Source of the DNA: Synechococcus sp. RSCCF101
GTDB lineage: Bacteria > Cyanobacteriota > Cyanobacteriia > PCC-6307 > Cyanobiaceae
DNA length: 64,000 nucleotides
NCBI RefSeq assembly: GCF_008807075.1
Contig: NZ_CP035632.1
Location: forward strand, 620,001 to 684,000
Direction: 5' to 3'
Shown: positions 1 to 64,000 of the stretch, in pieces
How positions within the stretch are numbered: position 1 is the first letter of the stretch
Layout of the letters: every line of letters starts with the position of its first letter
Made by a program: the position numbers and the translations under genes
Notes under the pieces: model-generated
What the model was told of the DNA's origin: nothing
The model's input: only the letters and a program-made list of their open reading frames with translations
The model's database searches: none

Positions 1-4
1 GAGC

Positions 5-1294
5 GTGCTGCTGCGCGGAGTCAGCGTGCTCCGCGATCCTCACCGCTCGCCGGAGCCGGAGGATGTGCTGCTGGAGGGTGAACGCCTCGTGGCCCTGGGC
101 GAAGGGGCTGCAGAGCAGGGCCGGCGCATGGGTCTGGCGCCTCGCCCTGCGGCGGGTTGTCTGCTGGCCCCCTGTCTTGTCGACCCCCACAGCGTGCTCG
201 AGCGTCCGCGCGATGGCGTGGAGGAGACCCTCGATTCGCTGCTCCGGTCCGCCGCAGCGGCGGGGTACGGCCAGGTGGGGCTGCTGCCGCGGGCGGCGTC
301 CTGGCGGGATCGTCCCGATCGCTTGCTGCAGCACCACGAGCACCCGGTGCGGCTCCACTGCTGGGGGGGGTTCTCCCTCGATGGCGCCGGCAGGGATCTG
401 GCGCCGCACCGGGACCTGCTCGGCGCCGGTGTGGTGGGTCTGGCGGACGATCTCGTTCTGCCGGATCCGGCCCTGCTCGACCGGGGGCTCCTGCTGGGCG
501 AGATGGGTGAGGCACCGCTGTTGCTCGCCCCCCGCGATCCCTCTCTCTCCGCCGGCGGTTTCGTGCGTGAGGGGATCGAGTCGATCCGGGCCGGCTGGCC
601 CACCGACCCCGCCGTGAGCGAGCTGCTGCCGCTCCGGACCCTGCTCACCCTGGCGGAGGTGCATCCGTCCCGCCGGCTGGTGCCGATGCACCTCTCCACT
701 CAGGCCGGCGTCACCCTGCTGGCCCCCGCCGTCGAGGCCGGCCACTGCCGCGCGGCCACGGCGCACTGGTGGTCCCTGGTGCGGGACACCTCCCTGCTGG
801 CCCCGGCGGATGAAGGCTGGACGCTCGTTCCCTCCCTCGGCGGTCCCGGGGACCGGCAGGCCCTGATCGATGCGCTGCGCCGGGGGGTCATCACAGCCGT
901 GGCCGTCAGCCATGAACCGCTCGATGCCGAGGAGCAGGGCCTGCCCCCCGATCAGAGGCGTCCCGGGCTGGCGGGCCATCGCTTCGTTCTGCCCATGCTC
1001 TGGGAGGCGCTGGTGCGGCAGCGCGGCTGGAGCGTGAGCGAGCTCTGGCAGGCCCTCAGCTGGGGACCTTCCGCCCTGATCGGGCGTGAACCGGAGCAGC
1101 TGCTGGAGGGCAGCAATCGCTGGCTGCTGTTCGACCCGGCCCACCGCTGGATTCCGCGGCAGCAGGACCCGGACAGCTGTCTGGCGGCGAACCAGCCCCT
1201 GCTGGATCAGCCCCTGCTGGGCCGCGTGGTGGGCTGCGGGCTGGCCGGAGGCCTCAGGGTTGTGCCTGAGCGCCTTGGGGCAGGGGATCCCTGA
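5..1294 (+). CDS. Dihydroorotase-like protein (amidohydrolase fold, metal ligands missing)
   Basis: This resembles the PyrC/dihydroorotase group, the zinc amidohydrolases of pyrimidine synthesis. The family's HxH metal motif should follow the first strand as DxHxHLR, but here residues 60-67 read DPHSVLER, so the second His is gone. A later His in VPMHLS (about residue 228) remains. About 429 residues, near normal family length. The reading frame is open to the window edge, so the true start (this one is GTG) may lie upstream. The 3' end overlaps convergent lepB by 41 bp. Catalytic activity is doubtful; inactive dihydroorotase paralogues are known that act as structural partners. Membership of the family is likely; the exact role is inference. 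Confidence 0.72.
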   Translation: MLLRGVSVLRDPHRSPEPEDVLLEGERLVALGEGAAEQGRRMGLAPRPAAGCLLAPCLVDPHSVLERPRDGVEETLDSLLRSAAAAGYGQVGLLPRAASWRDRPDRLLQHHEHPVRLHCWGGFSLDGAGRDLAPHRDLLGAGVVGLADDLVLPDPALLDRGLLLGEMGEAPLLLAPRDPSLSAGGFVREGIESIRAGWPTDPAVSELLPLRTLLTLAEVHPSRRLVPMHLSTQAGVTLLAPAVEAGHCRAATAHWWSLVRDTSLLAPADEGWTLVPSLGGPGDRQALIDALRRGVITAVAVSHEPLDAEEQGLPPDQRRPGLAGHRFVLPMLWEALVRQRGWSVSELWQALSWGPSALIGREPEQLLEGSNRWLLFDPAHRWIPRQQDPDSCLAANQPLLDQPLLGRVVGCGLAGGLRVVPERLGAGDP

Positions 1295-1991
1295 TCAGCA
1301 GCGAGCCGGCCCTGTTGAGCGGCCAGAACCGCCACACGGCCCGCCCGATGATCTGATCGTTGGGAAGAAAGGCACCGCCGGGCCAGAAGCGTCCGTCCCA
1401 GCTGTTGCCACGGTTGTCCCCTAGCGTGAGAACGTGCTCGTCGGGAACGACGGCCTCCAGCGTGCGGCAGGGACCGACCCCCTCCGCTGTCACCGGACAG
1501 AAGTTGGAGACGTAGGGCTCCTCGAGCCGCTCACCATTGATGCGCACCTCACCTCTGGGGTCGACACTCACCCGATCGCCGGACACGGCCACCACCCGTT
1601 TGATGTAGGCATCGCAGGCGGGGTGGTGCAGCCCCGGCACGGAGCTGATCAGAGGCAGGTTGGCCAGCAGGCAGCGAAGCCGGCCCGGTTCGGGTTCGCT
1701 CCGCAGAGCGGGATCGAAGGAATAGGGGGAGTGGAACACCACGATTTCCCCGCGCTTCGGCGCACGCCCCCTCAGGCTGAGCTTCTCCACCAGCAGGCGG
1801 TCCTGAACCTGAAGGCCGGGCAGCATGGAGCCCGAGGGAATGAAGCGGGCCTCAGCGAGAAACTGTCGGATGCCCATGTAAAGGGCGAGTGTGACCAGCA
1901 CCGGACCCCAGAAGTCCAGCAGGGCATTGCGGCGGCTCGCTGGTGGTGGATCCGAGGGATGAGGTGCGTCGCTCGGGGCCTGTCGGCTCAA
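1254..1991 (-). CDS. lepB: Signal peptidase I
   Basis: Type I leader peptidase that removes signal peptides of exported proteins at the membrane. A short cytoplasmic proline-rich N-terminus is followed by one membrane segment (about residues 28-45). The catalytic Ser55 sits in IPSGSMLP and the general base Lys131 in YIKRVVAVSGD. The C-terminal GDNRGNSWDGR box is present. Length 245 aa is normal for cyanobacteria. The start used is TTG; no ATG lies before the membrane segment. Convergent with the dihydroorotase-like gene. Confidence 0.93.
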   Translation of the reverse strand: MSRQAPSDAPHPSDPPPASRRNALLDFWGPVLVTLALYMGIRQFLAEARFIPSGSMLPGLQVQDRLLVEKLSLRGRAPKRGEIVVFHSPYSFDPALRSEPEPGRLRCLLANLPLISSVPGLHHPACDAYIKRVVAVSGDRVSVDPRGEVRINGERLEEPYVSNFCPVTAEGVGPCRTLEAVVPDEHVLTLGDNRGNSWDGRFWPGGAFLPNDQIIGRAVWRFWPLNRAGSLLIRDPLPQGAQAQP

Positions 1992-2064
1992 GGGTGGTGC
2001 AGCCCAGCAATCGGGGCTTCACCATAGGGGCGCCCTTGGCCTGCAGTGTCCGCAGGCGTCCCGG

Positions 2065-3570
2065 ATGGTTCGTCCCCGCTGGCAGTCCCTCAGGCCGCGC
2101 AGTATGCGCCGCTGGTTCTGGTGGGACAGGGCTGTGGCCAGCTGGGCCGCGCTGAACTTCGCTCTGGTGCTGTTCGATCTCAGTTACGTGCCCCTGCGCG
2201 CGTTCTGGCTGCAACGGAATCTGTACCCGCTGCCATCGGTGCCTCTGTCCATTCCGATGCCGTTTCTCCCGGATGTGACGCCCTGGTACGACCCGGTCAA
2301 GGGGATCGAGCCCCATCGGGACACCACGGCCTACATCGCCGCCTTCGAGGAGATGGATCGGTCGTTGCTCGAGGAGGGGATCAGCACGGAGCGCGCCCGC
2401 CGACTCCGCGATCGGCAGCTGCAGCTGACCGATCGCATGATCGACGAGAACCCGTTCCTCGTCTCCGGCAACGCCGGCACCCTGGAGAAATTCAAGAACC
2501 GGCTACGCGATCGCGCCGGCCTGGATTCCGCCAAGGACTCGGCCGCAGCACTCCTTGCCGATGGGCGCCTGGAGGGACAGGGCTGGCAGGAGGAACGCCG
2601 CTTCTGGAACGACGAGCTGATCCCTCTGGTGGCGATCAACTACTGGCGCTCGATCGATGAGAGCGGCCAACCCACGGATCGCTTCTGGGCCATCGATCTG
2701 CTGCTGTTCCAGTCGGTGTTCCTTCTCGATGTCCTGCTGCGGGCCTGGCGGCTGAGGCGCCAGCTGCCGGGACTGTCCTGGCGGGATGCCCTGCTGCGCC
2801 GCTGGATTGATCTGCCTCTCTTCCTGCCGGCCTGGAGGCTGCTTCGGGTCGTTCCGGTCCTGGAGCGCCTCAGTTCCAGCCGCATGGTCAACCTCGAGCC
2901 GCTGCGGGCTGCCGTCAGCCGTGCTGTGGTGGCCCTGCTGGCACTCGAGCTGTTCGAAGTGCTCGCCCTGCAGTTGCTGGATGGGGTGCAGCAGCTGGTG
3001 CGATCGCCGATCTGGCCCCAGCGGATCCGCCGCATGTGCAGTCACCAGACGGTGGCCATCAATGAGGAGCAGGAACTCGTGGAGCTGCTGCGCCTCTGGA
3101 CGCCGCTGATCCTCACCAGGGTCGGTCCGCGGCTGGCGCCGGAGATGGAGGCTGTGGTGGGCTATGCGTTGCAGCGGAGTTTCAGCGGCAGCGTCGTCCC
3201 GCCAGGGCTGCGGGATGTGGCTCCGTTGCTGCGGGTCGAGAGCAGCCTGAGCCGCCGGCTGGCTGAAGGGATCGTGGAGAGCCTGTTGGATCTGGGCCGT
3301 TCCGCGGCGGATCAGATGCGCCTCCTCGACCGGAAGCAGGAGGATCTGCTGCAGCAGTTCGGCGATCGCTTCTGGGAGGAGCTCGCCTCGGCCCTGGAGC
3401 AGGGGCCGGTGCTGGAGCGAAGCCAGGATCTGCTCGGCTCCTTCCTGGAGGAGTTGAAACTGACCTACATCGCTCAGATGAGCCGGTCCGGCATCGACAA
3501 CCTCATGGCCGAGCTCGACGACCTCAGCTTCACCGAGCCTGGTCCGCGCGATCAGGAGTCGGCCGGCTGA
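2065..3570 (+). CDS. Conserved cyanobacterial membrane protein of unknown function
   Basis: A 501-aa protein I cannot assign to a named family. It has an N-terminal hydrophobic segment (about residues 24-45), a second one around residues 211-232, and a hydrophobic helix near 285-310. Between the first two lies a soluble, charged region of roughly 150 residues, and the C-terminal 190 residues are acidic and helical. A basic amphipathic stretch (PAWRLLRVVPVLERL) is superficially like a channel S4 segment, but no pore motif is seen. ATG at 2065 is used; ATG 2104 is an alternative. Its 3' end overlaps the convergent ArsC-like gene by 19 bp. Codon use matches its neighbours, so it is a real gene. 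Confidence 0.8.
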   Translation: MVRPRWQSLRPRSMRRWFWWDRAVASWAALNFALVLFDLSYVPLRAFWLQRNLYPLPSVPLSIPMPFLPDVTPWYDPVKGIEPHRDTTAYIAAFEEMDRSLLEEGISTERARRLRDRQLQLTDRMIDENPFLVSGNAGTLEKFKNRLRDRAGLDSAKDSAAALLADGRLEGQGWQEERRFWNDELIPLVAINYWRSIDESGQPTDRFWAIDLLLFQSVFLLDVLLRAWRLRRQLPGLSWRDALLRRWIDLPLFLPAWRLLRVVPVLERLSSSRMVNLEPLRAAVSRAVVALLALELFEVLALQLLDGVQQLVRSPIWPQRIRRMCSHQTVAINEEQELVELLRLWTPLILTRVGPRLAPEMEAVVGYALQRSFSGSVVPPGLRDVAPLLRVESSLSRRLAEGIVESLLDLGRSAADQMRLLDRKQEDLLQQFGDRFWEELASALEQGPVLERSQDLLGSFLEELKLTYIAQMSRSGIDNLMAELDDLSFTEPGPRDQESAG

Positions 3571-3923
3571 ACGCCCTCCAGCGCCGCCTGCCACTGATCC
3601 GGCCGGAAGCCCGTCAGCACCCGTCCGTCGTCCAGCACCAGGAACGGCCGCCGCAGAAGCCGTCCGTCGGCCAGCAGAGCAGCGATCAGCTGGTCATCCG
3701 TCATCGCTTTCACGGCATCGGCTCCAAGCGCCCGGTAGCTCATGCCGCTGATGTTGAGCAGACCGGTGCGTTTACCCCCTGAGGCTGCGAGAACCCCGCT
3801 GATCCGTTCGGCGGAGGGAGGCGTGACGGTGATGTCGTGCTGACGCGGCTCCAGCCCCCGCTCCCTCAGCCAGGCGAGCGCTTTCCGGCAGGTGGAGCAA
3901 CGGGTGTAGCCGTAGAACTCCAT
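3552..3923 (-). CDS. ArsC/Spx-family thioredoxin-fold reductase
   Basis: Small (123 aa) member of the arsenate reductase/Spx/YffB group. The N-terminal beta-alpha unit carries a CSTC (CxxC) redox motif in YTRCSTCRKALAWL, and the C-terminal half holds RRPFLVLDDG, matching the conserved RP segment of the family. The arsenate specificity residues cannot be judged by eye, and no arsenic resistance genes are nearby, so a general redox role is equally possible. It lies 34 bp upstream, in transcription terms, of nothing obvious and converges with the membrane-protein gene. Confidence 0.85.
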   Translation of the reverse strand: MEFYGYTRCSTCRKALAWLRERGLEPRQHDITVTPPSAERISGVLAASGGKRTGLLNISGMSYRALGADAVKAMTDDQLIAALLADGRLLRRPFLVLDDGRVLTGFRPDQWQAALEGVQPADS

Positions 3924-3957
3924 GGCACCGCTGGGCTGAGAGAGGTCGGGTGTCGCT

Positions 3958-4320
3958 TCAGGAGATCCCGAAGACGGACTTGATGGCGCCGACGACGCTG
4001 TTGGAGCCTGTCCCGACCGCGTTGCTGGGGCGCGTGCGCACGGTCACATCACCGGTGACGCTGGCCTGGCAGGAGAGGCGGTAGTTGGCGGGCCGGTCAG
4101 CCAGATAGATCTTCTCGATGTCGGTGCGGGGTGAGAGGTTCTGAGCCCCCTCACTGATCTCCATCACGCAGCTGCCGCACTGGCCCAGTCCACCGCAATT
4201 GTTGAAGTTGTTCAGACCCCTGTAGGGATTGAGGCCGGCATCCATGGTGGCCCGGCGCAGATTGGCCCCTTCGATGCAGCCGACCTGCTGGCCTTCGTTT
4301 TCAAAGCGGATGGTGGGCAT
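3958..4320 (-). CDS. 2Fe-2S ferredoxin-like protein
   Basis: 120-aa ferredoxin of the beta-grasp 2Fe-2S type, likely a soluble electron carrier. Three cluster ligands are in NCGGLGQCGSC (spacing C-x5-C-x2-C) and the fourth in YRLSCQ about 30 residues later. The x5 loop differs from the x4 loop of the classical photosynthetic PetF ferredoxin, so this is a different ferredoxin class. The C-terminal tail after the last Cys is longer than in PetF (about 40 residues). It lies 77 bp downstream of the ppa1 gene on the same strand and may share its transcript. The redox partner is unknown. Confidence 0.88.
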   Translation of the reverse strand: MPTIRFENEGQQVGCIEGANLRRATMDAGLNPYRGLNNFNNCGGLGQCGSCVMEISEGAQNLSPRTDIEKIYLADRPANYRLSCQASVTGDVTVRTRPSNAVGTGSNSVVGAIKSVFGIS

Positions 4321-4397
4321 GGGGTGGCGGACGACTGACGCAGCGGCCCCACGCTACAAGCTGTGCCGGGTATTCCTCCCTGCATCCGGATCAGAGA

Positions 4398-4961
4398 TCA
4401 CACCGGTGACGGCTCGGCCGCCGGGTCGCGCCGGTCCGCCGTCCCGCATCGGTTGCGGTAAGCGGCCACGCAACGCTCCAGCAGGCCCGGAACGGCCGCT
4501 GCGTCGCGCCAGCCGTTGATGGTGGTCACCCGGCCCCCGAGGCTTTTGTAGGTGCGGAAGAATTCGGCCACGTCCTCCAGCTGGTTGGGTGCCAGCTGCT
4601 GGATGCTGCGGATGTTCCGCTGCCTCGGGTCCGCCTCGGGAACGCAGAGCAGCTTGCCGTCATACGCGCCGCAGTCGATCATGTCGAGCACGCCGATCGG
4701 TCTGGCCCGGATCAGACAGCCGGCGAAGGTCGGCTCCTCCATCATCACCATCGCGTCGAGGGGCGAGCCGTCCTCGGCCAGGGTGTTCGGCACGAAGCCG
4801 TAGTCGAAGGGGTATCGGACCGCGGAATGCAGCACCCGGTCGAGGGCCATCACGCCCGCGGATTCGCTGTACTCGTACTTGTTGCGGCTACCGGCCGGAA
4901 TCTCAACGATGAGATTGAGCAGACCGGGCGCCGGCGACGGTTCCAGATGCCTGAGATCCAT
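4398..4961 (-). CDS. ppa: Family I inorganic pyrophosphatase paralogue with altered active site (ppa1 type)
   Basis: By fold this is the usual cyanobacterial soluble pyrophosphatase (187 aa), which hydrolyses PPi to two phosphates. The backbone motifs EIPAGSRNKYE and YPFDYGFVPNTLAEDG are intact. Compared with the E. coli enzyme, the metal motif DGDPxD reads DGSPLD (Asp67 equivalent replaced by Ser66) and the second acidic pair reads IDCGAYDGK (Glu98 equivalent replaced by Cys97), while the equivalents of Asp65, Asp70, Asp97, Asp102 and Lys104 remain. Loss of a metal-binding Asp suggests low or no activity. A second copy at 21233 keeps the full set. Start ATG; the upstream small membrane gene overlaps it. 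Confidence 0.9.
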   Translation of the reverse strand: MDLRHLEPSPAPGLLNLIVEIPAGSRNKYEYSESAGVMALDRVLHSAVRYPFDYGFVPNTLAEDGSPLDAMVMMEEPTFAGCLIRARPIGVLDMIDCGAYDGKLLCVPEADPRQRNIRSIQQLAPNQLEDVAEFFRTYKSLGGRVTTINGWRDAAAVPGLLERCVAAYRNRCGTADRRDPAAEPSPV

Positions 4962-5208
4962 CCTGCGATCCTACGGATGCCGCCATTGGACGATCCAGAG
5001 CGTCGGCTGTCACGGCCCGGCCCGGCTCGCGGTTGCTGAGGATTCCGCCCAGGGGGAGGGCCAGAGCGAGGAGGGCGATGCTCCAGCCCACGAGGCGCAC
5101 GAGCGGGCCACTGGGGACATCCCTCGGTTGTGGGCCCGGAGAGATGGGGCTCGGGCCGGCGAATGGTGTGAGGACACTCCCGGGGCCCGGGCGCGACTCG
5201 GTTGTCAT
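4903..5208 (-). CDS. Possible small single-pass membrane protein upstream of ppa
   Basis: A 101-aa open frame with a proline-rich N-terminus (residues 1-36), a clear hydrophobic span (about 40-57, ending LPLGGILSN) and a polar tail. It has high third-position GC until it overlaps ppa by 59 bp, which supports coding. I recognise no domain. No convincing ribosome-binding site precedes the ATG. It could be a lineage-specific membrane peptide or a chance frame. Confidence 0.42.
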   Translation of the reverse strand: MTTESRPGPGSVLTPFAGPSPISPGPQPRDVPSGPLVRLVGWSIALLALALPLGGILSNREPGRAVTADALDRPMAASVGSQDGSQASGTVAGARSAQSHR

Positions 5209-5280
5209 GGAGATGGACAGACGTCCACAGCCAGCGTCGTGGCTGGATTCAGGTGTGGATGAAGCCTAGGGGCGAACGGC

Positions 5281-5787
5281 TCAGGCGGCCGGCCGACTCT
5301 GGCCGTGTTGCTGGTGCTCGCGCCGCAGCGCCAGCTCGCTCGGACCACCCTCAAGCTGAGAGCGGATCAGGCGAAGCTCGTCGAGAATCGATGAGAGGAT
5401 CTGTTGCGTGGCGGTGGAGGGTGAATTCAGCACCTCAACAGTGACTTCCTTGATCCGGAGCACATCCCTGGCGAAACGGGCCACTTCGTTGGGATGAAAC
5501 AGGAGCGGATCCTTCTGATCGCTGCGAAACTCGGGATTGAGCTTGCGGGGATTGAAGGGTGGATTGAGTGATCGGGTGTCAGTGTTGGTGTAACGGTAGA
5601 CCGAGGCCCTGGAACGGTTCAGGCACTTCTGCACGTCCTCGATTCCGACCAGGCAGGGCTCTGCCGCGATGGCATCAGCAGGGGCCTGGCCTGCTGCCTC
5701 CACCGCGGCCATCGGGTCACCGGGCTGGTCACTCTTTGCTGCGGACCAGGCGACCACCGTGCCGGAGGGGGTGGAGGATGGAGGCAT
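5281..5787 (-). CDS. Putative helix-turn-helix protein (MerR/excisionase-like)
   Basis: 168 aa. Residues 45-75 (LVGIEDVQKCLNRSRASVYR) look like a winged-helix or resolvase-type HTH in which a Ser/Arg-rich recognition helix is followed by a Tyr-Thr wing. Residues 80-110 are basic and aromatic (NPRKLNPEF, LLFHPNEVARFA), a pattern seen in excisionase-like proteins. The C-terminal part (115-150) is predicted helical and may be a dimerisation coil. It is transcribed away from proS; the 185-bp gap between them must hold both promoters. The DNA target is unknown. Confidence 0.7.
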   Translation of the reverse strand: MPPSSTPSGTVVAWSAAKSDQPGDPMAAVEAAGQAPADAIAAEPCLVGIEDVQKCLNRSRASVYRYTNTDTRSLNPPFNPRKLNPEFRSDQKDPLLFHPNEVARFARDVLRIKEVTVEVLNSPSTATQQILSSILDELRLIRSQLEGGPSELALRREHQQHGQSRPAA

Positions 5788-5972
5788 GAGACCGAGCCTG
5801 AGACGCTTGCGATTGGCCGACAGTAGCAGTCAGAAATGGCCTCGCCAGCTCTGAGGCGGATGGCTGTGAAACTTGCCTGATCGTCCATCAAAGGCGGCGC
5901 GTCCACCGGATCGATCCACTCTCTGAAGCCGGTCGCGCCGGTGATAACGTCCGCTTTTGAGAAGCTTCTGCA

Positions 5973-7805
5973 ATGCGCGTCTCCCGCCTGATGCTGGTGA
6001 CGCTGCGGGATGTGCCTGCCGAGGCGGAACTCACCTCCCACCGCCTCCTGCTCCGGGCCGGCTACATGCGCCGCCTCGCGTCGGGTGTGTACGCCTACCT
6101 GCCCCTGCTCTGGCGCGTGCTCAACAGGATCTCGGCGGTGATCCGCGAGGAGATGGAGGCCCTGGGGGCCCTTGAGACCCTGCTGCCGCAGCTTCAGCCC
6201 GCCGAGATCTGGCAGAGGAGCGGGCGCTGGTCGGCCTACACCGACGGTGAAGGCATCATGTTTCACCTGCGCGACAGACAGGACCGCTGTTTCGGTCTCG
6301 GTCCCACCCACGAGGAGGTGGTGACCACCCTGGCGGCAGAACTGCTGCGCTCCTACCGCCAGCTACCGGTTTCGATCTATCAGATCCAGACGAAATTCAG
6401 AGACGAGATCAGACCGCGCTTCGGCTTGATGCGGTCGAGGGAATTCATCATGAAGGATGCCTATTCCTTCCACGCCGATTCAACCGATCTGGCTGAGATG
6501 TACGACCGGATGGATGGCGCCTACCGCCGCATCTTCCGGCGCTGTGGTCTCGATGTTCTCGGCGTCGAGGCCGATAGCGGCGCCATCGGTGGCGCCGCCT
6601 CGCGCGAATTCATGGTCACGGCCGAGGCAGGCGAGGACCTGATCCTCACCAGCGCCGACGGCCGCTACGCCGCCAACCAGGAGCGGGCCGTGTCCCTGGC
6701 GGCCGCCGCGGTGCCACTGCCCGCGCCTGCCTCGGGCTCGGGTGAGGCCCCTGAGCTGATGGCGACCCCCGGGCAGTCCAGCATCGACGACTTGTGCGCG
6801 GCCCACGGTCTGCATCCCAGTCAGATCGTGAAGGTGCTGCTGCTGGTTGCCCGCCTGTCCGACGCCGCCCCGCAACCCGTCCTGGTGGCGATCCGGGGCG
6901 ATCAGCAGCTGAACATGGCCAAGCTCTCCAATGTGCTGAGTGAACGTCTGCCCGCGGCGGCAGGCTCCGTGCTCGATGTGAGCCCGATCGACGCCGCCGG
7001 CTGGTCGGCGCAGGGACTGGGCGCGATGGCCTGGGGCTTCCTGGGACCCGACCTGCCCGACGACGTGCTTGGGGGGGCCCGGACCTGGCAGCCACGCTTT
7101 GAACGCCTGCTCGATGCCACGGCAGCCGATCTGCCCAGCTTCATTTGCGGGGCGAATCTCGAGGATCGGCACCGCAGCGGTGTGAGCTGGGAGCGGCTGC
7201 CGGGCATGGGCACGGCTGTGGACCTGCGCTCGGCTCTGCCCGGAGACCGCTGCTGCCACGACCCGGCCATGCTGCTGCAGGCCAGCCGCGGCATCGAGGT
7301 GGGTCACATCTTCCAGCTGGGTCGCAAGTACTCCGATGCTCTCGCCGCCCGCTTCAGCAGCGAGACCGGAGCGGAGGAGTCCCTCTGGATGGGCTGCTAC
7401 GGCATCGGAGTGTCGCGTCTGGCCCAGGCGGCCGTGGAGCAGCACCACGATGACCAGGGCATCTGCTGGCCTCTGCCCATCGCCCCCTACGAGGCCATTG
7501 TGGTGATCGCCAATGCCGCGGATGAGACTCAGCTGGCCCTGGCGGAGGCGATGTACGCCAGGCTTCGCGAGGCCGGCATCGATGCTCTGCTGGACGATCG
7601 CCGCGAACGCGCCGGCGTCAAGTTCAAGGATGCGGATCTGATCGGCATTCCATGGCGCGTGGTCGTGGGGCGCGGTGCAGCGCAGGACAGGGTCGAACTG
7701 GTGGAACGACGCACCCGCGAGAGCCGGGAGCTCGACTCCTCCGAGGCGATTGCTCTGCTTGTGGATCGTGTTCGCCTGGGTCGCTGCCCAGCCGGCGACC
7801 CGTAG
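5973..7805 (+). CDS. proS: Prolyl-tRNA synthetase
   Basis: Class II aminoacyl-tRNA synthetase that charges tRNA-Pro. At 610 aa it is the bacterial type. Motif 1 and 2 lie in the first 200 residues (FGLGPTHEEVVT; QIQTKFRDEIRPRFGLMRSREF). An insertion domain of about 150 residues (roughly 220-400), which in this family edits mischarged Ala-tRNA-Pro, separates motif 2 from motif 3 (WMGCYGIGVSRL). The anticodon-binding domain follows. Start ATG at 5973 gives the expected MRVSRLMLVTLRD N-terminus. psb27 begins 25 bp downstream. Confidence 0.97.
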   Translation: MRVSRLMLVTLRDVPAEAELTSHRLLLRAGYMRRLASGVYAYLPLLWRVLNRISAVIREEMEALGALETLLPQLQPAEIWQRSGRWSAYTDGEGIMFHLRDRQDRCFGLGPTHEEVVTTLAAELLRSYRQLPVSIYQIQTKFRDEIRPRFGLMRSREFIMKDAYSFHADSTDLAEMYDRMDGAYRRIFRRCGLDVLGVEADSGAIGGAASREFMVTAEAGEDLILTSADGRYAANQERAVSLAAAAVPLPAPASGSGEAPELMATPGQSSIDDLCAAHGLHPSQIVKVLLLVARLSDAAPQPVLVAIRGDQQLNMAKLSNVLSERLPAAAGSVLDVSPIDAAGWSAQGLGAMAWGFLGPDLPDDVLGGARTWQPRFERLLDATAADLPSFICGANLEDRHRSGVSWERLPGMGTAVDLRSALPGDRCCHDPAMLLQASRGIEVGHIFQLGRKYSDALAARFSSETGAEESLWMGCYGIGVSRLAQAAVEQHHDDQGICWPLPIAPYEAIVVIANAADETQLALAEAMYARLREAGIDALLDDRRERAGVKFKDADLIGIPWRVVVGRGAAQDRVELVERRTRESRELDSSEAIALLVDRVRLGRCPAGDP

Positions 7806-7830
7806 AGTCCGGCCCAACCGTTCAGGGTCC

Positions 7831-8238
7831 ATGTCCTCGCTGCTGCATCGTTGCCGCGCCCTTGCGCTGACGCTGTGCCTCTGCCTGACCCTCGCGCTGG
7901 GCGCCTGTTCCACGAGCTCACTGCTGAGCGGCTCCTACGTGGATGACACGATCGCTGTGGCCGATCAGCTGATGGCCACCATCGCCCTCGATCAGGATGA
8001 TCCCGCCCGGGGCGCGGCGGAGACCGAAGCCAAGGCTCTGATCAACGATTACATCTCGCGCTATCGGCCCCAGCCATCGATCAACGGACGGAGCTCCTTC
8101 ACCACGATGCAGACGGCCCTGAACTCCCTCGCCGGCCACTACGCCTCCTACGCGAACCGTCCACTGCCCGACACGCTGCGCACTCGCCTGGAGCGTGAGC
8201 TCAAGAAGGCCGAGACCTCGGCGACGCGCGGTGCCTGA
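7831..8238 (+). CDS. psb27: Photosystem II assembly lipoprotein Psb27
   Basis: Lumenal lipoprotein that binds CP43 during PSII assembly and repair. The 135-aa product has a signal peptide with a lipobox (LALGAC, Cys at about residue 27), then the four-helix Psb27 domain containing the hallmark NDYISRYR and [19 protein letters not shown] segments. ATG 7831 is chosen because it leaves a standard lipoprotein signal; the frame continues upstream into proS without other support. It follows proS by 25 bp and is followed by a GC-rich hairpin. Confidence 0.95.
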
Positions 8239-8247
8239 GTGATGCGG

Positions 8248-8272
8248 CGCCGCTGCATTCGTTGCAGCGGCG
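8248..8272. terminator. GC-rich hairpin after psb27 (possible terminator)
   Basis: A 9-bp perfect stem (CGCCGCTGC paired with GCAGCGGCG) with a 7-nt loop starts 10 bp after the psb27 stop. There is no T-run after it, so it may be a weak or Rho-assisted terminator, or an RNA-stabilising 3' structure. Confidence 0.45.
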
Positions 8273-8306
8273 AGCTGAGCTGAGGGCATCATTCCTGCCT
8301 GATTGC

Positions 8307-8336
8307 TTGACAGCTGGCAGGCGCCTGGAAGAAGAT
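8307..8336 (+). promoter_or_regulatory. Putative sigma-70 promoter for purA
   Basis: A perfect TTGACA (8307-8312) is followed after 18 bp by GAAGAT (8331-8336), a weak -10. Transcription would start near 8343, leaving about 33 nt before the proposed purA TTG start. The -35 is strong, the -10 poor. Confidence 0.35.
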
Positions 8337-8375
8337 GGTGGATTGTGCGACTGGCGGCTGAGAGCCGCGGACTCA

Positions 8376-9689
8376 TTGGCCAATGTTGTGGTCATCGGCG
8401 CTCAGTGGGGTGACGAAGGCAAGGGAAAGATCACCGATCTGCTGAGTCGTTCGGCCGATGTGGTCGTCCGCTATCAGGGCGGTGTGAACGCCGGCCACAC
8501 CATTGTCGTGGACGACAAGGTGCTCAAGCTGCACCTGATCCCGTCCGGGATTCTCTATCCCGACACCATCTGCCTGATCGGAGCCGGCACGGTGATCGAT
8601 CCCGGTGTGATGCTGCGGGAGCTCGACATGCTGCTCGAGAACGGGATTGATATCTCCGGGCTGCAGGTGGCCTCGACGGCGCACGTGACCATGCCTTACC
8701 ACCGCCTGCTCGACCGGGCGATGGAGGAGCGTCGGGGCGAGCGACGCATCGGAACCACCGGACGTGGGATCGGGCCCACCTATGCCGACAAATCCCAGCG
8801 CAGCGGCATCCGGGTCATCGACCTGATGGATCCGGATCGGCTGCGGGACCGGCTCCAGGACCCCCTCGCCGAGAAGAACGATCTGCTCACATCGGTCTTC
8901 GGCCTCGAGCCGCTCGACCTCGAGGCGGTTGTGGAGGAATACGCCGGCTACGGGCGCCGTCTAGCTCCCCACGTGGTGGACGGAACCCGGGCCGTTCATG
9001 ACGCCGCCCGCAACCGCAAGAACATTCTCTTCGAGGGTGCTCAGGGAACCCTGCTCGACCTCGACCACGGCACCTATCCCTACGTCACGTCCTCCAACCC
9101 CGTCTCGGGGGGGGCCTGTGTGGGTGCCGGTGTCGGGCCCACCCTCATCGACCGGGTGATCGGTGTGGCCAAGGCCTACACGACACGGGTCGGGGAAGGC
9201 CCCTTCCCGACCGAGCTTCAGGGAAGTCTCAATGACCATCTCTGCGACCGCGGCGGCGAATTCGGCACCACGACGGGCCGGCGACGCCGCTGCGGCTGGT
9301 TCGATGGCGTGATCGGCCGCTACGCGGTCGAGGTGAATGGTCTGGACTGCCTGGCGATCACCAAGCTGGACGTTCTCGACGAGCTCAGCGAGATCCAGGT
9401 CTGCGTGGCCTACGAGCTGGATGGGCGCCGGATCGAATCCTTTCCCGGCAGTGCCGACGACTTCGCCCGATGCCGGCCCGTGTTCGAGACGCTGCCCGGA
9501 TGGCAGTGCTCCACAGCCGACTGCCGACGGCTGGAGGAGCTGCCCGACACCGCGATGGCCTACCTCCGCTTCCTGGCTGAGCTGATGGAGGTTCCGATCG
9601 CAATCGTCTCACTCGGGGCGAACCGGGATCAGACCATCGTGGTGGAGGATCCCATCCACGGACCCAAGCGGGCCCTGCTCAGTCTCTGA
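8376..9689 (+). CDS. purA: Adenylosuccinate synthetase
   Basis: Joins IMP and aspartate using GTP in AMP synthesis. The N-terminal GTP-binding loop is visible ([13 protein letters not shown]), followed by NAGHT, the IMP-binding region [15 protein letters not shown], and the C-terminal [11 protein letters not shown] box. I choose the TTG at 8376, giving [15 protein letters not shown] and 437 aa, the normal length; the longer frame from 8262 would add 38 unrelated residues and would run through the psb27 hairpin loop. This is one of several TTG starts in the window. Confidence 0.95.
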
Positions 9690-9711
9690 TCCACCAGCCA
9701 ACCCTGCCTCG

Positions 9712-10740
9712 ATGACCGGATCCACCACAGCCCCCGCAGCCTCTGCGGCCGGCGACACTCTCGACGTGGTGGGCATCGGCAATGCCATCGTCGATGTGCT
9801 CGTTCAGGCCGAGGACGGCTTCCTCGAGCAGCAGGGCCTCAGCAAGGGAGCCATGACGCTGGTGGACCTTGAGCAGGCCGAGCGCCTCTACGGCGCCAGC
9901 GGCCCCGGCCTCGAGACCTCCGGCGGTTCCGCGGCCAACACCCTCGCCGGACTGGCCCAGCTCGGCGGCCGGGCCGGTTTCATCGGACGGGTGCGCGATG
10001 ACCAGCTCGGGCGCATCTTCAGCCATGACATCCGCGCCACCGGGGCCCGCTTCGAGACACCCCCGGCAGCCTCCGGCCCGCCGACCGCCCGCTGCCTGAT
10101 CCTGGTCACGCCCGATGCCCAGCGCACCATGGCCACCTATCTCGGGGCCTCCGTGCAGCTGGATCCGGACGATCTGAATCTGGCGCTGCTGCGTCGGGCG
10201 CGGGTGCTCTACCTGGAGGGGTATCTGTGGGACAGCCCGGAGGCCAAGCGGGCCTTCATCACCGCGGCCGAGGTGATGCGTCAGCAGGGGGGTGAGGTGG
10301 CCCTCTCCCTCTCGGACGGATTCTGTGTGGAGCGGCATCGCGACAGCTTCCTCGAGCTGGTGGACGGCCATGTGGATCTGCTCTTCGCCAACGAATCCGA
10401 GATCACCGCCCTCTACCGCTGCGACCGGTTCGAGGATGCCCTCGACCAGGTGCGCGGCCGCTGCCGCATCGCGGCTCTGACCCGCAGCGATCAGGGGTCT
10501 CTGGTGGCCACGGCCGATGCGGTGGTCTCGATCCCGGCCTACAGCCTCGGTCCCCTGGTGGACACCACCGGCGCCGGGGATCTCTACGCCGGCGGCTTTC
10601 TCTGGGCCTACTGCCGCGATGAGCCGCTGGAGCGCTGCGGCCATGTGGGATCCCTCTGCGCCGGGCAGGTGGTCACCCAGCTGGGCCCCCGCTGCCAGCG
10701 TCCCCTGCGGGAGCTGGTGCGTCAGCACCTCGGCTTCTGA
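9712..10740 (+). CDS. PfkB-family carbohydrate/nucleoside kinase
   Basis: 342-aa ribokinase-fold kinase. The N-terminal GIGNAIVDVLV signature, the GGSAANTLAGLAQLGG glycine motif, the NESE metal-site motif and the catalytic DTTGAGDLYAGGFL are all present. The family includes adenosine kinase, fructokinase and ribokinase; the substrate cannot be told from motifs alone. It lies 22 bp after purA on the same strand, which fits, but does not prove, a purine nucleoside substrate. The last 68 bp overlap convergent cutA. Confidence 0.9.
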   Translation: MTGSTTAPAASAAGDTLDVVGIGNAIVDVLVQAEDGFLEQQGLSKGAMTLVDLEQAERLYGASGPGLETSGGSAANTLAGLAQLGGRAGFIGRVRDDQLGRIFSHDIRATGARFETPPAASGPPTARCLILVTPDAQRTMATYLGASVQLDPDDLNLALLRRARVLYLEGYLWDSPEAKRAFITAAEVMRQQGGEVALSLSDGFCVERHRDSFLELVDGHVDLLFANESEITALYRCDRFEDALDQVRGRCRIAALTRSDQGSLVATADAVVSIPAYSLGPLVDTTGAGDLYAGGFLWAYCRDEPLERCGHVGSLCAGQVVTQLGPRCQRPLRELVRQHLGF

Positions 10741-11113
10741 GTCCCTCCATCAGCCACTGGCCATAGGCACCGCCGCTGGAGCCGATCCAGTGAATCCACT
10801 CCGGTGTCTCGTAGCTGTGCAGTTCATCCAGGGCCCGGGCAAGGGCCGGGAGCTGCCGGGGAGAGGTCTTGAGGAGCAACTGCACCTCTTCACCGAGCTC
10901 GAGTGAGCTCTGCCAGCGGTAGAGCGACGTGACCGGGCTCCAGCTGACGCAGCCCACCAGATTCCGCTCCAGCAGAGCCTCGGCCAGGCGGCGCGCGGAG
11001 GGGGCGTCGCGCTCGGTGGCGAGCACCAGGGCCACGGCGAGCGGTGCCTCTCCTGGCTCCGGCAGAGCATTGGCTTCAGGACTCGCCGGAGGTGTCTGGG
11101 GGGCGGAGGACAT
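10673..11113 (-). CDS. cutA: CutA1-type divalent-cation tolerance protein
   Basis: Small ferredoxin-like-fold trimer protein linked to copper and other divalent metals in bacteria; its biochemical role is not settled. The CutA core runs from VALVLATERDAPSARRLAEALLERNLVGCVSW to the YETPEWIHW segment. About 30 N-terminal residues and a 22-residue Ala/Gly/Pro tail exceed the typical 105-115 aa. The tail is encoded antisense to the end of the PfkB gene. Confidence 0.88.
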   Translation of the reverse strand: MSSAPQTPPASPEANALPEPGEAPLAVALVLATERDAPSARRLAEALLERNLVGCVSWSPVTSLYRWQSSLELGEEVQLLLKTSPRQLPALARALDELHSYETPEWIHWIGSSGGAYGQWLMEGLRSRGADAPAPAGDAGSGGPAG

Positions 11114-11115
11114 CG

Positions 11116-11948
11116 TCAGCGGTCACCGGGCCTGCCCAGCCATTGCAGCAGGGCCGGTGCGGTGAGCCGGTGATGGGTGAGCCCGCGGGGCACGGGGGGA
11201 GCAGCAGGCGCTTCGAGAATCAGCCGGGTGAGCCCGCCCGCCCGGGCGATGCGGTGCCAGCTCTCTTCATTGGCTCCCCCGGAGGCGCGGAACAGCACAG
11301 CCTCGATGCCCCAGCGGCGGCACAGTCCGGCCTCCACCGCCCCGGGGAGGCCGCCCGTGGCGAGGGGCCCGGGGCGCAGACAGGCCAGCCGCCCGGCCCG
11401 GATCCCCGCGGCGAGGGCCAGCCGGATGGCACGCGGCTCCGGCAGCACCCGGGCATGAAGGACGGCACCGGGAAGCAGCGGAACCAGTGCGGCCAGGTGC
11501 CGGCTGCCGATGGCCAGGAGCAGCCGGCGGCGGCGCAGATCCACCTCGACCAGATCCTGCATCTGCTTCAGGCGCAGCATGGGCGCGGCCGATTCGGTCC
11601 CGGAGGCGACCGCCATGCCGCCGTCGCGGCGAAGCAGACGGATCAGGGGCTGGGCCTCCGCGCTGCAGGCCTCCAGCAGCTGCCCCCTCACGGTGGTGGC
11701 GAAGGGATGGGTGGCGTCGATGACCCAGCTGAACGGATCGCCGGTTGCCCGGGCCTGCCGCAGCTCCCGGACCACGGCCCCGGCTCCTTTCAGCGGGCCC
11801 ACCCGCAGCGCCAGCGCCTCATGCGGGGGTAGGCCTCCGCGGCGCTGGCACTGACCACGCTGAGCTGAATGCGCCAGCCCCGGGCCAGCAGTGCAGCGGC
11901 CAGGGGAGGGCCGTCGCCGGTGCCCGCCAGCATCCACAGCCTGCCCAT
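11116..11948 (-). pseudogene. cobK: Precorrin-6A reductase CobK, frame broken at a C-run
   Basis: CobK reduces precorrin-6A in cobalamin (B12) synthesis. The N-terminal part (start ATG 11946-11948; MGRLWMLAGTGDGPPLAAAL, then VVSASAAEAYP) is in one frame. The remainder, from PPHEALALRVGPL through the family signature WVIDATHPFA to IGSRHLAAL and the C-terminus, is in the frame one base back. The switch falls at a run of five C on the coding strand (11825-11829 as G on plus). One extra C would restore a continuous 277-aa protein. Everything else is intact, so a sequencing or assembly error, a recent mutation, or slippage are all possible. It is divergent from ssb, with 50 bp between the starts. 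Confidence 0.85.
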
Positions 11949-11998
11949 CAGCGGTGTCGATCCGTGCCCCAGGATGGAGGCAATCGCTGCCGCTCCGC

Positions 11999-12475
11999 TT
12001 GAACCACACCCTGCTGGAGGTGACGGTGCTGGAGGCACCCCAGGTGCGTTTCACCCAGGACAATCAGACCCCGATCGGGGAGATGACGGTCTCCTTCGAC
12101 GGTCTCAGGCCGGACGATCCCCCCGGCCGTCTCAAGGTGGTCGGCTGGGGCAACCTGGCCCAGGATCTGCAGAACAGGGTGCAGGTGGGGCAGCGTCTGC
12201 TGGTGGAGGGGCGGCTGCGGATGTCCACCCTCACCCGCAGCGATGGCATGCGTGAGAAACGGGCCGAGCTGACGCTCTCCCGGCTGCATCCCCTGAGCGG
12301 CCGCGGCGCCGGAGGGTCCGCCCCGGCCCCGATGGCCCCAGCCGCCGCCGGGGCGTCAGGGCGGCCCGGCCAGCGTCCACCGGCACCCGCCCCAGCCGAG
12401 GCGGCCCCCACCTGGAATGCCGCGCCCCTGGTGCCGGACGACCCCCTGCCTGACGAGGACGAGATTCCCTTTTGA
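11999..12475 (+). CDS. ssb: Single-stranded DNA-binding protein
   Basis: OB-fold SSB that coats single-stranded DNA in replication and repair. The OB domain spans roughly residues 1-105 (VTVLEAP, TQDNQTPIGEM, LKVVGWGNLAQDL, VQVGQRLLVEGRLRM). A Pro/Ala-rich linker follows, and the protein ends in the acidic tip DEDEIPF that docks partner proteins. The TTG at 11999 (MNHTLLEVTV) gives 158 aa and matches the N-terminus I recall for related cyanobacterial SSBs; the upstream frame to 11891 is antisense to cobK and unlike SSB. Confidence 0.9.
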   Translation: MNHTLLEVTVLEAPQVRFTQDNQTPIGEMTVSFDGLRPDDPPGRLKVVGWGNLAQDLQNRVQVGQRLLVEGRLRMSTLTRSDGMREKRAELTLSRLHPLSGRGAGGSAPAPMAPAAAGASGRPGQRPPAPAPAEAAPTWNAAPLVPDDPLPDEDEIPF

Positions 12476-12493
12476 AGCGCAGGTTGCTGCGGA

Positions 12494-12721
12494 TCAGTCC
12501 AGACGGTCGGCAGCGCGTTCCAGCAGGTGGCCCAGCTCCCGCTCCAGAGCCGCCAGGTCGAGCCGCAGCGATGGCCAGCGTCCCTGGTCGATCTGCTGCA
12601 GCAGCCACAACCGGTCGTCGGAGAGACGACGCAGCAGCTCGGCGTTGCTGAGCTCCGCGGGGGCGTTCCCGCTGGCGGGCTCAACTCCGGGCTCGACGTC
12701 TGGGGAGGGAGCAGAGGTCAC
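12494..12721 (-). CDS. Small helical protein of unknown function
   Basis: About 75 aa from a GTG at 12721 (an earlier GTG at 12754 would give 86 aa). After a Pro/Glu-rich N-terminus, residues 25-75 form amphipathic helices (ELSNAELLRRLSDDRLWLL; DLAALERELGHLLERAADRL) with heptad-like leucines, suggesting a coiled coil or helix hairpin. Convergent with ssb (18 bp apart). No family recognised. Confidence 0.55.
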   Translation of the reverse strand: MTSAPSPDVEPGVEPASGNAPAELSNAELLRRLSDDRLWLLQQIDQGRWPSLRLDLAALERELGHLLERAADRLD

Positions 12722-12783
12722 GGGATGCCGGATGGGAGTACAGAGAGGACACACGGGGCACCCCCATGGCGGAGAATGGGCCC

Positions 12784-13359
12784 ATGAATGCCCTGTTCTC
12801 GCCAGGGAGTCTGGTGACCGTACTCGGTGCCAGCCTCACCGTGGTCGGCTCGATCGCCTACGCCACCGACAGCCCCAACCTCAGCCTCGCCGGCGTGTTC
12901 TACGGGGTGCCGGTGCTGCTCGGGGGGCTGGCCCTGAAGTCATCCGAACTGCCCCCGGCCCGCCGCCTCACGCCCCCGGGGGCGCTGAAGGCTCTCCGGC
13001 AGACCCAGCCGGCCGATGCACTGCCGAAGCTGCTCGGCGATGTGACCCGCTGGCGCTATGGCCAGAAAGCCCATCTCGAGTCGTCCCTGGAGGCCCTCAA
13101 GCTGTGGGATGACGACGACCCCCCCCAGCTCGAAAGCGTGGAGGAGATCGACCACGGTGGCTACGGACTCAGGCTGCGCTTCCGCCTCGGCGCTGTGCCC
13201 TACAGCCGCTGGGTCGAGCGACAGGAGCGACTGGGCCGCTTCTTCGGCAAGGGTCTGCGGGCCGATCTGCGCGAGCTGGGCGGCAGTCGGATGGAACTCG
13301 ATCTCGTGCCTGCGACCGCAGCCGCCGCTGAACCGCAGCCGGAGACGGCACCCTCCTGA
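12784..13359 (+). CDS. DUF2854 family membrane-associated protein
   Basis: 191-aa protein of a family found in cyanobacteria and plastids, function unknown. The N-terminus has two hydrophobic spans ([34 protein letters not shown]) as expected, followed by a soluble domain with [15 protein letters not shown] 12784 is preferred; an ATG at 12766 would add six residues. The stop TGA shares its A with the argB ATG, so the two are translationally coupled. Confidence 0.85.
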
Positions 13360-14267
13360 TGGTGGTCCCATCCCCTCGCGGCGCGGCGCTCCAGGCCGCC
13401 GACCCGGAGGCACTGAGGGTCTCCGTTCTCAGCGAGGCGCTCCCCTACATCCAGCGCTTCGCCGGTAAGCGGGTGGTGGTGAAGTACGGCGGTGCGGCCA
13501 TGGCCCGGGCCGAACTGAGGGATGCGGTGTTCCGCGATGTGGTCCTGCTGGCCTCGGTCGGCGTCGGGGTGGTGGTGGTGCACGGCGGCGGCCCGGAGAT
13601 CAACCACTGGCTCAACCGACTCCAGATCGAACCGGAGTTCCGAAACGGACTGCGTGTGACGGGGCCGGACACCATGGATGTGGTCGAGATGGTGCTGGTC
13701 GGCCGTGTCAACAAGCAGATCGTCAACGGATTGAATCGCCTCGGCGGACGGGCGGTGGGCCTCTGCGGCAGCGACGGCTCCCTGATCGAGGCCCGTTCCT
13801 ACGACGAGGGCAGCCACGGGCTGGTGGGCGATGTGGCGGCGGTGAACCCCGACCTGCTGGCGCCCCTGCTGGAGCGGGGTTACATCCCCGTCATCTCCAG
13901 CGTGGCGGCCGATCGGGACGGGCGGGCCCACAACATCAATGCCGACACGGCCGCCGGCGAACTGGCAGCGGCGCTGCAGGCGGAGAAGCTGATCCTCCTC
14001 ACCGACACCGCCGGCATCCTGCGGGATCGCGACGACCCGGCATCCCTGATCCGGCAGGTCGATCTGGCGGGTGCCCGGGATCTGATCAGCACCGGGGTGG
14101 TCTGCGGGGGCATGACCCCGAAGACCCACTGCTGCATCCGGGCTCTGGCCCAGGGTGTGGCCGCGGCTCACATCATCGATGGGCGCGTCCCTCACGCCCT
14201 GCTGCTGGAGGTGTTCACCGACGCCGGGATCGGCACGATGCTGCTGGGGCGTCGCATTCCGAGCTGA
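13359..14267 (+). CDS. argB: N-acetylglutamate kinase
   Basis: Second enzyme of arginine synthesis, phosphorylating N-acetylglutamate; in cyanobacteria it is controlled by arginine and by the PII protein. Amino-acid-kinase fold: KYGGAAM near residue 45, [47 protein letters not shown] and the [14 protein letters not shown] box. 302 aa, normal length with the N-helix typical of the arginine-sensitive type. Starts within the stop of the DUF2854 gene and is followed 10 bp later by the TPR/DUF3153 gene, so an operon is likely. Confidence 0.96.
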
Positions 14268-14277
14268 ATCCACGGGC

Positions 14278-15390
14278 ATGGCCATACCGGAGCTGACGCC
14301 GCCGCGGCAGGCGATCGAGCGCGGGGATTACGGCCAGGCACTGCGTGCGCTGGAGGTCCTGGCGGACGGGCACCCCGTCAGCGGGATGGAGGGCACCCAG
14401 GTGCGGCTTCTGATGAGCACGGCCCTGATGGGTCTCGGGCGCAATGCCGAGGCGCTGGCGCAGGTCCGGCTCATCGCCCGCTGCGGCGATCGACGGCTGC
14501 GGGCGCGGGCGCGGGAGCTGGTCGCGATCCTCGAGGCACCGACGCTGGAGCGCCCGGCGGCCTGGTCGATGTCGCTGCCGGACCTGGCCGGTGTGGGCAG
14601 CCTCGAGGGCAGCGGCGGTGCGGTGCGGCGGCGGCGGCGTCCCGCACCACCGCCGCCGCCGCCACCACCGGTGGGAGCCACGCGGCTGCCGGTGGGCTTC
14701 GCCGTACTGGTGGCGGCCCTGCTGCTGGCCCTGACCGTTCTGCTCTCCGGCTGCGCGGAAGTGGAACTGGCGCTCGAGTTCGGGGGCCCGGGTCGGCTGC
14801 GGGTGCAGGAAACGCTGATCGCTCCGTCCCCGACCACGGTTCCCTGGCAGCGAGCGGTTCAGGAGGCCTGGAGTGAGCGGGGAGGCCGGCCGCACCGGTC
14901 GAGCGTGGATCGGGCGAGGGGCGGTGGCACGTCCGTGAGCCTGGACTCGGCGGTGCTGCCTCTGCCCGAGGCCACGGCCCTGGTGATGCGGAGTCTGGAG
15001 CAGACGGCCCAACGCCTGGGTGTCGTCCTGGCGCCGCCCGAGGTTTCCATCGAGGAGCGCAACTGGTGGATCGGAGTGGTGCAGAGAGGGCGGATCCGGC
15101 TGGACCTCGAACCCCTCGGACCGCTCCCCGGCTTCAATGCCTCCGTACGACTGGAGCCGCTCCCGCTCCGCGCTCTCCGGCAGGTGCAGGGAGATCCACC
15201 CACCTGGGACGGCCCAGCGTTGATCTGGCCGCTGCGGCTGGGCCAGATCAACGCCCTCGAATGGCGCTGCTGGCGCTGGAGCCCACTGGGGCTGGGCAGT
15301 CTGGTGATCGCCGCGCTTCTTGGAATCAGCCTGGCTCTGCGCCGGCTGCAGCTGCGTGCCGGAGGGGGCTATCCGGGTCTCCCCGCCTGA
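14278..15390 (+). CDS. TPR-like domain fused to DUF3153 lipoprotein-like domain
   Basis: 370 aa from ATG 14278. Residues 1-90 resemble one and a half TPR units (AIERGDYGQALRALEVLADG; LMGLGRNAEALAQV). A linker has five Arg then Pro-Ala-Pro8 (117-131). A hydrophobic segment (138-157) ends in LLSGC (155-159), the start of most stand-alone DUF3153 lipoproteins in cyanobacteria. Residues 160-330 are the DUF3153 region and 334-352 a C-terminal membrane span. Because the lipobox is internal, lipidation is unlikely unless translation also starts nearby. Function unknown. Co-directional with argB. Confidence 0.8.
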   Translation: MAIPELTPPRQAIERGDYGQALRALEVLADGHPVSGMEGTQVRLLMSTALMGLGRNAEALAQVRLIARCGDRRLRARARELVAILEAPTLERPAAWSMSLPDLAGVGSLEGSGGAVRRRRRPAPPPPPPPPVGATRLPVGFAVLVAALLLALTVLLSGCAEVELALEFGGPGRLRVQETLIAPSPTTVPWQRAVQEAWSERGGRPHRSSVDRARGGGTSVSLDSAVLPLPEATALVMRSLEQTAQRLGVVLAPPEVSIEERNWWIGVVQRGRIRLDLEPLGPLPGFNASVRLEPLPLRALRQVQGDPPTWDGPALIWPLRLGQINALEWRCWRWSPLGLGSLVIAALLGISLALRRLQLRAGGGYPGLPA

Positions 15391-15406
15391 ATCCGGCGCT
15401 CCGGGG

Positions 15407-17683
15407 TCAGAGCTCCTGGGGGTCCGGGTTGATCGTCAGCCCGATGCCCGATCCGATCAGCCCCCGCATCACGCTCTCGGCCGGCAGCGGCAGGGGGTCG
15501 GCTTCCGGCCCGTGCAGCAGCAGCTGCCAGCGACTGCGGCCCGCCACGCGGGCAACGGGGGCCGGGGCCGGACCGATCGCCAGCCAGCCGCGCTCACGCC
15601 AGTAGGGCTCCAGCCCCTCCGCCAGGGCCGTGGCAGCGGTGGCCGTGGCGGTGGCACCCAGGCCATGAACCTGCAGCAGGCAGGCACGGGCGAAGGGCAC
15701 CAGGCCGGCGGCGCGGCGATGGCTCAGCTCCTCCTCCAGAAAGGGCTCATAGGCCCCCTCGACGAAGTGCCGCAGCACGGGATGGTCGGGGCTGTAGGTC
15801 TGAACGATCACCTCACCGGGACGCTCACCCCGGCCGGCCCGGCCCGCCAGCTGCAGCAGCAGCTGCAGACACTCCTCCCCCGAGCGGAGGTCGGGCCGAT
15901 GCAGCAGTCCGTCGGCCGCCAGGACCACGGCCAGCGTCACCCGGGGCAGATCCATGCCCTTGGCCAGCATCTGCGTTCCGACCAGCACATCGGCTGCGCC
16001 GGAGGCAAAGGCGGTGAGCAGGCGGCGGTGGCCGTCGCGGCCCCGTGTGGTGTCGCGATCGAACCGCATCAGCCGCAGTCCCTCGATGTCCTCACCGAGC
16101 TCCTGCACCACCCGCTGCGTTCCGGCTCCGAAGGGCTTGAACGCCCGTGACCCGCAGGCCCTGCAGGCGGTGGGGCAGGGCTCGCGATGGCCGCACCAGT
16201 GGCAGCTCAGCCAGGCCGCACCGTCCGCGCGGCGATGGACCGTCAGGCTCACATCGCAGTGGGGACACTGCACCGCCGTTCCGCAGCTGCGGCAGCTCAC
16301 GAAACTGCTGAAGCCCCGTCTGGGCACGAGGATCACCGCCTGATTCCCCGCCTCCCGGAGGCGCTCCAGCCGTTGCTTCAGGGCGCGGCTCACCAGGCGC
16401 CGATGACCGGCGGCGAGCTCGAGACGCATGTCCACCACGCGCACGGGAGGCAGGGGCCGGCTGTGCACCCGCCGCCGCAGCCGCGCCAGCCGCAGACCCC
16501 GGCCGCTGCGGCAGTCCCGCCAGCTCTCCAGCGACGGTGTCGCGCTGCCGAGGATCAGCCGGGCACCGCTCCGGCGGCAGCGCAGGCGGGCCAGCTCCCG
16601 GCAGTGGTAGCAGGGCATCGGAGCCTCCTGCTTGTAGGAGCGATCGTGCTCCTCATCCAGCACGATGAGGCCGGGACGGGGCAGCGGCAGAAAGATGGCC
16701 GAGCGGGTGCCGACCACCAGCAGGGGCCGGTCCGGCACCTGCCGGCGGCAGCGCTGCCAGGTGCGCACCCGCTGAGCGGGACTGCAGCCGCTGTGGTACT
16801 CGAGAACCCGATAACCGAAGCGCTGGCGGCAGCGATCGAGCAGCTGCGGCACCAGGCCGATCTCGGGGGCGAGCATCAGCACCGACTCGCCACGGGCCAG
16901 AACCGCCGCCGCAGCGCGGAGGTAGAGCTCGGTCTTGCCTGAGCCCGTCACCCCCCAGACCAGCAGGCCCTCTCCGGGGGCCAGGGCGTGAACGCTCTCC
17001 ATCGCCCGCTGCTGCTCATCGGTCAGTTCCGGCAGGGACGCTCCCGCGTCCACCGCCTCTTGCTCCGCCGCTGCTGCACTGGCCGATGCGGTGTCTTGCG
17101 GACGGACCGTCACCAGCTCCCGCCGCTCGAGCGCCTGCACGACCGAACGGCTGAAGCCGTCGCCCGCTGTGATCTGGCGCAGGGGGCGCCCACCACCGTG
17201 TCGCCACAGCTGGGCGACCAGCTGCCCCTGCCGGACCGTGAGCGCGTGGTGCCCAACCCCCTCCGCCAGCTGCCGACCGCCCGGGGAGAGACGGACCATC
17301 AGCGGCTGACGCGGCCGACCATCGCTTCCGCCGGCCGCCGGCCGGGCGCGGCCGAGCCAACCAGGCGGGAGGGCCGCCCTCAGGGTGCGGAACAGGCTGC
17401 AGTGACACAACCGGGCCACATCCTGCAGCCAGCGCCACCAGTCCTCCTGCAGCACCCCGACTTCCTGCAGGGCATCAATGGTCCTGAGCCGGGCGATCTC
17501 CTGCCCGGATCCTGCGGGGCGTTCGGCCACCACCAGCCCACTGTGGCTGGCGCCCCGCAGCTGCACGCGCACCAGGTCTCCACGCCGGGCGGGTGTGTCG
17601 GGGTGGTTGCGGTAACTGAACACCCGGCCGTCGCGCCCGGCATGCAGCCAGACGTCCAGGACGGGCGAACTTGCAGCTGACAA
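15407..17683 (-). CDS. priA: Primosomal protein N' (replication-restart helicase)
   Basis: DNA helicase that reloads the replisome at stalled forks. 758 aa. The N-terminal 3'-DNA-binding region is followed by Walker A GVTGSGKTELYLRAA, DEEHDRSYKQE (DEAH-type box), GSATPSLESW, the cysteine-rich zinc region (CRSCG, CPHCD, CHWCGHREPCPTAC), the VLVGTQMLAKG motif and the GRAGRG arginine-finger motif. The start is a TTG; no ATG is available upstream in frame. Convergent with the DUF3153 gene; divergent from the sigma factor gene. Confidence 0.96.
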   Translation of the reverse strand: MSAASSPVLDVWLHAGRDGRVFSYRNHPDTPARRGDLVRVQLRGASHSGLVVAERPAGSGQEIARLRTIDALQEVGVLQEDWWRWLQDVARLCHCSLFRTLRAALPPGWLGRARPAAGGSDGRPRQPLMVRLSPGGRQLAEGVGHHALTVRQGQLVAQLWRHGGGRPLRQITAGDGFSRSVVQALERRELVTVRPQDTASASAAAAEQEAVDAGASLPELTDEQQRAMESVHALAPGEGLLVWGVTGSGKTELYLRAAAAVLARGESVLMLAPEIGLVPQLLDRCRQRFGYRVLEYHSGCSPAQRVRTWQRCRRQVPDRPLLVVGTRSAIFLPLPRPGLIVLDEEHDRSYKQEAPMPCYHCRELARLRCRRSGARLILGSATPSLESWRDCRSGRGLRLARLRRRVHSRPLPPVRVVDMRLELAAGHRRLVSRALKQRLERLREAGNQAVILVPRRGFSSFVSCRSCGTAVQCPHCDVSLTVHRRADGAAWLSCHWCGHREPCPTACRACGSRAFKPFGAGTQRVVQELGEDIEGLRLMRFDRDTTRGRDGHRRLLTAFASGAADVLVGTQMLAKGMDLPRVTLAVVLAADGLLHRPDLRSGEECLQLLLQLAGRAGRGERPGEVIVQTYSPDHPVLRHFVEGAYEPFLEEELSHRRAAGLVPFARACLLQVHGLGATATATAATALAEGLEPYWRERGWLAIGPAPAPVARVAGRSRWQLLLHGPEADPLPLPAESVMRGLIGSGIGLTINPDPQEL

Positions 17684-17699
17684 AGCGAATGATTAAAAT
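17671..17699 (+). promoter_or_regulatory. Candidate promoter for the primary sigma factor gene
   Basis: TTGCAG (17671-17676) and TAAAAT (17694-17699, five of six matches to TATAAT) are separated by 17 bp. The -10 lies in the only AT-rich tract of the region (17688-17702), which may also serve priA on the other strand. It would imply a leader of about 350 nt before the sigma factor. Confidence 0.35.
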
Positions 17700-18054
17700 T
17701 TTGTGGTTGGGACATTCTTGGATCCGTCAGGAGCACCAGTTCAGCTCAGTCCAGCGGGAAGACACGAGACGACGAGACGGCCAGGCGCCCTTCTCTCTCC
17801 GGTCTGCGAACACCCCGGACAGCTGCCTGTACCTCCCGTCGCCCTCCGCGAGAGATCAATCGATCTCCTGCACCTTCCGCTGACCCGATTGTCGGTTCAG
17901 CTCCGCCTGCTTGTCATCCGCCCTGGCTCCGATTCCGGAACGTGGTCGTTCCCGGAGGCCATGGCTACAGAAGGTGTGGAAGGAGCCCGGGGGCACGGTT
18001 TCGGACATGACAGCACGCCCAATCGCTCCACCCGCTTCCTCAACGACTGCGTCC
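17684..18054. other. 371-bp region between priA and the sigma factor gene
   Basis: Apart from the AT-rich tract near the priA start, I see no structured RNA, tRNA or repeat. The sigma factor frame is open from 17911, so about 140 bp of it could be coding if a start earlier than 18055 is used (CUG/ATG-type candidates at 17911 and 18007). Confidence 0.5.
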
Positions 18055-19497
18055 ATGAGCCCTGCCGCCGCGAAGTCCAAGCCCGAGATCGTGATGCTCG
18101 CGCCACAAGGAGGAGAGCCCACCGAAGTGCCGGCCAAGGCGGCCGCCGCGGCAAGCACCACCAAGACGACCGGCGGCAGTCGGACGCGCAAGAGCACCGC
18201 CAAGTCGGCCGAGGGGTCCGCGTCCAAGACTGCTGCTGCCAAGAGCACAGCCGCCAAGACCCCTGCCGCGTCGGGGACCCGGAGCCGCGCTGCCTCCGGC
18301 GGCAGCAAGGCCAAGGCCGCGGGATCCGGCTCGACCGGGGCCGCCTCCGGCAAACGTGCCACCTCCAAGCGGACGACAGCCAAAGCGGCCGCGACCAAGG
18401 GTGCAGCCGAGACAGCGGCGACCACGGCACCATCAGCGAAGGCCGGCGGAGGCAAGGCTCCTGCCGCGAGCGCCGCGGCGCGTCCGGCCGCCACAGCTGA
18501 GGACAAGGCCAGCAAAGCCCTGGCAAGCATCAAGGTGGGGCCGAAGGGGGTCTACACCGAGGATTCCATCCGGGTCTATCTGCAGGAAATCGGTCGCATC
18601 CGCCTGCTGCGCCCGGATGAGGAGATCGAACTGGCGCGCAAGATCGCCGATCTCCTCCATCTGGAGGAACTGGCCGCCCAGTTTGAAAGCGACCACGACC
18701 ACCTTCCCTCCAACAAGGAATGGGCGGCGCTCGTGGACATGCCACTGATCAAGTTCCGTCGGCGGCTGATGCTCGGTCGCCGGGCCAAGGAGAAGATGGT
18801 GCAATCCAACCTGCGATTGGTTGTCTCGATTGCCAAGAAATACATGAATCGTGGTCTGTCCTTCCAGGACCTGATCCAGGAAGGCAGCCTCGGGCTGATC
18901 CGTGCCGCTGAGAAATTCGATCACGAAAAAGGGTACAAGTTCTCCACCTACGCCACCTGGTGGATTCGGCAGGCCATCACCCGTGCGATCGCAGACCAGA
19001 GCCGCACAATCCGGCTTCCTGTTCACCTCTACGAAACCATCTCCCGCATCAAGAAGACCACGAAGGTCCTCAGCCAGGAGTTCGGCCGCAAACCGACAGA
19101 AGAGGAGATCGCTGAAAGCATGGAGATGACGATCGAGAAGCTGCGTTTCATCGCCAAGAGCGCGCAACTTCCCATCTCTCTGGAAACGCCCATCGGCAAG
19201 GAGGAGGATTCACGCCTCGGCGACTTCATCGAAGCCGACATTGAGAACCCCGAGCAGGATGTGGCCAAGAACCTCCTGCGCGAGGATCTTGAGGGCGTTC
19301 TCGCCACCCTCAGCCCCCGTGAACGCGATGTTCTCCGGCTCCGTTACGGCCTGGATGACGGTCGCATGAAGACCCTTGAGGAGATCGGGCAGATCTTTGA
19401 TGTGACCCGTGAGCGCATTCGTCAGATCGAGGCCAAAGCTCTTCGCAAACTGCGGCATCCCAACCGCAACGGGGTTCTGAAGGAGTACATCAAATAA
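18055..19497 (+). CDS. rpoD: Primary RNA polymerase sigma factor (RpoD/SigA)
   Basis: Housekeeping group-1 sigma factor. Region 1.2 begins at [19 protein letters not shown], region 2 carries the -10 recognition helix ([19 protein letters not shown]), and regions 3 and 4 follow ([44 protein letters not shown]). About 160 residues precede region 1.2: after SKPEIVMLA, a Lys/Ala/Thr/Ser-rich tail like histone H1. I choose ATG 18055 ([15 protein letters not shown], 480 aa) because conserved-looking sequence begins there; ATG 18007 and the frame start at 17911 are alternatives. Confidence 0.95.
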
Positions 19498-19589
19498 GCT
19501 CCTGTTTCGGATCGGCGCTGAACTTCGGGGTCAGCGGCTGCGTATTGTGAGCTCCGTTCCGGTCAGCCTCAGGCTGCAGCGCCGATCCG

Positions 19590-20537
19590 ATGGCCCCCGC
19601 AACCCTGCGCATCGCGTCCCGTCGTAGTCGTCTGGCCATGGTCCAGGCCGAATGGGTGCGCGACACGCTTCAGGCCGCCCGCCCGGATCTGACGATCACG
19701 ATCGAAGCGATGGCCACCCAGGGTGACAAGATCCTGGATGTGGCGCTGGCCAAAATCGGTGACAAGGGGCTGTTCACAAAGGAACTGGAAGCCCAGATGC
19801 TGGTGAACCGCGCCGACATCGCCGTTCACAGCCTCAAGGATCTCCCCACACAGCTGCCTGACGGCCTGATGCTGGGTTGCATCACGGAACGGGAGGATCC
19901 GGCCGATGCCCTGGTGGTGCACGAGAAGCACAGGGATCAGACCCTCACCAGCCTGCCGGACGGAGCGGTGATCGGAACCAGTTCCCTGCGCCGCCTGGCT
20001 CAGCTGCGCCATCGGTTCCCGCACTTCCGCTTCAAGGATGTGCGCGGCAATGTGATCACACGCCTGGAGAAGCTCGACAGCGGCGAGTTCGATGCCCTGA
20101 TCCTCGCGGCGGCGGGGCTGACCAGGCTTGGCCTGGCCGAGCGGATCCACGAAACCATCGATCCCTCCATCAGCCTCCACGCCGTGGGCCAGGGAGCCCT
20201 CGGCATCGAGTGCCGCTCCGGCGATGACAGCATCCTGGAGACCATCCGCCTGCTTCAGCACGAACCCACCAGCCAGCGCTGCCTGGCTGAGCGCAGCTTT
20301 CTGAGAGCGCTGGAAGGGGGCTGTCAGGTGCCGATCGGCGTGAACAGCCGCATCGATGGAGCGGATGTGACCCTCACGGGGATGGTGGCCAGCGTGGATG
20401 GCACCCGGCTGTTGCGGGATGAGGTCAGTGGCCCCACCACGGATCCCGAGGCGGTGGGCATCGAGCTGGCGACTCGCCTGAGGCAGCAGGGCGCCGGCGA
20501 GATCCTGGCCGAGATCTTCGCCGAAGCCCGCGCCTGA
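19590..20537 (+). CDS. hemC: Porphobilinogen deaminase (hydroxymethylbilane synthase)
   Basis: Polymerises four porphobilinogens to the linear tetrapyrrole used for chlorophyll, haem, bilins and B12. 315 aa. Signature features: [39 protein letters not shown], and Cys245 in [10 protein letters not shown], which anchors the dipyrromethane cofactor. Start ATG 19590. It follows rpoD by 92 bp and ends 4 bp from the convergent L,D-transpeptidase gene. Confidence 0.97.
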
Positions 20538-20541
20538 CCCC

Positions 20542-21165
20542 TCAGGGCTGAATCACGATCGGCGTGCCGATGTCGACCAGGTCGAACAGACGGCGCACGT
20601 GGTCGTGCTTCATGCGAACGCAGCCGTTGGTGACGGCGGCGCGGGTGTTGACCCAGTGGGGCCAGGGTGTGCCGTGGATGCCGAACTGGTTCGGGCCGCT
20701 CTGCAGGAAGCCGAGCCAGCGGTCTCCCAGTGGGCTGGAGGGGCCGATGGTGGGGTTGACCTTGCCCGAACTGGTGCTCTGGTACTGCGGATTCACCACC
20801 TTGTTCTCGATCCGGAAGGTGCCGGTGGGGGTGGGCGTTCTGGGATCACCGATGGCGACGGGCCATGAGCCCTGCTTCACACCATCGCGGAGCACCGCGA
20901 TCTGACGGTCGCTCAGATCGAGCAGGATGCTGACCGCAGGCACCGGCTCCTCCTGAACCGCTTCCGAGCCGCTGCCCTCCGTCAGGGTTGAGGGGGAGGT
21001 CTGAAGGGCCGTGTCCGTGTCGCCGGCGCCTTCTGCGGGGAGCGCCTGGGGAGCGCCGGCCTCATCAGCGGCACTGCCGCCCGGTGAGGCCGCCATGGCC
21101 GGCACCACCCCGGCCAGGAGGGAACCGGCGGCAAGAACGGTGCATGCCTGAAGCAGCCTGATCAC
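20542..21165 (-). CDS. L,D-transpeptidase (YkuD family)
   Basis: Envelope enzyme that forms 3-3 cross-links in peptidoglycan or attaches proteins to it. 207 aa: signal peptide (1-25, cleavage after AMA), a low-complexity Glu/Ala/Thr linker (26-75), then the YkuD domain. The catalytic motif is HGTPWPHW followed by TNGCVRM, in which the Cys is the nucleophile. Periplasmic by inference. No LysM repeat is present. Confidence 0.93.
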   Translation of the reverse strand: MIRLLQACTVLAAGSLLAGVVPAMAASPGGSAADEAGAPQALPAEGAGDTDTALQTSPSTLTEGSGSEAVQEEPVPAVSILLDLSDRQIAVLRDGVKQGSWPVAIGDPRTPTPTGTFRIENKVVNPQYQSTSSGKVNPTIGPSSPLGDRWLGFLQSGPNQFGIHGTPWPHWVNTRAAVTNGCVRMKHDHVRRLFDLVDIGTPIVIQP

Positions 21166-21232
21166 AGCGTCGCCTTGGAATTGCGGCGGGATTCTAAGGG
21201 CACTGCAGCGGCAGAGCCGCCGGACGAGCGGC

Positions 21233-21820
21233 TCAGTCGACCACGGTGGGGGCGATGGTCTCGGCGTAGCGCGCCTCGCAGGCCTTGATGATGCTGATGG
21301 CCTTCTCGACGCCGAAGAAACCGTTCACGGTGCAGGTGCCGGGCTTCTTGAGGTCCTTGTAGTGCTCCCAGTAGTACTGGGTCTCCTTGAGCCAGTGGGC
21401 ACCCAGCTCTTCATAACTGCTGATGTGATCCATGCGTTTGTCATCGGCCAGCACGGCGATCACCTTGTCGTCCACCTCACCCCCGTCATCGAAGGTCATC
21501 ACCCCGATGATGCGGGCCTCAACCACGGAGCCGGGCACCAGCGGTTCACTCACGCCGACGATTTCGATGTCGAGCGGATCGCCATCCTCATCCCACGTTC
21601 CGGGAATGCAGCCGTAGGCGAAGGGGTAGGCCAGCGAGGCGTAGCCCACGCGGTCGAGCTTGAGATGGCCGGTCTCGGTGATCAGCTCGTACTTGTTGAT
21701 CGTTCCGGAGTTGAGTTCAACGATTGTGTTCAACCTCAGCTCGCCCTCATCGGCAAAGGCGGGAAGCACATGCAGCAGGTTGGGCATGCTGCGGCTCGGA
21801 GCCCTGTCGACGTTGGCCAT
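21233..21820 (-). CDS. ppa: Family I inorganic pyrophosphatase, intact active site (ppa2 type)
   Basis: Soluble Mg-dependent pyrophosphatase, 195 aa from ATG 21820 (a TTG five codons upstream is possible). The metal motif is complete, WDEDGDPLDIEIVG (Asp79, Asp81, Asp84), and the second acidic cluster TFDDGGEVDDK keeps acids and Lys119. WEHYKDLK near residue 160 matches the Tyr-Lys pair of the family. It is quite different from the copy at 4398 (longer N-terminus, different loops), so it is not a recent duplicate. It is the more likely active enzyme. Confidence 0.92.
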   Translation of the reverse strand: MANVDRAPSRSMPNLLHVLPAFADEGELRLNTIVELNSGTINKYELITETGHLKLDRVGYASLAYPFAYGCIPGTWDEDGDPLDIEIVGVSEPLVPGSVVEARIIGVMTFDDGGEVDDKVIAVLADDKRMDHISSYEELGAHWLKETQYYWEHYKDLKKPGTCTVNGFFGVEKAISIIKACEARYAETIAPTVVD

Positions 21821-21912
21821 GGGGGGTGATGACAACCATTTCGGGCCGGAATCCTACGGGGCAGGGCTGTCCGCCTCCGTCTGCGGCCAGCCGCGCTCAA
21901 CCGTCGGCCACC

Positions 21913-23445
21913 TCAGCGGTCGCTGCTCAGCAGCCGCTCCAGCTTCCCGCTCAGGTGACGGAGAAACGCTGTGGCCTCCAGGGGTCTGCCGCTGACCTGC
22001 TGCACCAGTTGCTCCCCATTGACCCGTCGTCCGAGCGGGTGCACGTGGTGGCGCAACCAGGAGAGGATGCGCGCGTCTTCTCCCCGTTCGATCAGGGCTT
22101 CGGTGCCGGCACCGAGCTCCGCTTCCATCGCCTCGCTCAGCTGAGCGCTGATCAGATGACCGAGGGCGTAGGAGGGGAAGTAGCCGAACAGGCCCTCGGC
22201 CCAGTGGATGTCCTGCAGGCAGCCCTGGGCATCCGATGGCGGCGTGATCCCCAGCAGCTCGCTGCTGCGCCGGTTCCAGCGCTCGGGCAGCTCCTCCACC
22301 GGCAGATCCTGCTCGAGCAGAGCGCGTTCCAGTTCGAAGCGGAGCACGATGTGCAGGCAGTAGCCGAGCTCGCCGCTCTCCACCCGGATCAGGCCGGGAT
22401 GGAGCGGATTGAGGCTGCGCCACAGCCCGCCCGGGCTCTCCCACGGGTCCGCCCCCAGACCCTCCACGAGAGGCCGGTGCCAGCGGCGTGCGAACGCCTC
22501 GCTGCGGGCGACGCGGCACTCCCAGAACAGGGCCTGGGATTCGTGCACGCCCATCGACGTGGCCTGACCCAGGGGCCAGGGCGCGTCCTGCTCGTCGCTG
22601 TGGGGCAGACCCTGCTCGTAGAGGGAATGGCCCCATTCGTGCGCGGTGGCCAGCAGTGAGGCCATGGGCTGATCGGGGACGATCCGGGTGGTGATCCGGA
22701 AGTCCGCCGGGCCGAGGGTGCTGGAGAACGGGTGGGCTGAGAGGGCCCGGCTGCAACGGGAGGGGTCATAGCCCCAGCCCCGGAGCAGATCGCGGCAGAG
22801 CCGCTCCTGCAGGTCGGCCGGCAGCGCCGGAGCGGCGGTCTCCGCCGCCCGGGACCGGGCCCGCTCCAGCAGCGCCGGCAGCTGATCCAGCAGAGGCGTG
22901 AACAGCTGCTCCAGCCGCGGTGCCCGCACATCGGGCTCGAAGGGCTGGGCAAGGATCTCCCAGCAGCCGTTCGCCCCGGGCTCGGCGGAGGCGAGCTGTC
23001 GGGCCTGCTCCCGCCTCAGCTCGATCAGAGTGGTGAGGGCGGGCGCGAAGAGCCGGAAGCTGTTGCGCCGCCGGGCCTCCTGCCAGATCGACGACCCCCG
23101 GACCCTGGCCTCGGCGATCCGCACCACCAGCGCTGGATCCTGAGCCCGCTGCCTTTCGTACTCCCGCCGCAGCAGCAGCAGGGTGCGTCCCAGGTCCGGA
23201 GAGGCCCCAGCCTGCTCGGCCAGCTCCGATTCGGCAGCGGCGAGCAGGTCGCCGTAGCCCTCACTGCTCTGGCGTTGATGGAGCTGCTCGGCCAGCAGGG
23301 CCAGCTGTTCGCCACGCCAGTCGCTGCCGGCAGGCGGCATCGCCGTCTGCTGGTCGTAGCTGAGGGTGTTGCTGATCGAGCGGAGCAGACGGGTGCGATG
23401 CAGGTGGCCGCGAAGCTCGCTGAAGGCGGAGCTCTCGGCGCTCAT
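21913..23445 (-). CDS. M32 carboxypeptidase (carboxypeptidase Taq type)
   Basis: Zinc metallocarboxypeptidase, 510 aa, cytoplasmic (no signal). The HExxH zinc motif appears as HEWGHSLYEQGL, with the downstream family segment MGVHESQALFWE supplying the third ligand. Other M32 signatures: HPFS and DIRITTR-like FRITTRIV. The ATG overlaps the stop of the DCC gene by 4 bp (ATGA), so the two are translationally coupled. Broad substrate preference is typical of the family. Confidence 0.93.
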   Translation of the reverse strand: MSAESSAFSELRGHLHRTRLLRSISNTLSYDQQTAMPPAGSDWRGEQLALLAEQLHQRQSSEGYGDLLAAAESELAEQAGASPDLGRTLLLLRREYERQRAQDPALVVRIAEARVRGSSIWQEARRRNSFRLFAPALTTLIELRREQARQLASAEPGANGCWEILAQPFEPDVRAPRLEQLFTPLLDQLPALLERARSRAAETAAPALPADLQERLCRDLLRGWGYDPSRCSRALSAHPFSSTLGPADFRITTRIVPDQPMASLLATAHEWGHSLYEQGLPHSDEQDAPWPLGQATSMGVHESQALFWECRVARSEAFARRWHRPLVEGLGADPWESPGGLWRSLNPLHPGLIRVESGELGYCLHIVLRFELERALLEQDLPVEELPERWNRRSSELLGITPPSDAQGCLQDIHWAEGLFGYFPSYALGHLISAQLSEAMEAELGAGTEALIERGEDARILSWLRHHVHPLGRRVNGEQLVQQVSGRPLEATAFLRHLSGKLERLLSSDR

Positions 23446-23858
23446 GACGGAATCCGGCAGCGCTCGTCGCAGAGCTGATCAAGGCTGGGCCGGCCCGTCA
23501 GACGCAGACGCCAGCCGGCCCAGAGGCTGTAGAGCCGATCGCAGAGGCCCCGCAGCAGGGGCCAGGTGCTGGGCGCGTAGATCCAGCCGCGCTCCACCAG
23601 CTGATAGGCCCGCCGGAAGACGGCCAGCCCGGAGAGCACCTCCCCATCGGCACCGATCCCGTGGATGGTGGCCATCGCCTGGCGGTAGGTGATGCCGGCA
23701 TGGTCCTCAGGCCGGTAGGACGGTGCGGCGATGTCGACGAAGCACAGGCGCCCCCGGCCGCCGTCGCGGCGTTCCAGCCAGCGCACCTCCCTCAGGCAGA
23801 GCGGGCAGCCTCCATCGAAAAGCAGTGTGAGGTCGGGCTGGGATGGTGGGCTGATCAC
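23442..23858 (-). CDS. DCC-family (DUF393) thiol-redox-like protein
   Basis: 138 aa from a GTG at 23858 whose bases overlap the stop of the upstream secreted-protein gene (GTGA). The family signature FDGGCPLCLREVRWLERR carries the CxxC motif (CPLC), thought to be redox-active in thioredoxin-like DCC proteins. Downstream are FVDIAAP and the family-typical MATIHGIGADGEVLSG. An ATG at 23894 (150 aa) is possible but would overlap the upstream gene by 40 bp. Substrate unknown; see the neighbouring Cys-rich gene. Confidence 0.85.
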   Translation of the reverse strand: MISPPSQPDLTLLFDGGCPLCLREVRWLERRDGGRGRLCFVDIAAPSYRPEDHAGITYRQAMATIHGIGADGEVLSGLAVFRRAYQLVERGWIYAPSTWPLLRGLCDRLYSLWAGWRLRLTGRPSLDQLCDERCRIPS

Positions 23859-24100
23859 TTCCGGCGGCAGTATCCACCCCCCACGTTCATCCATCCCTGG
23901 GGGCAACCGTGGCCCTGGCGCGGGGCGACGGTGTAGGTCATGACCCCGAGGGTGCTGCACTTGCCGTTGGCCGTGTCCACGTAGCCCATGGGGCAGGCCT
24001 GCTTGAGCTTGGGCACCACGCGCTGAGCCAGGGCTGGCTGCGCCAGGGTCAGGCCCACAACAGCCAGCAGGAGCGGAGGGGCTGGGATGAGCCGGGCCAT
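23855..24100 (-). CDS. Small secreted protein with two Cys-pair repeats
   Basis: 81 aa from ATG 24100: a signal peptide (1-25, ending PALA) and a mature part of about 56 residues. It contains two repeats of the same pattern, C-P-x-G-aromatic-x5-G-x-C (CPMGYVDTANGKC and CPQGWMNVGGGYC), each 13 residues. Two disulfides are likely if exported. No known family recognised. It is the first of three overlapping genes (then DCC, then M32 peptidase). Divergent from yjbQ, whose start lies 66 bp away. Confidence 0.72.
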   Translation of the reverse strand: MARLIPAPPLLLAVVGLTLAQPALAQRVVPKLKQACPMGYVDTANGKCSTLGVMTYTVAPRQGHGCPQGWMNVGGGYCRRK

Positions 24101-24165
24101 GCTCCCGTGATCGGATCGCCGCCATTCTGGCGCTGGCGTGACACGGCACCGGAGGGCACCCACCC

Positions 24166-24621
24166 ATGCGGCAACTGTTCGAGGACCTGACGATCGCAAC
24201 GGGAGCCAGGGGCTTCCACGACCTGACGCCCACCCTGCGGCGGCATCTGGCCGCTAGCGGACTGCGGGAGGGGCTGGTGCAGATCAGCTGCCTGCACACC
24301 AGCTGCTCACTCACGGTCAACGAGAACGCCGATCCCCGCGTGCGGGCCGATCTCGAGGCCCACTTCCGGGCCCTCGTGCCCGAGGCGGGTTCCCGCCCGA
24401 TCAGTGGCGAGGGCGCCCTCAGGCCCTATTCCCATGCCGACGAGGGCCCGGACGACATGCCGGCCCACCTGCGGACTGCCCTTACCGCGACCAGCCTCGG
24501 GCTCTCCTTCCGGGAGGGGCGGCTGCTGCTGGGCACCTGGCAGGCGGTCTACCTCTGGGAACACCGTGACCAGAGCGGCCTGAGGCGCCGGCTGACCCTG
24601 CACTGGCTGGGAGAGGACTGA
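24166..24621 (+). CDS. YjbQ/UPF0047 family protein
   Basis: 151 aa. The family fold has been linked to thiamine-phosphate synthase side activity, but its main role is not established. Conserved pieces: [23 protein letters not shown] and [14 protein letters not shown], the His/Glu/Asp-rich segments that mark UPF0047 proteins, and [13 protein letters not shown] near the C-terminus. Start ATG 24166. Followed after 49 bp by the pterin dehydratase gene. Confidence 0.9.
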
Positions 24622-24670
24622 GCCTGATCTCCGGCTGGGAGACTGGGTCAGTCCGCATCTTGACGCATTC

Positions 24671-24958
24671 ATGGCTGCCGAGCCCCTCACCGCCGATGCG
24701 ATTGCCGCCCTGCCCCAGGCCCTGCCGGGATGGGAGCTCAAGGAGGGCAAGCTGCACCGGGAGCTGCGCTTCTCCTCCTTCGTAACCGCCTTCGGGTTCA
24801 TGGCCCAGGTGGCCCTGCTGGCCGAGAGCCTGGGCCACCATCCCGAATGGAGCAACGTCTACAACCGGGTGGTGATCGATCTCACCACCCACGACTGCGG
24901 CGGGCTGTCGTCACTCGATCGGGAACTGGCTGAGCGCATCAACGCCCTGCTGCCCTGA
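24671..24958 (+). CDS. 4a-hydroxytetrahydrobiopterin dehydratase (PCD/DCoH)
   Basis: 95-aa pterin-4a-carbinolamine dehydratase. The family core [21 protein letters not shown] contains the catalytic His-His and the aromatic/Thr segment, followed by [11 protein letters not shown]. In cyanobacteria it is thought to work with pterin or cyanopterin metabolism or with the carboxysome-linked AcnD-like homologues; no partner lies next to it. Converges 5 bp from the DUF3721 protein gene. Confidence 0.93.
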
Positions 24959-24963
24959 GGGGC

Positions 24964-25440
24964 TCACTCCGGGTGCTCGCTGCAGGGCATCCAGAAGTTG
25001 CCCATCCGGTGCACCCCCTCGCATCCGATCTCGAGGGCCCGCTGCTCCGCTTCCGCCCGGGTCGGGTAGGCGAGGGTGTTGGCCGATCCGCCGTCGCTGG
25101 TCGCCCCTCCTTGCGCTGCGCCATGGCCGCCGTGGTGGTGGGCCCCGTGACCGGCACCCGCCGGGCTCCAGGTCCAGACGCCCATGGTGGTCCAGCCGGC
25201 GGCGAGCACGCCCATGCCCACCACGGCGGCATTGATCACACCCATGGCCACCACCCCCACGGACACGACCCCCATCGGCACCACGCCGATGGTGATCACC
25301 CCCATCGGCACGATGCCGATCGAGATGAAGCCCAGGGGAGCGATCCCGATCGCCACACGCCTCGGGGAACTGCCGCAGTGGCCGGCGGTGGAGGGTTCCG
25401 CGGTTTGTTCAGGCTGATCGGTCGGCACGGTGCTGCTCAT
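24964..25440 (-). CDS. Decapeptide-repeat protein with C-terminal DUF3721 domain
   Basis: 158 aa from ATG 25440. Residues 28-87 are six tandem repeats of ten residues, of the form x-[VI]-x-[IV]-G-[IV]-x-[PA]-[ML]-G (GIAPLG, GIVPMG, GVVPMG, GVVAMG...), strongly hydrophobic and glycine-rich, which could be a beta-solenoid or an unusual membrane segment. A His/Gly/Ala linker follows, then a DUF3721-like module (PTRAEAEQRALEIGCEGVHRMGNFWMPC) with two Cys 13 apart. Its ATG overlaps the stop of the next upstream gene by 4 bp. Function unknown. Confidence 0.75.
   Translation of the reverse strand: MSSTVPTDQPEQTAEPSTAGHCGSSPRRVAIGIAPLGFISIGIVPMGVITIGVVPMGVVSVGVVAMGVINAAVVGMGVLAAGWTTMGVWTWSPAGAGHGAHHHGGHGAAQGGATSDGGSANTLAYPTRAEAEQRALEIGCEGVHRMGNFWMPCSEHPE
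25180..25359 (-). repeat. Six tandem 30-bp coding repeats (10-residue units)
   Basis: DNA encoding the six decapeptide units of the DUF3721 protein. The units are visible as recurring CCCATCGGCAC and GATGGTGATCAC-like stretches on the plus strand. They sit inside a gene and keep the frame, so they are protein repeats rather than a CRISPR or minisatellite. Confidence 0.75.
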
Positions 25441-25658
25441 TCCATCCCCGTGTGCTCGGAGTGGGCAGCACAGGGCATCCACTGGTTGCCCATGCGGTGG
25501 GCACCGGTGCAGCCGAAGGACGGTGCCGCTCGCTCCGCATCCTCACGGCGATCGAACAGGGCCTGCATCGGCTTGCCGTTCCGATGGCCCTCGCCGCTGA
25601 AGACAGGAGTCGGAAGGCCGGCGGCAGCGCCGGCCAGCAGGGCGGCCGTGGTGGCCAC
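25437..25658 (-). CDS. Small DUF3721 protein
   Basis: 73 aa from GTG 25658. A short hydrophobic N-terminus (TTAALLAGAAAGLP) suggests export or a membrane anchor. The C-terminal half is a DUF3721 module: LFDRREDAERAAPSFGCTGAHRMGNQWMPCAAHSEH, with two Cys at the same spacing as in the next gene and a His-rich end. The frame is open upstream to just short of 25730 but has no ATG or GTG there. Coupled to the following decapeptide-repeat gene by ATGA overlap. Confidence 0.7.
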   Translation of the reverse strand: MATTAALLAGAAAGLPTPVFSGEGHRNGKPMQALFDRREDAERAAPSFGCTGAHRMGNQWMPCAAHSEHTGME

Positions 25659-25758
25659 GGCCCGGATCAGCGTGGAGCGCTGGTGAGGGTGCAGGCGGGT
25701 CAGGGGGGTGCGGCCGCTGGGGCAACCGGATCACGAAGACAAACCCTATGGCCTGAAC

Positions 25759-28380
<2,622 letters not shown>

Positions 28381-28462
28381 CGGGACGCTCTCCTGACAAC
28401 GCTGGTGAAACGACCGTATGGCTGGTGTCCGGCCATGCCCAGTCGGGTTGGCCGATCCGCTC

Positions 28463-28480
28463 CGGTGGGGATCCCCACCG
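28463..28480. promoter_or_regulatory. 18-bp perfect palindrome between clpB and a small gene
   Basis: CGGTGGGGATCCCCACCG is a perfect palindrome 83 bp upstream of the clpB start and 46 bp upstream of the small gene at 28526. The position fits an operator for a dimeric regulator or a hairpin in either leader. It matches no operator I recognise (not CIRCE). Confidence 0.35.
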
Positions 28481-28525
28481 CAGGCCGCCGCGGGTCAGGA
28501 TGGTGCCCCCTCGCCTGCTGTGCCG

Positions 28526-28717
28526 ATGGATGACGCCCTGATCGACTCCCTTGTTGCGGCCTCTCGCGAATTTGATGGAACCGGGGCCGATCCCGAGCGC
28601 AACTGCTGGATGGCTGTGCATCGCCATGTGCATGGGGTGCTGCCCAGCGAATACGACATCCGCGAGGTGCCGGAAGAGCTCTATCTCGCCGTGCTCGAGC
28701 GTCGGCGCGGCAGCTGA
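28526..28717 (+). CDS. Small conserved-looking protein (63 aa)
   Basis: Acidic protein without signal or membrane segment: MDDALIDSLVAASREFDG, then ADPERNCWMAVHRHVHG and IREVPEELYLAVLERRRG. A single Cys and an aromatic-rich centre. The start (ATG 28526) is preferred because upstream sequence in the same frame is low-complexity and unlike the rest. Divergent from clpB. No family recognised. Confidence 0.6.
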   Translation: MDDALIDSLVAASREFDGTGADPERNCWMAVHRHVHGVLPSEYDIREVPEELYLAVLERRRGS

Positions 28718-28723
28718 GCCGGC

Positions 28724-28903
28724 TCAGCTGAGCCGCCGGATCGGGGCGATGCGGCTGGAGGCCATGAACCGCCTGAGCGGCTCCAGCCGGCGCTGCTGAT
28801 CCCGATCTGCTGCCGGAGCCGGGGGCTGTGGAGAAGCGGGGCGGCTGACGCGGCGGGGGCGTGGCTCGGGTGACGGGGTCCAGGACGGAGTGGGCTCAGG
28901 CAT
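28724..28903 (-). CDS. Possible small basic protein downstream of petJ
   Basis: 59 aa from ATG 28903, overlapping the end of petJ by 8 bp. Pro/Arg-rich N-terminal half (TPSPEPRPRRVSRPASPQPP) and a more ordered end (LEPLRRFMASSRIAPIRRLS). The overlap suggests coupling, but the composition is low-complexity and coding is uncertain. Confidence 0.4.
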   Translation of the reverse strand: MPEPTPSWTPSPEPRPRRVSRPASPQPPAPAADRDQQRRLEPLRRFMASSRIAPIRRLS

Positions 28904-29309
28904 GGCGCGACCCCTCCTCGGGACGGGGCCAGCGCCCCCAGCCCTGCAGGGCCATCCGGTCCACATAGGAGGCGGCCGCCTGAATCTCCGGCTCGCTCAG
29001 CCTGCCGGCGAAGGCGGGCATGGCGTTGTGGCCGTTGCGGATGCGTTCAGCGATCGCCGCGCGGTGGTCGCTGCTGTAGTTCTCCACATAGCGGGCCAGG
29101 GCCTCCTGCTTCAGCGTCCGCCTGGCATGAACCACGTTGCCGCCCCCCATGTGGCAGGCGGCGCAGTTGGCGGAGAACACCCGGGCGCCCTGGCCGGGCT
29201 CACTGGCCTGCGCGCTGCTGGGCCCCAGCGTGAGCAGTGCCACCAGCAGGAGCAGCACCCCGGCACGGAGGAGCCGGGTTGGGGCAAGCCACCGTCGGAG
29301 GGATGGCAT
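28896..29309 (-). CDS. petJ: Cytochrome c6-like protein
   Basis: Lumenal haem c protein that carries electrons from cytochrome b6f to photosystem I or the terminal oxidase. 137 aa: signal peptide (about 1-35, ending AQA), haem-binding CAACH at 49-53, and the Met97 axial ligand in NAMPAFAGRLS. The ACHMGGGNVV loop and the YVDRMALQGW C-terminus fit c6. It follows petE on the same strand after a terminator, so it probably has its own promoter in 29310-29403, where I see no strong boxes. Confidence 0.88.
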   Translation of the reverse strand: MPSLRRWLAPTRLLRAGVLLLLVALLTLGPSSAQASEPGQGARVFSANCAACHMGGGNVVHARRTLKQEALARYVENYSSDHRAAIAERIRNGHNAMPAFAGRLSEPEIQAAASYVDRMALQGWGRWPRPEEGSRHA

Positions 29310-29404
29310 GGATCGATCTCCAGCGCTGCGTTCAAGCTATGAATCGCGCGCAGTGCCGACCAGCCGCCGGAGGCCGATCGACACAATCGGTGCGTCCGGG
29401 CATG

Positions 29405-29430
29405 AAAAAAGCGGCTGCTGACAGCCGCTT
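29405..29430 (-). terminator. Intrinsic terminator of petE
   Basis: A perfect 9-bp stem (AAGCGGCTG and CAGCCGCTT, 29409-29417 and 29422-29430) with a 4-nt loop is followed on the minus strand by a run of six T (29405-29410). It lies 42 bp past the petE stop and separates petE from petJ. Confidence 0.9.
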
Positions 29431-29471
29431 GTGAAGGTTGGGACGGTGCGGGGAGCGCCCAGACTCAGACC

Positions 29472-29843
29472 TCACTCAACAGTGATGGTGCCGACCATGC
29501 CGGCGCCGCGGTGAGGCTCGCAGTAGTACTCGAAGCTGCCGGCCTCGTTGAAGGTGGTCTCCCAGGATTCGCCGGGGCTGAAGGCCAGCTCCTGGTGGCT
29601 CAGCTCATCGTGACCGTCGAACACGACATTGTGAGGGGCCAGCTTGTTGTTGACGAAGCGGATGGTGTCACCCTTCTTGATGGTGACGTTGGCCGGTTCG
29701 AAGACGAGCATGCCGCTGTCGGCGCCGAGCTTCACCTCAGAGGTGGCAGCCTGAACGGACTGCAGACCGAGACCGGCAAAAAGAACCAGGGCGACGGCCG
29801 CTGTGAGCAGCTGACGCATGACCCTGGATGCAAACCTGACCAT
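29472..29843 (-). CDS. petE: Plastocyanin
   Basis: Copper electron carrier between cytochrome b6f and photosystem I in the thylakoid lumen. 123 aa: signal peptide (1-33, ending VQAA) and a cupredoxin domain with the four type-1 copper ligands His71, Cys108, His111 and Met116 ([17 protein letters not shown]). An ATG at 29819 is an alternative start. Its promoter overlaps the end of the epimerase gene. Presence with petJ suggests copper-dependent choice of carrier, an established theme in cyanobacteria, although regulation here is inferred. Confidence 0.96.
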
Positions 29844-29870
29844 GCTGAAGCAGGATTGAAGTTTGGCGAA

Positions 29871-29876
29871 ATTATA
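29871..29876 (-). promoter_or_regulatory. -10 box of petE (TATAAT)
   Basis: A perfect TATAAT lies about 28 bp upstream of the petE ATG (29843). No good -35 is present at 17 bp (CCTGAA), so it may depend on an activator. The box contains the stop codon (TAA, 29872-29874) of the upstream epimerase gene. Confidence 0.55.
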
Positions 29877-30861
29877 AGGCGCGTCCGCTGCGTTTCAGGC
29901 CCGCATCCTCGAAGACCGCCTCGAGGCTGGCGGCATGGCTGCTCAGTCCGAAACGCTCCGGAGGACTGACCGGCTCATGCAGGAAATGGCGATAGCCGAT
30001 GCTGAAGCGGTCCCAGGGCGTCATCTCGATCGGGAGGATGCGGATCAGGCCCTCGATCAGCCAGCCCTTGAGGGGAATGCCGGGCGGCCGCCAGGTGCGG
30101 CGCCAGCGACAGAGGGCCGCCACGGTCTGGTTGACGCTCACCGCGGGTTGGCCGAGAACGATCCGCCGCAGTGCCCCCTGGCCAGGCTCCCGGTTCGGTT
30201 CGTGCGGGTGCAGAGCCAGGTGGGCGCAGACCCGGGCGATGTCCTCGGCGTGGATGTAGTGAAAACTGGCATCGGCCCGCAGCCAGCGGGCCAGCCAGAG
30301 CCAGCGGCAGGCTTCGACCAGACCGGCGGTGAGATAGCTGCGCGGAAAGGGGCCGCTGCCATCGACCCGGCCACCGAAGACGAGGGTGGGGAAGAGGGCG
30401 ATGATCCGATCGGCCAGGGGATGGGACTCCAGCTGCTCCAGGCACTGGGCCTTGGTCTGGATGTATTCGGTGCCGTCGCGCAGCGCCTGGGGCAAAACCT
30501 TGAGCTGCCGATCGAGGATGCTCGCCGTGGAGAAGTAGAGGATCTGCTCGAGACACGACGGATCGAGGTGATCGAGCAGCTGTTTCACCGCCACCACGTT
30601 CACCGCCAGGGCCAGCTCCGGATCGCCCCAGGCCGTGGCGGTGTGGATCACCCGGTTCACCGTGGCCAGCACCTCGGCATGGGGTTCGGGCTCGCGCAGA
30701 TCACCGACCAGCAGCCGGACCCTGGGGTGATCCGCGGACACGGCGGTCAGTCGCGACGGATCCCGCAGCCAGAGGATCAGCTCGGCATCGCTCTGCTCCA
30801 GCAGGCGTGCGGCCACGTGCTGACCGACGCAGCCGCTGGCGCCTGTGATCAGGATCCTCAA
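29872..30861 (-). CDS. NAD(P)-dependent epimerase/dehydratase (extended SDR)
   Basis: 329-aa SDR enzyme. The dinucleotide loop is [12 protein letters not shown], followed by [10 protein letters not shown]. The active site has FSTASIL and YIQTK (YxxxK). Substrate unknown; some extended SDRs act on sugar nucleotides, others on lipids or pigments. Starts with TTG overlapping the hemE stop (TTGA), so it is coupled to hemE. Its neighbourhood (glgB, hemE, petE) does not settle the substrate. Confidence 0.85.
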
Positions 30862-31916
30862 GCGGTGGCACCCAGGAGGTCGTTCACCGATTTGCCGGCC
30901 TCGAAGAAGACGCGGGCGTTCTCTTCGGGAGTGCCGGGAAGGATCCCGTGACCCAGATTGAGAATGTGGCGGCGGCCCCGCGCCTTTCTCACGGTGTCGC
31001 AGATGCGTTCACGGATCGCCTCCGGGGTGCCGAAGAGCAGACCTGGATCCACGTTCCCCTGCACACCCACGGATTCGGGCAGGCGGGCGCAGCCATCGGC
31101 CATGTCCACGGTCCAGTCGAGTGAGACGAAATCCACACCGGTGGCGGCCATCCGTTCCAGCACACCCGCACTGCCTGAGATGTAGAGAATCAGGGGAGTG
31201 TCCGGGTGGCTGGCCCGGACCGCATCGAACACGCGCTTCTGATACGGAGCGGCGAAGGTGTCGTAATCGATGGGGCTGAGCTGGCCGGCCCAGGAATCGA
31301 ACAGCTGCACCACCTGGGCACCGCTGTCGATCTGGTAGCCGATGTAGGTGGCGATGGCGTCGGCCAGATGGCTCAGCAAACGGTGGAGCAGCTCGGGCTC
31401 CTGGAAGGCCATGGCCTTGATCACGGCGTAGTTCTTGCTGCTGCGACCCTCGACGGCATAGGCGGCCAGGGTCCAGGGGGCCCCGGCGAAACCGAGCACC
31501 GCCGCACGGTTGCCCACCGACTGCCTCAGCCGCGTCAGCACCTCACCGACGAAGGGGAGCGCTTCGGCCGGTTCCAGGGGCCGGAGATTGTCCACCTGTT
31601 CGGCCGTGCGGATGGCCGGCTCGATCAGGGGACCTTTGCTTTCGACGATGTCGAAATCGATGCCCATTCCGGGCAGGGGAGTGAGGATGTCGGAGAACAG
31701 AATCACACCATCGGGCTGGAAGGCCTCGAAGGGCTGCATCGAGATGGCGTAGGAGAGATCGGGATTCTCCGAGCGCTCCCGGAAGCCCGGGTGGCGATCT
31801 CTCAGGTCGCGATACACCTTCATGTAGCGCCCCGCCTGCCGCATCATCCAGACCGGCGGACGCTCCACCGTTTCACCGCGGGCAGCGCGAAGCAGCAGAG
31901 GGAGGGACTCGGCCAT
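30858..31916 (-). CDS. hemE: Uroporphyrinogen decarboxylase
   Basis: Removes the four acetate carboxyls of uroporphyrinogen III on the way to haem and chlorophyll. 352 aa. The N-terminal [14 protein letters not shown], the active-site [13 protein letters not shown], and the substrate-binding [15 protein letters not shown] and GHGILPGTP boxes are present. Start ATG; 24 bp after glgB. Couples directly to the epimerase gene. Confidence 0.97.
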
Positions 31917-31940
31917 GAACGGAGACAGGGTGCGAAAAAC

Positions 31941-34277
31941 CTAGCTGAGCGCTTTGCTCGAGCCGTCGGCGGCGGTGGCCGCCACTGAGCGTCCTTCACC
32001 GTTGCCACTCGCTGGCCGGCTCGGATCGAGACGGAAGATCAGCACGCTCAGCGGCGGCAGGCAGAGATCGATGGAATCCTCGTAGTCGTGGATGCGCCAG
32101 GCATCGCTGGCCACACCACCGAGATTGCCGAGGTTGCTGCCGCCGTAGCGCTCACTGTCGCTGTTGAAGACCTCTTCATAGAAGCCCGGCAGGGGCACTC
32201 CGACGCGGTAGTGGGCATGGCTCTGCGGCGTGAAGTTGGCCACCACCACCAGCCAGCCTCGGTCACCGCTGGCCCGGCGCATGAAGCTGATCACGGAGTG
32301 GCGATTGTCACGGCAGTCGATCCACTGGAACCCGTATTCATCGAAGTCGTCGTGCCAGAGCGCCGGTTCCGAGGTGTAGAGCGCATTGAGATCACAGACC
32401 AGAGCCTGAAGGCCACGGTGCGGCTCGTAGTCGAGCAGGGACCATTGCAGATCACCCCAGACATTCCATTCGGCCCGCTGACCGAACTCCATGCCCATGA
32501 AGATCGTCTTCTTCCCCGGGTGGGTCCACATGTAGGTGAGCAGCGCTCTGACATTGGCGAACTTCTGCCAGTCGTCGCCGGGCATCTTGTGAAGCAGGTT
32601 GCTCTTGCCATGCACGACCTCGTCGTGGCTGAGGGCGAGCATGAAGTTTTCGGTGTAGTGATACCAGATCGAGAACGTGATGTTGTTCTGATGGAACTGC
32701 CGGAACCAGGGATCGAGCTCGAAGTAATCGAGCATGTCGTGCATCCAGCCCATGTTCCACTTCAGGTTGAAGCCGAGCCCGCCCATGTGCGTGGGTTTGG
32801 TCACCATCGGCCAGGTGGTGGATTCCTCGGCGATGGACAGGGCACCGGGGAAGTGCTGAAACAGCACATGATTGGCCTGCTGGAGGAAATGCACTGCCTC
32901 CGTGTTCTCCCTGCCCCCTTCGTCGTTGGCGATCCACTCCCCATCGGGTCTGAGGTAGTCGCGGTAGAGCATCGACGCCACCGCATCGACACGGATGCCA
33001 TCGATGTGAAACTCCTCGAACCAGAAGACCAGGTTGGCCACAAGGAAGTTGCGCACTTCATTGCGGCTGTAATTGAAGATCAGCGTTCCCCACTCCTTGT
33101 GCTCACCGATGCGGGGATCGGCGTGTTCGTAGAGATGGTCGCCATCGAAGAAGGCGAGCCCGTGGCTGTCCTTCGGGAAGTGGCCGGGCACCCAGTCGAG
33201 AATCACGCCGATGCCCTCGGCATGGGCCCGATCGACGAAGGCCCGGAATTCGTCGGGTCTGCCGAAGCGGCTGGTGGGCGCATACCAGCCGGTGACCTGG
33301 TAGCCCCAGGAGCCATCGAACGGGTGCTCCGAGATGGGCATCAGCTCGATGTGGGTGAAGCCGTGCTTCTTCACATAGGGGATCAGCCGGTCCGCCAGCT
33401 CGCTGTAGGTGAGCAGCCGTGCGCCGGGCTTCAGATCCGCCGCCGGGACCGGAGGGCGTGGCTGGCCATCGGGCTCGAGAAACGGCTGGTCGGCGGCGGC
33501 ATGGATCCAGCTGCCGAGATGCACCTCGTAGACCGAGATCGGCTGATCCAGTGGATCGCGGCTGTCGCGGCGGGCCATCCAGGCCTCGTCGTCCCACTGG
33601 TAGCGCCCACGGCCGCAGACCACGGACCCGTGGTTGGGCCGCACCTCGTGCTGGAAGCCGTAGGGATCGGCCTTCTGGTAGCAGTCCCCGTTCGGGGCGC
33701 GCACCTCATATTTGTAGATCTGGCCTTCCGCCAGGCCGGGAATGAACAGCTCCCAGATTCCGCCGAGCCGCTGCTGCATCGGGTGATGGCGGCCATCCCA
33801 GGAGTTGAAGTCGCCCAGCACCGCCACGCTGCGGGCATTGGGAGCCCAGAGGCAGAACTGCACGCCGGCGACCCCGTGTCGCTCACCGGGATGGGCCCCC
33901 ATGCGGGTCCAGACGTGGTGATGGTTGCCCTGCGCGAACAGGTGGCGGTCGAGCTCGCCCATCCACTCATCCCTGAAGGCCCAGGGATCGTGCTGCTCAT
34001 GTTCGATGCCGCCGCGCTGCACACGCACCCGGTAGGCGGCACCGGGGTCGCTCGCGAGGCGGGCCTCGAAGACCCAGGGGTGATGGGGGCAGTCCATCGG
34101 CTGCTCCTGCCCGTTGGTCAGCAGCAGCACCGAGTCGGCCTCGGGCATCCACACCCGCACCACCCAGCCCTCACTGGTGCGCTGCGGGCCGAGCACCGCA
34201 TAGGGATGGTCGTGGCGGCATTCCGCCAGCCGCTGTCCGTCGTCGACCATCCACTCCAGCGGTGCAGTGGCGGTCAT
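31941..34277 (-). CDS. glgB: 1,4-alpha-glucan branching enzyme
   Basis: Makes alpha-1,6 branches in glycogen. 778 aa from ATG 34277, chosen because the upstream frame is unlike the family. N-terminal CBM48-type domains (about 20-230, including the GVWELFIPG-like segment), GH13 barrel with [11 protein letters not shown] (nucleophile Asp) and [10 protein letters not shown] (general acid Glu), the branching-specific [10 protein letters not shown], and a C-terminal beta domain with [20 protein letters not shown] Ser/Ala-rich tail follows. Codirectional with hemE. Confidence 0.97.
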
Positions 34278-34325
34278 GGAGAGGCAGCGGGTGAGCGGGA
34301 GCTTAAGGCGCAACCCCCACCGGGC

Positions 34326-35039
34326 TCAGGGTTCCACAACCGGGAAATCCACGCCGCTGATGCGGCCCTGGCGATCAAAGATCACGAAGATGTTGTCGGT
34401 GAGGCGTCCGAAGTCCGTGGTGACCAGCACCAGTTGCTGATCGCCGCCCTCGCTCGCCACCACGGCGCCCCGCACCCCCTCGAACGGACCGGTGCTCTCC
34501 TGCAGGCCGTTCCACTGCTCCTGCATCGATTCGGGCGGCAGATCCTCCTGCAGCGACAGGACCATGCGCTCCCGCGCCCTCAGCCAGCGCCCGGCGGACA
34601 CATCCTCGACGAAGCCGATGGCGCTCCGCTCGAGCGAACTCTCCTCGCCGTGCCATTCCCAGGCCAGCAGCTTGCCGCCACCGTCGAGAACCATCGTCAG
34701 GGGGTGGCTGCCGTTCTCATCCACCAGCACCGCTTCCACGGTGCTGTCGTCCACGCCGCTGTGCAGGTGGGTGATGCGGGTGGAGCGGATCGCGCCCCGC
34801 TCGCCCAGGCGGGCCTGCACCCGCTCCGGGCTGGTGCCCTGCTGCACGGAGGGGGCAAGGGCGTCGTAGACCGCCTGGGCGTCCCCGATCTGGACGGCCT
34901 TGAGCAGGGTGCTCGCCGCCGCCAGCACCTGCTGGGGCGAGGTGCTCAGCTCGGTGATCGGCGCCGCCTCGGCCAGCGGAGCGGTCAGCAGCGGCGGCAG
35001 GCCGAGCACAGCCGTTGCCAGAAGGGCGCGCAGCATCAC
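34326..35039 (-). CDS. Secreted protein of unknown function (DUF3887-like)
   Basis: 237 aa with a signal peptide (1-25, ending AEA). The body is two repeats of an NTF2-like or DUF3887-type pattern (QIGDAQAVYDALAPSVQQG and DVSAGRWLRARERM, each followed by strands ending in DENG or FDRQGRISGV). Such domains often bind or modify small ligands or act as accessory parts of exported enzymes. It sits between glgB and the CocE hydrolase gene (8 bp away). Function not known. Confidence 0.75.
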   Translation of the reverse strand: MMLRALLATAVLGLPPLLTAPLAEAAPITELSTSPQQVLAAASTLLKAVQIGDAQAVYDALAPSVQQGTSPERVQARLGERGAIRSTRITHLHSGVDDSTVEAVLVDENGSHPLTMVLDGGGKLLAWEWHGEESSLERSAIGFVEDVSAGRWLRARERMVLSLQEDLPPESMQEQWNGLQESTGPFEGVRGAVVASEGGDQQLVLVTTDFGRLTDNIFVIFDRQGRISGVDFPVVEP

Positions 35040-35047
35040 GGGCCGGT

Positions 35048-36727
35048 TCAGTCAGCTGGGGCCAGTGTGACCGATGGCATGGGCTCGAGGATCAGGGCGC
35101 TGCCGGCCGGCCGCAGCGACAACGTGATCACGCGATGATCCGGGCCCGCCGGGCCCCAGGGCATGGCTCCGCTGCCCGGGTTCACGGCGATCTGCGGCCA
35201 GGCCGCCAGGGCGATGGAGAGGCGCAGAGCCTGCCCGGCCTGCAGGGTGACCAGCAGCGGCTGGAGCCTCACCTCGCGCCGGCGCGGGCTGCGGCAGTCC
35301 TCGCCCAGGAAGCGGGCCACGCCGCTGCTGATCTGCAGCGAGCGGCGGCCATCGGCCTCCAGCAGCGAGAGGGTGCAGCAGAGATCGAATCCCTCCTGAT
35401 CACTCCAGCCCTCCAGCTGCAGCAGCGGCTGACCGAACAGGGTGCGGGGCGCGGCCTCAGGGGAGGCGGTGAAGACCATCACGTCGGTGCGCGAATCGAG
35501 ATCGGCGCGATCCACCGGTCCGGCATCCAGGCCCAGATGGCCGCCCCGACCGGGCGCCGGCCGCCAGGGGTCGTGCACCAGGGAGAGAACCGGCGGCGCA
35601 GGGGGCTCCGGCGCTGGGACGGCGGCCGGCGGCAGGGACATCTCGCCCCGGGGCACCAGCAGGCCACCATCGGTGCTGGAGGCCGCCAGGCCGTTCCCCG
35701 CCAGCTCCCAGGCCGGCGGAGTGCCGCCGGCAGAGCCCCGCGTCAGATCACGCCAGCGGCTGGAACCCAGGTCGAAGGCACGGCCGGCGGGCTGATCGGA
35801 CGCCTCGTCGCCGCGCAGGTGGCGCTCGAAGAAGGCCAGCTGCTGCCGGTCCACCCCTCCGGCGGCCCCCGGGCCCAGATCGAGGCTGCCGCAGCGCCGG
35901 TCCCACTGCAGATGGGACCAGGCGCCGATCAGCAGTTCCGGGCTCCCCCCGGCGGCCACGCTTCGCCGCCAGAGGTCGAGCGTGCCCCGCAGGTGGGGAT
36001 CGAACCAGCCGCCGATGAGGAGCAGCGGCCGCCGCAGCCAGGCGGCCGGGATCGGATGGCGAACCCAGGCCGATGGGTCCGCCGGGTTCTGCCGCAGCCA
36101 GCGCCAGCCCATGCCATCCGGGTCGATCTGCTCGAGCAGCGCCGGCCCCTCCCTGAGAAAGGCGCCGCTCTCCAGGCTGGTGCGGATGCGCCACCAGTCA
36201 TCGTTCCGGCCGCCTCGCCGGCATTGCAGTGCGGCCAGCTGCAGGGCCCAGGCGAGTCCGAGCCCCCACCAGTGGGCCTCTCCCTCGCTGGCCCAGTGGC
36301 TGCGCTCATCCGGACCGCACATGGCCGGGGCCATGCAGCTGGGCGGGGGGGTGTCCGGCCGGGCCAGCAGCTGGGTCAGCCCCTGGTAGGAGAAGCCGTA
36401 GAGGCCGATCCGGCCGTTCCCGAGCGGCTGGCGCCGGAGCCAGGCCAGGGTGGCGTGCAGATCCCCGGCCTCCTGGGCGAAGCCGCCGAACCGGCCATCC
36501 GAATCGCCCTGGCCGCGCACGTCCTGCACGATCACCCAGTAGCCATGGGCGGCGTACCAGCTGGGGTGGGCGTAGGTGATGGTGCCTGCGATCGCCCGCC
36601 CGTAGGGCTGACGCATCAGCAGGGTGGGCAGGGGGATGGTGCCGGCGGCTCTCCAGGAGCGTGCGGCCAGCTGCACGCCATCCGGGCAGGGAATCCGATG
36701 CTCCCGGGTGACGAGCTCAGCGGACAT
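35048..36727 (-). CDS. CocE/NonD-family alpha/beta hydrolase
   Basis: 559 aa. N-terminal hydrolase domain with DVRGQGDSDG and the nucleophile elbow LYGFSYQGLTQ, and a C-terminal jelly-roll domain typical of X-prolyl dipeptidyl peptidase and cocaine-esterase types. No signal peptide. The true substrate is unknown; CocE-type enzymes cleave esters or peptides. Its ATG overlaps the stop of the upstream gene by 11 bp. Confidence 0.9.
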   Translation of the reverse strand: MSAELVTREHRIPCPDGVQLAARSWRAAGTIPLPTLLMRQPYGRAIAGTITYAHPSWYAAHGYWVIVQDVRGQGDSDGRFGGFAQEAGDLHATLAWLRRQPLGNGRIGLYGFSYQGLTQLLARPDTPPPSCMAPAMCGPDERSHWASEGEAHWWGLGLAWALQLAALQCRRGGRNDDWWRIRTSLESGAFLREGPALLEQIDPDGMGWRWLRQNPADPSAWVRHPIPAAWLRRPLLLIGGWFDPHLRGTLDLWRRSVAAGGSPELLIGAWSHLQWDRRCGSLDLGPGAAGGVDRQQLAFFERHLRGDEASDQPAGRAFDLGSSRWRDLTRGSAGGTPPAWELAGNGLAASSTDGGLLVPRGEMSLPPAAVPAPEPPAPPVLSLVHDPWRPAPGRGGHLGLDAGPVDRADLDSRTDVMVFTASPEAAPRTLFGQPLLQLEGWSDQEGFDLCCTLSLLEADGRRSLQISSGVARFLGEDCRSPRRREVRLQPLLVTLQAGQALRLSIALAAWPQIAVNPGSGAMPWGPAGPDHRVITLSLRPAGSALILEPMPSVTLAPAD

Positions 36728-37049
36728 CGGGGCAGTGGAGCCCGATGACGTAGGTGATCAGGATCTCGGCGTCCATCGGCGAGAGGTTCTCCTGGCGGGC
36801 CACCTGGGCGATGGCGGCCTGGGACGTGGCCTGCTGGCCGGAGTTGTTGAGGGCCTTGAACTGGGAGCAGAGGGCGCGGGCCTTGCCGGGGTTGCTTTTC
36901 ACCTCCTCGAGGATGGGCGAGGCGGCGCGCAGGGCGGGGAGGCCGCTCAGACCGGCGAGGCCGAGGCAGACCAGGCCGAGAGCGACGGCACGGCCTCGGC
37001 GGAAACGGAATGGCCGGGCCGGTGGGGTCCGGAGGGTTGTGGTGGGCAT
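36717..37049 (-). CDS. Small membrane-anchored or secreted protein
   Basis: 110 aa from ATG 37049, which has a strong ribosome-binding site (GGAGGAGG, 5 nt ahead). A basic, Arg-rich N-terminus precedes a hydrophobic stretch (about 25-42), then a soluble domain with ALCSQFKALNNSGQQATSQ and ENLSPMDAEILITYVIGLHCPDVR. Two Cys, possibly linked. The family looks restricted to picocyanobacteria by recollection; no function known. Confidence 0.7.
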   Translation of the reverse strand: MPTTTLRTPPARPFRFRRGRAVALGLVCLGLAGLSGLPALRAASPILEEVKSNPGKARALCSQFKALNNSGQQATSQAAIAQVARQENLSPMDAEILITYVIGLHCPDVR

Positions 37050-37113
37050 GGCACCTCCTCCTGGGTCCCCTCCATTCCAGATCCAGCGGCGGCGAGATGT
37101 TCCCATGGCTGGG

Positions 37114-37554
37114 TCAGTTCGGCGGCCGACTCTGTGACCGGATGCGTCCTGAGTGCGCGGCGGCGATCCAGGACCGGGCCTGCTGCAGATCGGGAGTTCC
37201 TCCGGCGCCGCGGAAGAGCCGGCGCCGCAGCCGGCCCACCTGGGTGACCAGGTCCTGGGGTCTGGCAGCCGCCAGGCTGGCCGCGTCCGGGATGCCGGCA
37301 TGGAGGAGCAGCGCCGCCACCTCATGGGGCAGTCCGGTCTCCGCCATCATCCGGGCCTGGCCGCGCAGGCGACGCAGCCGAGCGGCCGTGGCCAGGCCCG
37401 CAGCGCTGAGTCGGTCCAGGTCCCGATCGGCGAGGGCGGCCAGCCGGCTCCAGCTGCGGATTCCGGCGGCCTCCAGCACCTCCTGTTCGTGGCGGTAGGT
37501 GGGCGGCAGCCGGGGCAGGCCATCCGCCTGATCGGAGCGGCGTTCAGGGCTCAA
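37114..37554 (-). CDS. DUF4332-family helical protein
   Basis: 146 aa from a TTG start. Two helix-hairpin-helix-like halves: GIRSWSRLAALADRDLDRLSAAGL and GIPDAASLAAARPQDLVTQVG, matching the DUF4332 pattern. LRGQARMMAETG joins them. HhH units often contact DNA or act in protein contacts, but I cannot assign a function. Only 3 bp downstream of ycf51. Confidence 0.78.
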   Translation of the reverse strand: MSPERRSDQADGLPRLPPTYRHEQEVLEAAGIRSWSRLAALADRDLDRLSAAGLATAARLRRLRGQARMMAETGLPHEVAALLLHAGIPDAASLAAARPQDLVTQVGRLRRRLFRGAGGTPDLQQARSWIAAAHSGRIRSQSRPPN

Positions 37555-37557
37555 GGT

Positions 37558-38025
37558 TCAGGGCTCGAGCTGCAGCTCGCCGCTGGTGAGATCACGGGTC
37601 GCCTCCGCCAGCACCACCGGCCGGGAGGCCCCATCGGCGGCGGCGTCCAGCCGTCGCAGGCGGATGTGAATCACGCCGTCCTCACTGGTTCGCCCCTGGG
37701 GCCGGAGATTGAGGGCCAGCTGCTGGAGGGTGGGCAGCACCGCCTCGGATGGGGCATCGGCCGGATAGGCGGCCACCACCAGATTCGAGCCGTTGTCGAA
37801 GACGATCGGCACGGTGAGGGCGCCCTCGACGCTCTGGCGCGGCACGTAGCTGATGGCGAAGGCCCAGCAGAAGATCGCCAGCAGCACGGTGAAGCTGCTG
37901 ATGCCCACGAGGCGGAAGCGGGGACCCCAGCGGGCCAGGAAGGCCACCACGGTGAGCACGGTGAGCGCGGCGCCAGCCACCCCCAGCCAGAGGCCGGCCT
38001 GCAGGAGGAGAGAGACCGGTGGCAT
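37558..38025 (-). CDS. ycf51: Ycf51-family (DUF2518) protein
   Basis: 155 aa conserved in cyanobacteria and red-algal plastids, function unknown. Two N-terminal membrane spans (about 7-28 and 40-60; ARWGPRFRLVGISSFTVLL between) and a soluble domain (65-155) with SYVPRQSVEGALTVPIVFD and a C-terminal SGELQLEP. The head of a run of minus-strand genes; tamB runs the other way 57 bp away. Confidence 0.85.
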   Translation of the reverse strand: MPPVSLLLQAGLWLGVAGAALTVLTVVAFLARWGPRFRLVGISSFTVLLAIFCWAFAISYVPRQSVEGALTVPIVFDNGSNLVVAAYPADAPSEAVLPTLQQLALNLRPQGRTSEDGVIHIRLRRLDAAADGASRPVVLAEATRDLTSGELQLEP

Positions 38026-38082
38026 GGGGCTGGTGAGCGGCGAACACGCTCCTTATATTGCGCCGGCCGTCATCGGTGATGC

Positions 38083-41000
38083 GTGCTGCCGATGGGCCCG
38101 AGCCGGCGTTTCCATCCCCTGCTCACACCTGCTGTCCGCCGCCTGGGCCTGGTCGCCCTGGGGGTCGGACTCGTGCTTCCGGCAGGGTTCTGGGGTGTGG
38201 ACCGCGCGGCACGGACCGTCTACGGGCGGGTGCGTGCCGGCCTGGAGAAGCAGCTGAGCGGCAGCCTCGGTCATCCAGTGAGCCTCGGCCCCTATGGAGG
38301 TCTGCGCCCCTGGGGTCTGGCCGTTGGGGCCTCATCGGTGGCCGAGGGTCCCGAGGACGCCTCCACCGTCTCGATCGAGGGGGTTCGCGTGGCCCTCGCC
38401 CCACTCGCGTCCATCGGCCGCCGCCGGGCGGTGGTGGATCTGGCCATCGGCGCCACCCGGGTGGACCTGCGCCGCAATCCGGACGGCGCCTACTGGGTGC
38501 TGCCGGACCGCGCGCCCGCCAGCCCGCCGCCGCTCGATCTGCGGCTGCGGACCCGCCAGCCGGTGGCCATCGCCATCGAGCCCGCCGGCCTGCTGCTGAG
38601 CCTGGCTCTGGACGGCGAGGCCCAGCTTCAGCAGGAGCGCCTGAGGGGGCGGGCGCGGCTCAGCCTCGGTGAAGCGGGGCGGATCGATCTGCGGGGTGCC
38701 GGCTCCTGGGGCACGGCCACAGCGCGGGCTCAGCTGCGGCTGGACGATGTGATGCTCGCCGGGCTGGAGGGCCTGGCCCCCGGGGAGCTGCCGCTGGATC
38801 TCGACGGCGAACTCTCGGGGCGGCTGGATCTGGGCTGGCAGAAGGGAGCCGCGCGTTGCCGGGGGGGCATCGGAATCCGCGGCCTCAGGGTCGACGCAAA
38901 GGCCCTGCCGGCACCCCTCTCGACCGGCCGCTGGTCCCTGCGCTGCAGCGATGAGCGGATCACCCTCGAGCCGTCCCGGTGGCGGATGGGCGACTGGGGG
39001 GCCTCCCTCGCCGGGGAGGTGGCCCTGCTGCGCTCCTTCGATCTGACGCTGGCGGCGGAGAACCCCGCCCGGGCCCAGCGGGTCGAGACCCGTCTGGAGG
39101 GGCCCTGGCTGCAGCCGGTGCTGGAGGCCAGCGGCAGCTGGGAGCCGGGCTCCGAGCTGCCGGTGAAGGGCCCGCTCACGCTTCGCGCCCGGGTGAGCAG
39201 CGACCGGCGTGATGGGCTGGCCCTGAGTCTCGATGAGGCCAGCCTGAGGGGGCCGTCCTTCGCGCTGGATGCCGCGGGGCCCCTGCTGCCGGCCCTCTCG
39301 GTGCGCAGCAGCCGACTCGAGCTGAACCCGGGGCTCTGGGGGTTCTCGCCCGCGGCCGGCCAGTTGCTGGGGCAGGAGGCGCCGCTGAACGGCGTTCTCC
39401 GGCTCGAGGGGGAGCCCGATGACGCCGTGGTCAGCCTCAACCTGGCTCAGGCGACCAATCTGATCCTGGAGCGCTGGGCCCTGCAGGCCACATGGGATCA
39501 GGCCGTGCTGCGGCTGGAGGAGTTCCGATCGCCCGAGCTGACGCTGACGGGCCGGATGCCGCTGGCCCTGGCCGCCGCAGGCCCCGAGACCGGGCCGCTG
39601 GACGCCTCGCTGGCCCTGGAGTCCTTCCCGCTCGAGCGACTCGGTGGGCTGCTGGGAACCCCGCTGGATGGTCGGTTCAGCGCCAGCGGCAGCCTGCATG
39701 GCGCCTGGAACGCCGTGGAGCCGGAACTGACCATGCGGCTGGAGGACCCCCTGGCCGGGCCCGTGCGGCTGCTCGAGGTCTGGACCGGCAGCCTGAGCGG
39801 GTCCGCCGGCGGCGGCGGACAGCTGCGGCTTCGCTCGGGAATCGCGTCGCTGCCCGGCAGCCTGAGCGCCGACCTCAACCGCAGCTGGATGCCGACCAGC
39901 GTGACCCTGACCCGGCAGCGCGGCAGCCTCAGCCTCAGTGGCGATCCCAGCCGCTACCGCTGGCAGGCGAGCCGGATGCCGCTGCAGGGCCTGGAGGTGG
40001 CGCCCTCCGCCGATGCGGCGTTCCTCGGGCTGCAGGGTCTCCTCAGCGGAGAAGGAACCCTCGATCTCCAGCCCCTGGCGATGGAGGGCACGGTGAACCT
40101 GGAACGGCCGGGCGTGGCCGGGCTTCAGGTGCGCGAGATCGCCCTCAGCGGACAGCTGGCGGACCAGCGCCTCAACCTCGAGGGCACGATCACCCCCCCC
40201 ACCAGCGGCAGCATCGACCTGACTGCGGATGCGCGCCTGGGGGGAGCGCTGGAGGCCGAGGCCACGGCCCGGGGCCTCTCCGCCCGCTGGCTGGCGCGGG
40301 TGGCCACCGACCTCCCGGGTCTGCGGCGGGGCCGGACGCCTGGGACCGGCCGGGCCGCGGATCTGGCGGACCTGGTGATCGGCGCCATCGATGGAACGAT
40401 CGATGATCAGCTCAGCGCCCTGAAGGCGGCCCGCCGGCAGGTGCAGGCCTGGCGCGAGGCCCGCCGGAGCGGCACGCGGCCCTTCGATCCGGATGATCTG
40501 CGTGGTGTGGTCGATGCCGATCTTGTGCTGAGGGGTCCCGATCCCTCACGGCTCGATCTGGAGGCCAGTGCCAGCGGTCACCTCTGGGCCGAGGGACAGG
40601 ACCGCGATCAGGCCCTGGCCCTGCAGCCCTTCGAGGCGCGCTGGAGCGGACCGGTGCAATCCGGCGATGGGGAGTTCTCCCTGGCCCATCTCCCCTTCTC
40701 GCTGCTGGCCCTGTTCGCTCCCGTGCCGCCGGCCCTCAGGGGCGGGCTGGGGCTGGCGGGGCGCTACAGCCTGGGGGGGGCTGTTCCGCGGCTGTCGACG
40801 GAGCTGCGGTTCGATGAGGCTCGCCTGGGAGAGCGGGCGCTGACGCTGGAGAAGGGTGGGGTGGCCCTCAACGAGGACGGGCTGGAGCTGGATCTGGCCC
40901 TGCGGGCGGAGGGTGCCGAGGAGCCGGTGACGCTGGCGGGAACGGTTCCGCTTCAGGCCGGATCGGAGGGCCTGGAGCTGCGCCTGGTGGGACGGGGGGA

Positions 41001-42528
41001 TTCCCTCAGCTTCCTCACCGCATTGGCCGGGGATCAGGTGGACTGGCAGCAGGGCACCGCTGACGTGCGCCTGATCGTGCAGGGCGCCCTGAGCGAACCC
41101 CAGGCCAACGGCTTCCTCCGCATCCGGGAGGGACAGCTGGATCTGGCCGGCCAGACGATGGAAGCGATCGACTCCACCGTGCTGTTCGACTTCGACACGC
41201 TCGACGTGCAGAGCTTCACGGCCCGGATGGGGCCGGAGGGCACGATCAGCGCCAAGGGGGCCATCGGCCTGCTCCGACCGGTGAACCGGCCCGACCTGCT
41301 CGAGGTGACCAGCGAGCGCGCGCGCTTCGTGTTCCCCATCGCCGATGTGGAGGCCGATGCCCAACTGACCGTGGCGGGCGCTCTGCCGGCCATGCGCCTG
41401 AGCGGTGAGCTGGATCTGGCGCGGGGTGCGATCACCCCCGCCCGCGCCGCTCTGATGTCGGCCCGGATCGACGGGGATGAGAGCGACGGAGATGGGATCT
41501 CCGTCTCAGCGCGGCCAGCGGCCGGCACCAGTGAGATCCGGACCGACGCCTTCCGGGAGGAGAACTGGGACTTCAGCGAGCCGCTGGTGCTGATGGGCCC
41601 CGAGGTGGAGAGCCAGCGCGGGCTGGAGCTGCGGGACCGGGTGCCCAGGCTCTCCTTCATCGGTTTCGACGACCTGCGGGTGCGCATCGGGCCGGAGCTC
41701 AGCGTGGCTGTGACACCGGTGGCCGAGTTCAAGACCAGCGGGCTGCTCACCCTCAACGGCCAGCTGGACGAGACCCTGGTGGCCCAGGGCCTGATCCGCC
41801 TGACCCGGGGCCGCATCAGCCTCTTCACCACCACCTTCAACCTCGATCCAACGGCAGCCAACGTGGCGGTGTTCACCCGTGGCCTCGGCCTGATGCCCTA
41901 CGTGGATGTGGTGCTGACCAGCCGGGTGTCGGAGTCGCTGAACGTGGGCAACGGCCTCTCGAGCGACATCTTCGAGCGCAACGGCACGGGCGGACTGGGC
42001 TGGGCGGGCGGCCAGCTGCAGCTCGTGAAGGTGGTGCTGGAAGCCCATGGCCCGGCCGACCAGTTGGCGGACACGATCCAGCTGCGCAGCTCACCACCCC
42101 TGCCGCCGAGCCAGCTGCTGGCCCTGATCGGCGGCAACTCCCTCGCCGGCCTGAGCGGAGGCAATGCGGGCGCCGCCCTGGCCGCCGTGCTCGGCCAGTC
42201 GCTGCTCTCCCCCGTGCTCGGAACCCTCAGCGAGGCGTTCAACCAGCGCCTGAGCTTCGCCCTCTATCCCACCTACGCCACCCCGTTCGTGGCCGATCAG
42301 GAGGAGACCAACAGCCGCCGGGTGCCGCCCCAGCTGGTGCTCGGCACCGAGGTGGGGCTGGACGTGACCGACCGGTTCAATTTCTCGGTGCTCGCCGCCC
42401 CCAACCGCAACGACATCCCCCCCCAGGGCACCGTGACCTACAAGGTGTCGCCCAATCTCTCGGTGGAGGGATCGGTGGACACCCAGGGCAGCTGGCAGAG
42501 CCAGCTGCAGGTGTTCCTGCGCTTCTGA
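38083..42528 (+). CDS. tamB: TamB/Tic236-type large outer-envelope protein (DUF490)
   Basis: 1481 aa. The N-terminus has one membrane anchor (about 17-36), then a very long, beta-rich repetitive region typical of TamB proteins that bridge inner and outer membranes and help insert outer-membrane proteins or move lipids. The last 400 residues hold the conserved DUF490 end (GQLDETLVAQGLIRLTRGRISLF; SSPPLPPSQLLALIGGNS; and the aromatic terminus). In plants the homologue is TIC236. GTG 38083 is used; ATG 38092 is an alternative. Followed 2 bp later by the ROK kinase gene. Confidence 0.9.
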   Translation: MLPMGPSRRFHPLLTPAVRRLGLVALGVGLVLPAGFWGVDRAARTVYGRVRAGLEKQLSGSLGHPVSLGPYGGLRPWGLAVGASSVAEGPEDASTVSIEGVRVALAPLASIGRRRAVVDLAIGATRVDLRRNPDGAYWVLPDRAPASPPPLDLRLRTRQPVAIAIEPAGLLLSLALDGEAQLQQERLRGRARLSLGEAGRIDLRGAGSWGTATARAQLRLDDVMLAGLEGLAPGELPLDLDGELSGRLDLGWQKGAARCRGGIGIRGLRVDAKALPAPLSTGRWSLRCSDERITLEPSRWRMGDWGASLAGEVALLRSFDLTLAAENPARAQRVETRLEGPWLQPVLEASGSWEPGSELPVKGPLTLRARVSSDRRDGLALSLDEASLRGPSFALDAAGPLLPALSVRSSRLELNPGLWGFSPAAGQLLGQEAPLNGVLRLEGEPDDAVVSLNLAQATNLILERWALQATWDQAVLRLEEFRSPELTLTGRMPLALAAAGPETGPLDASLALESFPLERLGGLLGTPLDGRFSASGSLHGAWNAVEPELTMRLEDPLAGPVRLLEVWTGSLSGSAGGGGQLRLRSGIASLPGSLSADLNRSWMPTSVTLTRQRGSLSLSGDPSRYRWQASRMPLQGLEVAPSADAAFLGLQGLLSGEGTLDLQPLAMEGTVNLERPGVAGLQVREIALSGQLADQRLNLEGTITPPTSGSIDLTADARLGGALEAEATARGLSARWLARVATDLPGLRRGRTPGTGRAADLADLVIGAIDGTIDDQLSALKAARRQVQAWREARRSGTRPFDPDDLRGVVDADLVLRGPDPSRLDLEASASGHLWAEGQDRDQALALQPFEARWSGPVQSGDGEFSLAHLPFSLLALFAPVPPALRGGLGLAGRYSLGGAVPRLSTELRFDEARLGERALTLEKGGVALNEDGLELDLALRAEGAEEPVTLAGTVPLQAGSEGLELRLVGRGDSLSFLTALAGDQVDWQQGTADVRLIVQGALSEPQANGFLRIREGQLDLAGQTMEAIDSTVLFDFDTLDVQSFTARMGPEGTISAKGAIGLLRPVNRPDLLEVTSERARFVFPIADVEADAQLTVAGALPAMRLSGELDLARGAITPARAALMSARIDGDESDGDGISVSARPAAGTSEIRTDAFREENWDFSEPLVLMGPEVESQRGLELRDRVPRLSFIGFDDLRVRIGPELSVAVTPVAEFKTSGLLTLNGQLDETLVAQGLIRLTRGRISLFTTTFNLDPTAANVAVFTRGLGLMPYVDVVLTSRVSESLNVGNGLSSDIFERNGTGGLGWAGGQLQLVKVVLEAHGPADQLADTIQLRSSPPLPPSQLLALIGGNSLAGLSGGNAGAALAAVLGQSLLSPVLGTLSEAFNQRLSFALYPTYATPFVADQEETNSRRVPPQLVLGTEVGLDVTDRFNFSVLAAPNRNDIPPQGTVTYKVSPNLSVEGSVDTQGSWQSQLQVFLRF

Positions 42529-42530
42529 GC

Positions 42531-43427
42531 ATGGCCGAGATCCTCGGGGTGGACATCGGCGGCAGCGCCATCAAGCTCGGTCGGTTCCTGGAGGACGGCA
42601 CCCTGCTGGAGGCCGCCAGCGTGCCCACGCCGCAACCCTCGGTGCCCGGGGCCGTGACCATGGCCATCGAGGAGGCGGTGCGGCAGCTGGACCCCGATGG
42701 ACGCGCCGGCGTGGTGGGCATCGGGGTGCCCGGACCCACGGATGCCCGCTCGCGGGTGGCCCGCATCGCCATCAACCTGCCGGGCTGGGAGGACGTTCCG
42801 CTGGTCGACTGGCTCGAGCCGCGCCTCAACAGGCCGGTGACCCTGATGAATGACGCCAGCTGTGCCCTGATGGGCGAGAGCTGGCTGGGGGCGGCGCGGG
42901 GCTGCCGCGATGTGCTGCTCCTCACCCTGGGAACGGGCGTGGGGGGAGCGGTGATGCTCGATGGGCGTCTGTTCCTGGGAGCCCATGGAGCCGCGGCGGA
43001 ACCGGGACTGATCTGCATCGATCCGGAGGGTCCCGCCTGCAACAGCGGCAACCGCGGATCCCTGGAGCAGTTCTGCAGCATCGGCGGGCTGCGGCGTCTC
43101 TGCGACCGGAGCCCGGACCGGCTGGCGGCGGATGCCGCCGGCGGCGACAGCGCCGCTCTGGCCGCCTGGCGGGAGTACGGCCGCCGCCTCGGCATCGGCC
43201 TCAGTTCGCTGGTGTATGTGCTGACCCCCTCCACCGTGCTGCTGGGCGGTGGCCTGAGCGGCGCCATCGAGCACTTCCTGCCGTCCCTGCAGCAGGAGCT
43301 TGAGACCCGCGTGCTGGCGGTGAGCCGGCAGGGTCTGAGCATCCGCCGCTGCGCTCTCGGAAACGGCGCCGGCCGGCTGGGCGCCGCCTGGGTGGCCCGG
43401 GAACGCTTCCTCAGGGGCACCCCCTGA
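42531..43427 (+). CDS. ROK-family sugar kinase-like protein
   Basis: 298 aa. N-terminal [12 protein letters not shown] phosphate-binding loop, [19 protein letters not shown] and [12 protein letters not shown] are ROK features. The zinc motif typical of bacterial ROK kinases (CxCG near Cys) is absent: [11 protein letters not shown] follows instead. It may be a glucokinase acting on ATP or polyphosphate, or a catalytically altered relative. A second, non-ROK glucokinase occurs at 52268. Its start ATG comes 2 bp after tamB. Confidence 0.82.
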
Positions 43428-43470
43428 GGCGGCGGATTGGGATGATGCCCCTTTCAGCCCAACCCTGCCG

Positions 43471-44784
43471 ATGACCTTCAGTGCGGTACCGGAAGCCAGA
43501 GACGATCTGATGCTCCGGGCTGCCGCCGTGAAGCGGGCCGCCACCTCGATGGCGGGCAGCAGCGATGCGGATCGCCGCGAGGCGCTCAAGGCCATGGCCC
43601 ATGCACTGGAACGGCACCGGAGCGCGATCCTGGAGGCCAATGCGGCCGATCTGGAGCAGGCGGAAAGGGAGGGGCTCGCCGACGCGCTGCTGGCCCGCCT
43701 GCAGCTGGGGGAGCGCAAGCTGACCCAGGCGATCGAGGGGGTGCGCGGCGTCGCCGCGCTGCCCGATCCCCTGCACCGGCGTCAGCTCCACAGCGAACTC
43801 GACGACGGTCTGGTGCTCGAGCGCCTCACCGTGCCCCTGGGCGTGGTGGGGGTGATCTTCGAGGCCCGGCCGGACGCCGTGGTGCAGATCTCGGCCCTGG
43901 CGATCCGTTCCGGCAACGGCGCCCTGCTCAAGGGGGGCCGGGAGGCCGGCCGCACCAACGAGGCCATTCACCGCGCCCTGCGGGAGGGCCTGGCCGCTTC
44001 GCCTCTGGAGGCCGAGGCCCTCGAGCTGCTCACCAGCCGCGAGGAGAGCATGGCCATGCTGCGTCTGGAGGGGCTGGTGGATCTGATCATTCCCCGGGGC
44101 AGCAATGCCCTGGTGCGGTTCATCCAGAACAACACCCGCATCCCGGTGCTGGGCCACGCCGATGGCATCTGCCACCTCTATGTGGACCGGGCGGCCGATC
44201 CGGAGCAGGCCCTGGCGATCGCCCTGGACAGCAAGACCCAGTACCCGGCCGCCTGCAACGCGATCGAGACCCTGCTCGTGCATGAAGCGGTGGCACCCAG
44301 CTTTCTGCCGGAGGCCTGCCGGGCCTTCGCCGCAGCCGGGGTGGAGCTGCGCGGTGACGCGGCCTGCCGGGCGCTCGGGGTTCCGGGAACCGCCAGCGAG
44401 GAGGACTGGGACACGGAATACCTGGCCCTGATCCTGGCGGTGAAGCAGGTGGCCAGCCTGGAGGAGGCCCTGGAGCACATCCGCCGGCATGGCTCGCGCC
44501 ACACCGACGCGATCGTGAGCAGCGATCAGGACACCGTGGACCGGTTCCTGCTGTCGGTCGACAGTGCGGGCGTGTTCCACAACTGCTCCACCCGCTTCGC
44601 CGACGGCTTCCGCTACGGCTTCGGTGCCGAGGTGGGCATCAGCACCCAGACCCTGCCGCCCCGCGGTCCGGTGGGTCTCGACGGCCTGGTGACCTATCAG
44701 TACCGCCTGCGGGGCCGGGGCCACACCGTGGCGCCCTACGCCAGCGGTGAGAAGCGGTTCCTGCACCGGAGCCTGCCCCTGTGA
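43471..44784 (+). CDS. proA: Gamma-glutamyl phosphate reductase
   Basis: Second enzyme of proline synthesis, reducing glutamyl phosphate to the semialdehyde. 437 aa aldehyde-dehydrogenase fold; catalytic Cys in [17 protein letters not shown], plus [27 protein letters not shown] and [19 protein letters not shown]. Its TGA overlaps the GTG of folB by 4 bp. Confidence 0.97.
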
Positions 44785-45170
44785 GCAGCGACGGGACGCC
44801 ACCACCGAAGCCCGTGGATGCCATCCATGTGCGGGGTCTGCGGCTCTGGGCCCACGTGGGGGTGCTTGAGCAGGAACGGACCCATGGCCAGTGGTTCGAG
44901 CTCAGCTTCAGCCTGCGCCGCGACCTGAGCGCCGCGGGCCGGGCCGACGACCTGGAGGCCAGCAGCGACTACGCCCGCGGCATCGCCGCCCTGCAGGCGC
45001 TGGCCGCCGGCCTGCGCTGCCGCACGATCGAGCACTTCTCCGAGAGGGCCCTCGACTGCCTCGAGGACTGCTTCGGACCTCTTCCGATGTGGCTCGAACT
45101 GAGCAAGTGCCGGGCGCCGGTTCCGGGATTCGATGGGCTGGTGTCGGTGGAGCGGGCACGGCGCTGGTGA
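44781..45170 (+). CDS. folB: Dihydroneopterin aldolase
   Basis: Folate synthesis enzyme that cleaves dihydroneopterin. 129 aa from GTG 44781. Core: [21 protein letters not shown], the Tyr in [11 protein letters not shown], and the catalytic Glu in [13 protein letters not shown]; the terminal Lys/Arg region ([10 protein letters not shown]) fits. Overlaps proA at the start and the lipase gene at the end, both by 4 bp. Confidence 0.93.
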
Positions 45171-45802
45171 GCGAGCCCCCCACCGGCCTGGAGCCGGATC
45201 GGCCGGACACCACGCCGCTGGTGCTGGTGCATGGTCTCTGGGACACGCCCCGGGTGTTCCACCCCCTGTTGCGGGCCCTGGCCGGGCGCAGGCCCCGGCT
45301 GCTGGCCCCCCACCTGCCCCACCAGCTGGGCCGGCGCTCCCTCACCAGCCTGGCCGCCGCGCTGAACGGACACATCCGCACCGCCTTCGGCGAGGAGGAA
45401 CCGCTCGACCTGCTGGGCTTCTCCATGGGCGGGGTGGTGGCCCGCACCTGGCTGCAGCAGTGGGGTGGCGCCCGCCGCACCCGCCGCTTCCTCAGCGTGG
45501 CCAGCCCACAGACGGGCACGCTCACGGCCCTGCCGATGCCCGCGGCCCTCTTCGCCGGACTGGCCGACATGAAGCCCGGCAGCCCCCTGCTGCGGCAGCT
45601 GGCGGCGGGCTCAGAGCAGCTGGTGGGGGTGGACTGCCGCAGTTACAGCTGCACGTGGGACCTGATGGTGATGCCGGGCTGGCAGGCGGTGCTGCCGCTG
45701 GGATCGCGCTCCCGTCTGCCGGTGCTGCTGCACCACCGGATGATCGCTGCACCGGCGGCCCTTGAACGATTGGTGCGGGACCTGCTCCAGGAGCCTCCCT
45801 GA
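45167..45802 (+). CDS. Lipase-like alpha/beta hydrolase
   Basis: 211 aa from GTG 45167. VLVHGLWDTPRVFHPLL is the oxyanion-side loop; LLGFSMGGVVARTWL carries the nucleophile Ser; the C-terminal HHRMIAAP gives the likely catalytic His. No signal peptide. Resembles the LipA/PGAP1-like or esterase group; the substrate is unknown. Coupled by overlap with folB. Confidence 0.85.
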   Translation: MSEPPTGLEPDRPDTTPLVLVHGLWDTPRVFHPLLRALAGRRPRLLAPHLPHQLGRRSLTSLAAALNGHIRTAFGEEEPLDLLGFSMGGVVARTWLQQWGGARRTRRFLSVASPQTGTLTALPMPAALFAGLADMKPGSPLLRQLAAGSEQLVGVDCRSYSCTWDLMVMPGWQAVLPLGSRSRLPVLLHHRMIAAPAALERLVRDLLQEPP

Positions 45803-45994
45803 TCACGGCTGGACGAGATCGGATGACACCCGCCGGGCCGCAGATGTTCCAACAATCTTCCAGCGAAATCCCACTGTGATGCAACGGCCCTCTGGCTACG
45901 TTTCAGTGAGAACGCTTGTCAACGGGACGAATCGTCGTCCACCTCGGCATTCAGCACATCTACTCATTCGCGGCCATTCCACGGCCCCCGATCG

Positions 45995-47290
45995 ATGAAG
46001 GGAGACATCCGGATCGCCAGGGGTGAGGTGGATGCCCTCACCGATATCCCCCTCTATGTGCAGGCGGCAACTCCCCGGTTCCGGACCGTCTACCTGCTGC
46101 TGCGCGACCTCTGCCGCAAGGGCCGCCTGAACAACCTGTTCGAGGATTTCTTCCACATGGTCGGCGTCCCAGCCGCCATCGTCGATCTGGCCGGCAATGT
46201 GCTCGCCTCGTCGCGCTGGCAGCGCATCTGCCGCGACTTCCACCGGGAGCATGCCGAGAGCTGCCGGCGCTGCACGGAGAGCGACACCCAGCTCGCCAAT
46301 CAGCTTGAGGCGGGCAGCGACTTCACCATGTACCGCTGCCGCAACGGACTGACCGACTGCGCCTCGCCGATCATCATCGAGGGTGAGCATGTGGCCAATC
46401 TCTTCATCGGTCAGTTCCTGCTCGAGGAGGCCGATCGTGACCAGTTCCGGCAGCAGGCCGCCGGCTTCGGCTTCGATGAACGGGCCTATCTGGAGGCCCT
46501 GAGTGAAGTCCCCGTTGTGCAACAGGCCCTGGTGCCGAGCATCATGGGCTTCCTGGTGGGATTCGCGCGGCTGATCACGGCGCTGGCTGTGGAGCAGTTC
46601 AATGCCCTGGAAGCTGAGCAGGCCCATCGCCGCCACCTGGAGGAGCAGGTGCAGCAGCGGACGCGGGAGCTGAAGGAGCGCACCGTCCAGCTGGAGAACG
46701 CCCGGAACGACCTGGCCCGACAGGCCCGGATCGATGGCCTGACCCTGGTGGCCAATCGGCGGGCACTGGATGGATTCCTCGAGAGCGAGTGGCGCCGGCT
46801 GGCCCGCAGCCGCCGCCCGCTCTCGCTGCTGATGATCGATGTGGACCACTTCAAGGCCTACAACGACCGCCACGGCCATCCCGCCGGGGATGCCTGCCTG
46901 GTGACCATCGCCCGCCTGATCGCTGAGGTGGTGCAGCGCCCCACGGATCTGGTGGCCCGCTACGGCGGTGAGGAGTTCGCCTGCGTCCTGTCCGACACCG
47001 ATCAGCGGGGGGCGCTGCACATCGCCGAGGCCATCCGGCAGCGGCTGGCTGAGCTGAACGCTCAGCCGATGGGCTCCCAGCTCCTCGACGCCGTGACCGT
47101 GAGCATCGGGGTGGCCACCTGCACACCGGCCCTCGGAACGCCGCTGGCCGGTCTGATCGAGGGTGCCGACCGCTGCCTCTACCGGGCCAAGCGCAGCGGC
47201 CGGAACCGGGTCTGCGCCGACCCCGGTGCCTTGGGCACCGTCGCGATGACGGATGGGCAGCCCGGCAGCAGGGTCGGCCTCAGCTCCTGA
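45995..47290 (+). CDS. PocR-GGDEF diguanylate cyclase
   Basis: 431 aa. Residues 50-195 look like a PocR ligand-binding domain (Cys-rich HAESCRRCTESD; YRCRNGLTDCASPIII). A coiled coil (205-245) follows. The GGDEF domain has DGLTLVANRRALD, the metal Asp in LLMIDVDHFKAYND and GGEEF (324-328), with an intact inhibitory I-site RPTD (315-318). It should make c-di-GMP in response to a small ligand. No c-di-GMP effector lies nearby. The 192 bp upstream holds its promoter. It converges with the M3 gene, overlapping by 11 bp. Confidence 0.9.
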   Translation: MKGDIRIARGEVDALTDIPLYVQAATPRFRTVYLLLRDLCRKGRLNNLFEDFFHMVGVPAAIVDLAGNVLASSRWQRICRDFHREHAESCRRCTESDTQLANQLEAGSDFTMYRCRNGLTDCASPIIIEGEHVANLFIGQFLLEEADRDQFRQQAAGFGFDERAYLEALSEVPVVQQALVPSIMGFLVGFARLITALAVEQFNALEAEQAHRRHLEEQVQQRTRELKERTVQLENARNDLARQARIDGLTLVANRRALDGFLESEWRRLARSRRPLSLLMIDVDHFKAYNDRHGHPAGDACLVTIARLIAEVVQRPTDLVARYGGEEFACVLSDTDQRGALHIAEAIRQRLAELNAQPMGSQLLDAVTVSIGVATCTPALGTPLAGLIEGADRCLYRAKRSGRNRVCADPGALGTVAMTDGQPGSRVGLSS

Positions 47291-49445
47291 CCAGACCCGA
47301 GTGGCGGATCAGAGCATCCGCCCGGGGTTCCCGGCCCCGGAAGCGGCAGAACACCTCGGAGGGTGAGCGGCTGCCGCCGAGGCTCAGCACCGTGTCGCGG
47401 AAGCGCCGCCCGATCTGCTGCAACTCCTCTTCGTTCTCCAGACCCACCTCTTCGAACGCGGCGAAGGCGTCGGCGCTGAGCACTTCGGCCCATTTGTAGG
47501 CGTAGTAGCCGGCGGAGTAGCCACCGGCGAAGATGTGCCCGAAGCTGCAGAGGAAGCGGTCTTCCGGGATCGGGCCCAGCACCGTGGTGGTCTCGGCCAC
47601 CCGGCGCCGCAGCTCATCCGGACTGATCCCCAGGTCGGGGCTCCACTGCCTGTGCAGCCGCAGATCGGTGAGGGCGAAGTGCACCTGGCGCAGGGTGGCG
47701 TTGCCCGCCATGAAGGTGCGGGCGGCCAGCAGCTTGTCCATGTCCGCCTCGGCCAGGGGTGCCCCGGTCTGCCAGTGGCGGGCCATGCCGGAGAGGGTGG
47801 GCCGGTCGTAGCACCAGTTCTCCATGAACTGGCTGGGCAGTTCCACCGCATCCCACTCCACGTTGTTGATGCCGGCGGCCTGCGGCCGCTCCACCGTGGT
47901 GAGCATGTGCTGCAGGCCGTGACCGAACTCGTGGAAGAGGGTCTCCACTTCCTCGAAGGTCATCAGGCTCGGGGTATCGCCAAGTGGCGGCGTCTGGTTG
48001 CAGATCAGGTAGGCCACCGGCAGCACCGGCTCCCCGGCCGGCGTCAGGCTGCGGCCCAGGCAGTCGTCCATCCAGGCCCCGCCCCGCTTCTGCCCCGGCC
48101 TGCTGTACGGGTCGAGGTAGAAGGCCGCCAGCCGCTCACCGCTGGCCCGGTCGAGCACGTGGAAGAAGCGCACATCGGGATGCCAGACGGGGGCCTGCCC
48201 ATCGGCGGCCACCAGGCGGATCGAGAACAGCCGTTCGCTCAGGGCGAAGAGGCCATCGAGCACCCGGGGCAGGGGAAACCAGGGACGCAGGGCCTCGCGA
48301 TCGAGATCGAAGCGCTCTCGGCGGAGCGCCTCCGCCCAGAAGGCCACATCCCAGGGCTGCAGATCGCCGGCCTCATCGGCGCCGTGGCGTCCAGCACAGG
48401 CCCGCAGGTCGTCGAGCTCCTCCAGGGCCACGGGGTGGGCGGCACGCCGCAGGTCCTCCAGCAGGCCCTCCACTTCATTGACGCCGCCGGCCATCTTGCT
48501 GGTGAGGCTGAGGTCGGCCCAGTTGGCCGTGCCCAGCCGGCGGGCCTGCTGCCCGCGCAGGCTCAGGATCTGCTCGATCAGGGGACTGTTGTCCTGTTCG
48601 CCGGAGCTGGCCCGGCTCACATAGGCCCGGTAGGCCGCTTCGCGCAGGTCGCGGCGCCGGCTGTAGGTGAGGAAGGGCACGTAGCGCGGCATGTCCAGAC
48701 CCAGCCGCCAGGGGCCATGCTCCGCTGAGGGATCGGACCCGTCCTCGGCCCGCTCACCGGCCCGCTGGGCCGCATCGGCCAGCAGGGCCAGCAGGCTGTC
48801 GGGCAGGCCGTCCACCTCCTCGCGCCGGCGCAGGGTGAGGCTCCAGCCATCGGTGGCATCGAGCACGTTGTTGCTGAAGCGGGTGGAGAGGGCCGCCAGC
48901 TCCTGACTGGCGCTGTTGAAGGCCTCCCGCTCAGCCCCATCGAGGCCCACACCGCGCTGCTCCATGTCACGCCGTTCCGCCGCCAGGATGCGGCGCTGGG
49001 TGGCATCGAGCTGCTGCGGGCTGCCCTCCGATGCCGATCGGTCCTGGGAGTCGAGGCGGCAGATCGCGTCGTAGAGAGCCCGGCTCTGGGCCATGCGGTT
49101 GCTGAACTGCACCACGTCGGCCTGCTGGGAACGGTGGGCCTCCCGCAGCTCGGGGCTGTTGCGCACCCCCATCAGATGGCCGACCACACCCCAGCTCCAG
49201 CGGAGATGCTCACCGATCCGCTCCAGCGGTTCCATCACCTCGTCCCAGCCGAGCGCTGCATCGGACTCCAGGGCGCCCTTCAGCCGCACTTCATGGTCCG
49301 CCAGGCGCCGATCGAGCTGTTCGAGCAGGAGCGGAATGTCACGGCTGACCATCTCCGGGGTGATGGCCTCGAAGTCCGGCAGGCCGGAGCCCCGGAGCAG
49401 GGGAGAGGCGGCGGCGGGAGCGGAGGCCACGGTCACGGGAGGCAT
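47280..49445 (-). CDS. M3-family oligopeptidase (oligopeptidase A type)
   Basis: Cytoplasmic zinc peptidase of the PrlC/oligopeptidase A group, 721 aa from ATG 49445 (an upstream start at 49478 adds 11 residues). The zinc motif is HEFGHGLQHML, with the downstream Glu region and the conserved YYAYKWAEVLSADAF. Degrades short peptides. Stands alone next to ndhD. Confidence 0.94.
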   Translation of the reverse strand: MPPVTVASAPAAASPLLRGSGLPDFEAITPEMVSRDIPLLLEQLDRRLADHEVRLKGALESDAALGWDEVMEPLERIGEHLRWSWGVVGHLMGVRNSPELREAHRSQQADVVQFSNRMAQSRALYDAICRLDSQDRSASEGSPQQLDATQRRILAAERRDMEQRGVGLDGAEREAFNSASQELAALSTRFSNNVLDATDGWSLTLRRREEVDGLPDSLLALLADAAQRAGERAEDGSDPSAEHGPWRLGLDMPRYVPFLTYSRRRDLREAAYRAYVSRASSGEQDNSPLIEQILSLRGQQARRLGTANWADLSLTSKMAGGVNEVEGLLEDLRRAAHPVALEELDDLRACAGRHGADEAGDLQPWDVAFWAEALRRERFDLDREALRPWFPLPRVLDGLFALSERLFSIRLVAADGQAPVWHPDVRFFHVLDRASGERLAAFYLDPYSRPGQKRGGAWMDDCLGRSLTPAGEPVLPVAYLICNQTPPLGDTPSLMTFEEVETLFHEFGHGLQHMLTTVERPQAAGINNVEWDAVELPSQFMENWCYDRPTLSGMARHWQTGAPLAEADMDKLLAARTFMAGNATLRQVHFALTDLRLHRQWSPDLGISPDELRRRVAETTTVLGPIPEDRFLCSFGHIFAGGYSAGYYAYKWAEVLSADAFAAFEEVGLENEEELQQIGRRFRDTVLSLGGSRSPSEVFCRFRGREPRADALIRHSGLVRS

Positions 49446-49554
49446 GGGACGAGCTGAAAGCAAATCACCGGCTCCCATTCCAGCGATCGGGGCACCGACC
49501 CGGGGCGCTGCGGGGAGTGGATAACCGTCGCCGGAGGGGTGGGCGGAGCGGAAC

Positions 49555-51129
49555 TCAGCCCAGGGGCAGAGCGGAACTGATGGCCACCAGGGGCTGCGAG
49601 GCGAGCAGGTCGGCCAGGGCCGTGGTGCTGGTTTCGTAGAAGTCGATCGCCACCCGCGGCCAGAACCCGATCACCAGGGTGGGCACCAACAGGGTGAGTC
49701 CGATGGTGAGCTCGCGCGGTGACATGTCGCCCACCACAGCCAGGGCCGGAATCCTGGGGCCGAAGAAGACGCGGCGGCACATCGAGAGCAGGTAGATGGG
49801 CGTCAGCACCAGGCCGATGGCGGCCAGGACGATGGCGATCACGCGGAAGGGCACCGTGAAGGCCTCCTGGCTGGTGATGCCCAGGAACACGGTGATCTCG
49901 CTGATGAAGCCGCTCATGCCGGGCAGGGCGAGAGAGGCAAGGCAGCTGGCCAGGAAGAAGGCGAAGGTGATCGGCATCACCTTCGCCAGTCCGCCCATGT
50001 TGGGAATCGAGAGCGTCTTGGTGCGGCCGTAGAACACGCCGGTCACGAAGAACAGGGCCGCCGCGATCAGGCCGTGGCTGATCATCTGAAGCATGGCGCC
50101 ACTGATGCCGAGGCTGTTCACCGCGGCGATGCCCAGCAGCACGAAGCCCATGTGGCTGACGGAGCTGCAGGCGATGCGGCGCTTGACGTTGTCCTGGGCG
50201 AAGGCATTGAGGGCGCCGTAGATGATGTTGACGATGCCGAGCACCATCAGGGCCGGGGCCAGACGCAGGTGCACCTCCGGCAGCATCTCCACGTTGAAGC
50301 GCAGCAGGGCGTAGCCGCCCATCTTCAGCAACACTCCGGCCAGCAGCATCGACACAGGAGCATTCGCTTCGCCGTGGGCATCGGGCAGCCAGGTGTGCAG
50401 CGGGAACATCGGCAGTTTGACCCCGAAACCCACCAGGAAACCGAGGTAGCAGAGCACGCCGAAGGTGCCTCCGGGCGAACGGGCCGCCATCTCGCTCATG
50501 TTCAGGGTGAAGCTGTCACCGGAGAGGGCGAGGGCCAGACCGCTGATCAGAATCAGGAGGGAGGCAAGAGCGGTGTAGAGGATGAACTTGGTGGCGGCGT
50601 ACTGACGCGCCTTGCCGCCCCAGATCGCGATCAGCAGGTACACCGGCACCAGCTCCAGTTCCCAGGCCAGGAAGAAGAGCAGGAAATCCTGGGAGAGAAA
50701 CACCAGCGACTGGGCGGAAGCCTGCAGCAGCAGCAGACCGAAGTAGAGCCGGGGCTTGTTGGTGACCGACCAGCTGGCGGCAACGGAGAGAAAGGTGACC
50801 AGCCCGCTGAGCACCACCAGGGGAGCCGAGAGGCCATCCGCCCCGAGCGACCACTCCAGGCCGATGATCGGCAGCCAGCTGACCCGCTCCACCAGCTGCA
50901 GGCCGCTGTGGTCGGGCTGGAACACCTGGCTGAAGACCACCAGCATCAGCACGAGGTCGATCAGCAGCACGGTGAGCGCCACCGCCCGTGCTGGCCTCGG
51001 ATCGGCGCCATCGCCGGGCAGGATCGGCAGCAGCAGGGCCCCGGCGGCCGGCAGCAGAGCGATCAGACTCAGCCAGGGGAAGGGACTCGCGAGGCTGGAC
51101 GCGGCCAAGACGGGCAGATTGGCGTCCAT
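49555..51129 (-). CDS. ndhD: NAD(P)H dehydrogenase subunit 4 (NDH-1 NdhD)
   Basis: Proton-translocating antiporter-like membrane subunit of cyanobacterial NDH-1, active in respiration and cyclic electron flow. 524 aa with about 14 membrane helices. Conserved pieces: [15 protein letters not shown] (essential Glu), [49 protein letters not shown]. Looks like the NDH-1L (NdhD1/2) type rather than CO2-uptake types. Starts ATG, 173 bp from thrB. Confidence 0.95.
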
Positions 51130-51302
51130 CGCGATCAGGGCCGGGAGACAACGGTTTTGGGCTCCATCACACCCTTTTCGCAGCGGGGATGTGTTGAAGC
51201 AGCGACAATGTAACAGTGTGGCTCGGGGTTCTGGGTACTTCTACCCATTGGTGTCTTCGGTTCTGCTGATGGGAGTGATCAACCCACCGCCGGGCCGGCG
51301 AA

Positions 51303-52247
51303 TCAGGCCACGGTCTCCTGCCACTGGCTGCCCCGGCTCTGGATCGAGAGCACCGGCGCGCGGCTGGCCACCCCGGCCGACTCCCAGGCCTGCACCATGG
51401 CCCGGCTGACCCGGCCGGCCAGTTCCGGCGGGCACAGGGCCAGCAGGCTGGGGCCGGCGCCGCTGATGGCGCAGCCCCAGGCTCCGGCCTCGACGCAGGC
51501 CGCCTGCACGTCCCGACCGCCACGGATCAGCCCCCAGCGGTAGGGCTCGTGCAGGCGATCGTGCATGCCATCCGCGATCAGGTTGCCGTTGCCGGTGCGC
51601 AGCCCCTGCAGCAGCAGGGTGAGGGAGCCCAGGTTGACCACCGCATCCTTCACCGACACCGAGCGGGGCAGGGCCCGTCGGGCCTCGGAGGTGGACAGGC
51701 GCATCGCCGGAATCGCCACCACCAGCCCGACCTTGTCGGACCATTCGCAGCGCACCACGCGCCAGCGGCGCGAGGCCGCCTTGGCGGTGAGGCAGAGGCC
51801 CCCGAGCAGGGAGGGCACCACGTTGTCCGGGTGGCCCTCGATGTCGATGGCCAACTCCAGCAGCTTCTCCAGGCTCAGGGGCTCGCCGGCCAGGGCGTTG
51901 GCTCCCATCAGCCCCGCCACGATCGCCGTGGCGCTGCTGCCGAGGCCGCGGGCGGGGGGCACGGCCAGCCGCACCCGGGCCTCCAGGGCCACCGGCTCCA
52001 GGCCCGCCTCCCTCCAGACCCGCTGGGCGGCCCGGTAGACGAGGTTGTCGGGACCACCGCGGAGGTGGCTGCCTTCGCTGCCCTCGATGATCAGCTCGAA
52101 CCGCTCGGCCCCGCCTTCGATGCAGCGCAGTTCGAAGCGGTTGTTGAGATCCAGCGCCGCACCCAGGCAGTCAAAGCCTGGTCCCAGGTTGGCCGTGGTG
52201 GCCGGAACGTCGGCCACCACGCTCTGGCCGATGCGTGGGCGCGCCAT
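51303..52247 (-). CDS. thrB: Homoserine kinase
   Basis: GHMP-family kinase in threonine synthesis. 314 aa. ATTANLGPGFDCLGAAL and the phosphate loop VPPARGLGSSATAIVAGL are diagnostic, as is GAGPSLLAL near the end. Lies 20 bp after glk on the same strand. Confidence 0.97.
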   Translation of the reverse strand: MARPRIGQSVVADVPATTANLGPGFDCLGAALDLNNRFELRCIEGGAERFELIIEGSEGSHLRGGPDNLVYRAAQRVWREAGLEPVALEARVRLAVPPARGLGSSATAIVAGLMGANALAGEPLSLEKLLELAIDIEGHPDNVVPSLLGGLCLTAKAASRRWRVVRCEWSDKVGLVVAIPAMRLSTSEARRALPRSVSVKDAVVNLGSLTLLLQGLRTGNGNLIADGMHDRLHEPYRWGLIRGGRDVQAACVEAGAWGCAISGAGPSLLALCPPELAGRVSRAMVQAWESAGVASRAPVLSIQSRGSQWQETVA

Positions 52248-52267
52248 CGGGATGGGGTGTCGCTGGG

Positions 52268-53299
52268 TCAGTGTCCCACCCGGAGGGCACGGCAGGCTGC
52301 GCTGAACAGTCCGGCATCCGGTTCCAGCAGCACCCGCACCGGAATCTGCTCCAGCAGGGGGCGGAACCGGCCCTTCGTCCGCAGCGGTGCGAGGAAGGCC
52401 GGGCTGCGGAGCCGGTCCAGCTGCTTGGCGGCCGTGCCGCCGGCGATCCAGAGGCCGCCGGTGGCCAGTTCGTGCAGGGCCAGATCGCCGGCGGCCGAGC
52501 CGTAGGCCCCGAGCCAGAGCTCGAGCGCCCGGCCGGCCAGCGGGTCACCGGCGTCGGCGGCCTGCGACACCAGGGCCGGCAGGTCGGGGCGATCGCCATC
52601 GGCTCCGATGCCCGCCCGCCAGGCCAGGGCGGCATCCCGCAGGGGGTGCTCGGCGGGGGAGGTGTCGAGCAGCCAGAGGGCGATCCAGCCCAGTCCGGTG
52701 CCGCTGGCGATGCGTTCGGTGGAGAGGCGATCGAGATCCAGCTGCCGCAGCAGCCAGCGGCTCAGCTGCCACTCCTCCTCGTTGCGGGGGGCGAACTCCC
52801 GGTGGCCGCCTTCGCTGGCCAGGGCCTCCAGGCCATCGGGGCCGGGCAGCCCGCGGGCCACCCCCAGACCCGTCCCGGCTCCGATGATCGCCACAGGACC
52901 GGCCGGATCGGCGGCCTCTCCGGGCGGCTGCAGGGTGACCTGCTGATGGGGCTCCAGATGGGGCAGGCCGTGGACGAGCACAGCGAAGTCGTTGACCAGC
53001 TCCAGCGCTGCGACGCCGGCCTGGCTGGCCAGGGCCTCCCGCTCCAGGGTCCAGGGCAGGTTGGTGATGCGGGCCTCGCCCCGCTGCACCGGGCCGGCCA
53101 CGGCCAGACAGGCTGCGGAGGGGGTTTCGCTGCCGGAGGGCAGACCGGCCAGGAAGTCGGCCAGCATCGGGCCGAGGGAGCTCCATTCAGCCGAGGCGTA
53201 GCGCCGGCGCACCAGCTGGCGCAGGCGACCGTTCTCGGCGCGGTAGAGACCCAGCAGCGTCTTGGTGCCGCCGAGATCCCCTGCCAGAACGGTGCTCAC
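52268..53299 (-). CDS. glk: Glucokinase
   Basis: ATP-dependent glucose kinase, 343 aa, non-ROK type: LAGDLGGTKTLLGLY, FAVLVHG, GAGTGLGVAR, EGGHREFAP, and the C-terminal GGTAAKQLDRL. Starts with GTG that overlaps the thrS stop (GTGA), so it is coupled to thrS. Confidence 0.95.
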   Translation of the reverse strand: MSTVLAGDLGGTKTLLGLYRAENGRLRQLVRRRYASAEWSSLGPMLADFLAGLPSGSETPSAACLAVAGPVQRGEARITNLPWTLEREALASQAGVAALELVNDFAVLVHGLPHLEPHQQVTLQPPGEAADPAGPVAIIGAGTGLGVARGLPGPDGLEALASEGGHREFAPRNEEEWQLSRWLLRQLDLDRLSTERIASGTGLGWIALWLLDTSPAEHPLRDAALAWRAGIGADGDRPDLPALVSQAADAGDPLAGRALELWLGAYGSAAGDLALHELATGGLWIAGGTAAKQLDRLRSPAFLAPLRTKGRFRPLLEQIPVRVLLEPDAGLFSAACRALRVGH

Positions 53300-55119
53300 A
53301 GCGCCAGGGCAGTGGCCCGGGCGGCATTGGCGGCGCCGGCGGCCTCGATCAGCCGGTTGAGCGGCACGGCCCCGTGCTCACCACCGTGCCGGCTGCGCAC
53401 GCTGACGCTACCGGCTTCCGCCTCCTTGGCACCGATGACCCCCAGGGCCGGGATGCGCAGCTTCTCGCCGTTGCGGATCTGCTTGCCGAGGCGGTCGCCG
53501 CTGAGGTCGACCGCGGCCCGGACCCCCGCCTGCCGAAGCTGACGCTGCACGTCCTCGGCATAGGGCCGCACCTCGTCGGTGACCGGCAGCAGTCGGATCT
53601 GCTCAGCCGCCAGCCAGAAGGGGAAATCGCCGGCGTAGTTCTCGGTCATGATCCCGAAGAACCGTTCCAGGGAGCCGAAGATGGCCCGGTGGATCATGAT
53701 CGGCCGCTGCCGGCTGCCGTCCGCCGCCACGTACTCGAGGTTGAACCGTTCGGGCAGGTTGAAATCGAGCTGGATGGTGGAGCACTGCCACTCGCGGCCG
53801 ATGGCGTCCTCGATCTTGAGATCGATCTTCGGCCCGTAGAAGGCGCCGCCCCCCTCATCCACCGTGTACGCCCAGCCCTTGCGCTCGAGGGCCTCGATCA
53901 GTCCCTTCGTGGCCAGATCCCAGACGGCGTCCTCACCGATGGCCTTCTCCGGTCGGGTGGAGAGCTTGACGATGTAGTTGCGGAAGTCGAACTGGGACAG
54001 GATGCGCTCGGTCAGATCGAGCACGGCGAGAATCTCATCGCTGATCTGATCGTGCAGGCAGAACACGTGGGCGTCGTCCTGCGTGAAGCCCCGCACCCGC
54101 ATCAGGCCGTGCATGACGCCCGGTCGCTCGTAGCGATACACGGTGCCCAGCTCGGCCCAGCGGATCGGCAGCTCCCGATAGCTGCGCAGCCGGCTGGAGT
54201 AGGTGAGCACGTGGAAGGGGCAGTTCATCGGCTTGAGCTGGTACTGCCGCTCATCCACCGCCATCGGGCCAAACATGCTCTCGGCATAGAAATCGAGGTG
54301 GCCCGAGGTCTTCCAGAGACCCAGATCGGCCACATGGGGCGTGTAGAGCAGCTCGTAGCCCGCCTCGAAGTGAGCCTGGCGCCAGAACTCCTCGATCAGC
54401 AGCCGCATGCGGGCGCCGCGGGGGTGCCAGAACACCAGGCCGGCCCCGGCCTCCTCCTCGATCGAGAACAGATCGAGACCGGTGCCCAGCCGCCGGTGAT
54501 CGCGGCGCAGGGCCTCCTGACGCCGGCGCTGGTGCTCCGCCAGCTGCTCGGGCGTTTCCCAGGCGGTGCCGTAGATGCGCTGGAGCTGAGCCCTGGTCTC
54601 ATCGCCGCGCCAGTAGGCCCCGGCCACACTCTCCAGCTCGAAGGCGGCCGGGTTGAGTTCACCGGTGTCGGCCACATGGGGGCCGGCGCAGAGATCCCAC
54701 CACTGCTCGCCCAGGGTGTAGAGCGTGATGGGCTCCTGCAGCCCCTCGAGGATCTCGAGCTTGTAGGGCTCGTTCTGGGCCTCGATCCGCCGCCGCGCCT
54801 CCTCCCGGCTCACCTCGATCCGCTCGAGCGGCAGACGGCGCTTGATGATCCGCACCATCTGTTTCCTGATGGCCTTGAGATCCGCTTCCGTGAAGGGCTC
54901 GGGATTATCGAAGTCGTAATAGAAGCCGTTCTCCGTCCAGGGGCCGATCGTGACCTGGGCCTTCGGGAACAGGGCCTGCACCGCCATGGCCATCACATGG
55001 CTCATGGAGTGGCGGATGCGCAGCAACCGGTCGCTCTCGCTGGTCTTCGGAAGCTTCACCGCTGCGGTCTCACGCGCCGCCTCGGGGGCGGAGGGGATGG
55101 CGTCCACAGCGGTCTTCAA
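53296..55119 (-). CDS. thrS: Threonyl-tRNA synthetase without TGS domain
   Basis: Class II synthetase, 607 aa. It begins directly with the N2 editing-like domain (IRHSMSHVMAMAVQ; HSM/H and CAGPHV metal motifs) and lacks the N-terminal TGS domain found in E. coli. The catalytic core has MNCPFHVLTYSS (zinc Cys), YRYERPGVMHGLMRVRGFTQDDAH (motif 2) and MIHRAIFGSLERFFGIM (motif 3). The anticodon domain follows. TTG 55119 is used; GTG 55059 is possible. Confidence 0.95.
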   Translation of the reverse strand: MKTAVDAIPSAPEAARETAAVKLPKTSESDRLLRIRHSMSHVMAMAVQALFPKAQVTIGPWTENGFYYDFDNPEPFTEADLKAIRKQMVRIIKRRLPLERIEVSREEARRRIEAQNEPYKLEILEGLQEPITLYTLGEQWWDLCAGPHVADTGELNPAAFELESVAGAYWRGDETRAQLQRIYGTAWETPEQLAEHQRRRQEALRRDHRRLGTGLDLFSIEEEAGAGLVFWHPRGARMRLLIEEFWRQAHFEAGYELLYTPHVADLGLWKTSGHLDFYAESMFGPMAVDERQYQLKPMNCPFHVLTYSSRLRSYRELPIRWAELGTVYRYERPGVMHGLMRVRGFTQDDAHVFCLHDQISDEILAVLDLTERILSQFDFRNYIVKLSTRPEKAIGEDAVWDLATKGLIEALERKGWAYTVDEGGGAFYGPKIDLKIEDAIGREWQCSTIQLDFNLPERFNLEYVAADGSRQRPIMIHRAIFGSLERFFGIMTENYAGDFPFWLAAEQIRLLPVTDEVRPYAEDVQRQLRQAGVRAAVDLSGDRLGKQIRNGEKLRIPALGVIGAKEAEAGSVSVRSRHGGEHGAVPLNRLIEAAGAANAARATALAL

Positions 55120-55154
55120 CGGCGGGGCGGAATCGGAGTGGAAGTGTATGTGGT

Positions 55155-55955
55155 TCAGCTGCGCCGGATCCGTCGGCGTGAGGAGGGCAGCGGGCTCTCC
55201 TGGGACGCCAGGGCTGCCAGTCGGTTGCGGCGCAGCTCCTGCAGGTTGCTGTCGTAGAAGGCGGCCAGTTCACGGTGGCCCTTCACCGGCTGGCCGTAGG
55301 CGCTGACGCCGGCACGGGTCGGGAAGGAGGCCCACTCGGGTGCCAGACGGGCCATCACCCCATCGGTGAGGCCGTCCCGGTCGAGCTCGGCCAGGGCGCC
55401 GCGCTTCTCCACCAGATAGAGGGCCGCCTGATCCTGGGCCTGCGGTTCAAAGCTGCGCAGGCTGAGCTTCTGAGCCGCGGCGCTCCAGGTGGCAGGAAGG
55501 AACTGATACGCGCCGGCGGCGGCGCTGCTGTAGCGGCGCACCACCACCCGCTCGGGATGGCGGGCCAGATCCTGGAACTCACCACCGCCGTAGAGGATCC
55601 GGTAGCCGCGATCGCTGCCCTCCAGCCAGGTGCCCTCCGCGTAACGGATCGTGTTCAGCAGGGCCCGGCGCTCCGGGGTGATGCGGTACACGCCATCGGC
55701 AGCATCACCGTTGTCGACCAGAGCGGCCCGACTGAGGGGCTGCGGCTCGGGTTCGGGGTTGGGCGCAGCGAGGAGCATGCGCTCGAGCCGGGCGGTGTTG
55801 GACAGACGCTCCCCCAGCCGCTCGGCCTCACCGGTGGAGCCCATGCCGGCGAGCATCGCCACACCCGTGGCCACACCCATGCCGCGCAGGGCGAGGCCGG
55901 TGGGCAGGCGCCGCTGCAGGGCACAGAGCAGGGGACCAGTGCGGGGTGAGGGCAA
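55155..55955 (-). CDS. Exported lambda-R-type lytic transglycosylase (lysozyme)
   Basis: About 266 aa from TTG 55955 (ATG 55880 would give 241). N-terminal signal-like region (QRRLPTGLALRGMGVATGVAML), a Pro/Glu-rich linker, then a domain that matches phage lambda endolysin R: NTIRYAEGTW with catalytic Glu (about 107), AAGAYQFLPATW, FEPQAQDQAAL, GALAELDRDG and PEWASFPT. It should cut peptidoglycan glycan strands. No phage genes flank it, so it is a chromosomal cell-wall enzyme. Lies 35 bp upstream of thrS. Confidence 0.82.
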   Translation of the reverse strand: MPSPRTGPLLCALQRRLPTGLALRGMGVATGVAMLAGMGSTGEAERLGERLSNTARLERMLLAAPNPEPEPQPLSRAALVDNGDAADGVYRITPERRALLNTIRYAEGTWLEGSDRGYRILYGGGEFQDLARHPERVVVRRYSSAAAGAYQFLPATWSAAAQKLSLRSFEPQAQDQAALYLVEKRGALAELDRDGLTDGVMARLAPEWASFPTRAGVSAYGQPVKGHRELAAFYDSNLQELRRNRLAALASQESPLPSSRRRIRRS

Positions 55956-56244
55956 TGCGCTGTGACAAATCAAGACGCCTGAGTGTGGCGTCCGGCACAG
56001 ATCACGAGCGAGTGCGGCACAACTGCTCTTGACAGGGACGCCGAGAGCGTTAAGCAAATCAGGATTTCTTCGCTCGCGTTACGGGCTTCGCCCGCCGGAG
56101 GTCGCGTCACCACTGACCTGGGCGGACATCGCATCGGGGGCGGAGGCTGCGGGTCAGCGGCCTGGTGACACCGCTGCGGCGGAATGGACAGGCCGATCCG
56201 ACGACGAACCGATCAGCTGGGGTGATCGGTGGAACAGACGCTGA
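55956..56244. other. 289-bp gap between trpS and the lysozyme gene
   Basis: Contains a short hairpin (CGGGC-TTC-GCCCG, 56092-56104) that may help end trpS transcription, though no T-run follows. The minus strand would also need a promoter for the lysozyme gene, but I see no strong boxes. No RNA gene recognised. Confidence 0.4.
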
Positions 56245-57267
56245 TCAGCGCGAGGCAGCTGTTCCGAGCAGCCCGAGGGCGGTCTGAACCCGGGCGAGGG
56301 TGGCGTCCGCCACGCGGGAGGCCTGTTCGGCGCCCGCCGCCAGCACACCATCGAGGTAGGCGGGATCCTGCATCAGTTCGGCATGCCGCTTCTGGATCGG
56401 CTCAAGGGCGGCCACGGCGGCATCGGCCAGCAGGGGCTTGAAGCGCCCCCACCCCATCCCCTCGCAGGCCTGCTCCGCCTCAGCGGTGGTCTGCGCCGTG
56501 AGGGAGGCGTAGAGGCCGAGCAGGTTGCTGGCCTCCGGGCGCTCCGGATTGCCGGCTTCCAGCCCCATGACCGGATCGGTCTTGGCCCGTTTGATCTTGC
56601 GCCGCACCAGATCCGGCGGATCGAGCAGGTTGATGCGGCTCCCCTCATTCGGGTCGCTCTTGCTCATCTTCTGCCGGGCATCGGTGAGGCTCATCACCCG
56701 GGCACCCTGTTTGAGGATCAGCGGTTCGGGCACCTTGAGGATCGGATGGTCCTCGCTGCCGAAGCCGCTGTTGATGCGCTGCTGGGCGATGTCGCGGGCG
56801 AGCTCGAGGTGCTGCTTCTGGTCCTCGCCCACCGGCACCAGATCGGCGTCATAGAGAAGGATGTCCGCGGCCATCAGCACGGGGTAGTCGAGCAGCCCCA
56901 CCGACACGTTGTCGCCCTGCTTCACGGCCTTCTCCCTGAACTGGATCATCCGCTCCAGCCAGTTGAGGGGGGTGATGCAGTTCAGCAGCCAGCAGAGTTC
57001 GCTGTGGGCCCTCACGTGGCTCTGCACGAACACCGTGCAGAGGTCGGGGTCCATGCCGCAGGCCAGATAGAGCCCGGCCGTGCTGCGGGTGTCGGCCGCG
57101 AGGCGGGCCGGATCGTGGGGCACCGTGATGGCGTGCAGATCCACCACACACACGTAGGTGTCATGGCTGTGCTGCAGATCCACCCAGTTGCGGATGGCGC
57201 CGAGCCAGTTGCCGAGGTGCAGGGCGCCGGTGGGCTGCACACCGGAGAGCACCCGTGGTCTGCTCAT
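56245..57267 (-). CDS. trpS: Tryptophanyl-tRNA synthetase
   Basis: Class I synthetase, 340 aa. SGVQPTGALHLGNWLGAI holds the HIGH-type motif; KMSKSDPNEGSRI holds KMSKS. ALHLGNW, DQKQHLELARDIA and PVMGLEAGNPERPE match the bacterial TrpRS. Start ATG lies 5 bp after the RGG protein gene. Confidence 0.97.
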   Translation of the reverse strand: MSRPRVLSGVQPTGALHLGNWLGAIRNWVDLQHSHDTYVCVVDLHAITVPHDPARLAADTRSTAGLYLACGMDPDLCTVFVQSHVRAHSELCWLLNCITPLNWLERMIQFREKAVKQGDNVSVGLLDYPVLMAADILLYDADLVPVGEDQKQHLELARDIAQQRINSGFGSEDHPILKVPEPLILKQGARVMSLTDARQKMSKSDPNEGSRINLLDPPDLVRRKIKRAKTDPVMGLEAGNPERPEASNLLGLYASLTAQTTAEAEQACEGMGWGRFKPLLADAAVAALEPIQKRHAELMQDPAYLDGVLAAGAEQASRVADATLARVQTALGLLGTAASR

Positions 57268-57272
57268 CGGCT

Positions 57273-57863
57273 TCAGCTGCCGGTCGTCTCGTCAGCGGCT
57301 GGTTGCGCGGGCGTGTCCGCCACGGCCGCCACTGCGGTCTCTTCTGCGGGTGCAGGGGTGCTCTCGCCGGCGTCAGCCGCAGCAGCGGCGGGGGCATCAG
57401 CAGCGGGGGCATCCACCGGCTCGGCCGGGCTCTCCTCCTGAGCCGGAGCCGCCTGGCCGGGCCGGGGCGGCCGGGCGAAGGGGTCCGGGCGGGGGCCTCC
57501 GCGCCAGCCGCGTCCACCGCCGTCACGGTCGCGGCCGTCACGACCGCCCTCGCCCCGGCGTCCACCGCCTTCGCCCCGGCCCCGGCGGGGACCCCCCTGG
57601 TTGCGCGTCTCGGCCACCAGCTCATCGAGCCGGCCGTCCTCGAGCATCTGACCCATGGTGCGGATCGAGAAGCCCAGCACCGCCACGGTGGAGCGGAGCC
57701 CGAAGGCCTCCTGCACCGCCCGCGCCGCACGCATCTCGTTGTCGCTCAGGCGGATGCGGAACCCGCCGCCCCCCTCACGGTTGCCGGGACCGCGGCCGCC
57801 TCGGGAACGACCCTCCTGGGACTGGGGTGAGCTCTCGGAGGAGGAGGCGTTGTGGTCCACCAT
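57273..57863 (-). CDS. RGG-rich protein with small folded core
   Basis: 196 aa. A short folded core (about 35-88: FRIRLSDNEMRAARAVQEAF, VAVLGFSIRTMGQMLEDGRLDELV) is flanked by a Gly/Arg N-terminus and followed by an RGG-type tract (GRGEGGGRRGEGGRDGR) and an Ala/Pro/Glu tail. RGG tracts often bind RNA; none of the standard RNA-binding folds is seen. The position beside trpS is compatible with a translation-related role, as inference only. Confidence 0.72.
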   Translation of the reverse strand: MVDHNASSSESSPQSQEGRSRGGRGPGNREGGGGFRIRLSDNEMRAARAVQEAFGLRSTVAVLGFSIRTMGQMLEDGRLDELVAETRNQGGPRRGRGEGGGRRGEGGRDGRDRDGGGRGWRGGPRPDPFARPPRPGQAAPAQEESPAEPVDAPAADAPAAAAADAGESTPAPAEETAVAAVADTPAQPAADETTGS

Positions 57864-57875
57864 CGGGGGCAGAAA

Positions 57876-58418
57876 TCAGTGAGGGCAAGTGTGCCCTATG
57901 GCTCGGTGGCGGACAGGCAGCCAGCCCAGTTGGTGGCTGTCTCCGGACCCGGGTCTGGCGAGGATCAGCACGGGGCAGCAGCGATCCGCCGGCCCTGACC
58001 CGAACCGCTCCCGGTAGCGATGGCGCAGAGCGAGGTAGGAGGCCAGCGTCCAGCGCCCCCGGGTCTCATCGAGGGCCGTCCAGTAGCGGCGCAGGGCCCA
58101 GCGCCAGGGCTCGTCGCCGAACTCCTCCCTGCAGACCAGCTCCGCCCGCCATCGGCTCAGCCCCCGTTCGAGGCAGTCGCGGTAGCGGACCAGTTCCGGC
58201 GCCTCCCCGCTGGCATCCGGAGGCAGCTCGGCCGGCAGGTCGTCGAGGCTGGTCAGCCGCAGCGACCGCCAGCAGCGATCCAGCACGCCCACGGGAAGGC
58301 CGCCATGCCAGCCGGGGCTGCTGCGGAGCAGCGAGAGGGACTCCTGCATCCGCTCCAGCAGCTGAGGACCCAGGCTGGCGGCCGTCTGCGCGTCGCTGCA
58401 CTCGGGCAGCAGAGGCAT
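57876..58418 (-). CDS. Hypothetical protein
   Basis: 180 aa, no signal or membrane span. Helical and Trp/Arg-rich in the second half (LERGLSRWRAELVCREEFGDEPWRWALRRYWTALDETRGRW; ASYLALRHRYRERFG). I recognise no family. Only 12 bp precede the RGG gene, so cotranscription is likely. Confidence 0.65.
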   Translation of the reverse strand: MPLLPECSDAQTAASLGPQLLERMQESLSLLRSSPGWHGGLPVGVLDRCWRSLRLTSLDDLPAELPPDASGEAPELVRYRDCLERGLSRWRAELVCREEFGDEPWRWALRRYWTALDETRGRWTLASYLALRHRYRERFGSGPADRCCPVLILARPGSGDSHQLGWLPVRHRAIGHTCPH

Positions 58419-58514
58419 CGTTCACTGGTGGCACCGGTCCGGACCATCCTGGCCGCTGTGAGCCGCTGCAGGCGCCGGGTGCGCCGATTCGCCGCCGATC
58501 TGCTTGCCTGATGG

Positions 58515-59987
58515 GTGTCGCCCGTCGGTCCATCGGACGTGGAATCCCCTCCACTGCCCCGCTCCACAGATCCCTCCCGCTCCGGATCCCAGCTGCTCTT
58601 GGACCTCTGTGTCCGCCACTGGCAGCCCCTGGCGCTGGCCGGTGGCGGCCTCCTGATCGGTGACTGGCTGCTGCAGCAGCTGCTGCCTGCCTCCGGCGGA
58701 GGCCTGAGCCTGGTGGCCCTGGCCGGTGGGGTCTGGCTGTGGCGGCGACCGAAGCCGGCCGCCGGTCGTCCCGGCCGCGCCGGCGACGGACTCGAACCCC
58801 TCACGGAACGCTGCCGGGCCTCCCTGAGCCAGCTGGAGACCCTCGAGCAGGAACTGGGCGGCGCCCCGGTCCGGGCTGATGGGCAACCGGCGCAGACCCG
58901 CCAGCGGCGCGATGCCCTGGAGCAGCTGCTGGGGCGGCACGGGCGGGCCGGCCTCGAGCTGGCGGTGGTGGGCACGCAGGACTTTCCCGCCGACGGGCTC
59001 GCCCGGCTGCAGACGCAGCTCTCGGGAGCGGTGGGCCTGACCCTGCACCGGGCCCGGCCCCTGACCAGCCGGGATCCGAGCCATCGCTGGCCGGCCGACC
59101 TGATCCGCTGTGACGGATTGCTGTACGCGATCACCCTGCCGCTGACGGCCGCCGATCGCTGCTGGCTGCAGGCCCTGCCGGAGGAGATGCCGGTGTGGCT
59201 GCTGCTGCGCAGCGATCTAGCCGCCACCCGCAGCGCCCTGAGCCGCGAGGGAGGCGCCGAGGAGGTGCAGGCCCAGCTGCCCCAGGGGCGCTCCTGGACC
59301 TTGCTGGATGTCTGGACCGGCGGCGGAGCGGATGCCGGGGGAACCGGCCCGGCGCTGGCTGAGGTGCGCGCCAGCCTGATGGAGCAGCCGCGGCAGCGGA
59401 TCCGCCGCACCGAGGGCCGCCTGCTGCGCCATCTCGATCACCAGTGGCAGTGCGAGCTGGAACGGCTGCGGCGCGAGCGCTGCCGGGATCTGGTGCAGAC
59501 GACCCAGTGGGCCGTGGCCGCTGCGGTGGTCGCCTCGCCGGTTCCGGCCGTGGACCTGCTGGCCGCCACGGTGGCCAACGGACTGATGCTGAAGGAGATG
59601 GCCACGCTCTGGCAGTGCAGCTGGAGCCTGGATCAGCTGAAGGAGGCCGCCGCCGAGCTGGGCAAGGCCGCCCTGGCGCTGGGAGTGGTGGAGTGGAGCA
59701 GCGAGGCCCTGCTGGGGCTGGCCAAGCTGGACGGAACGAGCTGGCTGGTGGCCGGAGCGATGCAGGGTCTGAGCGCCGCCTACCTCACACGGGTGGTGGG
59801 ACGGTCGATGGCCGACCTCCTCGCACGGTCCCAGGGGCTGTCGGGAGATGACCTGGAGCGGCTCAGGCGCGAGGCGCCGCTGCTGGTGGCTCGGGCCGCG
59901 GACAGCGAACGACTCGACTGGGCCGGCTTCCTCGAGCAGGCCAGGCGCTGGTCGACCGGACAGACCGCTACAGCCAACGGGATGTAA
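58515..59987 (+). CDS. DUF697-type membrane protein with degenerate GTPase-like domain
   Basis: 490 aa from GTG 58515. Two N-terminal membrane spans (about 39-58, 64-76), a soluble middle (95-300) where a GTPase domain is usual, and a C-terminal DUF697 region with hydrophobic helices (WAVAAAVVASPVPAVDLLAATVANGLML; ALGVVEW). The expected P-loop GxxxxGK[ST] is not present: the best match is VVGTQDFPADG. GTP binding is therefore doubtful. Function unknown; DUF697 proteins in cyanobacteria often sit in the envelope. Confidence 0.78.
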   Translation: MSPVGPSDVESPPLPRSTDPSRSGSQLLLDLCVRHWQPLALAGGGLLIGDWLLQQLLPASGGGLSLVALAGGVWLWRRPKPAAGRPGRAGDGLEPLTERCRASLSQLETLEQELGGAPVRADGQPAQTRQRRDALEQLLGRHGRAGLELAVVGTQDFPADGLARLQTQLSGAVGLTLHRARPLTSRDPSHRWPADLIRCDGLLYAITLPLTAADRCWLQALPEEMPVWLLLRSDLAATRSALSREGGAEEVQAQLPQGRSWTLLDVWTGGGADAGGTGPALAEVRASLMEQPRQRIRRTEGRLLRHLDHQWQCELERLRRERCRDLVQTTQWAVAAAVVASPVPAVDLLAATVANGLMLKEMATLWQCSWSLDQLKEAAAELGKAALALGVVEWSSEALLGLAKLDGTSWLVAGAMQGLSAAYLTRVVGRSMADLLARSQGLSGDDLERLRREAPLLVARAADSERLDWAGFLEQARRWSTGQTATANGM

Positions 59988-60174
59988 CGAGCGAATGCAA
60001 CGGAATGTTGCGTTGACTCAGATTCACATGAAGCCAGATGAAGTCGTGCGTTGCTTTGTGGCGCCAGGGCAGGCAAGGCAGCGGGGTCTGAATAGCGTCA
60101 AGCAGGTTCTGTGTGCGTGGTGCCTGCTGTGGTCCCTGGACACAGGACATCCCTAACCGTCCTCATCTGACTTC

Positions 60175-61251
60175 ATGGCCACCGCAATTCGCAGCGGCCG
60201 GTCCAGTGCCTGGAGCTCCTTCTGCTCCTGGGTCACCTCCACCAACAACCGTCTCTACGTCGGTTGGTTCGGTGTGCTGATGATCCCGACGCTGCTGACC
60301 GCCACCATCTGCTACATCGTCGCCTTCATCGCCGCCCCGGCGGTGGACATCGACGGCATCCGTGAGCCCGTTGCCGGCTCGCTGATCTACGGCAACAACA
60401 TCATCTCCGGTGCTGTTGTGCCTTCGAGCAACGCCATCGGCCTGCACTTCTACCCCATCTGGGAAGCCGCTTCCCTGGATGAGTGGCTGTACAACGGCGG
60501 TCCCTACCAGCTGGTTGTCTTCCACTTCCTGATCGGCATCTCCGCCTACATGGGACGCCAGTGGGAGCTCTCCTACCGCCTGGGCATGCGCCCCTGGATC
60601 TGCGTCGCCTACAGCGCACCGCTGTCGGCCGCCTTCGCGGTGTTCCTGATCTATCCCTTCGGTCAGGGCTCCTTCTCCGACGGCATGCCCCTCGGCATCA
60701 GCGGCACCTTCAACTTCATGCTGGTGTTCCAGGCTGAGCACAACATCCTGATGCACCCCTTCCACATGCTGGGTGTGGCCGGTGTGTTCGGCGGCAGCCT
60801 GTTCTCCGCCATGCACGGTTCGCTGGTGACCTCCTCGCTGGTGCGTGAGACCACCGAGAGCGAGAGCCAGAACTATGGCTACAAGTTCGGCCAGGAAGAG
60901 GAGACCTACAACATCGTGGCTGCCCACGGTTACTTCGGTCGCCTGATCTTCCAATACGCCAGCTTCAACAACAGCCGCAGCCTGCACTTCTTCCTGGCTG
61001 CCTGGCCGGTGGTGGGCATCTGGTTCACCTCCATGGGCATCAGCACCATGGCCTTCAACCTGAACGGCTTCAACTTCAACCAGTCCATCCTGGACACCCA
61101 GGGCAAGGTGGTGAACACCTGGGCTGACGTGCTGAACCGCGCCAACCTGGGCATGGAAGTGATGCACGAGCGCAACGCGCACAACTTCCCGCTCGATCTG
61201 GCCGCCACCAGCTCGGTGCCCGTGGCGCTGACCGCTCCGTCGATCGGCTGA
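60175..61251 (+). CDS. psbA: Photosystem II reaction-centre protein D1 (D1:1 type)
   Basis: Core PSII protein that binds P680, pheophytin, QB and the Mn4CaO5 cluster, in the thylakoid membrane. 358 aa with five transmembrane helices. Gln129 (equivalent to residue 130 in longer D1 proteins; [10 protein letters not shown]) marks the low-light D1:1 form, whereas Glu marks D1:2. Mn-cluster ligands in [15 protein letters not shown]-type region and [10 protein letters not shown] are intact, and the C-terminal extension after LDLA is removed by CtpA. ATG 60175; no Shine-Dalgarno, as is common for psbA. The 187-bp leader region before it (59988-60174) has no clear -10. Confidence 0.98.
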
Positions 61252-61296
61252 TCCTTCGACTGATTCAGGCCCGGTTCACCCTGCTGCCTGCACAGG

Positions 61297-61323
61297 AGCC
61301 CCCGCGTCTGCGGGGGCTTTTTT
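61297..61323 (+). terminator. Strong intrinsic terminator of psbA
   Basis: AGCCCCCGC and GCGGGGGCT form a perfect 9-bp stem (61297-61305 and 61310-61318) with a GTCT loop, followed by T at 61318-61323. It separates psbA from the ferritin gene by only 53 bp. Confidence 0.93.
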
Positions 61324-61376
61324 CATGGCTGTTGCTAGCAAGGAGATGACCTCTCCAGCCCACAACACAGGCCGCG

Positions 61377-61904
61377 ATGAAGGAGCTCACCCGAGCGATC
61401 AACAGCCATCTGGCATCGGAATTCCAGGCCAGCCATGCCTATCTGGCCATGTCGATCTGGCTGCGGGAGAAGGACCTGGCCGGCTTCTCCCAGTACATGC
61501 TGCAGAAGAGCCACGAGGAGCGGCAGCATGCCGCGCGGATGATCGCCTACCTGGTGGACTGCGACGAACAGGTGGAGCTGCCCACGATTCACTCGCCCGA
61601 GCGCTCCTGGCCATCGGTGCAGCAGCTCTTCGACCAGGTGTTCGAGATGGAGAAGGGGGTCACCGCCTCGATCAACGATCTCTACAGCCTGGCCGAGAGC
61701 GGCATGGAGCGCAGCGCCACCGCCATGCTCGACTGGTTCGTCAACGAGCAGATCCAGGAGGAGGCGGAAGCCCGCTTCGTGCGCAAGCGTCTGCGCCTCG
61801 CCGGGGACAACACCGCTGCCCTGCTGCTGCTCGACCAGCAGTTCCTCGAAGGCACGGCCCTCACGCATGTGAAAGGTGGCATCACGGCCGCCGGGCAGGT
61901 CTGA
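61377..61904 (+). CDS. Non-haem ferritin
   Basis: Iron-storage cage protein, 175 aa. Four-helix bundle with ferroxidase residues Glu15, Glu48 and His51 (EERQHAARM), acidic helix residues near 90-92 and Glu near 128, plus a Tyr at position 40. Resembles cyanobacterial ferritins. The start ATG is 53 bp past the psbA terminator. It converges with the P-type ATPase gene (178 bp between), placing two metal genes next to each other. Confidence 0.92.
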   Translation: MKELTRAINSHLASEFQASHAYLAMSIWLREKDLAGFSQYMLQKSHEERQHAARMIAYLVDCDEQVELPTIHSPERSWPSVQQLFDQVFEMEKGVTASINDLYSLAESGMERSATAMLDWFVNEQIQEEAEARFVRKRLRLAGDNTAALLLLDQQFLEGTALTHVKGGITAAGQV

Positions 61905-62081
61905 CTCCGGCCATCCGGGAGGGCAGAAACGGGACGGCAGAAAAACGGGGCCAGTGCATCACACCGGCCCACGAATTCGTCCCGCCACAAACTAATGAGA
62001 CGACAAACTCAGCCGGTTCGGAACAGCACATCGGCACCGCGCAGCTGATACGCAGCCGCGCATCATTTGTGCAGCAACGGT

Positions 62082-64000
62082 TCAGTGCGGCTGCTGTCCG
62101 GTCGCCGGTCCCGTCTCCGAAGTGGCGCTGCCCGCCAGCAGGGCACTGAGCAGCACCAGCAGGGTGCTGCCGTTGTGGAGGAGCGAGGCCTGCACCGGCG
62201 TGAGACCGCCCAGGGCCGCACTGATGAGCAGGCCGGTGTTGACCACCACCGTGGCTTCCGCGTTGCGCTGCACACGGCCCATGGCACAGCCGGCCAGCTC
62301 CATCGCCTCGGCCACACAGCCGATGTCGTCCTCCAGGAGGGTGATGTCGGCCGAGAGCTGGGCGATGTCGGCGCCGCGCTGCATCGCCAGCCCCACATCG
62401 GCGGCCGCCAGGGCGGGGGCGTCGTTGATGCCATCGCCCACGAACAGCACGGTCCGGCCGTCGCGGCAGAGCGCCCGCACGATCTCGGCCTTCTGTTCGG
62501 GAAGCAGCTCGGCCAGGCTCCGGTCGAGGCCGCAGTGGGCCGCGATCCGCTCGGCCACATCGCGCTGATCGCCGCTGAGCATCAGCACCTCCTTCACGCC
62601 GAGGGAGCGGAGCCGCGCCACCGTGGCGGCGCTGCCGGCCCGCACCTGGTCCTCCAGGGCGAGCACTCCGATCAGACGGCGGCCACGGCCGATGTAGAGG
62701 AGGCTCTTGCCCTGGCGCCACAGCGCCTCGATCGCGGCGCGATGGGGGGTGTCGTCCACCCCCTCGTCCTCCACCACGAAGTGGCGCGAGCCCACCACGA
62801 CCCGCTCCCCCTGGATGGTGGCGGCCACACCGTGGGCCACGATGAACTCCACCTCGCTGTGGCGGAAGTGGTGGTAGCCCCGGCCGCAGGCCGCCTCCAC
62901 CACAGCCAGGGCCAGCGGGTGGACGCTGTGCTCCTCGATCGAGGCCGCCAGGCTGAGCAGGTCGTCGGCGCTGGTGCCGCCGTCGAAGGAGAGGCTGTCG
63001 GTCACCGCGAGACGACCGGTGGTGAGGGTTCCGGTCTTGTCGAACACCACCGTGTCCACGGCGGCGAGGCGTTCCAGCGCGGCGGCTCCCTTGATCAGGC
63101 AGCCGCGCCGGCCGGCCCGGGCCATGGCCGCCTTGAAGGCCACGGGGATCGCCAGCTTGAGGGCGCAGCAGTAGTCGGCCTGGAGCACGGCGGCGGTGCG
63201 CGTCCAGTCACCGCTGGCCAGCTGGGTGAGCAGCGCCAGGCCGAACACCGCCGGCACCAGGCGGTCGGCCAGGGCGGAGGCCTGCAGCTGCACCTCCCCC
63301 TTGGAAGTGAGCGCCGTCTCCACCAGGGCGCCGATGCGGGAGGCCGCCGTCTGGGCGCCGACCCGCTCGGCGTAGATGATCAGCCGCCCCTCGAGCACCG
63401 CGGTGCCGGACATGACCCGGTCGCCCCGCCGGCGGGTCACCGGCAGGCTCTCGCCGGTCATGGCGGCTTCATCGACGCTGGCCTCACCGCTGAGCACGGT
63501 GCCATCGACCGGAATCACGCTGCCATGCTCCACCACCACGCTCTCGCCGCCGCGGAGTGCCTCGAGCGGGCAGCGCTGCTGATGGCCATCGACCAGCAGG
63601 TCCACGTGATCGTCCAGCGGGCGCAGCAGGGCGAGCAGCAGGGCATCGGAGCGACGCCGGATGCCGGCCTCCAGGTGTTCGCCCAGCAGCAGCAGGGCCG
63701 TGGTGGTGTTGGCGGCACCGCGGTCGCCGCGCAGCAGCGACACCAGCACCGCTGAGGCCTCCAGCAGGTGGGAGCCGAGATGCAGCCGGCCCAGCTCCTG
63801 CCAGGCCTGGCCCCAGACGGGCAGGGCGGTGAGGGCGGCCGCCGGCGTCTGCAGCTTCTGCGGCAGCAGCGGATTGAGCAGCAGGTTCAGCCCCCCCAGC
63901 GCCGCGGCGCGGTCGCTGCCGTCGCTCGGGGGGCAGCGAGGCGGGGCCGCAGGGGCAGGGGCTCCTCCAGCAGCAGTCGTTCGAGGCGCTCGCGATCCAG
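62082..64000 (-). CDS. P1B-type heavy-metal ATPase, partial at the right edge and frame-broken
   Basis: Membrane pump of the metal-transporting P-type family. From 63749 the frame gives TGES (98-101), the phosphorylation motif DKTGT (237-241), SVHP and GDGINDAP with the expected order. The membrane metal-site motif, usually CPC, reads YCC (193-195 in ADYCCALKLAIP). Upstream on the minus strand codon positions show a different frame near the edge: from 64000 the frame with codon-like third positions runs up to about 63933, then switches by one base at a run of C (63928-63933 as G on plus). The N-terminus lies outside the window. Likely metal specificity cannot be judged. Confidence 0.88.
   Translation of the reverse strand, partial: GSRAPRTTAAGGAPAPAAPPRCPPSDGSDRAAALGGLNLLLNPLLPQKLQTPAAALTALPVWGQAWQELGRLHLGSHLLEASAVLVSLLRGDRGAANTTTALLLLGEHLEAGIRRRSDALLLALLRPLDDHVDLLVDGHQQRCPLEALRGGESVVVEHGSVIPVDGTVLSGEASVDEAAMTGESLPVTRRRGDRVMSGTAVLEGRLIIYAERVGAQTAASRIGALVETALTSKGEVQLQASALADRLVPAVFGLALLTQLASGDWTRTAAVLQADYCCALKLAIPVAFKAAMARAGRRGCLIKGAAALERLAAVDTVVFDKTGTLTTGRLAVTDSLSFDGGTSADDLLSLAASIEEHSVHPLALAVVEAACGRGYHHFRHSEVEFIVAHGVAATIQGERVVVGSRHFVVEDEGVDDTPHRAAIEALWRQGKSLLYIGRGRRLIGVLALEDQVRAGSAATVARLRSLGVKEVLMLSGDQRDVAERIAAHCGLDRSLAELLPEQKAEIVRALCRDGRTVLFVGDGINDAPALAAADVGLAMQRGADIAQLSADITLLEDDIGCVAEAMELAGCAMGRVQRNAEATVVVNTGLLISAALGGLTPVQASLLHNGSTLLVLLSALLAGSATSETGPATGQQPH

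Follow-up and report, generated by a model that had tools for sequence, protein, structure and literature searches.

The cobK locus and its frame change

The DNA analysed here, a window of 64,000 nucleotides of Synechococcus sp. RSCCF101, corresponds to bases 620001-684000 of an assembly made up of one contig (C1) of 2,984,853 bp. G+C content amounts to 68.3% in the 1.264 Mb of the genome that was sampled, and the strain is recorded at 2.98 Mb with 68% G+C (PMC10669429). Two adjoining minus-strand frames near the left end of the window hold the parts of one cobK/cbiJ gene (Table 1). The N-terminal frame, MGRLWMLAGTGDGPPLAAALLARGWRIQLSVVSASAAEAYP, runs on into the residues RMRRWRCGWAR and a stop codon, whereas the downstream frame contains the VIDATHPFA motif and matches the Pfam family CbiJ (PF02571) with an E-value of 3.6e-27 and a score of 95.8 bits (cut-off 28.6). 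The frames and the family match thus agree with the original prediction, which had distributed a single CobK protein over them with VIDATHPFA in the C-terminal one. It had also located the switch at a run of five C, and the position is confirmed to the base.

Table 1. Features of the window discussed in the text (positions in the window).
Feature	Position	Strand	Details
cobK C-terminal frame	11116..11824	(-)	PHEALALRVGPLKG...VIDATHPFA... to stop
cobK N-terminal frame	11790..11948	(-)	ATG 11948, stop 11790; MGRLWMLAGTGDGPPL...SAAEAYP, then out-of-frame tail
C5 run (G5 on plus)	11825..11829	(-)	frame-change site, presumed missing base
P-type ATPase frame change	63891..63933	(-)	G7 (63891-63897) and C6 (63928-63933), both candidates

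As assembled, cobK/cbiJ does not form the single open reading frame of its family, since the frame changes at the C5 run. The gene contains both the N-terminal GTGxGP motif and the downstream DATHPFA motif, but in separate frames. Joined across the break, the read-through translation comprises 277 aa, the length that had been foreseen for a product with one more base. The frame switch is confined to an interval of a few bases, from a conserved Tyr (TAC) to the His (CAT) of many relatives; the chance of finding a G/C run of at least five within an 11-base span is 1.8%. A search of the whole genome for a second cobK returned only this one match.

A further frame change lies at the right edge of the window, in a gene for a P-type ATPase. 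The original prediction had described it as the same kind of break at a run of six; the frame change and the C6 run are both there, but a G7 run is equally a candidate for the site. An intact relative of the N-terminal part of this ATPase was searched for and not found. The right-edge break is probably an error of the same kind as that in cobK.

Comparison of cobK with its relatives

Among 300 genomes from the taxonomic family of the strain, cobK was detected in 282, and none of the 197 good-quality genomes lacks it. Alignment to relatives, the check suggested at the outset, places both motifs within one open frame in 43 of 43 aligned sequences, with the spacing across the break that the read-through translation predicts. 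The read-through sequence AYPPHEALALRVGPL is spaced identically to AYPAHPALELQVGAL of one relative (L022) and to similar sequences. RSCCF101 cobK shares with the CobK/CbiJ precorrin-6A reductases (PF02571) the family match, the N-terminal GTG(D/E)GPPL motif and VIDATHPFA, and differs from every aligned relative in occupying two frames instead of one.

Both halves of the gene retain nearly all conserved residues in the alignment to relatives. The N-terminal 41 residues have a mean identity of 57% to the relatives, compared with 58% among the relatives themselves, and no further decay is visible. The break aside, the cobK sequence looks sound. Relatives differ in the residue at the break, where they have G, E, R, P, A, S or D; the alignment consequently places the missing base within a few positions and leaves the identity of that base unfixed. 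A conserved recoding site at cobK was ruled out, because the break is absent from all aligned relatives.

Single-base losses elsewhere in the assembly

The scan for split genes compared 1.264 Mb of RSCCF101 with 1.6 Mb from the complete genome of a relative (G045, whose PriA is 61% identical). Thirteen of 461 orthologs are split over two frames in RSCCF101. Eleven of the 13 represent a net loss of one base, at or near G/C runs; eight of these measure exactly -1, and the other three, which measure +5, +8 or -7, were counted as -1 in phase once small in-frame gaps were allowed. Apart from one doubtful short hit, no net gain was found among the 13. The split at C1:1347282, a short doubtful hit, and that at C1:1154258, a transposase fragment, were set aside. 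The reverse control, in which the relative itself was tested for splits, gave no convincing frameshift; the apparent ones were interpreted as over-extended gene starts, echoes of the breaks in RSCCF101 and a transposase.

The longest G/C run at the junctions averages 5.4, as against a mean of 2.7 for randomly chosen places; no draw out of 5000 gave a value as high. For this test the junction of the FKBP gene had been widened by hand to include its C6 run, and cobK, which falls below the identity cut-off of the scan, had been added by hand. In the tested DNA, breaks fall at approximately 3 of the 41 G/C runs that are seven long and at approximately 3 of the 853 that are five long. Undercounting would give a break rate that rises with run length in this way, and so would replication slippage. 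The unrelated genes that carry the same defect include cysS, an FKBP-type isomerase, a Ppx-like gene and clpP at the contig start.

The cysS gene (C1:1438018-1439534) lies in two frames split at a G7 run, with both halves below the family cut-off, and no other copy was found in the genome. A cell cannot do without cysS. Since the gene is indispensable, at least the break in cysS must be an error. Likewise, cobA (C1:2200956-2201593), which encodes uroporphyrinogen-III C-methyltransferase, is divided into two frames at a G7 run; this enzyme is required for siroheme and B12.

A direct comparison of two assembled versions of the same DNA is provided by clpP, which the search recovered twice, split at C1:3585-4180 and intact at C1:2968438-2969034. 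The 3,597 bp around the intact copy (C1:2966938-2970534) match C1:2086-5679 with no mismatches and three single-base gaps. All three gaps are homopolymer losses in the copy at the contig start (AAA to AA, G5 to G4 in clpP, and C5 to C4 in the next gene), and two of the three shift the reading frame at places that the homology scan had already picked out, when the second copy had not yet come to light. The loss from C5 to C4 leaves a run shorter than the C5 of cobK, so that runs as short as that of cobK do lose bases in this assembly, here in a doubly assembled stretch at the contig end, where errors are more frequent than in the interior. The match implies that the last part of the contig carries the same sequence as the first over about 20 kb, an extent taken from the offset, with 3.6 kb compared. 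Repeated ends are the usual mark of an untrimmed circular contig, and the contig is probably of this type. The term draft, used in the original prediction, is apt inasmuch as the ends appear untrimmed and poorly polished, but not as regards contiguity, the genome being a single contig.

Elsewhere on the contig, C1:1225855-1253976 constitutes a single open frame of 11,377 aa, full of DUF5801 (PF19116) repeats; an 11,376-aa protein has been reported for Synechococcus sp. RSCCF101 (PMC9387257).

Origin of the cobK break and the B12 pathway

Taken on sequence comparison, the break in cobK is very probably an assembly artefact, a base missing from the consensus (probability about 0.93). This reading derives from the presence of the same defect in many genes, from its occurrence in the single-copy essential gene cysS and from the homopolymer losses between the two assembled copies of the contig ends; undercalling of homopolymers had been the first choice from the outset, with a real mutation or slippage as the alternatives, and the genome-wide losses at G/C runs bear it out. 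That the particular base in cobK is one of the errors of the assembly is what we infer from these data. The gene would then be intact in the cell, one base having been lost by the assembly in or next to the short C run, and the consensus would have undercounted G/C homopolymers in a 68% G+C genome, as in many genes of the contig. Intact cobK would encode the precorrin-6A reductase of the (pseudo)cobalamin pathway, an activity predicted for the product.

Errors of this type have been described for long reads. In a study of nanopore assembly, the main error consisted of deletions after homopolymers, mostly of four to five bases (PMC12007338). The single-base losses after short homopolymers and the resulting split genes are common to that study and to RSCCF101; the errors reported there are dominated by A/T runs, whereas those in the 68% G+C genome of RSCCF101 are found mostly at G/C runs.

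Some points speak against an artefact: the doubly assembled stretch comes from the error-dense contig end, the C5 run is short, with so few runs of its length located at breaks, and cobA and cbiB are split as well, as might be the case in a decaying pathway. The main rival is a real and recent one-base deletion in cobK, with precorrin-6A reduction lost and B12 obtained from the medium or from neighbours, which we regard as unlikely. The single-copy state of cobK and the splits in two further genes of its pathway are in line with it, and an auxotroph could persist in culture, given that PCR-S11, the medium listed for RSCCF101 (PMC10669429), contains added B12 when used for a related strain (PMC7393227). 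Against a real deletion, the same type of break affects cysS, which the cell cannot lose, and cobK is free of other decay. The remainder of the pathway argues in the same direction. Whether the other cob genes are intact was a further check suggested at the outset: open frames were found for cobI, cobJ, cobM, a cbiE domain, cbiC, cbiD and two GATase_3 genes (taken as cobB and cobQ), but not for cobA and cbiB, the split of cbiB/cobD (C1:687) falling within the error-rich contig start. The B12-dependent methionine synthase gene metH is present, which also counts against the deletion. A homologue of class II ribonucleotide reductase falls just short of its family cut-off. Selective decay of the B12 pathway was rejected, as most B12 genes tested are open and unrelated genes carry the same defect.

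It is very improbable that the C5 run is real and that the ribosome or RNA polymerase slips on it often enough to supply the full protein. The read-through product could arise if a Pro-tRNA paired with CCC moved back by one base and paired with CCC again, and the conserved programmed frame transitions known in prokaryotes (PMC3711429) resemble cobK in that one protein arises from two adjoining frames. Those transitions, however, recur in clusters of relatives, while the cobK break is a singleton supported by homology and, being absent from relatives, is not a conserved recoding site; homology-supported singletons are expected by the authors of that survey to be sequencing errors, and no cobK or precorrin case is named in its main text. 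Moreover, known sites of transcriptional realignment are often homopolymers of at least eight, or two shorter ones combined (PMC3711429), and slippage would have to restore the frame at unrelated runs in approximately 12 genes. The broadest version, in which the genome truly has these losses at its G/C runs and the lineage tolerates them throughout, in cysS and cobK alike, by slippage that restores the frame, is hardly credible.

The window gives nothing reliable on the B12 status of the strain. A literal reading of the assembly would point to a B12 auxotroph, or to a cell that lacks an intact cysteinyl-tRNA synthetase. As its breaks track homopolymers, this single-contig genome should be re-polished before lost genes, pseudogenes or a need for B12 are deduced from it.
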